NCBI GenBank assembly: GCA_902784055.1
Contig: CACZTP010000006.1
Location: forward strand, 1-37,282
Origin: an uncultured Pseudomonadota bacterium
GTDB taxonomy: Bacteria > Pseudomonadota > Alphaproteobacteria > RUG11792
Direction of reading: 5' to 3'
Length of the DNA: 37,282 bases
In this document: piece after piece, positions 1 through 37,282 of the stretch
Layout of the letters: every line of letters starts with the position of its first letter
How positions within the stretch are numbered: the first letter of the stretch is position 1
The notes under the pieces: model-generated
The model's input: the letters and a program-made list of their open reading frames with translations, nothing else
What the model was told of the DNA's origin: nothing
The model's database searches: none
Program-made: the position numbers and the translations under genes

Positions 1-738
1 GTTAATTACTTCGCAGATGAGAACATAAATATTGTAACAGGGTTTTTAAAACATGATTGGGATTGTTATTTAACTCAATTCGGCGTAATTAACGATATTA
101 AAAAGCCTCTAAAGGAACTTGAGTTAAATGGTAACACGTTTAAAGTCACGCCAATTGGTATTGATTTTACTGAATATTTGGTAACAGCGAAAAACAGTGT
201 TATTAAACAAGTAACAAAATTATCTAATAATACAAAAAATAACACAAAATTTTGTCAAAAAAGAAGCACGACCAAAAGCAAAAAACTTTACGAAAATAAT
301 TACGAACAAATTACCAGTGTTAGAGAGAACATCGATGAACTTAATAAAATAAGCAAACGCTCCAACAAATCTAAATTAAACATAAATTCAAGCAAAATCA
401 AAGGAATTGAAGAAAACGGTTTTAATTTATTGGATGCCCCATCAATTGTTTATCCGATTAACAACAAAAAGCCGGAACGACCAAAAATATCTGCAAAGAT
501 GAATAACACAGGTTATAAACCTCAAGTTACACCTGGATATGTTAATGAGTCTAAAGTGAGGAACGATGATAAAAACAATGCTGTTAATTGTGACTATGAA
601 GATATAAAAATTCAGGAGATGAGAAAAAATAGAAATAACATTGAATATCTTCAAAACCTGCAAGGAGAAGATTTTTTTACAGAACTAAATCGTTTTTACG
701 CCGAAGGAAAAATCAACCTCTCCATGAATGAGAACTGA
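1..738 (+). CDS. Unrecognised protein, 3' part (5' end outside window)
   Basis: The reading frame is open from base 1 to the TGA at 736-738, so the gene starts upstream of the window and 245 codons are visible. The first ATG-like start inside the frame is not needed, because coding continues without a stop back to the edge. The visible protein starts with a possibly folded segment and then becomes very rich in Lys, Asn, Ser and Ile, with low-complexity polar stretches. That suggests a disordered C-terminal half. No transmembrane segment or catalytic motif is evident and I do not recognise the family. It is convergent with lnt, with about 100 bases between the stop codons. Confidence 0.6.
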   Translation, partial: VNYFADENINIVTGFLKHDWDCYLTQFGVINDIKKPLKELELNGNTFKVTPIGIDFTEYLVTAKNSVIKQVTKLSNNTKNNTKFCQKRSTTKSKKLYENNYEQITSVRENIDELNKISKRSNKSKLNINSSKIKGIEENGFNLLDAPSIVYPINNKKPERPKISAKMNNTGYKPQVTPGYVNESKVRNDDKNNAVNCDYEDIKIQEMRKNRNNIEYLQNLQGEDFFTELNRFYAEGKINLSMNEN

Positions 739-806
739 ATTAGAAAGGCTTAAGCGCTGATAATAGCAACACGAACAGATAAAATCACAATCGAATTTTG
801 TAATTT

Positions 807-837
807 AGGGCAGAGATAGATCTTCTTGTTTTGCCCT
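807..837. terminator. Weak hairpin between convergent genes
   Basis: AGGGCA (807-812) pairs with TGCCCT (832-837) and encloses a loop of about 19 bases. It lies between the stop of the partial gene (+) and the stop of lnt (-). Neither side has a convincing T-run, so it could be a weak bidirectional terminator or a chance hairpin. Confidence 0.25.
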
Positions 838-839
838 AT

Positions 840-2243
840 TTACAAATGTAATTCGTAATCAATCCGTCCAATTGTGTCGGTATCTAACATTTTTACTATT
901 TCCCCTTTTTTATTAAAAATGCATGATATGCCATTATTAGCACAGCGTACGACCGGTTTACGTTCTTCGATAGCTCTAAAACATGCTGTTTTAATATGCT
1001 GATACGGAGCATCTGTATTACCAAACCAAGCGTCATTGCTTATAGTCAAAATCCATTTAGAACTTTTACTACTTATTACTTTTCGAGGGAAAATTATTTC
1101 ATAGCAGATATTAACCTCGAATAGAGGTATTCCGGGCAAATTAAACGTTTTAGATAAATTACCTTTAGTAAAGTTTTCCATTCCTTTAGTTAGTTTTTTA
1201 GGTCCTAATTTCGAAACCCATTTGGGAATATATTCGCCAAATGGAACCAAATGTTTTTTATCATAAACCTGTAAAAATTCACTTTTATTATTTATAGCAA
1301 TGGCGCTATTATAAATTTTTTCATTTTCAATTCGATCAATGCCAGTAATTAATATTTCGTTTTTACCCATTTGCGAAGTGACATATTGCATAAGATAGGG
1401 ATCAAACGTTGTGCCAACTGCACTTTCAGCCCATATTATCAACCTTTTTTTATTAGAACCAAAAGCTGACAAAGCAATATGTAAATCCAAATTATCCCAA
1501 AAGTTTTTAGGGTCAAACTTCGATTGCTGAGAAATGGCTGGCTGAACTATAGATATGTTCAACGTTTCTTTAGTTTTTTCACTGCATAATTCGATTTTAT
1601 AAAATCCATATCCAGCAATAATTACTGTTAAAATAATCGAGTATTTGTATGTTTTTTTTGTTAGCAAAACTAAAATAAGTAATAAAAAAAATGATACACC
1701 ATACACAGTTACTAAATCGGCAATCTGTGCAAAGTATGGAATTTTGTACGTTACATATCCTACTAAATTCCAAGGGAACCCGGTAAATAAATATCCTCTT
1801 AAAATTTCGAATATAGTCCAAAATACCGCAAATGACACACGTTGCGTAATTATTGAGTTGAATTTATTTGATAAGTAGCATGTTAATGCTGGAAATAATG
1901 CGAGATATGCAACAAGTAAAATTACAGCAAAGTACCCTAAGTTACCCATTCCAACACACTTAAATGATTGAGCTATCCAACAAAGCGTACTTAAAAAATA
2001 TCCATATCCAAACCAGTACCCAACTGTAAAAACTTTGTTTTTACAATTAATTTCTAATATATGTAACAATGTTGGTATCGCTATTAAGAGCCATATAAAC
2101 TGTTCAGATTTATTGAATGAATTTTTTAAACAAAGACCCAATACAAAGGCTGATAATTTGGGGTGTGCAATAAGTAGAAAGTCAAGCCGAGCTTTTATAT
2201 ATTTAAGTTTATTTTTTAATACTTTTAAGTTTTTCAATTGCAT
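840..2243 (-). CDS. lnt: Apolipoprotein N-acyltransferase Lnt
   Basis: Inner-membrane enzyme that adds the third acyl chain to the N-terminal Cys of lipoproteins. The 467-residue protein has about six hydrophobic segments before residue 220, followed by a nitrilase-like (carbon-nitrogen hydrolase) domain. The family's catalytic triad is visible: Glu273 in WAESAVG, Lys329 in YDKKHLVPFGEY, and Cys380 in EVNICYEIIFP. The NDAWFG segment near the C terminus is also typical. The start ATG lies inside the upstream Sel1-repeat gene (35-base overlap). There is no later Met before the membrane region, so this start is likely, and translation is probably coupled. It is the last gene of a uppP, Sel1-repeat, lnt run. 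Confidence 0.93.
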   Translation of the reverse strand: MQLKNLKVLKNKLKYIKARLDFLLIAHPKLSAFVLGLCLKNSFNKSEQFIWLLIAIPTLLHILEINCKNKVFTVGYWFGYGYFLSTLCWIAQSFKCVGMGNLGYFAVILLVAYLALFPALTCYLSNKFNSIITQRVSFAVFWTIFEILRGYLFTGFPWNLVGYVTYKIPYFAQIADLVTVYGVSFFLLLILVLLTKKTYKYSIILTVIIAGYGFYKIELCSEKTKETLNISIVQPAISQQSKFDPKNFWDNLDLHIALSAFGSNKKRLIIWAESAVGTTFDPYLMQYVTSQMGKNEILITGIDRIENEKIYNSAIAINNKSEFLQVYDKKHLVPFGEYIPKWVSKLGPKKLTKGMENFTKGNLSKTFNLPGIPLFEVNICYEIIFPRKVISSKSSKWILTISNDAWFGNTDAPYQHIKTACFRAIEERKPVVRCANNGISCIFNKKGEIVKMLDTDTIGRIDYELHL

Positions 2244-2748
2244 TTTGTTTTGATATAAGTATGTATGGCTTAAATTCCTTCATTGCAGGATTTTTTAACG
2301 CCATATTAAGCCAATATATAGCTTTACGTATTCCCTTACTGCTTTTTGCATATTTTAAAAATACAACTCCAGCATTAAATTGTGCTACTCCGTAACCTTT
2401 TTTTGCTGACATTCTGTAATACTCAAGTGCTTTTTTATGATCTTTTGGTCTTATATCACCAGAATAATAACCATCTCCTATTGAATTAAGTGCTTCTGGT
2501 AGTCCCATATTAGCAGCTTTTGTTATATATATATCTGCTTTTTTCATATTTTTGTCATACAACAATAGAGTTCCATACATAAAACAACAGTATGGCTCTT
2601 TAATATTAGTAAGTAAATATTTCTTTACAGTTTCTGGCTTTTTGTCTATCCATGTCGCTATGTAATTATTAACACTTTTTTTAAAGCAATCAGCATTTGA
2701 CGATTGTATCGCAAAAATAAAACATAACGTTTTAAAAATGTATTTCAT
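2209..2748 (-). CDS. Exported Sel1-like (TPR-type) repeat protein
   Basis: A 179-residue protein with an N-terminal Sec-type signal peptide (hydrophobic segment LCFIFAIQSS, likely cleavage near SNA-D) and then Sel1-like helical repeats. Repeat signatures are A-x-x-Y-I-T-K-A-A-N-M-G, A-L-E-Y-Y-R-M-S-A-K-K-G-Y and A-I-Y-W-L-N-M-A. Sel1 proteins are scaffolds for protein-protein contacts, often in the periplasm. The target here is unknown. Its start overlaps the uppP stop by four bases (ATGA type) and its end overlaps lnt, so the three are very likely co-transcribed and translationally coupled. Its position between two envelope enzymes hints at an envelope role, which is inference. Confidence 0.8.
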   Translation of the reverse strand: MKYIFKTLCFIFAIQSSNADCFKKSVNNYIATWIDKKPETVKKYLLTNIKEPYCCFMYGTLLLYDKNMKKADIYITKAANMGLPEALNSIGDGYYSGDIRPKDHKKALEYYRMSAKKGYGVAQFNAGVVFLKYAKSSKGIRKAIYWLNMALKNPAMKEFKPYILISKQNAIEKLKSIKK

Positions 2749-3533
2749 AATAAAAATATTGTTATTAACCCGAGGACAATCCTATAACACATAATACCGA
2801 AAAAACCGCGTTTTTCCATGTATTTTACACATATAGGTAACGCGATAACTCCAATTACCCCTGAAATGGCTATACCCAAAATGTGGCTTTTATCAAAAGA
2901 CAGCTGTGTATTCGAGTTAAAAGCACTAAACAGCTCTATGCACAAAACTCCAGCAATAGTAGGTATAGCAAGAAGTAATGAGTTTGATAAAGCCTGTTTG
3001 CGATTAACGCCAAAAAGCCTATACGCAGTAGTACATATACCTAAGCGGCTTACACCAGGAATAAATGCTAACGATTGAATAACTCCTATTAACAAATCTC
3101 TCATATATGCGGACTTCGTACAACGCTGAATAAATTTACTATTAGATACTGTGTCACTAAGCCATAGGATAATTCCAAATATAATAAGCATCAGTCCCGA
3201 TATAACTGGTGAATTAAAATTTTTTATAAAATTATGAGAAACCGCTCCTATAATAACAACAGGAATTGTTGCAAGTACGATTGTACTGAACTTTGTTTGC
3301 GCCAGCTTTACTTTTTTGGTAAAAAGACCAAGTAATATATCCCATAACGTTTTTCTGAAATACACAACTAGAACAATTAAGCTTCCCGCATGCAATGTTA
3401 TTTTCATTCTAAAGTCGAACTCTCCAAATGAAAACATCTTTGATATTACATCCAGATTTGCGGAAGAGCTTATAGGCAAAAATTCTCCCACTCCTTGGAC
3501 AATTCCAAGAACTAGAGTTTGTAAAGCATCCAT
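2745..3533 (-). CDS. uppP: Undecaprenyl-diphosphatase UppP/BacA
   Basis: Integral membrane enzyme that dephosphorylates undecaprenyl pyrophosphate, recycling the lipid carrier for peptidoglycan synthesis. The 262 residues match the family length and are mostly hydrophobic segments. Visible motifs are the (E/Q)xxxE box as Q13-x-x-x-E17 followed by FLPISSS, and the second signature PGVSRLG with Arg163. The usual His of the SSxxHL segment (His30 in E. coli BacA) is Asn26 here (SSSANLD), which is unusual for an active enzyme. It heads the overlapping uppP, Sel1-repeat, lnt operon, which fits envelope synthesis. Confidence 0.92.
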   Translation of the reverse strand: MDALQTLVLGIVQGVGEFLPISSSANLDVISKMFSFGEFDFRMKITLHAGSLIVLVVYFRKTLWDILLGLFTKKVKLAQTKFSTIVLATIPVVIIGAVSHNFIKNFNSPVISGLMLIIFGIILWLSDTVSNSKFIQRCTKSAYMRDLLIGVIQSLAFIPGVSRLGICTTAYRLFGVNRKQALSNSLLLAIPTIAGVLCIELFSAFNSNTQLSFDKSHILGIAISGVIGVIALPICVKYMEKRGFFGIMCYRIVLGLITIFLL

Positions 3534-3572
3534 GCTAAATCCAATAACGTCTTTTCTTTAGGATAACGCATA

Positions 3573-3587
3573 CCGGGCGATGCCCGG
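3573..3587. other. GC-rich palindromic hairpin upstream of uppP
   Basis: CCGGGC (3573-3578) pairs perfectly with GCCCGG (3582-3587) across a three-base loop. Flanking TTCTTTA and TAAAGAA arms could extend the structure. It sits in the 68-base gap between the tyrS stop and the uppP start, both on the minus strand, and stands out as G+C-rich in AT-rich surroundings. There is no T-run after it, so a terminator is uncertain. It could also be a leader structure of uppP or a dispersed palindromic element. Confidence 0.45.
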
Positions 3588-3601
3588 CACTTAAAGAAAA
3601 T

Positions 3602-4810
3602 TTAGAATATAATTTTTTTGAATTTCTTTTTACCTACAGAAATTAAACAAGACTTGTCAATAACTGTGTCGTATTTAGCAATTGTAACGTCATCAACTTT
3701 AACGCCTCCACCTTCGATAAGACGTTTAGCTTGGGTCGCACTTTCGGCAAATCCTGCCTCTTTTAATACCTTATCTAAAGGCATAGGATTGTTTAATTTA
3801 ACGGTTGCAATAGCATCTGAGTGAACACCACCAGTTGCGGATTGGTGTATAGCATTTAAGTCAGCTGTAGGATGTACGAACGATGTAACACTATCAGCTA
3901 ATATTATTTTAGCTTCATTGATTTTTGAACTACCAATAAATGCTTCATATTTAGCTATTTCTTCTAGAGGCAAGTCTGTGAATATTTCCATTAAATGGAC
4001 AACATCTCTGTCATCGACATTTCTCCAGTATTGCCAGAAATCAAACGGTGATAAGAGCTTTTCATCAAGCCATACTGTACCAGCTTCAGTTTTACCCATT
4101 TTTTTACCGTCAGAATTGAGTAACAACGGAATTGATAGACCAAAAGCCTCTTTCCCTGTTTTTCTTCGAACTAAATCGACCCCATGCGTCATATTCGACC
4201 ATTGATCTTGCCCTCCTATCTGCAAAACACAGTTATACGTTTCAAACAAGTGCAAGAAATCGTACGCTTGTAAGATCATGTAGTTAAACTCAAGAAAACT
4301 CAAATGTTGTTGACGTTCTAATCTTGCGCTGACACTATCCATTGCAAGCATTTTGTTGACTGAAAACAATACTCCAAAATCACGAAGGAAGTCTATATAC
4401 TTCAATTTTGATAACCAATCATCGTTATTTACTGAAATTGCTCTGTTATCGCTATTAAAATCAATTAGTGTCGAAAGTTTTCTATTAATTGATTTAATAT
4501 TGTCCAAAATTGCGTCATACGATAGCATCTTACGTTGAGTTTCTTTCCACGTAGGATCCCCTATTTTACCAGTAGCTCCTCCGCAAAGAACTATAGGCTT
4601 ATGTCCGGCGTCCTGAAGTTTTTTTACAAGTTTTATCCATAGTAAATGCCCAACATGTAAACTACTCGCAGTAGGGTCATAACCTATATAAAAAACAACC
4701 GGTTCATCCCCACAGAATAGATCGTCTATTTCTGCGATATTAGTAGCCTGATAAATGTAGTGACGGACGTTTAAATCATTTAATAAATCTGACTTAAATT
4801 TATAATCCAT
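3602..4810 (-). CDS. tyrS: Tyrosyl-tRNA synthetase
   Basis: Class I aminoacyl-tRNA synthetase charging tRNA-Tyr. The 402-residue protein has the HIGH-type motif HVGH (52-55), a tyrosine-site segment with GGQDQW near 199-204, the KMSKS-type loop as KMGKT (237-241), and a C-terminal S4-like RNA-binding domain ending near KVDDVTIAKYDTVI. The start at 4810 is chosen because AGAAGGG lies eight bases upstream and the protein then begins at the normal place. A longer frame reaching 4861 would add 17 residues and run to the edge of a terminator-like hairpin. Confidence 0.95.
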   Translation of the reverse strand: MDYKFKSDLLNDLNVRHYIYQATNIAEIDDLFCGDEPVVFYIGYDPTASSLHVGHLLWIKLVKKLQDAGHKPIVLCGGATGKIGDPTWKETQRKMLSYDAILDNIKSINRKLSTLIDFNSDNRAISVNNDDWLSKLKYIDFLRDFGVLFSVNKMLAMDSVSARLERQQHLSFLEFNYMILQAYDFLHLFETYNCVLQIGGQDQWSNMTHGVDLVRRKTGKEAFGLSIPLLLNSDGKKMGKTEAGTVWLDEKLLSPFDFWQYWRNVDDRDVVHLMEIFTDLPLEEIAKYEAFIGSSKINEAKIILADSVTSFVHPTADLNAIHQSATGGVHSDAIATVKLNNPMPLDKVLKEAGFAESATQAKRLIEGGGVKVDDVTIAKYDTVIDKSCLISVGKKKFKKIIF

Positions 4811-4850
4811 AATTTTAACCCTTCTGATTTTGGATACTTCGTATGTAATA

Positions 4851-4886
4851 ACATAAAACAAACCTTTTGTAGGTTAACATAAAAGG
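4851..4886 (-). terminator. Rho-independent terminator after the exported-protein gene
   Basis: On the minus strand an eight-pair stem (CCTTTTAT with GTAAAAGG-type pairing, one G-T pair; plus-strand 4863-4886) is followed at once by TTTGTTTT. It lies about 60 bases after the stop of the 4947-6467 gene and before tyrS, so tyrS probably has its own promoter or relies on readthrough. Confidence 0.45.
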
Positions 4887-4946
4887 CTACACTCGTCGCA
4901 TCAACATTGGACTTTTCCTATACAGAACTAAATTCATACAAAAATA

Positions 4947-6467
4947 TTATTCCCCCCCGAAAAATGGAGAAATTTTCGTGTACAGTTCTTCTAAATCCCT
5001 TTGTTTTGGGCTTTTTACCAACCGTTCTACGTAGGGTGTGAATTCTTGTACTGTTTTTTTGTTTTTATTACCCATTAAGTTGGTCACCATTTCTTCAATG
5101 AGATTAAGATTCAATTTTACTAGTCGTAAATCAGCAAACATTTTAAATAAATGGTATAGAATACCAGTAACCTTTGTATACGCTTCATTTGATGTCAAAT
5201 CATAACGTAAATCAAAAAAAATTTTTAGAAATACTTTCGGGTTAATATATCTTTTATATTCAAGAGGTAACGAATTTTTGTCATCAATAAATTTCTTTGT
5301 TAAAGATATTGATCCGTCTGCATACATAACGTACTCATTCAGTTTAGAGCTATCAAAGGTAGATAAGTCTTTTAATTTTGTTAATATGAAAATATAATCA
5401 AAATCATAATCGCTAGTATTAATCTTATATATATCTTTATAAAGTTTGTATTTTTGCAATAATGAATTGTATCTATCAACAAATTTTTTTGCAAATTGTA
5501 TTTTTTTATAGAAATTATCCAACAGTTCGCCTTTGTTTTTGAAGCCTTTGCACGCACATTCTGCAGTTTTCTTAAGATTGAAAAAATCTATTTCGTTCCG
5601 GCTTATCTGGAGCGAACTTTTTCCAAACAGCTCTAACTGCGCCGCCCACAATAAACTAAACCTCGTAAGAGCACCATCGTCATCGATATAAATCGGAAAA
5701 ATCTTAGTATCGGCATAAATCATTCGTGCCATATGGTAATAGTTAAGTATATTGAACTGATTCATATAGCACAACCAATCGTGTTTTATAAACGCTTCTA
5801 ATTTTTTTTTATTATTGTCAAATTTCGATAACAGATATTTATATAAGGATATACCGGTAGATAATTGTGCAAAACCTAGTTCCTCTCTTACCTTTCGCAT
5901 AGATGCGTCCCAAACCTGACCTAGGTTATCATGATTATTTGCAATACACGAGAAATGACACCCAAATAATACAGATATGAAATTTATGCGCGCAAATATA
6001 TTTTTTATACAAGGATCGTTTAATGTCCGGCTCATAGGCTCATCTTTTTCAAGGTCTAAAATGTATTCAGCAAATGAAAAGTTCGACTTTTCTGCACTGT
6101 AATTGTCAAACCAGGTTTGGGGACTTATACATTCTTTTGATATAGACCCTGCTCGTCTTTTACTAGATGCTATTACAAATTCTTCAGTAGACGCAATAAT
6201 TTGTTTCAAAGCTTTAATTGAGGTATAAAAAGGATCCGTTTTGTCAGTAATAGCTTTTAAAGCCCAATAATCTTTACCATACAAATCAGAAGCAGTTCTG
6301 ATTTGTATATCGACATTATAACTAACGCATTTGTAGATATCACTTTTTTCATCTACATAAAATGAATTATTTTTATTTTCACAACGTTGTTCTGTTGCAA
6401 GCGATACGTCGCTAAAAAATACGAGTATTGACAATGAAGATAATAACAATTTAATTAAAATTTTCAT
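4947..6467 (-). CDS. Unknown exported protein, 506 residues
   Basis: I do not recognise this family. The N terminus is a clear Sec signal peptide: Lys-Ile-Leu-Ile-Lys, a hydrophobic core LLLSSLSILVFF, and likely cleavage near SLA-T. The mature protein has several Cys residues (including GCHFSC and CACKG), which could form disulphides after export, and is otherwise predicted mainly helical and Lys-rich. There is no beta-barrel C terminus, lipobox or repeat. It stands alone between dnaB and tyrS with about 90 bases before it and a candidate terminator after it. Its size and helical, Cys-containing nature resemble the exported proteins at 35638-37209, but I could not establish homology by eye. 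Confidence 0.75.
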   Translation of the reverse strand: MKILIKLLLSSLSILVFFSDVSLATEQRCENKNNSFYVDEKSDIYKCVSYNVDIQIRTASDLYGKDYWALKAITDKTDPFYTSIKALKQIIASTEEFVIASSKRRAGSISKECISPQTWFDNYSAEKSNFSFAEYILDLEKDEPMSRTLNDPCIKNIFARINFISVLFGCHFSCIANNHDNLGQVWDASMRKVREELGFAQLSTGISLYKYLLSKFDNNKKKLEAFIKHDWLCYMNQFNILNYYHMARMIYADTKIFPIYIDDDGALTRFSLLWAAQLELFGKSSLQISRNEIDFFNLKKTAECACKGFKNKGELLDNFYKKIQFAKKFVDRYNSLLQKYKLYKDIYKINTSDYDFDYIFILTKLKDLSTFDSSKLNEYVMYADGSISLTKKFIDDKNSLPLEYKRYINPKVFLKIFFDLRYDLTSNEAYTKVTGILYHLFKMFADLRLVKLNLNLIEEMVTNLMGNKNKKTVQEFTPYVERLVKSPKQRDLEELYTKISPFFGGE

Positions 6468-6558
6468 ATTAATACAATGCCTTTATATGTTTCATTTGTC
6501 CCAATTAATTATATGATAATATCAAACATTTTTCAAATAGGCGAACAGTTTTTATATA

Positions 6559-7986
6559 TCACTGCTCCCCCTTTATATTTCCGAATTTTGTCAAATTTGG
6601 ATCAAAGAATAATGGAATTGTCGCTATTGGACCGTTTCTATGTTTTGCGACTATAACATCAGCTCGGTTATATATTTTATTCATTTCTTGCGTCCATTTA
6701 TCGTGGTCTGGAGTATTACATTTTGGCTCTTGTCTCGCTTTGTAATAGGCCTCACGATAAACAAACATTACTATATCAGCATCCTGCTCTATAGACCCGC
6801 TATCTCGCAAATCAGCTAGTTGCGGACGTTTATCATCTCTTTGCTCAACTGCACGTGAAAGTTGAGATAAAGCAATTATTGGGATATTCAAGTCTTTTGC
6901 TATTCCTTTGAGTTGACGCGTTATTGTTGAAACCTCTTGTACGCGATTTTCTCCAGTTTTACTTTTATATTCTGATGACATCAATTGTAAATAATCTATT
7001 ATAACGAGACCTATATTGTTTTTTGTCTGCACTTTTCTTATTTTATGTTTTACTTGTTGGCATGTTATATTCGGTGTTTCTTCTATATACAACTCGAGTT
7101 TTTCCATTTGTTGATAGAAGTTTGAAAATATATCTATATTATTTCTATTAATATTTCCCCTCTTTATATCCCAGGCTGATATGCTCGTAGCACATGATAA
7201 TAGACGTGTGGCTAACTGCTCAGCTGACATTTCGAGAGAGAAAAAAATAACTCCCGCCCCTTCTTTTTTCCCATGCAGTCCTGCTTTTGCAGCATTGAAT
7301 GCTATATTTATCGCCAAAGCCGTTTTCCCCATTGAGGGGCGACCAGCAAGGATTAATAAATCTGATCGGTTAAATCCTCCAAGACATCTATCCATTAATG
7401 TAAAACCTGATGTAATTCCTGAAATGTGCTGATCGCTATTAAGTGCCTCCTTTGAAGTTTTTATTACATCTTGCAACGCTTCACTAAACTTCACTATATG
7501 ACCACCCATTTGTTGACTTGATAACTCATATAACTGCTGTTCGGCGTTGTCTATTAATTCTATTGCATTAGTATCCGTAAATTGATGTTTTGCTCTATAC
7601 TCGCTGTTTAAACATACTTTATTAAGTTCACGTCGTAAATAAAGATCGGTAATTACAGTCGCGTAGTCAGATATATTAAGCCCTATAACAGCGTCTAAAA
7701 GATTTACTAAAAAGTCTCGCCCTCCTGCCTCTTTAAATTGCTCGTTTATTCCAAGTTCGGTAGACAGGGTAATCGGATCTGCTGTTATACCTTTGTTTAC
7801 TAATGAAGTTATCGCTTTGAATATATCCTGATGTAATGGGGTATATATATGACTCGGATCAAACGTATCTGGCAAGCCGTCAAGCAACGTATTATCTAGT
7901 AATAATATTCCTAACAAAGATCGCTCTGCTTCTATATTAAATAAAAATCCGGCATCTGCTTCTTGTTGTAATACGTCATTGCTCAT
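6559..7986 (-). CDS. dnaB: Replicative DNA helicase DnaB
   Basis: Hexameric 5'-3' helicase that unwinds DNA at the replication fork. The 475 residues hold the N-terminal helical domain (about 15-120), a linker, and a RecA-like motor. Walker A is GRPSMGKT (215-222), Walker B lies in the IIDYLQLMS segment, and the later motifs ALSQLSR and DLRDSGSIEQDAD are intact. The start is supported by AAGGAAG about ten bases upstream of the ATG. It is preceded by the terminator of the giant gene, so it is probably transcribed from its own promoter in the 7987-8030 interval. Confidence 0.96.
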   Translation of the reverse strand: MSNDVLQQEADAGFLFNIEAERSLLGILLLDNTLLDGLPDTFDPSHIYTPLHQDIFKAITSLVNKGITADPITLSTELGINEQFKEAGGRDFLVNLLDAVIGLNISDYATVITDLYLRRELNKVCLNSEYRAKHQFTDTNAIELIDNAEQQLYELSSQQMGGHIVKFSEALQDVIKTSKEALNSDQHISGITSGFTLMDRCLGGFNRSDLLILAGRPSMGKTALAINIAFNAAKAGLHGKKEGAGVIFFSLEMSAEQLATRLLSCATSISAWDIKRGNINRNNIDIFSNFYQQMEKLELYIEETPNITCQQVKHKIRKVQTKNNIGLVIIDYLQLMSSEYKSKTGENRVQEVSTITRQLKGIAKDLNIPIIALSQLSRAVEQRDDKRPQLADLRDSGSIEQDADIVMFVYREAYYKARQEPKCNTPDHDKWTQEMNKIYNRADVIVAKHRNGPIATIPLFFDPNLTKFGNIKGEQ

Positions 7987-8021
7987 TAAAAACCAGCTTC
8001 CTTAATTCTCACAGCAGTTTA

Positions 8022-8066
8022 ACAAAAAAACGCCCTCCGCTCTTGTTTGAACAAATGGACGTTTTT
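8022..8066 (-). terminator. Rho-independent terminator of the giant gene
   Basis: On the minus strand AAACGTCC (plus 8057-8064) pairs with GGGCGTTT (plus 8028-8035) with one G-T pair, and is followed by a run of T. The hairpin begins about 14 bases after the stop of the 2048-residue protein gene. The plus-strand side also ends in T residues, so it could work both ways. Confidence 0.75.
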
Positions 8067-8077
8067 TCGTTATCTTG

Positions 8078-11000
8078 TTAATTTATCCAGCTATTAACAT
8101 CAAATTTATTTGTGTTTGGAACATTTGGATTAATTCCCAACTCAGGAATAACGGATGAATTAAGGCTCTCAACAATACCTCCTATGGCGTACATTGTCCA
8201 ATATGCTTTTTGAGTATCAATATCGCCATCTAACGCCTGATCGTTGTAGTTATTTATCGACATATTTTTTTCTTTCAATTTGTTGTTACACGCCAAGTAT
8301 TTTACACTCAAGTGATGATTTAACTCGTCGAAGCTTCCGGAATTCAAACACATTTTTATAAAATCTAGGTCATCTTTTGTATTGAACGTATAACGTCCAT
8401 CATCTTGATTTCCGTTAACAACAAAATGACACCATCGAGTTGTAAGGTCTGCGACCATCTTTTTCCACTCAGGAGCATTACTATTCGAACCGTAATTTTG
8501 CTCAATATTTTGTTTATATGCGCCTATTTCATCATTGTTTGCCAATTCGTTACCATCGTTATTATTTTCGACATTATTAAGTTGCTGTATATCATCTAAT
8601 CCGTCTATTCGCAATGCGTCCATATTTAGCAATGTTTTCAAGTTATCAACAAGTTTTCTGATAGCACGTAATTTAGCATTAAGCGCGTTTTTTAACAGTT
8701 GATCATCCCCGGCCTCGTTTATATTATCGTTAATCGTACTAACAAAATAATTTAAGTAGTTTGTTAATTGCTCCGACTCTGTCTGTTTAGACATGTCGCC
8801 GATTAATGCCTTATCGTCTTCCGAATTTATATCAAAAACATGCTTTTCATTTTCCTCCACTTTAAAAGTCTCATAAAAAGCTTTTTCTATATCTGAAGCG
8901 CCAGCTGGAGGAGCAAGTTCTGCCCACTTCGCATCATCAGGATTTACTGGCGGTAATTTCAAAGTTTGAAGAGCTAATTCCTTTAACAAAGAAATGAAAT
9001 TATGTATTCCATTAGCTTTTTGCATTACTTTTTCCAAATCGGTTTCATTACATTGAATTCTTTTTTGTATTACTAAGTTGTTTAAGTTTGTAAGTTCCAT
9101 ATTAATCTTGTTATTTAACCAAATTAGATTATTTTTGCCCATATTTGGTATATTGGTTGGGATATTATAATCCATACAAAATTTATCTAAAGCCTGATTA
9201 TAACAATTGTTGTTTGTATTAATCTGTATCTTGATTTGGGCAATTTGATCTCTAAGGTTGAACCATAAGTTGTAATTCGCATTATAGCTCCGCATCATAT
9301 TTAAAATTTGATTTTTAATCATCGGCTGATAAAAGTTTTGATTAATTATGCTTTGTACCGTATCTATCCACTTACGCTCGCTTTGACTATACAAATTTGG
9401 AAGAGAATAAATTGTATTGTACAAATATAGTGGCATACTGAAACCCGAGTTTTGTTGAATAAGCCTGTTTATCTGAGTAGCAAAATTTTTATTACTCATT
9501 AATAATAAATTTTGTTGATACATAGAATTATATAGCTGCCCCTGAAGAGATGACGCAATATTTAAGCAATTTTGAATATTAACAACATTTTTCAACGATT
9601 GTTCATAGGATAATAATTGTTGTTTATTGATTCTAATATTTTTAATAAAGGTTTCTGCTTGCTTAATCTCGCTACTTAGGTCTTGTTCGTATCTATGGAT
9701 TTTATTTAGTAGCTCATCCCATTCAACATTTTTAAATTTATCAATGATTTTTGCTCGTTCATTTTCTGTACTGCACATTTGTCCAATTTTTTCTTTTGGC
9801 AAGTTAACCAAAGTTTTAAGATTTCGTTCCCAATATGTTCTGCGACTTGTAAAATGAATGTTTTTGTTTTTATTGTTTGGCATATTTTCACTAATAATGT
9901 CAAATAATTTTTTATTTTCATTCCCTATTTTACTGAATTGTTCCTGAATGTCTGTTAATTTTTTATTAGTTTCTTCAATCTCTAATTCCTTATAGATATC
10001 TAAATCCTTTAAAATTAGTTCTCCATTATTCGCATTAATATCAAATGATGTTCCTATGCAATAATTGGAAAACTTTTTTTCGTTTTTTAAATTATCTGCA
10101 TTATTTATTTTTTCATTTTTAATAAATGCTTGAATACTTTTCGCTTTTTGAAAACTATTAAATATTCCATTTTTATAGAAATCATACTTTTTATACTTTT
10201 CGTATGCATTACTTATTTCTATTGAAGCATTATATTTCTTATATAGACAACTTCTATATTTTAAATAAGAAAAGACACTTGTTTGGAACAAAGGATCTGT
10301 AACTAAACTGTCTTTATAATGTTTCCTAAACCAATTTTCTGCAGCTGTATCTCCCCAAAACATTGTTTTATTTATTATTTGACCATGAGGTGTCTCGCCG
10401 TACATAAACGCTTTACCGACAAATGTATCTAAACCATCATTTATTGCGTTATCTGCGTCAACACTTGCTTTGCCAAAAAATGATCCAATAATCGGTCCCC
10501 AGAAATCAGCTATAAAACTCCAAGCCTTATTTAATAATGTATTTGCAATCTTAGATTGTTTAAATTTATTGAGGTTGTTTTTCAATGATAAGTATTTTTC
10601 AACCATTATAACTGTCGGCGTTTGTTCTCTCATATTTTTTATATCTGAAGTATAGCTGCCATTCTCATAATTTATTAATCCATCCCAAAACCATTCTTCT
10701 TTCCATTTTCCTTGGCTAATACAATTATTTCGCACCTCTTTAAATTGGTTAAAGATGTTTTCAGTTATATCAAAGCCATTTTTATATATTCCTGTTCTAA
10801 ATTCATAACTTAATAAATAATATGAAAGCGTTTCATTGACATAATTTAATTCTTCAGGTCTACCTCGTAAATATTTAGCTACTCTTTCCTTAGGATCTCC
10901 AATATCGCGACTTATTTTTTCTGATAAAGCACAAGCCTCCCTATCATAGCTACTTTTAGGTTGTACATTTTCTACATTTCCACACTTTTCAAGAAGCGCC

Positions 11001-14000
11001 ATTTTTGTTAGGTCGTAAATTCCTTTAATGGATCGTTGATCTGTATTTTTTATTAAGTCGAATGCTTTTTTTAATAAGTTCTTTCTTTTTTGATTTTCTG
11101 GATAATTTTGTAAAAGATTGTCAGGAATTTGTAGTTTATTAATCAATATGTCATTAACTTCATCGTCGGTTAAATTGTTGTCGATATTAAAAAATGCTGG
11201 TAATTCTTTACAATCGCTTAACACTGTATTCAAATCTTTGTTGCATTTGTTTTTTAAATATTCAATCAAACGATACTTTATAGAGTCTATAAATTGATTT
11301 TCTTTTGGTCGCTCCAAATCTTGGTCAAGGTCATAAACTATTTTGATTTCTTCCACTGATTTATCTTTTAGTTTTTTGACTGTAGTCAAAATTATTGATC
11401 GTAGTTCAGATAGTTCAAGATCGTTGGTGTAACTAATGTTATCATCAAATGCGCTTCTAACTTCTGATTCGCTAAGATTACACTTATTGTTGCTTATTTT
11501 TAGTTTTAAGTTTTTAGATAACTCATCTAAAGTCATTTCAGATATTCGTTCTGCGGTAAATCCCTGTTTTTTCAATTCAGTAATCCATCTAAAGTTTAAG
11601 AAGGTCACACATTCCGCTTTCTGATCTTGTAACTGATTTTTCCACGCAAGATCTAGTTCTTCCTTTGAAAGATTGAACTGAAATTTGTCACTGTATTTAA
11701 CAACCGAGAATGGAGCAATTACTTTTGACTCGAATGATGACGATTCTTGTATCATAAGCCAACTCATTGCTAAATTCATCATAGTCTGAGACTTATCAAG
11801 AATTTTTAATATACACTCCAGATCATTTTTTCCTAAATCTGAGTTCAAGTAATTCATTAAGTCGTCAAAATGTTCGCTAACAGCCGTTTCTCCAAATGGT
11901 TTTTGACCCGTTACAGCACAAAGAATACGGAACACTCGTGCTACACACATTGTGTATTCGTTTTTATTACTAAACAAATCCGTCAGATATTTTAAATAGA
12001 CTTCCATATTTTTTCTGTTACTACTATCTTTCCAATCTCTTGTTTTATACAGATCGTCAATTGTTTGTAGGTTAGAGCAACAGTTGTTAAATTGGGGACA
12101 ATCCAAAAATTCTTGCAACGAACCGCTAATTTCAAATTCCAAAAGATCGAGCGCTTGCTGTGCATTGGATATTTCCATATACCGAGAATCATCAATACTT
12201 ATCTCCGCTGGCAACCTTCTACCCGTCGGTATCTCCTCAATAACAGAGCCTTGTTTTAGTATGTTGCTTTCAATTGGTAATTCTTCCTTTTTACTATCGT
12301 CTTCGTTTTCTATAGGATGGCTGTTGTAGTACAACTCAAGCTCGTTTGCAAGGCGGGTCAAAGCTTGAAATTTCCAAATTTTATCAGAATCGGAACCCTG
12401 CACTATTTGTCGTCCTTTGTTCGTTATTGTTGAGCGAGCTTTGTCTCTTGGAAGTTTTAAAAAATCGTCAAACATTTGTTTGTCATTATCGCTAAAAAGC
12501 CTCGTCCCTCGTTCCTTTAAATTTATTTCGGTTTCGCCATTTACGTGATATGCATTACGATACTTCGTAAACAATGCTCTGTATTCTTCTGAAATGTCGA
12601 CATCGTTACTATTTAGATTCTTGAAACATTCTTTAACTAAACCTTTTAACTTACACAATTCAGACCATTGGGCTGTTTTCAACGCGCCAGAGCTTTTTAG
12701 ATTCCAACCAGCTTCACTTATAGCCTCGAGTAGATGTTCTTTGTCTAACTTTATCCAGGTATTTTTTTTACTTCGGAATGTTTCATCGAAAATTGGCTTT
12801 GCTACGCCAGAATTATCGTAAGTATACTTACACTGTTCAAACCATTCATCAAACTTTTTAGAAAGACTGTCAATTTTTTGCTTTTCAATTTCCTTTTTTT
12901 TACGATTTGCTTCTAATTCTTTTTGTTTTTTATCTGCCAACTCCTTTTCTTTTGCTAATATTTCTGCCTTTTTTTTAGTTAATGCTTTCTTTTTTTCAAC
13001 TGCTTTTTTAACTTTAAGTTCATCGGCTTTTTTCTTTTCTTCAAGTTCAATTTTCCTCAAACGTTCTTTTTCTTTCTGCTCTTTTTCTATTCTTTCTTTT
13101 TCTTGTTGTTCCGCTAACTGTTTTGCTTTAAGTTCATTGGCTTTTTTATTCCTTTCAGGTTCAATTTTCCTCAAACGTTCTTTTTCTTTCTGCTCTTTTT
13201 CTATTCTTTCTTTTTCTTGTTGTTCCGCTAACTGTTTTGCTTTAAGTTCATCAGCTTTTTTCTTCCTTTCAAGTTCAATTTTCCTCAAATGTTCTTTTTC
13301 TTTCTGCTCTTTTTCTATTCTTTCTTTTTCTTGTTGTTCCGCTAACTGCTTCTGTCGTTCAGTTAGTATCCGTTGTTCGGCTAACATCTTTTGTTCATTT
13401 TGTTCTTTTGCCAACCTTTGTTGTTCAGCTAATATTCGTCGCTGTTCTTCCTCAGATTTCTTTCTCGCCTTTTCTTCTTCTACTCTAAGTTGTTCTTTTT
13501 GTCGTTCTTCTATAATTTTTTTCCTCGTCTGAATATCTCTTATAACTTTTTGTTTCTGTATATTTACAACTTTATTAAAGTCATTAAAAATTTTATTCAA
13601 CTCAAGCAATTCCTTTTCATAATTTTCTTTACTAGACCCCGACGGGACATTTTCAATCTTTGTAAGTTGTTCTTTAATCCTCTTTATATTTGCTTCCCAA
13701 GGATTTGTACTATCAAGTTTGTTTACTTCTTCATTAACTTTTGTAAGACCTGCTTTTATTGCAGATAATATACTATCTCTATCATTCTTGTTCTTTGCTT
13801 CTGTTGGTGGTAATTTTTTTAATTCGGCAAAAAACTCACCAATTTTTTTATCAATTGGTTCTACTTTATTTACGATATAGTTCTGTAATTTTTCCTCATT
13901 AGTGAAAAAATGGTTTTTATCATCATTAATTGCCATGTTGTATATTGCATCTTTATCAAGTTTATTATTAATAGGATTTTTAACGTTATTTTTGAGACGT

Positions 14001-14224
14001 TCATTAAAATTATTATCAACAGAAGAAGAATTTTTTAATGGGGATGAAGACGGAGCGACATAACTGGAGCTGGTTTTAGGTGAACTACCACCCCCACTAC
14101 TTCCGCTATCACTCATTGTTGCTAGTGGCACTGTTATAAGAGTTAGACCTAACAATACAGCTATTGCTACCATTTTATTTTTCCACGATGTACTTCTTAT
14201 TAGATTGTAACATTTTTCTTTCAT
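8078..14224 (-). CDS. Giant membrane-anchored coiled-coil protein, 2048 residues
   Basis: No family recognised. The N terminus has a basic cytoplasmic-type stretch followed by one hydrophobic segment (about residues 18-37), consistent with an uncleaved signal anchor or long signal peptide, then a Ser/Gly-rich low-complexity linker (about 38-70). A highly charged Lys/Glu/Gln coiled coil spans about 215-440 and contains three nearly identical 38-residue tandem repeats (292-405). The remaining 1600 residues look mostly helical, with a Gln/Asn/Tyr-rich part near 1535-1680. There is no C-terminal barrel, LPxTG-like signal, RTX repeat or enzyme motif. One uninterrupted frame of 6.1 kb under obvious selection suggests a functional surface, secreted or structural protein. 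It is transcribed alone, divergently from rpoZ, and ends at a good terminator. Confidence 0.85.
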   Translation of the reverse strand: MKEKCYNLIRSTSWKNKMVAIAVLLGLTLITVPLATMSDSGSSGGGSSPKTSSSYVAPSSSPLKNSSSVDNNFNERLKNNVKNPINNKLDKDAIYNMAINDDKNHFFTNEEKLQNYIVNKVEPIDKKIGEFFAELKKLPPTEAKNKNDRDSILSAIKAGLTKVNEEVNKLDSTNPWEANIKRIKEQLTKIENVPSGSSKENYEKELLELNKIFNDFNKVVNIQKQKVIRDIQTRKKIIEERQKEQLRVEEEKARKKSEEEQRRILAEQQRLAKEQNEQKMLAEQRILTERQKQLAEQQEKERIEKEQKEKEHLRKIELERKKKADELKAKQLAEQQEKERIEKEQKEKERLRKIEPERNKKANELKAKQLAEQQEKERIEKEQKEKERLRKIELEEKKKADELKVKKAVEKKKALTKKKAEILAKEKELADKKQKELEANRKKKEIEKQKIDSLSKKFDEWFEQCKYTYDNSGVAKPIFDETFRSKKNTWIKLDKEHLLEAISEAGWNLKSSGALKTAQWSELCKLKGLVKECFKNLNSNDVDISEEYRALFTKYRNAYHVNGETEINLKERGTRLFSDNDKQMFDDFLKLPRDKARSTITNKGRQIVQGSDSDKIWKFQALTRLANELELYYNSHPIENEDDSKKEELPIESNILKQGSVIEEIPTGRRLPAEISIDDSRYMEISNAQQALDLLEFEISGSLQEFLDCPQFNNCCSNLQTIDDLYKTRDWKDSSNRKNMEVYLKYLTDLFSNKNEYTMCVARVFRILCAVTGQKPFGETAVSEHFDDLMNYLNSDLGKNDLECILKILDKSQTMMNLAMSWLMIQESSSFESKVIAPFSVVKYSDKFQFNLSKEELDLAWKNQLQDQKAECVTFLNFRWITELKKQGFTAERISEMTLDELSKNLKLKISNNKCNLSESEVRSAFDDNISYTNDLELSELRSIILTTVKKLKDKSVEEIKIVYDLDQDLERPKENQFIDSIKYRLIEYLKNKCNKDLNTVLSDCKELPAFFNIDNNLTDDEVNDILINKLQIPDNLLQNYPENQKRKNLLKKAFDLIKNTDQRSIKGIYDLTKMALLEKCGNVENVQPKSSYDREACALSEKISRDIGDPKERVAKYLRGRPEELNYVNETLSYYLLSYEFRTGIYKNGFDITENIFNQFKEVRNNCISQGKWKEEWFWDGLINYENGSYTSDIKNMREQTPTVIMVEKYLSLKNNLNKFKQSKIANTLLNKAWSFIADFWGPIIGSFFGKASVDADNAINDGLDTFVGKAFMYGETPHGQIINKTMFWGDTAAENWFRKHYKDSLVTDPLFQTSVFSYLKYRSCLYKKYNASIEISNAYEKYKKYDFYKNGIFNSFQKAKSIQAFIKNEKINNADNLKNEKKFSNYCIGTSFDINANNGELILKDLDIYKELEIEETNKKLTDIQEQFSKIGNENKKLFDIISENMPNNKNKNIHFTSRRTYWERNLKTLVNLPKEKIGQMCSTENERAKIIDKFKNVEWDELLNKIHRYEQDLSSEIKQAETFIKNIRINKQQLLSYEQSLKNVVNIQNCLNIASSLQGQLYNSMYQQNLLLMSNKNFATQINRLIQQNSGFSMPLYLYNTIYSLPNLYSQSERKWIDTVQSIINQNFYQPMIKNQILNMMRSYNANYNLWFNLRDQIAQIKIQINTNNNCYNQALDKFCMDYNIPTNIPNMGKNNLIWLNNKINMELTNLNNLVIQKRIQCNETDLEKVMQKANGIHNFISLLKELALQTLKLPPVNPDDAKWAELAPPAGASDIEKAFYETFKVEENEKHVFDINSEDDKALIGDMSKQTESEQLTNYLNYFVSTINDNINEAGDDQLLKNALNAKLRAIRKLVDNLKTLLNMDALRIDGLDDIQQLNNVENNNDGNELANNDEIGAYKQNIEQNYGSNSNAPEWKKMVADLTTRWCHFVVNGNQDDGRYTFNTKDDLDFIKMCLNSGSFDELNHHLSVKYLACNNKLKEKNMSINNYNDQALDGDIDTQKAYWTMYAIGGIVESLNSSVIPELGINPNVPNTNKFDVNSWIN
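13010..13351 (-). repeat. Three tandem 114-base repeats in the giant gene
   Basis: Three adjacent in-frame 114-base units (13238-13351, 13124-13237, 13010-13123) encode 38 residues each, starting KQLAEQQEKERIEKEQKEKE. Copies differ at only a few residues (for example H/R, L/P, R/E, D/N) and the DNA is nearly identical, so the expansion looks recent or is maintained by recombination. Degenerate AEQQ/AEQR units lie on the N-terminal side. Confidence 0.92.
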
Positions 14225-14474
14225 ACAGTCGAACTATTTAATTGATAAATGTTACTCTAGTAACGAAGTAAGTCGTAAAACCGTTTTATTCCGAGAACAA
14301 TATAGAATGCTTAAAGCAGGAAAACAGAAAAATATAAAAGTGAAAATCTAGTCGTAGCCGAGCACGGGCTAGCAGTTCGTTAACATTGGGACGCTTTCTA
14401 CTGGTATTTTTCTTATAAATTGCGCTTCGTCTATATGTGGTATCATCGTTTCGTATACGTATTAAGGTGACACC
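14225..14474. promoter_or_regulatory. Divergent intergenic region, giant gene / rpoZ
   Basis: These 250 bases separate two divergent genes and should hold both promoters. On the plus strand TTGCGC (14420-14425) and TATCAT (14441-14446) could be -35 and -10 boxes, but the 15-base spacing is poor. AAGG at 14464-14467 is a good ribosome binding site for rpoZ. A small hairpin TAGCC...GGCTA lies at 14355-14371. No RNA gene is recognisable. Confidence 0.4.
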
Positions 14475-15008
14475 ATGGCACGAGTGACAGTTGAAGATTG
14501 TATTGATAGAGTTCCAAATAGATTTAAATTAGTTCTTATGGCTGCAAAAAGAGCAAGAGATATAGAACGAGGAGCAAAGCCATCTGTTGTTAGAGACAAT
14601 GACAAGTCTACTGTTTTAGCTCTACGTGAAATAGCTGAGGATGCTATAAATCTTGAAAATTTAGAAGAAATTACAAAACAAGGAATTATTAATAATGAAG
14701 CTGAATTATCGTACGAACAAGAACAAGCAGAAGAGAGGTTGGAAAATATAACCGATGAAGAAATAGATGATGATGAGTTCGTTGATGAGGATTTTTCTGA
14801 TGACGACGACGATTGGGATGTGTCAGATAATCCGTATAATAGAATTCATTCAGCAGAGAGCACCTCGGATGAAGAGAATATAGAAGATCTAGATGATGAT
14901 GAACAGGATGAATATTCTTCAGATGATGAACAGTCAGATGATTATTTATTCGACGATTATTTACAAAGCTCATCCGAGGATAAAGAGGATGAGGAGCCGG
15001 AGGACTGA
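14475..15008 (+). CDS. rpoZ: RNA polymerase omega subunit with long acidic tail
   Basis: Omega assists assembly and stability of RNA polymerase by binding beta-prime. The first 60 or so residues are the conserved domain: [20 protein letters not shown], then [11 protein letters not shown] and VLALREIAE. After residue 75 the protein becomes an Asp/Glu/Ser-rich tail of about 100 residues, making 177 in total against about 90 in E. coli. Extended acidic omega tails are known in alphaproteobacteria, but this is a long one. AAGG lies seven bases before the ATG. gltX begins two bases after the stop, so the pair is an operon. Confidence 0.95.
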
Positions 15009-15010
15009 CA

Positions 15011-16405
15011 ATGAGCGTAAAAGTTCGTTTCGCTCCAAGTCCTACAGGAGTTTTACATATAGGGTCGGTTCGCACTGCTCTGTTTAACTGGTTGTTCGCT
15101 AGGCATAACAACGGGAAATTTTGCTTACGCATTGAAGATACAGATAAATTAAGATCTACAGATGAAAATACTGAATTAATTTTTAAAATTCTTGAATGGT
15201 TAAAAATAGATTGGGATGGAGAACCAGTGATACAATCCTCAAGAATTGAACGACATAAAGAAGTAGCTCACGATTTAGTTAAATATGGCAAGGCATATTA
15301 TTGTTACTGTTCTCCCGAGGAATTGGCTTTTAAAAAGGACGAATGCTTAAAAAAGGGGTTGCCGTATAAATATGATGGCAAATGTCGAAATTTGACAGAA
15401 CCTATTCCTGGAATTAATCCCGTTATAAGATTAAAAGCTAACACTTCCGGTGATACATCTGTTAACGACATGGTTCAAGGTGCAGTCACTGTAAATAACT
15501 CACAAATGGATGATTTGATTTTATTGCGTTCTGATGGCACGCCTACTTATATGTTGTCAGTTGTTGTAGATGATCATGACATGGGAATAACTCACGTTAT
15601 AAGAGGAGATGATCACCTTACAAACACATTTAGACAAATACAAATATTTGAAGCATGCGGTTGGGATGTTCCAACCTTTGGGCATATTCCATTAATATAT
15701 GGACCCGATGGCACTAAGTTATCGAAACGTCACGGCGCGGCAAGCGCTATTGATTATATGCAATTGGGTTATTTGCCTGAAGCTATTGCGAATTATTTAT
15801 TACGTCTAGGTTGGAGCCATGGAGATGATGAGATAATTTCGAGAGAAGACGCTGTAAAATGGTTCGATTTTGCAAACGTTGGTAAATCTCCATCGCGATT
15901 TGATATAGCGAAGCTTCAGAATTTGAACGGTCGTTACATTCGGGAGAGAGATAATGAAAGTCTTTTTGAATACATGTTGCCATTTTTCAAATATGAACTA
16001 ACTGATATACATAAAGATCGAATCCTTAAAGGTTTAAATGGCTTGAAAGATCGTGCAAAGACTATTGTCGAATTAGTTAACTCTGCGATGATATACGTCC
16101 AATCTCCCACATCATATGATGAAAAATGCAAAAAATATCAAACGGAGTTACATAAATCTTTATTAAAAGATATAGCTACCAAACTAGAATCAGGAGAGTT
16201 TGCTTGTCATGAAGATACTTTGTGTAATCAAGTCAGAGCTTACGCCGATAGCAAAGGTGTAAAACTAGTAGAGATAGCTCAGGCAATGAGATCGGCTCTA
16301 TGCGGTTGTTTAACTTCTCCTAGCGTGTTTGAAATAGTTGCAATACTTGGAGTTAAGGAAACGATTCAGCGATTTAACCGATATCAATCCGAGCTCTTGG
16401 CTTAA
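15011..16405 (+). CDS. gltX: Glutamyl-tRNA synthetase
   Basis: Class I synthetase charging tRNA-Glu, and possibly also tRNA-Gln where amidotransferase is used. The 464 residues match the family. The HIGH motif is in APSPTGVLHIGS (8-19), the GRIED-type segment is CLRIEDTD, and the KMSKS loop is KLSKRHGA at about residue 240. The C-terminal helical anticodon domain is present. A GGAGG in the end of rpoZ is well spaced before the ATG, and only two bases separate the genes. Alphaproteobacteria often carry two GltX paralogues; which one this is cannot be told here. Confidence 0.95.
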   Translation: MSVKVRFAPSPTGVLHIGSVRTALFNWLFARHNNGKFCLRIEDTDKLRSTDENTELIFKILEWLKIDWDGEPVIQSSRIERHKEVAHDLVKYGKAYYCYCSPEELAFKKDECLKKGLPYKYDGKCRNLTEPIPGINPVIRLKANTSGDTSVNDMVQGAVTVNNSQMDDLILLRSDGTPTYMLSVVVDDHDMGITHVIRGDDHLTNTFRQIQIFEACGWDVPTFGHIPLIYGPDGTKLSKRHGAASAIDYMQLGYLPEAIANYLLRLGWSHGDDEIISREDAVKWFDFANVGKSPSRFDIAKLQNLNGRYIRERDNESLFEYMLPFFKYELTDIHKDRILKGLNGLKDRAKTIVELVNSAMIYVQSPTSYDEKCKKYQTELHKSLLKDIATKLESGEFACHEDTLCNQVRAYADSKGVKLVEIAQAMRSALCGCLTSPSVFEIVAILGVKETIQRFNRYQSELLA

Positions 16406-16755
16406 TCTTCTCTTAATTTTAAGTGTTGCCGAAACGGTAAGTCGCTTTAGGATTTATTATTTATTAACTTTGCAATAGTCAGATACTGATATCCACGCCT
16501 GTTGATGCAATAGTCTAATTAGAGACCCATCCGTTCATTCAGGTTGGGATTTTCTTGCATTTATGCTTATGTGACACGGTAAGATAGGCACGCTTTGAAT
16601 ACATTCACTATTTTGAGACTAGCAGACTGCGGTTTTAAGTATTGTATTGCAAGTTTTAATAAAAATTGTTATAATAGGTCAGAGGATATAAAAAGGCATT
16701 CCAAATGAAATGTGCCGCCGTATAAAAAGTTGGTATATACAAGTAATGAATTTTT
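16406..16755. other. 350-base intergenic stretch after gltX
   Basis: No open frame of note. A short hairpin TTGCCG/CGGTAA follows gltX by about 20 bases but lacks a clear T-run. A near-consensus promoter sits at 16647-16675. I searched by eye for tRNA, SRP RNA and 6S-like elements and saw none. The stretch 16440-16640 is unexplained and is somewhat less AT-rich than typical spacers here. Confidence 0.4.
16647..16675 (+). promoter_or_regulatory. Near-consensus sigma-70 promoter
   Basis: TTGCAA (16647-16652) and a perfect TATAAT (16670-16675) are separated by exactly 17 bases. This is the best vegetative promoter match noticed in the window. Transcription should start near 16682, leaving a leader of about 65 bases before the ATG at 16746 or 75 before the TTG at 16756. 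Confidence 0.75.
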
Positions 16756-17388
16756 TTGAAATGTGGAGGGGAGAACTATCCTAGTAAAATTGCTGACAAT
16801 TCACCAAAAACGGATATCAAAAAGAGCTGTAACACGCAGGAGAAAGAGAATCAAGCCCAGAATACAATTGACACAATCCCAAGCGAACAAACAGAAAGAA
16901 ACCAACGGGGAGAAACAAAAATTGACAATTTTGGTATATTCAAAAACTTGCCAGAGTGTTACGAACCTTTTAATACCCAATTTGTAAATGAATGGGCAAT
17001 CGATAACGGATATAAAGTTGACCACAATATACTTAGTAAAATTAAATTTTGTACAGAAATTTATGAGTATAGTTTTAAATGTATGCCACAAAAATTAAAA
17101 GATTTAGAAATTTTGTACATAAAAAATCCAGGTATATTTAAAAATCAAAAATTCACATATATAATAGAACGAGCACTGAAAGGTTCACAGACATATGAAT
17201 TTGCCAATAAATACTTCAACGGTGATGTTTTTGCATACGCTATATTTGCGGATAATTATTATATTACTTTGTTGCAAGAGAAAAACAAAGAAATTGAAGA
17301 ATTGAAGGCAAAGATTGCTACATTAACAACAGAAAATTCAGTCCTAAAATCCCAAATAGTTACTTTAGAAAATCACTTGATGGAGTAA
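16756..17388 (+). CDS. Unknown protein with C-terminal coiled coil; start uncertain
   Basis: Up to 210 residues, family not recognised. The N-terminal 60 residues are polar and low complexity, a globular helical part follows, and the last 40 residues form a leucine-zipper-like coiled coil (KNKEIEELKAKIATLTTEN and on). The frame has no ATG near its 5' end. The listed start is a TTG with no ribosome binding site. An ATG at 16746 is in another frame and hits a TAG at 16782-16784; loss of one base in the T7 run (16751-16757) would place that ATG in frame as MNFLKCGGENY. A strong-looking GGAGGGGAG (16765-16773) lies inside the frame with no start codon at proper distance. A slipped or damaged 5' end is possible. 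Confidence 0.55.
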   Translation: MKCGGENYPSKIADNSPKTDIKKSCNTQEKENQAQNTIDTIPSEQTERNQRGETKIDNFGIFKNLPECYEPFNTQFVNEWAIDNGYKVDHNILSKIKFCTEIYEYSFKCMPQKLKDLEILYIKNPGIFKNQKFTYIIERALKGSQTYEFANKYFNGDVFAYAIFADNYYITLLQEKNKEIEELKAKIATLTTENSVLKSQIVTLENHLME

Positions 17389-17474
17389 GGAATAACATTA
17401 ACTATACTAGCAAATAAAGACGTGAATAAAAAGGACAATTCAATGTGGAACAAACTATAGTTACTAACTACTCC

Positions 17475-19169
17475 CTAGTTCAATTTCAAATACTTTTGAA
17501 TCGATAGTGTTTTGTTTTCACTCAAGTTGCCGTCTGAAATTAAAGAAATAATTCTTGATATTATATTTTTCGCAATAGGGGCAACGTTCCACCCGGCAGT
17601 TGCATACCCATGAGTAGAACTATCCCCTTGCGGACTATCAAGGGATACAAGTAGCATATACTTTGGATTTTCAAGAGGAAATCCGCCTACAAAACTAGTA
17701 AGCCTATCTCTATTTGCTTGGTTTCCGTATCCTTTACGACCTTTTCTTTTATACGCAGTTCCAGTTTTCCCGAACATATCTACCCCATCAACTGAAGCTT
17801 TACGAGCAGTTCCATATAAAACAACTCCACGCATGAGCTCGCGTACAATTTTTGAAGTTTTTTCCGATACAACTCGTTCATGGAGAGTTTTATCTTCTTG
17901 TAATACAAGATGTGGATTAATTTTTATTCCACCATTAGTAATTGACGTTATTGTAGCAAGTACTTGCAACGGAGATAACGCAATCCCATAACCATAAGCT
18001 ATTGTCATGCTTGAAATCTCAGTCCAATCTTTTGGGATTAATGGAGCGCCAACTTCAGGAAGCTCTAGGTGTAAACGTTCTAATAATCCTAATTTTTTAA
18101 AATACTCTTTTTGAATTTTTGTTCCAAATTTTTGAGCGATCTTTGCACACGCTATGTTAGATGAGAAAACGATTGCTTCAGCCAAGGTTAAAGGTCTATT
18201 TTTACCTTTAAAATCAGTTATTGAAAATTTACCTACTTTTATTGAAGTTGATGCATCAAAGATTGAACCAGGAGTTGATGATCCACTATCCAAAGCAATG
18301 GCTGCAGTTACCACTTTCATAATAGAGCCTTGTTCAAATACTCCAAGAGTATTACGATTAAACATATCACTATTTGAATACTTTTTTAAATTATTTGGAT
18401 CAAAATCAGGTAACGATACAATTGCGAGTATTTCGCCATTTGTTTTAATTAATATTGCATTTCCGCCCTTTGCATGAAACATTTTTATTCCAGCCTCTAA
18501 CTCTTCATGAATAATAGATTGAATTCTCAAATCAAGAGTCAATTGTAATTTCTTGTTACTAAAATCGGAAACAATAAGATCATTGTTAAAATGCTTTTCT
18601 ATACCACAAACGCCATTACAATCAATGTCAGTACAACCTATTACATGTGAAAATAAATTACCGTGTATATATATTCTTTTGTAATCTTTTTGAAAGTGAA
18701 TACCTGGAATTCCCATATCCATTATTTGCTTTTCAATTGTAGGATGGACATGTCGCATTAACCATACAAAATGTTTATTTCTATCTTTTAATTTGTGACG
18801 AATTTTATCTATTTTTGGCATGCCAGGAATTCTTGAAAGTTTCTTAATTGTTTCATTCAAATCTATAACAACAGATGGATCGGCAAAACATGATGAAGTT
18901 GTAATACTTGTTGCTAATAATTCACCATTCCGATCAATAATATCAGCTTTTTTTATTATTTGGTCTCTGTTATGTATAGAATTTGTATTCTTATCAGAAG
19001 ATATGACCATTATGTTTATCAATCTCCACAAAATACCGATAAATACAATACATATAAACACAACTGCTAGCACAGCTCTACGATGCAATATCTTTATTAG
19101 ATTTCCATTCTTCGGGTATTTTTGCCATAAAGCAAATCCTGGTGCATTTATATTTTTAAAATCGAACAC
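17475..19169 (-). CDS. ftsI: Septal peptidoglycan transpeptidase FtsI (PBP3)
   Basis: Class B penicillin-binding protein that cross-links septal peptidoglycan during division. The 564 residues comprise a short cytoplasmic N terminus, one transmembrane segment (about 32-56), a dimerisation/pedestal domain, and a transpeptidase domain. The active-site motifs are SIMK (Ser282-Lys285), SSN (336-338) and KTGTA further on. It begins one base after the ftsL stop, so rsmH-ftsL-ftsI form one transcript. No murE or murF follows: the next gene is on the other strand, so the division/cell-wall cluster is broken here. A small hairpin overlaps its stop codon. Confidence 0.95.
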   Translation of the reverse strand: MFDFKNINAPGFALWQKYPKNGNLIKILHRRAVLAVVFICIVFIGILWRLINIMVISSDKNTNSIHNRDQIIKKADIIDRNGELLATSITTSSCFADPSVVIDLNETIKKLSRIPGMPKIDKIRHKLKDRNKHFVWLMRHVHPTIEKQIMDMGIPGIHFQKDYKRIYIHGNLFSHVIGCTDIDCNGVCGIEKHFNNDLIVSDFSNKKLQLTLDLRIQSIIHEELEAGIKMFHAKGGNAILIKTNGEILAIVSLPDFDPNNLKKYSNSDMFNRNTLGVFEQGSIMKVVTAAIALDSGSSTPGSIFDASTSIKVGKFSITDFKGKNRPLTLAEAIVFSSNIACAKIAQKFGTKIQKEYFKKLGLLERLHLELPEVGAPLIPKDWTEISSMTIAYGYGIALSPLQVLATITSITNGGIKINPHLVLQEDKTLHERVVSEKTSKIVRELMRGVVLYGTARKASVDGVDMFGKTGTAYKRKGRKGYGNQANRDRLTSFVGGFPLENPKYMLLVSLDSPQGDSSTHGYATAGWNVAPIAKNIISRIISLISDGNLSENKTLSIQKYLKLN

Positions 19170-19170
19170 T

Positions 19171-19509
19171 TTACATTAATGAATTCAAAAGATTATCAAA
19201 GGCTTGTCTTTTTGCGTCTGCCTTATTTTCATATTCCATGTTTATAAAATCATTGTATCTTAATATTTGTTTATGCTCAATTGGCTTCATATCTGGCAGA
19301 TACTTTGAAGCGAGAATCGCAAGCCTTTTAGGATCATTTAAATAGCTCCATTCCGCCTCATATATTCTCAGATCATCTGCTATTCTGACAATTTCATTAT
19401 TTATTTTACTCAACGTTCTTCGCATAAAAACAACTTCATATTTAAATTTTGATACACCAACTCCGAGAAAGACTAGAAAGCAAATAAAAAGAACAGATAG
19501 TTTTCTCAT
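19171..19509 (-). CDS. ftsL: Cell-division protein FtsL-like
   Basis: Small bitopic membrane protein between rsmH and ftsI, the standard place of ftsL. The start at 19509 gives 112 residues: a basic N terminus (MRKLSV), a transmembrane segment LFICFLVFLGVGV, then a periplasmic heptad-like stretch with RRTLSKINNEIVRIADDLRI and the EWSYLNDPKRLAILASKYL segment typical of alphaproteobacterial FtsL. FtsL forms a complex with FtsB and FtsQ and activates FtsWI. The frame could start earlier, at Met codons up to 19554 inside rsmH. I prefer 19509 because the ATG sits one base after the rsmH stop and the topology is normal. Confidence 0.8.
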   Translation of the reverse strand: MRKLSVLFICFLVFLGVGVSKFKYEVVFMRRTLSKINNEIVRIADDLRIYEAEWSYLNDPKRLAILASKYLPDMKPIEHKQILRYNDFINMEYENKADAKRQAFDNLLNSLM

Positions 19510-19510
19510 T

Positions 19511-20377
19511 TTATTTTTTATAGACATATCCGCGAAGTTTCGCAGACCTAGCACGTGGATTATTTTTTACCTCAGTATAAGATGGTTTTATAACGTTACG
19601 GGTCAATGGAGTAAAATTAGAAGTATTAATCGCCCAATACTTTACTATACGATCTTCTAATGCATGAAAAGTAATAGTTGCAACTATTGCGTTATCACTT
19701 AATATTATCGGTAAAGCATGTAAAGTTTTATCAATCTCTCTCAGTTCATCATTTACAAATATTCTTATTGCCTGAAAAGTTTTTGTTGCAACATCAATGT
19801 TCGAATGAACTTTATGTATTTTTTCAAATCCCAGTGCCTCAACGATTATGTTATGCAAATTTAACGTTGTTTCTATTGTATTCGTTCGCCTTGCATTAAC
19901 TATTGCATTAGCAATTTTCCTAGAATGACGTTCATCGCCATATTTGAAAATAATCTCAGCTAAATCTTTCTCATCGTAATTGTTTATTACATCGTATGCT
20001 GATAAACCATTACAAGACATTCTCATATCCAACTTGGCATCTTTTGAAAATGAAAACCCACGTTCAGCATCATCCAATTGCATGGATGACACACCAAAAT
20101 CAAATAACACTTTGTCGTGTTTCTCGATAAGACTATTGATTACATCTGAAAATTTGCCAGGAATAAAACTAAAACGATCTTTATAAATCTTTTTAAATTC
20201 ATCAACTCGCGGTTGTACTGTAGGATCTCTATCGATCGCTGTAACGTAACATTCGGGTTCTGATTTTAATATCGCGTCTGTATGCCCACCATATCCAAAT
20301 GTCGCGTCAACTATTTTATCTCCAGCTTTTGGATTTAATAATTCTAAAACTTCATTTAATAAAACAGGGATGTGCAT
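19511..20377 (-). CDS. rsmH: 16S rRNA (cytosine-1402-N4)-methyltransferase RsmH
   Basis: SAM-dependent enzyme that methylates C1402 of 16S rRNA, formerly MraW. The 288-residue protein opens with HIPVLLNEVLELL, has the SAM-binding DATFGYGGHT, the DFGVSSMQLDDAERGFSF segment, and ends with the family's TRNVIKPS and NPRARSAKLR signatures. It heads the rsmH-ftsL-ftsI operon. The usual upstream mraZ is absent: the 237 bases before the gene hold no comparable frame. Confidence 0.96.
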   Translation of the reverse strand: MHIPVLLNEVLELLNPKAGDKIVDATFGYGGHTDAILKSEPECYVTAIDRDPTVQPRVDEFKKIYKDRFSFIPGKFSDVINSLIEKHDKVLFDFGVSSMQLDDAERGFSFSKDAKLDMRMSCNGLSAYDVINNYDEKDLAEIIFKYGDERHSRKIANAIVNARRTNTIETTLNLHNIIVEALGFEKIHKVHSNIDVATKTFQAIRIFVNDELREIDKTLHALPIILSDNAIVATITFHALEDRIVKYWAINTSNFTPLTRNVIKPSYTEVKNNPRARSAKLRGYVYKK

Positions 20378-20579
20378 AAATATGTGTATCGATCAAATAC
20401 CTATCTCACGCATAAAATTTTAGCAATAATTAGACTGACTTAATAATTTCGACATTGCATTACGCCCAATTGAGATATAAAGAGCCAACATCTTGCAACA
20501 ACAGCTCATCCAAATAGATGCACAAATAACGGGCAGGCATTCCCATTTGCTCAAATTGACACAATAAATCTATACAGAA

Positions 20580-20613
20580 GACAAAAGAGCGAGTTTTTTA
20601 AAACCCGCTTTTC
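20580..20613 (-). terminator. Rho-independent terminator of rpsU
   Basis: On the minus strand, immediately after the rpsU stop, GCGGGTTTT (plus 20600-20608) pairs with AAAACTCGC (plus 20589-20597) with one G-T pair, followed by TCTTTTG. Classic shape and position. Confidence 0.8.
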
Positions 20614-20614
20614 T

Positions 20615-20815
20615 TTAGTTATCAAAATCTCTTCTGCGACGAGCAAGCTTTCTAGACCGACGAGCTGCTTCCGCTTTTTTTCGTTTTGCCTTAACAGAGG
20701 GTTTTTCGTATCTACGATGGTTCTTAAGATCTCTATATATACCTTCGCGTTGCATCTTTCGTTTTAAAAGACGTAGCGCTTGCTCAACGTTATTTTCATT
20801 TACGTTAACTTCCAT
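20615..20815 (-). CDS. rpsU: 30S ribosomal protein S21
   Basis: Small basic ribosomal protein of the 30S platform. The 66 residues show [17 protein letters not shown] and an Arg/Lys-rich C-terminal helix ([19 protein letters not shown]), typical of alphaproteobacterial S21. A start at ATG 20815 is chosen because AGGAGGG lies directly upstream at good spacing. A longer frame beginning at a TTG (20833) would translate the ribosome binding site itself. It is a single-gene unit ending in its own terminator. Confidence 0.95.
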
Positions 20816-20976
20816 TTTCTTCCCTCCTTTCAAAATTTAGCCTTATACTGGTAGTGTAACACGTCGACATAACTTATCCAAATATATTTAAAAGTGGTAT
20901 TTTTAACGATATTTTAAATGCAATTAATTACTATTAAGACGATAAAAGATATATCAAACCAGTAAAAACTTTGGTC

Positions 20977-22659
20977 ATGTTACATTTTTTAAAAAATATA
21001 ATTTATGGCTTTGTCTCAATAAATTTCGTGTTAATATCGCACGCATTTGCGACCGATAACGGAATAAAAGACGTTAAAAGCTATCAGGATGAAGTACCAT
21101 ATGATAACTTTTTATACAAAGACGGACAAAAAAAATTATCAGCTGATCAGGGTGCGGAAAGCGGTAAATATTGGGGGGCATGGGTAACAAAGCGTGGAAA
21201 ATTATACGTAATTGACTCTGATATGAAGCTTTCAAGAAATGTTAACTGGGGTAATGATGTAAAGACTGTTATATCAGATTCGTGGAGCGATACATCAATA
21301 TCAATTGTTTTAATAAAACATCCACAAAATAAACCGATTACAATTGAGGGAACAAATAAACAAACAATAACTTTAGGAAAAGGAATTATTCTTGATATAC
21401 AATCGCCTGTAATTTTTAAAAACGTCCGAATACATAGAGCACAAGATGCTCCTGATTCAGGTGTATATCACTTCGGAACCAAAAAAGTATGTCAATTGGG
21501 AAGCTACGGTTTATACTCTAGTGCAGTCGTTGTTCGCGCTCCAATAAAATTTGAGAACTGTATTTTATCAACATCAAATAATGGTGGCATATGGTCAGAT
21601 GTTCATCTGACTACACCTGGTAATTCAGTAATGGAATTCTATAACAACGAGTATCAGATACAACATTTGGTTGTCAACTGCAATACTAAAGGATCAGCTA
21701 TACCCGTTTTCAAAACAAATGAAAAATCAAAGATACAAAAAATTGTTTCTTCAGTAAGTGGAAACAGGAACAATATTGCAATAACATCGTCAATGTTAAC
21801 TGATCTGGACGGTAATTCAAACATTAGTTATATACCTATTGGAAATTTTAATCAGGACAACGGAAAGGTATTGTATGTAACGAGTTCTTTGCCAGATTGT
21901 ATAAAAAACGAAAACGGAATATGGTACGGAAACATCGATGATGTTACAGACTTGTCAAGTATTAAACAAAAATGCGTACAATTTTTAAAAAAGTATTGTA
22001 ACTATCCTTCAGATAAAAATGATATAAATGTTGAAGTATGTAACACATCTCTGACTAATGCAAAAACACTTATACAACTAATGTCCGAAACTGGATATAT
22101 TGATACAGATATGTCAACGGAGGGCAATCATACGTTCCCCACTACCGATTGGGGGCAGACCATAAAAATGGGTGTATTACCTCTATCTACTTCGACCGAC
22201 ACGGCAGAAATAAATATTGGACTTATTGGGAAGCGAGACCTAAAAATACAATCTTCACCTAATGTACATATCTTACGTATTAATGGGGATTGGTCTCAAT
22301 ATAGTGGAACACTGACATTGTCAAGTAACATATCTAAAGTTTGTGTATCCGGCAAAGATATTCCATTTGGGGTTGTCGCAAGTCATGATTTTGAAATTAG
22401 TACTACAAATCAAAAAGTAAACGAACTTTATATAACTGGAGACTTTTCGAAATGCACCGGCAATGTCTCTTTTCCAGAAAATGTATCAAAAATATATCTT
22501 TCGACAGATAAGCCGGCATTTTTAATAGGAGGTAACTCAATGTTAGCGATAGGAACAACAAATCCAGAGATAACAACAATGACTCTCAAATCAGGAATTT
22601 TGAACCGCAATAGTACTGTATCCATTGATACAAATATAAAGACTGTTTCTATAGAATAA
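20977..22659 (+). CDS. Exported beta-structure protein with C-terminal 50-residue repeats
   Basis: A 560-residue protein of unrecognised family. The start is put at ATG 20977 rather than the TTG six bases earlier. The N terminus is a signal peptide with hydrophobic IIYGFVSINFVLIS and likely cleavage after HAFA. The middle looks beta-rich, with strands such as PIKFENCILST and PVIFKNVRIHRAQ reminiscent of right-handed beta-helix (pectate-lyase-like) proteins. The last 140 residues are three tandem repeats of a 50-residue unit, the third cut to 40. There is no C-terminal barrel, so a secreted or periplasmic adhesin-like role is a guess. It is convergent with the MATE gene, with only six bases between stops. 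Confidence 0.75.
   Translation: MLHFLKNIIYGFVSINFVLISHAFATDNGIKDVKSYQDEVPYDNFLYKDGQKKLSADQGAESGKYWGAWVTKRGKLYVIDSDMKLSRNVNWGNDVKTVISDSWSDTSISIVLIKHPQNKPITIEGTNKQTITLGKGIILDIQSPVIFKNVRIHRAQDAPDSGVYHFGTKKVCQLGSYGLYSSAVVVRAPIKFENCILSTSNNGGIWSDVHLTTPGNSVMEFYNNEYQIQHLVVNCNTKGSAIPVFKTNEKSKIQKIVSSVSGNRNNIAITSSMLTDLDGNSNISYIPIGNFNQDNGKVLYVTSSLPDCIKNENGIWYGNIDDVTDLSSIKQKCVQFLKKYCNYPSDKNDINVEVCNTSLTNAKTLIQLMSETGYIDTDMSTEGNHTFPTTDWGQTIKMGVLPLSTSTDTAEINIGLIGKRDLKIQSSPNVHILRINGDWSQYSGTLTLSSNISKVCVSGKDIPFGVVASHDFEISTTNQKVNELYITGDFSKCTGNVSFPENVSKIYLSTDKPAFLIGGNSMLAIGTTNPEITTMTLKSGILNRNSTVSIDTNIKTVSIE
22237..22656 (+). repeat. Tandem 50-residue protein repeats (2.8 copies)
   Basis: Units at 22237-22386, 22387-22536 and 22537-22656 encode 50, 50 and 40 residues. 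Shared pattern: D-[LF]-x-I at the start, a strand ending near G-D-[WF]-S-x-x-[ST]-G about residue 18-24, then N-[IV]-S-K-[VI] near 31-35. Divergence is high at DNA level, so the repeats are old compared with those of the giant gene. Confidence 0.75.
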
Positions 22660-22665
22660 AACGCG

Positions 22666-24024
22666 TTACACGTTTATATGAACCCACTTACCTGAACGAT
22701 ATCTCTTAAAAAGAATTATTGCGTTTAATGTTGCAGCGCATACACTTAATGTCCAGTTCTTACCTTCAGTTAAAGTCCCAGAGTGATACATAAGGAAAAC
22801 AGGGAACGCTATACATATCCACGCAGATAAAGCTAATACGACCATTTGGAAATTAAGATCGCCCCCGCCTTCAAGTGCACCAGCTTCAACCCATACAACG
22901 CCATCAATTACGTAACACAATAAAACAGCATGGAGTACTTTTACTATACGATTTATAAATTCGGGATCAGCAGTATTAAGGTCTACGAAATTACCTATTA
23001 TTATGTTTGGGAATAGCATTACGATAGTCGAAAAAACAACTGCTATTGCTATATGCATTATTACACCACGAACGAGGAGTTTATCTATTTTCTTGTGTAA
23101 TTTTGCGCCCAAAAGGTTTGCCGTCATAGACATAACACCTTTTTCTATTCCCATAACGGCAGTTAATAGAAACATATATGTTGTTAAGCAAATTGTTTGT
23201 ATAACAGCATACTCAGTGCTAGTACTGGCTAAGCAATAGTAAATAAGGCTATATACAAGATTTTCACATACATGCCCGACACTAGCGAAAGCCCCCATTT
23301 TTATATATCTCTTAATATGCCTAGGACGTAATTTACAGTTTAAAGTTCCATACTTTTCACGCGTCTGTTTATTAAGGAAAAATATTAGAGCAAATATAAG
23401 CTCAGATATTCCTGCAACTATAGTTCCTATTGCGGCGCCCTTTGCTCCCATAAACGCTGTAATACCACAATGTCCATTGACTAAAATTAAGTCAACAATT
23501 GTATTAAATATTATCGCAATAAATACAGATATTGTAACTAAAAAACCTCGACCTGTTGCTATAAAAAAGGCATTTATTGCACTTCTCATTGTAAATATAG
23601 GAGTACATGCCATAAGTAATTTAAAGTACGGCAATCCTTCGCTTTGCAAAGCTGGAGCAATCGCGTATGTTCCGCAAAACATTGATATTGGAATCGATAG
23701 CACAAACAAAAAAAGAGAAAACCAAATCATTTGCCACACTGGCATACCAGCAAATTTATATTTACCAGCCCCGTTATAATTGCCGACAAATGCCCCAGCG
23801 ATAAATACAAGTGATATCGTTGTACATCTAAAAGTTCCACACCACATACCTGCGGACGCCGCTCCCGTCATTGCTTCAGGCGAGTAATGAGCTAGTATCA
23901 TTTGATCTATAACTTCCATTATGTTTGAAGATAGGGCAGATAATATAGTTGGTGCAGAAACTTTTAATATAGTCGAATAGCTTGTATCAGTTAAATCGGG
24001 CAAAGCGATAGTTTTTGATTTCAT
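22666..24024 (-). CDS. MATE-family efflux transporter
   Basis: Multidrug and toxic-compound extrusion family membrane protein that exports organic compounds using a cation gradient. The 452 residues show about twelve hydrophobic segments in two similar halves. The first includes MEVIDQMILAHYSPEAMTGAASAGMW, the typical TM1-TM2 region of MATE proteins with polar MxxID and the A-x-A-x-x-G loop. The substrate cannot be predicted. A TATAAT on the minus strand (24130-24135) about 105 bases upstream may be its -10 box, without a good -35. The stop overlaps a short AAACG/CGTTT hairpin that may act as a weak terminator. Confidence 0.85.
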   Translation of the reverse strand: MKSKTIALPDLTDTSYSTILKVSAPTILSALSSNIMEVIDQMILAHYSPEAMTGAASAGMWCGTFRCTTISLVFIAGAFVGNYNGAGKYKFAGMPVWQMIWFSLFLFVLSIPISMFCGTYAIAPALQSEGLPYFKLLMACTPIFTMRSAINAFFIATGRGFLVTISVFIAIIFNTIVDLILVNGHCGITAFMGAKGAAIGTIVAGISELIFALIFFLNKQTREKYGTLNCKLRPRHIKRYIKMGAFASVGHVCENLVYSLIYYCLASTSTEYAVIQTICLTTYMFLLTAVMGIEKGVMSMTANLLGAKLHKKIDKLLVRGVIMHIAIAVVFSTIVMLFPNIIIGNFVDLNTADPEFINRIVKVLHAVLLCYVIDGVVWVEAGALEGGGDLNFQMVVLALSAWICIAFPVFLMYHSGTLTEGKNWTLSVCAATLNAIILFKRYRSGKWVHINV

Positions 24025-24227
24025 AAAACCTATTTAATAAATAACACTTTTAAGGGGCGACGATATGTCACAAAAAAATATATTTACTACAGTAATAACT
24101 GCACAAAAGTATTATTTCCACGCAATGATATTATAACATGTAATGTTTTATACCGGAAGTCCCTTTAGCTCTATTGATGCGAATTACGGTAAACTATCTA
24201 CATGCTAAAAATTACAGATAAAAAATT

Positions 24228-25154
24228 GTGACTAACATTGAATTAGCTGTGAAATTACTACAATTAGGTGAGACAGTTGTCGCTCCTACGGATACGGTTT
24301 ATGGGTTATTTGCCGATGCTAGAAATGATGACGCTATAAAACAAATTTATTCCATAAAAGGACGTCCTTTGTGTAATCCGTTGATAGCTCATGTAAGTTC
24401 ATTGGAAATGGCAGAAAAGCTAGCTTATTTTACAGATGACGCTCGTAAACTTGTTAAATATTTTTGGTTTGATGTAAAACGACCTTTAACAATTATTTTG
24501 CCATCTAAACCTTCGAATGGCGTATCAAAGTACGTAACAGCGGGATTGGATACAATAGCTCTTCGTTGCCCATCTCATCCTATGGCTCTTGAATTAATAT
24601 CACTGTTTGGTAATGCATTAGCCGCTCCTAGTGCTAACTCATCGAATAATTTAAGCCCAACAAGTGCTGATATGGTTAAAGCTGATTTGGGGAATAAAGC
24701 GCAAGTAATAATTGATGGAGGATCATGTTCCGTAGGGGTTGAAAGTACTATTGTTAATTTAAGTTCAGAACCTTATGTTTTATTACGTCCTGGTGGAGTA
24801 TCAGTAACTGAGATTGAAAACATACTAAATAAAACAATTTCGACAATTTCACAAACTGACAAAATACTTGCACCAGGAATGATGTTAAAACACTATTCCC
24901 CTCATTTGCCATTGCGAATTAATGTAAGTAACCCTCGCAAAGATGAAGCATTTTTAGCTTTCGGTGATGTTGATGGACCGTATTTTCTCAATCTAAGTCC
25001 ATCGGGGAATTTAGAAGAAGTAGCTAGAAATTTATTTGAATATCAGTACAGAGCAGACTGTGCCGGAATATTTAGGGGAATAGCAATAATGCCAATACCA
25101 AATATTGGCATCGGCGTTGCAATAAACGATCGGCTGAAACGAGCAAGTTATTGA
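24228..25154 (+). CDS. L-threonylcarbamoyladenylate synthase (Sua5/YwlC type)
   Basis: Makes threonylcarbamoyl-AMP from threonine, bicarbonate and ATP, the first step of the t6A37 tRNA modification. The 308-residue protein has both the YrdC-type catalytic domain (GETVVAPTDTVYGLFADA, KGRPLCNPLIAH, APSANSSNNLSPTSA) and the C-terminal Sua5 domain after the LAPGMMLKHYSPH linker, so it is the long Sua5 form rather than the short TsaC. The start is GTG 24228, because a TAA lies three codons upstream and no ATG is available. No clear ribosome binding site. Its last seven bases overlap the convergent symporter gene. Confidence 0.93.
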   Translation: MTNIELAVKLLQLGETVVAPTDTVYGLFADARNDDAIKQIYSIKGRPLCNPLIAHVSSLEMAEKLAYFTDDARKLVKYFWFDVKRPLTIILPSKPSNGVSKYVTAGLDTIALRCPSHPMALELISLFGNALAAPSANSSNNLSPTSADMVKADLGNKAQVIIDGGSCSVGVESTIVNLSSEPYVLLRPGGVSVTEIENILNKTISTISQTDKILAPGMMLKHYSPHLPLRINVSNPRKDEAFLAFGDVDGPYFLNLSPSGNLEEVARNLFEYQYRADCAGIFRGIAIMPIPNIGIGVAINDRLKRASY

Positions 25155-26335
25155 GATTTTACGTGTTTATTTATCACTAGAGTTACACAACTGTCAGACC
25201 AGACGTTAAGGGATGTTTCTAACATGTCTACTACGCTATATATAGGCAGAATAATCCCGAGTAACGGCATGGGTATGTTCATCGATGATAAAAGGCTTGC
25301 ACTTAGGAAAAAACATCCCATGGGCACGCCCGCATTACCTATTGCGGCAAGCGAAGCTATGACTATCCATGTAACGACTGTTATGAAATCTATAGTAACT
25401 CCATAATTCTGCATTACGTAAATTACTGTAGTAAATATAAATGCGGCACAGCCGTTCATGTTTATGGTTGTACAAAGAGGTAAGACAAAACGACTAACTT
25501 TTGGATTTACATTAAGATTTTGCTCTGCAGACTGTATTGTAACAGGTAAAGCCCCAGATGATGATTTAGAAAAAAGAGCAATAGATAAGGCTGGAGCCAT
25601 ACCTTTAAATGATTTTAAAGGATTTATTCCTTTCGTTAAAAGCCAAATTGGAAGAACGACGCAACCTTGCACAATGTTGGCAAGTATTATTACAAGGAAA
25701 TATCGCCCCATACCTTGCAAATCCGTCCCATTATTTAATTCCTGCATACTAACACTTACAAAACCAAACATCCCGATTGGTAGTACCTTGACAATAAATT
25801 TTGTCACTGAGAATAAAATACTGTGTATCCCCTGAATGCAATACGTAAGTGTTTCTTTTATTTTGGTTTCAGTTATATACCGTATAGCAAACCCGAATAT
25901 TACACTTATTAATAAAACACTAAGCACTTTATGATCAATAAACGCTTTGCTTATACTGTCAGGAATTATTTCTAAAAAGTACTGTGCATATCCAGTAGTG
26001 GATACTGGAACACTAGATGTTGCGTTACTCAAGTGAGGTACACTTGGCGGATTTAAAAACCAATATAATACGGCCGAAACACTTGCCGCGACTATAGTCG
26101 TAAACCCAGTATACTGTAATGCTTTTTTCCAAATTCTAGATGTATCTTTCCCTTCTCCATAGCAAACTAAAGCCACTATAACTGATAAAGAAACAACGGG
26201 CATACTTATACACTTAAAAATCCTTATAAATATTTCAGATATAAACTTTGCAACATCTACCACAACTGGGATATTAAAATATCCTGAAACTAATCCGGCA
26301 ATTATTGATAATCCATATATATATAACTTGTTCAT
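25148..26335 (-). CDS. SDF-family (dicarboxylate/amino acid:cation) symporter with altered motifs
   Basis: Secondary transporter of the GltP/GltPh fold, 395 residues with about eight membrane segments and two re-entrant hairpins. Visible signatures are the HP1 tip SKSSSGALPVT (Ser258-260), TM7 NMNGC (292-296) where the family has NMDGT, HP2 GNAGVPMG (333-340), and TM8 D370-M-L-E373-T374-S-L-N377. The position of GltPh Arg397, which holds the substrate side-chain carboxylate, is Glu373, and the cation-site Asp312 is Asn294. So dicarboxylate transport is unlikely, and the substrate may be neutral or cationic (inference). Its start lies one base from the ftsY stop, and ftsY-symporter may be co-transcribed with murA. 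Confidence 0.88.
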   Translation of the reverse strand: MNKLYIYGLSIIAGLVSGYFNIPVVVDVAKFISEIFIRIFKCISMPVVSLSVIVALVCYGEGKDTSRIWKKALQYTGFTTIVAASVSAVLYWFLNPPSVPHLSNATSSVPVSTTGYAQYFLEIIPDSISKAFIDHKVLSVLLISVIFGFAIRYITETKIKETLTYCIQGIHSILFSVTKFIVKVLPIGMFGFVSVSMQELNNGTDLQGMGRYFLVIILANIVQGCVVLPIWLLTKGINPLKSFKGMAPALSIALFSKSSSGALPVTIQSAEQNLNVNPKVSRFVLPLCTTINMNGCAAFIFTTVIYVMQNYGVTIDFITVVTWIVIASLAAIGNAGVPMGCFFLSASLLSSMNIPMPLLGIILPIYSVVDMLETSLNVWSDSCVTLVINKHVKSQ

Positions 26336-26336
26336 T

Positions 26337-27170
26337 TTATTCCTCTATTAAATTTTTTATAAATTTGTCAACGTTGAATTTTTCAAAATCTTCTGGTTGT
26401 TCTCCTATGCCTATACCGAATATAGGGATATGTAACTCGTTCACAATACGAACTATAAACCCTCCCTTGGCTCCTACATCAGCTTTTGCAAGAATAATAC
26501 CGTTTATTGAGGAAACAGCTCCAAACGACTTAACCTGTTCAACAGCATTTTGGCCTGCTGTTGCATCTAGAACAAGTAAATTAAGATGAGGAGCTGATAC
26601 ATCAATTTTTTTCATTACGCGGTAAATTTTTCCAAGTTCATCCATGAGATTTGAATTAGTTGGTAATCGTCCCGCTGTGTCGATAATAAGAACATCACTT
26701 TTTGTTTCTTGTAGAGCAGTATATGCAACACTTGCAGGGTCTTTGTTTGTACCTGAGAATAATCTACAGCCTAGTCGGTCAGTCCATTTTTCTAACTGCG
26801 CATCAGCAGCAGCTCTAAACGTATCGCAGGCTGAAACATCTACAGATAACCCCTGTGCTTTAAATTTATGTATAAGCTTTGCTACAGTTGTCGTTTTCCC
26901 TGAACCATTAACTCCGCAAAGAGATATTACAAACGGTTTATGACCCGAAATATCAAAATCCTTAATGTATCCTTCGAATATTTTAATAAGCTCTGATGTG
27001 AGAACTGTTTTAGTATCTGTACTTTTTTTTAATTTATTCGCTAACTCAGAAGATAAAGTTACTCCGAAATCAGCTTCTATTAATAAACTTTCTAATTCTT
27101 CAATATCTATAGATGATTTACCCGATATTAGATCAACTATCGCCGTTTTTAATCGTTTAAATATTGACAC
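26337..27170 (-). CDS. ftsY: Signal recognition particle receptor FtsY
   Basis: SRP GTPase that docks ribosome-nascent-chain-SRP complexes at the membrane. The 277 residues contain the N domain (helical, 1-75) and G domain: P-loop GVNGSGKT (86-93), DTFRAAADAQL, DTAGRLPTN, AKAD in the G4 position, and the closing FGIGIGEQPEDFEKF. The acidic A domain is nearly absent, so this is a minimal FtsY. The start is GTG 27170, which overlaps the murA TAG stop by one base (TAGTG). AAAGGA lies ten bases upstream, inside murA. Extending to an ATG at 27209 would overlap murA by 40 bases and add an atypical N terminus. Confidence 0.94.
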   Translation of the reverse strand: MSIFKRLKTAIVDLISGKSSIDIEELESLLIEADFGVTLSSELANKLKKSTDTKTVLTSELIKIFEGYIKDFDISGHKPFVISLCGVNGSGKTTTVAKLIHKFKAQGLSVDVSACDTFRAAADAQLEKWTDRLGCRLFSGTNKDPASVAYTALQETKSDVLIIDTAGRLPTNSNLMDELGKIYRVMKKIDVSAPHLNLLVLDATAGQNAVEQVKSFGAVSSINGIILAKADVGAKGGFIVRIVNELHIPIFGIGIGEQPEDFEKFNVDKFIKNLIEE

Positions 27171-28432
27171 TATTGTGTAATCCTTTCTAATACAGCGCCA
27201 CATGCACATAGTTTGTTATCTATGTTCTCATAGCCACGGTCTATGTGATAAAGGCGATTAACAATTGTTGTGCCTTCAGCAACGAGACCAGCTAAAACGA
27301 GAGCGACAGAGGCCCTTAAATCGGTAGCCATAACCGGCGCCCCTTTAAGTGATTGAACTCCTGTTATACGGGCACATCTTCCGTCAACGTATATATTCGC
27401 TCCCATACGTATTAATTCCTGTACATGCATAAATCTATTTTCAAAAAGGTTTTCAGTAACAGTTGCATTACCATTGCACAAACTCATCAATACCATGTAT
27501 TGAGCTTGTAAATCAGTAGGAAAAGCAGGATATGGATCGGTGTAAATACAATATGGGTATATAACGTCGTTATTGTTATATACTAAAACTCCATCTTCTC
27601 TGTTCTGAACAGTTGTCCCTGTTTGTTGTAGTGCTGTGAAAAAACATTGTAAATGCCCATATATACAATTTTTGAGGAATATCTTCCCATGGGTAAGAGA
27701 TGATGCGATGGCATAGGTTCCTGCTTCTATCCTGTCCGGTATTATGTTAAACTCAGCGCCATGTAGCTTTTCGACGCCTTCAATTTCTAGAACAGATGTA
27801 CCTATTCCCGATATTTTTGCCCCCATAAGGTTTAATAACTTCGCAAATTCTTGAACTTCTGGCTCTATTGCAACGTTAACAAGTCTGGTACTGCCCTTTG
27901 CTAGTACAGAAGCCATTAAAGCGTTTTCAGTACCAGTAACCGTTACCTTTGGAAATTCAATTTCACATCCTGTTAATCCATTTGGAGCTGACGCTTTTAT
28001 AAAACCATCTTCTATTGATATATCTGCTCCCATTAATACAAGCGTTCGTATATGCAAATCGACACTACGTAAACCTATTGCACAGCCACCGGGTAATGAA
28101 ACCCTAGCACGACCGCAACGAGAAACAAGCGGGGAAAGACAAAGAATTGAAGCACGCATTTTTCGTACATAATCATATGGAGCTTCCACATTAACTATAT
28201 TTTTTGTACATAAAGTGATATCACTTCCATAACATGATGGATCACTGCCTAAATGTTCCAAGATTCCAAGCATTGTAGTAATATCGGTTAAATTTGGGAC
28301 ATTGTGTAAAACTATTGGTTGATCTGTTAGAAGTGAGGCAACCATTGCTGGAAGAGCCAAATTTTTAGCCCCACTTATTTCAACAGTACCCTCAAGACGG
28401 TGTCCGCCTTCAATTCTCATGCTCTGTAACAT
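27170..28432 (-). CDS. murA: UDP-N-acetylglucosamine 1-carboxyvinyltransferase MurA
   Basis: First committed enzyme of peptidoglycan synthesis, transferring enolpyruvate from PEP to UDP-GlcNAc. The 420-residue protein shows SGAKNLALP near the N terminus (conserved Lys23) and the active-site loop GGCAIG with Cys117, the residue that fosfomycin alkylates in sensitive enzymes. The RASILCLSPLVSRCG and TDLRASVALVLAGL segments are also canonical. A second in-frame ATG four codons downstream is an equally good start, and neither has a clear ribosome binding site. It is coupled to ftsY through a one-base stop/start overlap. Confidence 0.96.
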   Translation of the reverse strand: MLQSMRIEGGHRLEGTVEISGAKNLALPAMVASLLTDQPIVLHNVPNLTDITTMLGILEHLGSDPSCYGSDITLCTKNIVNVEAPYDYVRKMRASILCLSPLVSRCGRARVSLPGGCAIGLRSVDLHIRTLVLMGADISIEDGFIKASAPNGLTGCEIEFPKVTVTGTENALMASVLAKGSTRLVNVAIEPEVQEFAKLLNLMGAKISGIGTSVLEIEGVEKLHGAEFNIIPDRIEAGTYAIASSLTHGKIFLKNCIYGHLQCFFTALQQTGTTVQNREDGVLVYNNNDVIYPYCIYTDPYPAFPTDLQAQYMVLMSLCNGNATVTENLFENRFMHVQELIRMGANIYVDGRCARITGVQSLKGAPVMATDLRASVALVLAGLVAEGTTIVNRLYHIDRGYENIDNKLCACGAVLERITQ

Positions 28433-28523
28433 ACAAAGGGATATGAGTTAATTAGATACCACTAATTACACAATATCTACAAAGATATGTCAAAATATGA
28501 CAATCTCGTTTTATTATGCTTTG

Positions 28524-29180
28524 TTAGGTTCCCACCTTGTTTTGTCCTATGTTCCCAGAAAAATCGAATTGGTATGAAAATTGACCATCAGCCGCGTGGG
28601 CTTTATCCCCTGATGGTTGTTCCATTGATTTTATAGTTACACCATATGATAGGTATGAAAATTCAAATATTGTCATGTACTCATACGTAACCATATCTGC
28701 CATTGTAATAAAACAATTTTCAAATTTTTGAACTGATGTCACTACGGCTTTGTTTACATCTCCTCGTTTCTGTGTAAAAGCTAATTGTATTACTAATATT
28801 TCAGAAAGAGCACCGCACATCACCTGATGCATAAGCTGGGGAGATATAGGCCCCGTCGGAATTGCACCTTGAAATGATGAAGCGTAAGCAGCTCCAGACC
28901 TATTAAGATTTGTATTTTTTATAGGAAATAGCTTTGATTCAATAAAAGTAGTTCCGCATATTAGCGATGTAACTTGTTTTGCGTCATTTTCAATGAGATT
29001 TATACTTGATTCGCATTGTATTGAATTTTCAGTAGCTAGAAGATCAAGTCCAACTTTCCCAAATCTTATTAAACGAGATGTGCTTGCGGAATTGTTAACG
29101 TATTCTGTCCACTCTTGTTTGTAGTTAAACTCCTCATGCCTTCTTATCGCACAACTATTTGCTCCTTGCGGTATAAACAT
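28524..29180 (-). CDS. Unknown protein, 218 residues
   Basis: Family not recognised. No signal peptide, membrane segment or catalytic motif. The C-terminal half contains a strand-rich stretch, VTYEYMTIFEFSYLSYGVTI, followed by a polar loop and QFSYQFDFSGN. This faintly recalls the last beta-hairpin of Hcp-type tube proteins, but the resemblance is by eye and weak, and no secretion-system genes accompany it. The first Met after an upstream TAA is at 29180, with GGA eight bases before it. It stands alone between murA and the divergent kinase-like gene. Confidence 0.55.
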   Translation of the reverse strand: MFIPQGANSCAIRRHEEFNYKQEWTEYVNNSASTSRLIRFGKVGLDLLATENSIQCESSINLIENDAKQVTSLICGTTFIESKLFPIKNTNLNRSGAAYASSFQGAIPTGPISPQLMHQVMCGALSEILVIQLAFTQKRGDVNKAVVTSVQKFENCFITMADMVTYEYMTIFEFSYLSYGVTIKSMEQPSGDKAHAADGQFSYQFDFSGNIGQNKVGT

Positions 29181-29521
29181 TAAAAAAATTCCACAACAGT
29201 GCTTTTGTCTGTATGCTATTGAAACGTTATTAATTTATAGTTAATTTCCTTGAATAATTGTTACATTGAGTGTCGAAAAAGATTTGTCCCTTTGCGTAGG
29301 AATATTGCTGTACAACGCATTTTTTAGAAAATATTTTTATAATTTTGCTTTAATATTTTTAAATAAAATAAACAACTTGCATAAAATCTAATTATGATGT
29401 AAATTGTCTTTACAACTTATTTAAACTTCAACTAAAAATTGATATACAAGAAAAAATTCAATTATTTGAAGAAACACAAACAGCCTAGAATGCTAAGCAC
29501 TACATATCTACGGATGGTGTT
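29181..29521. promoter_or_regulatory. 341-base divergent intergenic region before the kinase-like gene
   Basis: Very AT-rich, without an open frame or RNA-like structure. It should hold promoters for the unknown gene (-) and the kinase/regulator pair (+). Best plus-strand candidates are TTGCAT (29378-29383) with TAAATT (29400-29405) at 16-base spacing, and an isolated TATAAT at 29338-29343 lacking a -35. GGATGG just before 29522 is a fair ribosome binding site for the downstream gene. Confidence 0.35.
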
Positions 29522-30370
29522 ATGAGTAGAAAAGTGACTGTTAGAAGGGATGATATGTCGTCAGGCATTGATAAGGACAAAGTTATGCAATCACAAGTTA
29601 TGCAAAAGCAAAATGTTGGCGCGAATGTGTTAGATGAGTGGTCGAATTTTTTGCGGAAGTACCAGCATGATCTACAAGGTCCGTTGCGGAACATAGCAAA
29701 CTTTTTGCAGATCTTAAAAGAAGAATTGTCCAAACCAGGGGCTATAGATAAGAGTGCAACATTGAAATGCATCAGTGCAGCTGAACACTGTGTGTACACA
29801 CTTAATAGTATTAATATAAATCAGCTAATTGATAATAATAATGTTATCGAAACTTTTGATTTAGAAGAACTGCTGGCGCCATTGTATTGCTTACTACTAA
29901 GTCAGTTAAATGAGCGAAGATGTCGAATTGATATTGATCCAGACATTCCGCACATTACAGGAAATAAGGATGAGATATTGCGTGTTTTTAAAAATCTGCT
30001 AGAGAATTCATTAAATCACGCAAAAACTAAGCAACCGCTTGTGGTAAAAATATCAAAATTGTGCCAACGTGATAACCGGGTTATGCTTCAGTTTAGCGAT
30101 AACGGGAAGAAGCTTACTGATGGTGATAGAAATAAGATCCGGAATTCTCTTAGTTCTCAAGCTTCTGGAATTTCGATAGCAAATTCATTGCTTAAAAAAA
30201 ATAGTGGGTATTTCCAATTTGTTAAATCCGATATCGGATGTCTTTGGGAACTAGAATTACCAGCTGTTGCGTCACAATCTAATCCGATGGAGAAGAATGC
30301 TGACGGTGAATTATTTTCAAAGGTAGGTTTGGTTCGAAAGAAAAAACAAATTAGCAAGGTATTTGTATAA
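29522..30370 (+). CDS. Short soluble histidine-kinase-like protein with degenerate ATP site
   Basis: A 282-residue cytoplasmic protein without sensor or membrane domain. A dimerisation/phosphoacceptor helix begins at about 37, with His49 in QHDLQGPLRNI, the H-box style of phytochrome-class kinases. A GHKL domain follows: the N-box EILRVFKNLLENSLNHA is intact. The G1 box is DNGKK instead of DxGxG, no F-box is seen, and the glycine-rich G2 is reduced to ASGISIAN. This could make it a weak kinase or a phosphotransfer protein of the ChpT kind. The next gene, 14 bases on, encodes a REC protein, the natural partner. Confidence 0.82.
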   Translation: MSRKVTVRRDDMSSGIDKDKVMQSQVMQKQNVGANVLDEWSNFLRKYQHDLQGPLRNIANFLQILKEELSKPGAIDKSATLKCISAAEHCVYTLNSININQLIDNNNVIETFDLEELLAPLYCLLLSQLNERRCRIDIDPDIPHITGNKDEILRVFKNLLENSLNHAKTKQPLVVKISKLCQRDNRVMLQFSDNGKKLTDGDRNKIRNSLSSQASGISIANSLLKKNSGYFQFVKSDIGCLWELELPAVASQSNPMEKNADGELFSKVGLVRKKKQISKVFV

Positions 30371-30384
30371 GAAGGTTCTTTTAT

Positions 30385-31110
30385 TTGACATGTATGATTA
30401 TGGATTTTGGAAAGTTTAACAGCCATGAGTTCGATAAGTATTTGGGCGAAAGACTTAGAGATTGTCGAAAGCGTCAGAATTCTACATTAGTCGAGGTTGC
30501 AAAGATTATTGGAATTTCTTTTCAGCAATTACAAAAGTATGAAAACGCTGTAAGCCGAATTCCTGTGTCTTTACTATGTAAATTGTCTTTAATGTATTCC
30601 ATTTCTATTGATTCATTATTTGAGCGCTACATTAAAAAGACACTAGGAGCTCGAAAGGTCTCTGTCAGTAATGATAGGCTGGTACGCAATATACTTATTG
30701 TCGAAGATAATCCAGACGATGAAAAAATTACTCAGCGAGCGTTGGATGGAATTCCAAATCTGAATGTTATGTTTGTTCACGATTGTGCTCAAGCTATACG
30801 CATTCTGAAAAGGAGCACAGATTTTGATGAGTTTAAAACGCCGGATTTAATATTTTTAGATTATTACATGCCTAAACGTGATGGACTGTCTATGTTAAGA
30901 GATTTGCGAAGCGATCGTCGTTTCACTTGTGTGCCAATTGTAATGCTTACGAATAATATAAATGCTGAAGCGATGTTTGAATCTTATCGCCTTGGTGCAT
31001 CTGGATATATATGCAAGTCATTCGACTTTGCAAAGTTTAAAGAGAATGTTGTAAGCAGTGTTAATTACTGGACGAAAACGATAGTGCCACCATCCTGTGT
31101 GAATAGATAA
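30385..31110 (+). CDS. Response regulator with N-terminal XRE-type HTH and C-terminal receiver
   Basis: The 241 residues have an unusual order: a helix-turn-helix of the XRE/Cro type at about 16-75 (GERLRDCRKRQNSTLVEVAK, then SFQQLQKYENAVSRIP), then a receiver domain (about 102-230) of the Rcp1-like kind. All receiver residues are present: acidic pair Glu107/Asp108, phosphoacceptor Asp159 in LIFLDYYMP, Thr189 and Lys211. The protein should bind DNA and be controlled by phosphorylation, most likely from the kinase-like gene 14 bases upstream. The TTG at 30385 follows GAAGG by nine bases. ATG codons at 30394 and 30400 are alternative starts but too far from it. Confidence 0.88.
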   Translation: MTCMIMDFGKFNSHEFDKYLGERLRDCRKRQNSTLVEVAKIIGISFQQLQKYENAVSRIPVSLLCKLSLMYSISIDSLFERYIKKTLGARKVSVSNDRLVRNILIVEDNPDDEKITQRALDGIPNLNVMFVHDCAQAIRILKRSTDFDEFKTPDLIFLDYYMPKRDGLSMLRDLRSDRRFTCVPIVMLTNNINAEAMFESYRLGASGYICKSFDFAKFKENVVSSVNYWTKTIVPPSCVNR

Positions 31111-31242
31111 ATAGATTTGTCTCTTGTCGTATGTGTGTATGCCGTGGTCGAGTAGTTTTTTGGAGACATTTCAGTTTAGGAATGAATGCCGTTTATTCGC
31201 AGTTGGGTTTTGTATGTAGCAAAACAAAAGTAACGAATAAGA

Positions 31243-31270
31243 CCGTTCCTTTATTTTAATAAAGGAACGG
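31243..31270. terminator. Strong hairpin between convergent genes
   Basis: CCGTTCCTTTATT (31243-31255) and AATAAAGGAACGG (31258-31270) form a perfect 13-pair inverted repeat. It lies 15 bases past the stop of the minus-strand barrel gene and about 130 past the regulator stop, so it probably ends transcription of the barrel gene and may serve both. T-runs are weak on both sides. Confidence 0.65.
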
Positions 31271-31284
31271 CAAAAGTTTGGTTT

Positions 31285-32295
31285 TTAAAAGGTAAATCCG
31301 ATAGTTAAACTCGAGCCAAACGACTGGAGATTAAAATCAAATGGTTTTATTTTATTTGCTATATTGCGAGGAAACAAGTAAAATGTTCCAAGTTTTGTGA
31401 AGAGCTTATTTTTTATATTAAGTCTAATCCCTAATTCCGCTCCAAACCTATTAACCCAGTTTGACTGTTTCCGATCAGGGAAAATATCTATAATGTCAGG
31501 CACCATCTTGCGGCAAAGATCGAGCATCGGCAATTTATACATTGATGAACAATCATATTCAATCTTTGTTATTTGGTCAAATGCAGATACTTCTATAGAG
31601 AAACGCTTACTACATTGAATACCAATACCAATTTTCGGAGCTATCGCATACTGCATTTTATAACGAGCTGTATCTTCTGAGATTTGTTTGAGGTCTGAAG
31701 TCTGAATCAATTTAAATGCTTTTCCAATTCTTTCAGGTTCATCTTCATCAATTTTAATTTTCCGACCTTTAGAACCTGCTAGATCATAAAAGAAAGAAAT
31801 TCCTCCGATTAAATAGGTATTGCTAGTAACGAAGTAATTGGCAAACACTCCAACTCCAATATCCCAATTTACATAGCTGTTGCCTTTAGATGGTGTGCTA
31901 TCTTCTATGAACGTTGAATTATTAATGTTATTTGTCGCTGTAATGAACTCATCTTTTGTTAAATTGTACTTTATTAATTCTGGTTTTTCTATACACGCTA
32001 GCATAACAGAGAAACTACTTGGTTGACTCATCAATACAGAATCAAACTGTCGTATGTCGATATTTAAAAAATTGCATGCATTAACCATAGATGCTCGAAT
32101 ATTATTCAAATCATTATCTGTCAAGTTATTGTTAATCAATCCACGTGCACAAATAACATCTGCGGAGTAAAGATCTTTTAAAACAATGGCTTTTTGTTCA
32201 TTAGTTAAGTTGTTAATTGTATTTTGCAAATTTGGAAAGTTATTTATAATTGCGGTTATTGCACCCGTTATACCAGTTTGCGTCAAATTAGTCAT
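31285..32295 (-). CDS. Outer-membrane beta-barrel protein, C-terminal part of a frameshifted gene
   Basis: From its first ATG this frame gives 336 residues: a helical 140-residue stretch and then alternating amphipathic strands (YVNWDIGVGVFANYFV, YAIAPKIGIGIQCSKRFSIE, WVNRFGAELGIRLNI), ending in TIGFTF with the terminal Phe typical of barrel proteins assembled by BAM. It lacks a signal peptide and its ATG has no ribosome binding site. The frame stays open upstream (reading KKGFTESVLNFNKSFL before the Met) as far as an A6 run where the preceding signal-peptide frame can join it. It is most likely the body of one split gene covering 31285-32564. Confidence 0.7.
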   Translation of the reverse strand: MTNLTQTGITGAITAIINNFPNLQNTINNLTNEQKAIVLKDLYSADVICARGLINNNLTDNDLNNIRASMVNACNFLNIDIRQFDSVLMSQPSSFSVMLACIEKPELIKYNLTKDEFITATNNINNSTFIEDSTPSKGNSYVNWDIGVGVFANYFVTSNTYLIGGISFFYDLAGSKGRKIKIDEDEPERIGKAFKLIQTSDLKQISEDTARYKMQYAIAPKIGIGIQCSKRFSIEVSAFDQITKIEYDCSSMYKLPMLDLCRKMVPDIIDIFPDRKQSNWVNRFGAELGIRLNIKNKLFTKLGTFYLFPRNIANKIKPFDFNLQSFGSSLTIGFTF

Positions 32296-32315
32296 AAGAA
32301 AACTTTTATTAAAAT

Positions 32316-32564
32316 TTAAAACGGATTCTGTGAAGCCTTTTTTATAGAAACTTTATACCAGTCCGATCTTGCTCTACCGACAATCTCAATTCCAAATTGT
32401 AATTTTTTCTTATTTTGACAATTGGTATTAAAAGATCTGTCGTTAACATTAGTTGTCTTAACAACTTTGTTTATGTTTGCACCTATGCTACTTGCTTTTA
32501 CAAAACTCATGCTACTAACAATTGCGAAACATGTGACTACTTTTAGCAAGAAATTTGCCTTCAT
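32316..32564 (-). CDS. Signal peptide and first strand of the split barrel gene
   Basis: An 82-residue frame with a clear signal peptide (Lys then LLKVVTCFAIVSSMSF, cleavage after VKA) and one barrel-like strand, KLQFGIEIVGRARSDWYKVSI, before it ends at a TAA. Alone it makes no sensible protein. A -1 shift or one extra A at the A6 run (plus 32338-32343) would continue it into the barrel frame and give a protein of about 425 residues with a complete signal, strand and C-terminal Phe. Sequencing error, recent mutation and true ribosomal frameshifting are all possible. Confidence 0.65.
   Translation of the reverse strand: MKANFLLKVVTCFAIVSSMSFVKASSIGANINKVVKTTNVNDRSFNTNCQNKKKLQFGIEIVGRARSDWYKVSIKKASQNPF
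32337..32343 (-). other. A AAA AAG slippery heptamer at the gene junction
   Basis: On the coding strand the signal-peptide frame reads ATA AAA AAG GCT, which contains A AAA AAG in the phase required for -1 slippage, the same heptamer used in E. coli dnaX. After slippage the next codon is GGC, exactly the barrel frame. I see no strong downstream stem-loop or internal Shine-Dalgarno stimulator. Confidence 0.5.
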
Positions 32565-32669
32565 TTGTATAAAAAACTAAAAAATACCACGGGCGTACTA
32601 TACCATGCCTTGCAAAAAACAACTAGTTTTAATTGAGTTAATTCTTCTAGAATATATACATATAGTATA

Positions 32670-32687
32670 ATACTACAATAGTAGTAT
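32670..32687. promoter_or_regulatory. Inverted repeat, possible operator upstream of the barrel gene
   Basis: ATACTAC (32670-32676) and GTAGTAT (32681-32687) form a perfect dyad with a four-base centre. A further GTAT-A-ATAC palindrome overlaps its left side (32665-32673). It lies about 105 bases upstream of the barrel gene's first ATG. Size and symmetry suit an HTH dimer, but it could also be a chance palindrome in AT-rich DNA. Confidence 0.35.
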
Positions 32688-32795
32688 AACATGTTTTGTG
32701 TTTTAAATACATAAACTACCAATTTTAAATAATGCATTAATTTAATGTGGCAAGACAGCAACACTGGACAGCCAATTGCGGTTGGTAATACAGAG

Positions 32796-32822
32796 GCTGG
32801 GTTTGTTAAAAAACCAGCTTTA
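32796..32822 (+). terminator. Hairpin in the ndk leader
   Basis: GCTGG (32796-32800) pairs with CCAGC (32814-32818), with TTT/AAA extending the stem after a bulged G, then CTTTA follows. It is preceded by a small CCAA/TTGG hairpin (32772-32785). It could end a short transcript or act as an attenuator before ndk. The T-run is poor. Confidence 0.3.
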
Positions 32823-32849
32823 GCTATGTTATCCTGAGGTCATGGTTTA

Positions 32850-33290
32850 ATGTATAGATTTTTTATGGCAAATAATCTTACCTTTTCAATCATAAAGCCT
32901 GATGCTGTGTCTCGACACATTACTGGCAAAATTAATTCAATGATAGAAAATGCTGGTTTCAGTATAATTGCTCAAAAATTAATACGAATTACAAAGGAAC
33001 AAGCTCAGAAATTTTACGATGTTCATCAAGACAAACCATTTTATGAAGATCTGTGTAATTACATCTCTTCAGGAGCCGTTGTTGTTCAGGTTCTAAAAAA
33101 AGAAAACGCTGTTGCTGATTATAGGAAATTGATGGGGGCGACGAACCCAGCAAATGCGGAAGAGGGTACTATACGTAAGAAATATGCAATATCAATTGAT
33201 CAAAATTCCGTTCATGGTTCTGATGCTGAAGATACTGCAGAACGTGAGATTTCATTCTTTTTTAGTAAAACGGAACTTGTCGGTTGTTAA
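32850..33290 (+). CDS. ndk: Nucleoside diphosphate kinase
   Basis: Transfers the gamma-phosphate between nucleoside triphosphates and diphosphates through a phosphohistidine. The 146 residues include TFSIIKPDAV at the start of the fold and the active-site signature NSVHGSDA with His122. The start at ATG 32850 is preceded by GAGGT at nine bases, while the second ATG (32868, giving the more usual MANNLTFSIIKP) has no ribosome binding site. A hairpin follows the stop codon, so it is probably a single-gene unit. Confidence 0.95.
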   Translation: MYRFFMANNLTFSIIKPDAVSRHITGKINSMIENAGFSIIAQKLIRITKEQAQKFYDVHQDKPFYEDLCNYISSGAVVVQVLKKENAVADYRKLMGATNPANAEEGTIRKKYAISIDQNSVHGSDAEDTAEREISFFFSKTELVGC

Positions 33291-33297
33291 TTAAATG

Positions 33298-33323
33298 GCG
33301 GGGACGTTCCCGCATTCGTTTTT
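33298..33323 (+). terminator. Hairpin with T-run between ndk and pgsA
   Basis: GCGGGG (33298-33303) pairs with TCCCGC (33308-33313) around an ACGT tetraloop (last pair G-T), followed by ATTCGTTTTT. This is terminator-like and begins eight bases after the ndk stop. The T-run ends directly at the pgsA ATG, so the structure also occupies the place of the pgsA ribosome binding site. Confidence 0.6.
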
Positions 33324-33884
33324 ATGTCTTTAGTAAAGATAGTTCCTAATCTTCTTTGTGTTTTTCGAATTGTATCGGCTTTTGTTTCTGTGTTTTTTTT
33401 GATACATGGGAATAAGAATGTTGCAATTATGTTCGTTGTACTAGGATCTATTAGTGATTTTTTCGACGGATATATTGCAAGAAAATACAATGCCGTGTCG
33501 AAACTGGGATCTTTGTTAGATCCCCTTGCTGATAAGGTATTTGCGAATATAATCCTGTGGGGGGTGTGGTTTAGATGCCCAAATACAGTTTTATTTGTTG
33601 TTGCTCTTATATTGACAATAAGGGACATGGTATTAATTGGTGGTTCACTATTCGTTATTAGTAAAAAAGTACCATTAAATCCGATATTAATAAGCAAAGT
33701 GTGTACAACAGTTGTTTTTATTTATGCAATTTTGTGCTTGGTTTTATCGCCCCATTCAAAATTTGTCAATTATATCGGAATATTATCAATGTCGCTTATT
33801 GTGTTAACTGCAATAGCATACTCTGCTAGGTACATTACAGCAAGAAATCATAACAATGATAATTCAGCTTTCTCCGATCAGTAG
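33324..33884 (+). CDS. pgsA: CDP-diacylglycerol-glycerol-3-phosphate 3-phosphatidyltransferase PgsA
   Basis: Membrane enzyme of phosphatidylglycerol synthesis. The 186 residues contain the complete CDP-alcohol phosphotransferase signature: Asp45, Asp48-Gly49, Ala52-Arg53, Gly62, Asp66 and Asp70, in SDFFDGYIARKYN and SKLGSLLDPLADK. About five hydrophobic segments follow the usual pattern, and the N terminus VPNLLCVFRI is typical. The ATG at 33324 is the right start by family comparison but has no Shine-Dalgarno: the ten preceding bases are the T-rich tail of a hairpin. acpP and fabF follow on the same strand, a lipid-synthesis grouping. Confidence 0.93.
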   Translation: MSLVKIVPNLLCVFRIVSAFVSVFFLIHGNKNVAIMFVVLGSISDFFDGYIARKYNAVSKLGSLLDPLADKVFANIILWGVWFRCPNTVLFVVALILTIRDMVLIGGSLFVISKKVPLNPILISKVCTTVVFIYAILCLVLSPHSKFVNYIGILSMSLIVLTAIAYSARYITARNHNNDNSAFSDQ

Positions 33885-33951
33885 GTTCTTGACCGGTAGG
33901 TGACCCGCCGTGTACACTCATGAGGTAGTTAATCTTCAATGTATGACACAC

Positions 33952-34194
33952 ATGAATAGTGAAATTTACGAACAGATAAAACAAATTATGGTTAAAAATT
34001 TAAAGGTCAATGAGATCAAGATCTCCGAAGGTGCAACATTTAAAGATGATTTATCAATGGACAGCCTTGAACAAGCCGAATTAATAATGGAACTTGAAAA
34101 AACATATAACTGCACTATAAGTGAAGAAGATGCAGAAAAAATAAAGACTGTAGCTGATGCCGTTAACTATATAGAAACGATTAAAAATAACTAG
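33952..34194 (+). CDS. acpP: Acyl carrier protein
   Basis: Carries growing fatty acyl chains on a phosphopantetheine arm. With the start at ATG 33952 the protein has 80 residues, the normal size, beginning MNSEIYEQIKQIM. The attachment site is Ser38 in LSMDSLEQAEL and the acidic helix II pattern is intact. The frame is open back to a GTG at 33910, which has AGGTG upstream, and another ATG lies at 33943. The ATG at 33952 has no ribosome binding site, so the true start may be upstream. fabF begins two bases after the stop, the usual acpP-fabF pair. Confidence 0.92.
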   Translation: MNSEIYEQIKQIMVKNLKVNEIKISEGATFKDDLSMDSLEQAELIMELEKTYNCTISEEDAEKIKTVADAVNYIETIKNN

Positions 34195-34196
34195 TT

Positions 34197-35495
34197 ATGA
34201 ATAATTCCGCTTTAAATGAAAATATACCAAATAAAAGTATTCGTCGACGCGTTGTTATAACTGGGAGAGGTATTTTGTGCCCACTAGGATGCGATATTAG
34301 CACGGTGTGGAAGCATCTAATTGCTGGCAAAAGCGGAATTCGTTTTATAGATACATTCGATGTGTCGGATCTTCCGTCTAAGATAGCGGGATTATTGCCA
34401 GGTGAATTTAATCCCGATAGTTATATTGATCAAAAGGAACAACGTAAGATCGATAAGTTTATAACTTATGCAGTTGTAGCGTCTCAAGACGCTTTTGATA
34501 ACGCTGGGTGGAAAGATCTTAGATCTGAGGAAAAAGCGCGGACGGCAGTCATTGTGGGAAGCGGAATAGGGGGATTGCCTCGCCTTTATGAAACGTCTGT
34601 CAGTCTTGCAAATAATGGCGCTCGTCGTGGAGTGAGCCCTTTTTTTATACCTTCGGTTATTGGGAATATGGCAGGTGGACTTGTCGCTATACGTTTCGGT
34701 TTTAATGGCGGAAACTACAGCATTACCTCCGCTTGTTCCTCTGGAGCTCACTGTATAGGCGAAGCATTCCATCAAATACGAGATGGGTATTGCGACTTTG
34801 CACTAGCTGGAGGCGCTGAAAGCGTTGTATGCAGATTGGGCATCGCAGGATTTACATCAGCTCATGCCTTATCAACATCGTTCAATGATACTCCTGCATT
34901 AGCATCTCGCCCGTGGGATAAGGATCGCGACGGTTTTGTTATGGGAGAAGGTGCGGGGGTCTTAGCTTTGGAAACCCTAGAAAGCGCAAAAGCTCGGGGG
35001 GCAACAATATACGGTGAAATAGTAGGATATGGAGCGTCATGTGATGCCTATCACATTACATCACCGGATCCTACAGCACAAGGAGCGTCTATAAGTATAG
35101 ATAGAGCCTTAAATGATGCCGAGGTATCTCCATTGAACATTGATTATATAAATGCTCACGGAACCTCGACAAAACAGGGAGATTTAGCTGAAATAAAAGC
35201 TATAAAAAAAGTCTTTGGAGAGCATGCTTATAGAGTATCTGTATCTTCCACGAAGTCAGCCACTGGTCATTTGCTTGGAGCGGCCGGTGCCGTCGAAGCT
35301 ATATTTACTACAGAGGCATTACGCAATGGCGTTATTCCGCCAACAATCAATTTAAGTAATCCTGATGAAGGGTGTGATATCGATTTAACGCCAAATATAT
35401 CTAAAAAAAGGGATATGGCTGTTGGGTTAAGCTGTAGTTTTGGTTTTGGAGGAACTAATGCAACGCTGGTTTTTCGCTCCTTCATCAATGGTTGA
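34197..35495 (+). CDS. fabF: 3-oxoacyl-ACP synthase II (KAS II) FabF
   Basis: Condensing enzyme that elongates acyl-ACP with malonyl-ACP. The 432-residue protein carries the Cys-His-His triad: Cys180 in SACSSGAH, His in NAHGTSTKQGD, and His in SATGHLLGAAGAVEA. The fold signatures RRVVITGRGILCPLG and GGAES are also present. A polar extension of about 17 residues precedes the first strand, a little longer than usual. It forms an operon with acpP two bases upstream. Confidence 0.96.
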   Translation: MNNSALNENIPNKSIRRRVVITGRGILCPLGCDISTVWKHLIAGKSGIRFIDTFDVSDLPSKIAGLLPGEFNPDSYIDQKEQRKIDKFITYAVVASQDAFDNAGWKDLRSEEKARTAVIVGSGIGGLPRLYETSVSLANNGARRGVSPFFIPSVIGNMAGGLVAIRFGFNGGNYSITSACSSGAHCIGEAFHQIRDGYCDFALAGGAESVVCRLGIAGFTSAHALSTSFNDTPALASRPWDKDRDGFVMGEGAGVLALETLESAKARGATIYGEIVGYGASCDAYHITSPDPTAQGASISIDRALNDAEVSPLNIDYINAHGTSTKQGDLAEIKAIKKVFGEHAYRVSVSSTKSATGHLLGAAGAVEAIFTTEALRNGVIPPTINLSNPDEGCDIDLTPNISKKRDMAVGLSCSFGFGGTNATLVFRSFING

Positions 35496-35637
35496 CTTTA
35501 TTCAGTGTTTGTGAATCATTTGCATAGACGTAGTTCAAAGTCAAGTTCCACCCCAGCAGGGGATTTCCAGTAAAACAAAATTCCTCCGTTCTGTGGAAAT
35601 TGATCACAATTAAAGATTGCTCTTTATCGATCTAAAA

Positions 35638-36720
35638 TTATTGGACGTTTTCTTCATCCTCTTTAAGGTTAATATATAATTCACCAAGATGTAATAATTC
35701 TAGTAAATTCATCTTAAAAAAATTGATTTGTCCAGAAGTATTAACGAATAATTCGTACCTTTTGAAGAAATGCGTTGTATTTTCGGAATAAGCTTTGTAA
35801 AAACCCGTTTCCAATATCGGTAAATTTTTGTGCAAGTAAGATACAACTTCCGTACGTGTTTGATTAACTGTCTTTTTCAATTTTTCAGCATTATCAACAC
35901 AATAATTCAGAATCTTCGTATACACTTGCTCGAAGACACGACCAAAAAAATGGAATATGTTACATACATTTCTTAAAATATCGTCTGCAATCGATTCAAG
36001 TTCATCGTTTTGTATAGTCTTGTTTAGACAAGAGTCACTAAAATAAGCAAGATGTTTTTTATTTTTAACAAACTCTTCTAAATCATAAATCTCATCAAGT
36101 AGCGAAAATATCGTTTTTAGTTCTGTAACAATACGTTGTAAAGACTCTTTATTGCTTAATACACGTTCCAGTTCAATATCAGAGATTTCGTCTTTGTAAA
36201 AAAGCGTACTAATACTATTCGTTTTACTGCGAATCTCATTCAATTTTATAATGTAGCCGTTGATAAAGACAGAATGCTCTTTACCAAAATTTTCATCTTT
36301 AATAGAAGAAGATGATGTGCTCGTTTTGATTGTTAAAATATCCGTTTCTAGCGGGTGTAAACCGTTAATATTCGTTTGAAAAAAATCAAAAAACTTTTTA
36401 TATAAAAAATCAAAACACTTATCACAGTCGAATTTTTGTCTATCTTTATGCGCTTTGTTAGACATATTATTATCACTACTTGCAGTAAAAATATTCGCTT
36501 TTTTTGAAATATGTGAAATAAAATCCTGCATATTAACGTCGATTTTATGATTTATTTTTAATAGTTTTACAACTTTATTTTGTAAATTTTTATTGTTTTC
36601 ACTGTCTTTTGTTAAAAAATTTAATGCTTGTTCATAATTTTTACAAAAACTCGGCTTAAGACAAATGTCATTTGTTAAGTTCATTACATTAACAATGGTG
36701 TTTGTAAAACATAAAACCAT
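35638..36720 (-). CDS. Unknown helical protein, 360 residues
   Basis: Family not recognised. The protein is predicted almost wholly helical, Lys/Asn/Glu-rich, with scattered Cys residues (for example DCDKC near residue 110). It has no signal peptide of its own and no enzyme motif. The ATG at 36720 follows directly after a stop in its frame and overlaps the upstream gene by 32 bases in another frame. A later Met (codon 13, MNLTNDI) is an alternative start. Because the upstream gene has a signal peptide and this one lacks it, the two may be halves of one exported protein of about 520 residues, comparable in size to the one at 4947-6467. That would need a further frameshift, so it stays a hypothesis. 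Confidence 0.6.
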   Translation of the reverse strand: MVLCFTNTIVNVMNLTNDICLKPSFCKNYEQALNFLTKDSENNKNLQNKVVKLLKINHKIDVNMQDFISHISKKANIFTASSDNNMSNKAHKDRQKFDCDKCFDFLYKKFFDFFQTNINGLHPLETDILTIKTSTSSSSIKDENFGKEHSVFINGYIIKLNEIRSKTNSISTLFYKDEISDIELERVLSNKESLQRIVTELKTIFSLLDEIYDLEEFVKNKKHLAYFSDSCLNKTIQNDELESIADDILRNVCNIFHFFGRVFEQVYTKILNYCVDNAEKLKKTVNQTRTEVVSYLHKNLPILETGFYKAYSENTTHFFKRYELFVNTSGQINFFKMNLLELLHLGELYINLKEDEENVQ

Positions 36721-37081
36721 TTAGATATGAAATTCCCTTTTGAAATATCTGGTCATTTGATAGATTCAATTTTTCCGAATTCTTATATGATAAACAACAA
36801 GTAGCATATAGCATCTCTTCATAACCATTGCCAAAGTCTATCGTATGGTCATCAATTAAAGTTTTATAAACCATCAGCGCCATGCAATTTTTTGACGCAT
36901 TATTCATATTTAGAGCATTTTTTGTTATAGTCTCTATTATTGACTTCAACTCATAAGACAAGCAATCAAACTTTACGCTTTTTTCTGTTGCGTAAGCACA
37001 TACAGAACGTTCTGTAAATTCTGTATCATAAATTTTTCCTTTTCTCGCTTTATTTAAATTGATATTATTAATATCACGCAT
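36689..37081 (-). CDS. Unknown protein, 130 residues (main part of a frameshifted exported protein)
   Basis: Family not recognised. From ATG 37081 the frame gives 130 residues with several Cys and a helical look, ending at the overlap with the next gene. The ATG has no ribosome binding site. The same frame remains open upstream and reads as a hydrophobic signal peptide. That segment connects to a well-placed ATG with good ribosome binding site at 37207-37209 only through an indel in a T5 run. The genuine gene therefore most likely spans 36689-37209, and the listed start is just the first Met after the break. Confidence 0.55.
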   Translation of the reverse strand: MRDINNINLNKARKGKIYDTEFTERSVCAYATEKSVKFDCLSYELKSIIETITKNALNMNNASKNCMALMVYKTLIDDHTIDFGNGYEEMLYATCCLSYKNSEKLNLSNDQIFQKGISYLNGFMFYKHHC

Positions 37082-37209
37082 TACAAATGAATTAGAAGTG
37101 GCGCTAACTTCTTCTGAAATAATAACGATCCAAGCTGTTGTTACAGTCGATATAGCAAGGATTGGTTTTGCTAAACATCTTAAAAATGTTTGTTTTTAAA
37201 ACTTTTCAT
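37082..37209 (-). other. Frameshifted signal-peptide segment of the 36689-37081 gene
   Basis: An ATG at 37207-37209, preceded by AAGGGAG about ten bases away, reads MKSFKNKHF and then TAA. One extra T in the T5 run (plus-strand A5, 37182-37186) continues it as FLRCLAKPILAISTVTTAWI and then VIISEEVSA-TSNSF. This is an almost ideal signal peptide with cleavage after VSA, running straight into the downstream frame. Its quality makes the join convincing. Confidence 0.65.
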
Positions 37210-37282
37210 AAGTCTCTTTCTCCCTTCTTCCTTAAAAATTATTTACAGCTGTTACTCAACAGAAGTTGTCCAACTGATAATA

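Follow-up and report, generated by a model that had tools for sequence, protein, structure and literature searches.

A slimmed-down histidine kinase encoded beside a response regulator with its HTH domain ahead of the receiver in small-genome Alphaproteobacteria

The window, the whole stretch of 37,282 nucleotides analysed here, belongs to an alphaproteobacterial genome of 0.75 Mb in 28 contigs. Two of its genes, read in tandem on the plus strand with a gap of 23 or 29 bp, encode a histidine kinase and a response regulator that together, judged by their relatives, are an ordinary two-component pair slimmed down, with an XRE-type HTH placed ahead of the receiver, and not a new kind of relay. 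The pair is probably a reduced version of the Cph1/Rcp1 type with its output reversed, in which the kinase, through a putative autokinase activity, feeds the receiver. The domain make-up and order of the two proteins, the conservation of their operon, the invariance of the catalytic residues, purifying selection, the separateness of the kinase from ChpT, the loss of the sensor and the association of kinase loss with receiver decay were established directly. The host genome has only four receiver domains: that of the HTH-REC protein, an NtrX-like one whose gene adjoins that of an NtrY-like kinase, a CtrA-like one and that of a CckA-like hybrid kinase, these NtrX-, NtrY-, CtrA- and CckA-like names having been assigned by reading the sequences. 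The pair is thus one of very few phospho-signalling outputs that have been kept.

The operon, its regulator and its surroundings

The regulator lies in an open reading frame at 30385-31110 that opens with TTG; ATG codons at 30394 or 30400 are more likely starts. The first-pass annotation had read an XRE-type HTH followed by an Rcp1-like receiver with all catalytic residues kept, and the Pfam search confirmed this (HTH_3 and Response_reg; regulator residue numbers count from 30397).

29522..30370, + strand: sensorless histidine kinase, 282 aa (DHp + CA), from the ORF list, Pfam search and structure model
30394..31110, + strand: HTH-REC response regulator (ATG 30394 or 30400; TTG 30385 possible), from the ORF list and Pfam search
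30454..30615, + strand: XRE/Cro-CI type HTH_3 domain, residues 20-73 (E=1e-8)
30691..31047, + strand: Rcp1-type receiver (Response_reg), residues 99-217 (E=1e-18; closest PDB chains)
30859-30861, + strand: receiver phospho-Asp codon, from the receiver catalytic set
31242..31271, no strand assigned: terminator-like hairpin of 13 bp, separating the operon from the gene convergent with it, from a hairpin scan in which its T-run was scored on the minus strand and shuffles yielded 0.9 comparable sites on average

The order of HTH then receiver is the reverse of that in canonical, receiver-first DNA-binding response regulators, and is found again in L055 and L060-L062. The catalytic set of the receiver (E-D, phospho-D, T and K) is complete, with the K followed by Ser and not by the usual Pro, and RcpA, Rcp1 and RcpB are among the solved receivers nearest to it (chains including 1k68 and 1i3c). 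A literature search of limited coverage found no description of N-HTH/C-REC regulators, which is weak evidence of their absence.

No conserved operator was found 5' of the operon, where the upstream regions of three congeners align poorly and have no common palindrome. A palindrome, TGTAAATTGTCTTTACA, is present at window positions 29398-29414, some 110 bp before the start codon of the kinase, and is not conserved in two congeners. The number of sites in a promoter scan was no higher than in shuffles, and a search for RNA families and tRNAs across the window found none. The proteins encoded on either side of the operon, at 28524-29180 (-) and 31285-32295 (-), are both without a Pfam match; the former has a weak OmpV match (E=0.002, far under the cut-off) and the latter a C-terminal Phe-rich strand like those of outer-membrane barrels, and judged by these features the operon may be flanked on both sides by genes for putative outer-membrane proteins. 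Elsewhere in the window, 8078-14224 (-) encodes a 2048-aa protein with a hydrophobic N-terminal segment, a long Glu/Lys/Gln-rich repeat stretch and no NCBIfam match, possibly a secreted or surface protein. The same genome also encodes a single-domain XRE protein of the FQQxQKYE type (G000:C8:22458-22637, L182) that is 32% identical to the regulator HTH and may be related to the source from which this part of the regulator came.

The kinase and its ATP site

The Pfam search of the kinase returned HATPase_c at residues 148-233 (E=1.3e-7, above the gathering cut-off) and no additional domain besides a weak HisKA match at residues 41-84 (E=0.012, under the Pfam cut-off; relatives reach 4.7e-5). 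Structure prediction, which had been proposed as a check, was carried out with AlphaFold, and gave a model of medium confidence (pLDDT 65, pTM 0.59, built from 4 sequences) with two predicted DHp helices (residues 48-69 and 77-102), a CA fold and a disordered stretch at residues 1-42. The Foldseek neighbours of this model are histidine kinases, with DivL at the top and many kinases scoring alike; the closest solved relative is the bacteriophytochrome kinase 8f71. Given the disorder modelled at residues 1-42 and the near-neutral evolution of residues 1-40, the kinase is without a sensor domain, as had been suggested from the first reading.

29642..29851, + strand: DHp helical hairpin, residues 41-110 (H49 and D50 invariant 20/20; HisKA match)
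29666-29671, + strand: phospho-acceptor His49-Asp50 in the motif HDLQGPLR (invariant 20/20)
29852..30265, + strand: CA (Bergerat-fold) ATPase domain, residues 111-248 (HATPase_c; model and Foldseek matches to histidine kinases)
29990..30007, + strand: N box K157-N158-L159-L160-E161-N162 (K157, N158, L159, E161 and N162 invariant 20/20)
30098..30106, + strand: G1 box D193-N194-G195, second Gly of DxGxG missing (invariant 20/20)
30107..30166, + strand: shortened ATP lid without F box (DNG-to-G2 distance 22 aa; 12-28 across the family)
30167..30169, + strand: reduced G2 box, G216 (invariant 20/20)

Invariance was counted in an alignment of 20 kinases from the window's family, in which the consensus of the N box is KNLxEN; the phospho-His segment and N box are indeed kept, as the first-pass annotation had it. 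Its description of the ATP lid as degraded, with no clear G2, was correct in the first part and too strong in the second. The second G1 Gly and the F box are missing, and 22 aa separate DNG from G2, where the canonical L144 and L161 kinases have 31 by an identical count; the family kinases lack the first G2 Gly and retain a single one, the invariant G216. The alignment indicates that the short lid is ancestral to the family and that the ATP-contacting residues have been held since. Judged by its sequence, the kinase is a variant of the HisKA/HATPase_c type and not a canonical member, and its autokinase activity may be weak or absent, given a lid of 12-28 aa and the missing F box and first G2 Gly.

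Within the window's genus, dN is 0.07-0.17 in the DHp and in the CA up to G1, with saturated dS; it rises to about 0.23-0.25 in the lid, and both ends of the kinase (residues 1-40 and 249-282) evolve near-neutrally. Such estimates place the DHp, CA, HTH and receiver under strong purifying selection among three congeners. Chance is excluded because the pair is conserved across the family and a low dN goes with a saturated dS. HisKA phosphatases carry Thr or Asn at position H+4; in the family kinases this residue is Gly or Glu, which favours net phosphate donation.

Distribution of the pair and the fate of the receiver

The architecture and neighbour search that had been suggested was run at several depths. 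Searches of 59 relatives with each protein showed the two genes as neighbours in most of the window's family. A profile search detected the regulator in 28 of the 35 family genomes (0.5-1.1 Mb), and in 20 of these 28 the kinase is adjacent to it. The contig of G004 starts just before the regulator, so that its kinase may be cut off there; in the congeners G026, G029 and G032 the kinase is truly absent. The full HTH-REC protein is present in 22 of 385 alphaproteobacterial genomes, which come from 12 families and are all of at most 2.6 Mb, and in four more matches among the 385 mainly the receiver was covered. In the named-genome collection, the full-length proteins among the matches listed are from metagenome-assembled genomes, several of them rumen by title, and the labels among those listed matches are Holosporales, Rickettsiales, Alphaproteobacteria and proteobacterium, together with Clostridia and Chlorobiaceae, both doubtful. 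Because it is spread through the family and over 22 of 385 genomes of the class, the reversed architecture is, by these searches, conserved in small-genome Alphaproteobacteria and no local accident.

Most kinases of the family (14 of 20) are 311-335 aa long, with an N-terminus of about 110 aa that has no Pfam match. The relatives' whole-kinase model, in which the structural comparison was filled by matches to the kinase part, predicts for this N-terminus, with low to medium confidence, two strands, two helices and three strands, the order of a PAS-like domain. G003 lacks it, as do genus g7 and the window's genus; the MurA tree, which groups these two genera at 94/96, implies two losses or more. 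The G001 kinase has a longer N-terminus without similarity. A distant MAG (L061) encodes a sensorless short-lid kinase of 232 aa, 2.3 kb from its HTH-REC gene. In other alphaproteobacterial families canonical kinases are encoded beside or near the HTH-REC regulator: L144 is PAS_4-HisKA-HATPase_c with full G1, F and G2 boxes, and L161 likewise has canonical boxes, while the HTH-REC neighbour kinases L153 and L154 of family f140 (genomes G185 and G361) have undergone the opposite decay, with the G1 Asp replaced and the F box and G2 intact. These comparisons make it likely that an ordinary PAS-histidine kinase was reduced beside an HTH-REC regulator. The pair had been taken for a reduced or novel phosphorelay output module: reduction is what the loss of the PAS-like domain and the canonical kinases of distant relatives point to, and a novel phosphorelay is not, since no gene for a further relay partner adjoins the pair.

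The catalytic set of the receiver is intact in 19 of the 20 family genomes with an adjacent kinase, and at least one catalytic residue has been lost in 7 of the 8 without it; kinase absence and receiver damage are associated (Fisher 5e-5; by genus, 1 of 12 against 4 of 5 damaged, p=0.01), but behind this link lie only about three independent kinase losses on the MurA tree. An independent-pairs test has 2-3 pairs, too few for significance. The exceptions are G011, where the receiver is undamaged without a kinase, and G017, where one acidic residue is changed in the presence of the kinase; the G003 regulator is cut at a contig end, and its receiver was scored on the residues present. The HTH is retained both with and without the kinase. 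Decay of the receiver where the kinase is gone agrees with a cognate pair whose phosphate would come from the kinase.

In the mechanism that we propose, a cytoplasmic dimer of this HisKA-type kinase would use its intact N box and the G1 Asp to bind Mg-ATP, and would autophosphorylate His49; the phosphate would then be passed to the receiver Asp, and phosphorylation of the receiver would alter the dimerization and DNA binding of the HTH. With no sensor, the output in the window's genus would be set by the levels of kinase and regulator or by some partner. The relatives form a natural series, from the canonical PAS kinase through the short-lid kinase with a PAS-like domain and the sensorless kinase to loss of the kinase with a decaying receiver, which allows one to ask what the minimum sufficient histidine kinase is, and whether an XRE regulator persists once its source of phosphate is gone.

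Other readings and known systems

The first-pass annotation had suggested that the kinase relays phosphate as ChpT does and does not autophosphorylate, that is, that it is a histidine phosphotransferase making no use of ATP and shuttling phosphate to HTH-REC from a different kinase, for example CckA. ChpT is a DHp protein with a degenerate Bergerat-like domain, its lid replaced, that neither binds ATP nor autophosphorylates (PMC3433190); the short lid, the missing F box and sensor and the CckA-like hybrid kinase of the genome would suit such a role. Against it, all 20 kinases retain the N-box Asn and the G1 Asp, canonical kinases adjoin the same regulator in other families, and a profile match between kinase and ChpT has a probability of 5.9%. 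The identification with ChpT was rejected because the same genome has a separate, highly divergent ChpT ortholog (G000:C5:23288-23842, L178) in which the ATP-site residues are lost. Orthologs of the latter were found in 32 of 35 family genomes with a profile built from two family candidates that had weak PF10090 matches and are encoded next to trmB; the family ChpT proteins keep ICH(D/E)L and lack the N-box Asn pair and DNG. PF10090 (HPTransfase) has no match in the window's own genome at E<=10, and so also misses its divergent ChpT, and a search of this genome found no trmB whose synteny could mark ChpT there. On balance a ChpT-like role of the kinase is unlikely.

We consider it improbable that the kinase is a pseudokinase or scaffold like DivL, binding or dephosphorylating the receiver and adding no phosphate. 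The degenerate lid and the first rank of DivL among Foldseek matches, which many kinases nearly share, would agree with this, and DivL is without autokinase activity and binds phospho-DivK (PMC4211667). However, DivL has Tyr in place of the His that is invariant here, which makes DivL-like scaffolding unlikely; moreover, the phosphatase Thr/Asn at H+4 is absent, and receiver decay upon kinase loss suggests that the kinase is a phosphate source. The lost sensor, the shortened lid and the complete disappearance of the kinase from several relatives could also be those of a two-component pair decaying as a remnant under genome reduction, but the purifying selection on all four domains and the reading frames of the congeners, open throughout, leave this reading very improbable. 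We prefer a reduced pair whose kinase feeds the receiver. There is an outside chance that sensorless minimal-lid kinases are constitutive or are fed by, for example, CckA, in which case HTH-receiver proteins would give the cell-cycle phosphorelay of small-genome Alphaproteobacteria a second branch of output.

Among known systems, Cph1/Rcp1-type pairs, made up of a phytochrome-like kinase and a single-domain receiver, are alike in their Rcp1-type receiver (nearest solved structures 1k68 and 1i3c) and in their kinase (8f71 being the nearest), whose HDxxxPLR motif in the DHp resembles that of Cph1; here, by contrast, there is no photosensory or other sensor, the ATP lid is shortened and an XRE HTH is fused before the receiver. 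ChpT of Caulobacter is likewise a small, sensorless DHp and Bergerat-like dimer with a reduced lid, but binds no ATP, whereas the ATP-site residues of the window kinase are invariant and a different gene of the genome encodes the true ChpT. The DivL pseudokinase has the same fold, and differs in its Tyr and its PAS domains. SgmT/DigR of Myxococcus xanthus pairs a kinase with a response regulator that unites receiver and HTH_Xre domains (PMC3509222); in DigR the HTH is C-terminal, in the canonical order, and SgmT carries GAF, receiver and GGDEF domains, whereas the HTH of the window regulator is N-terminal.
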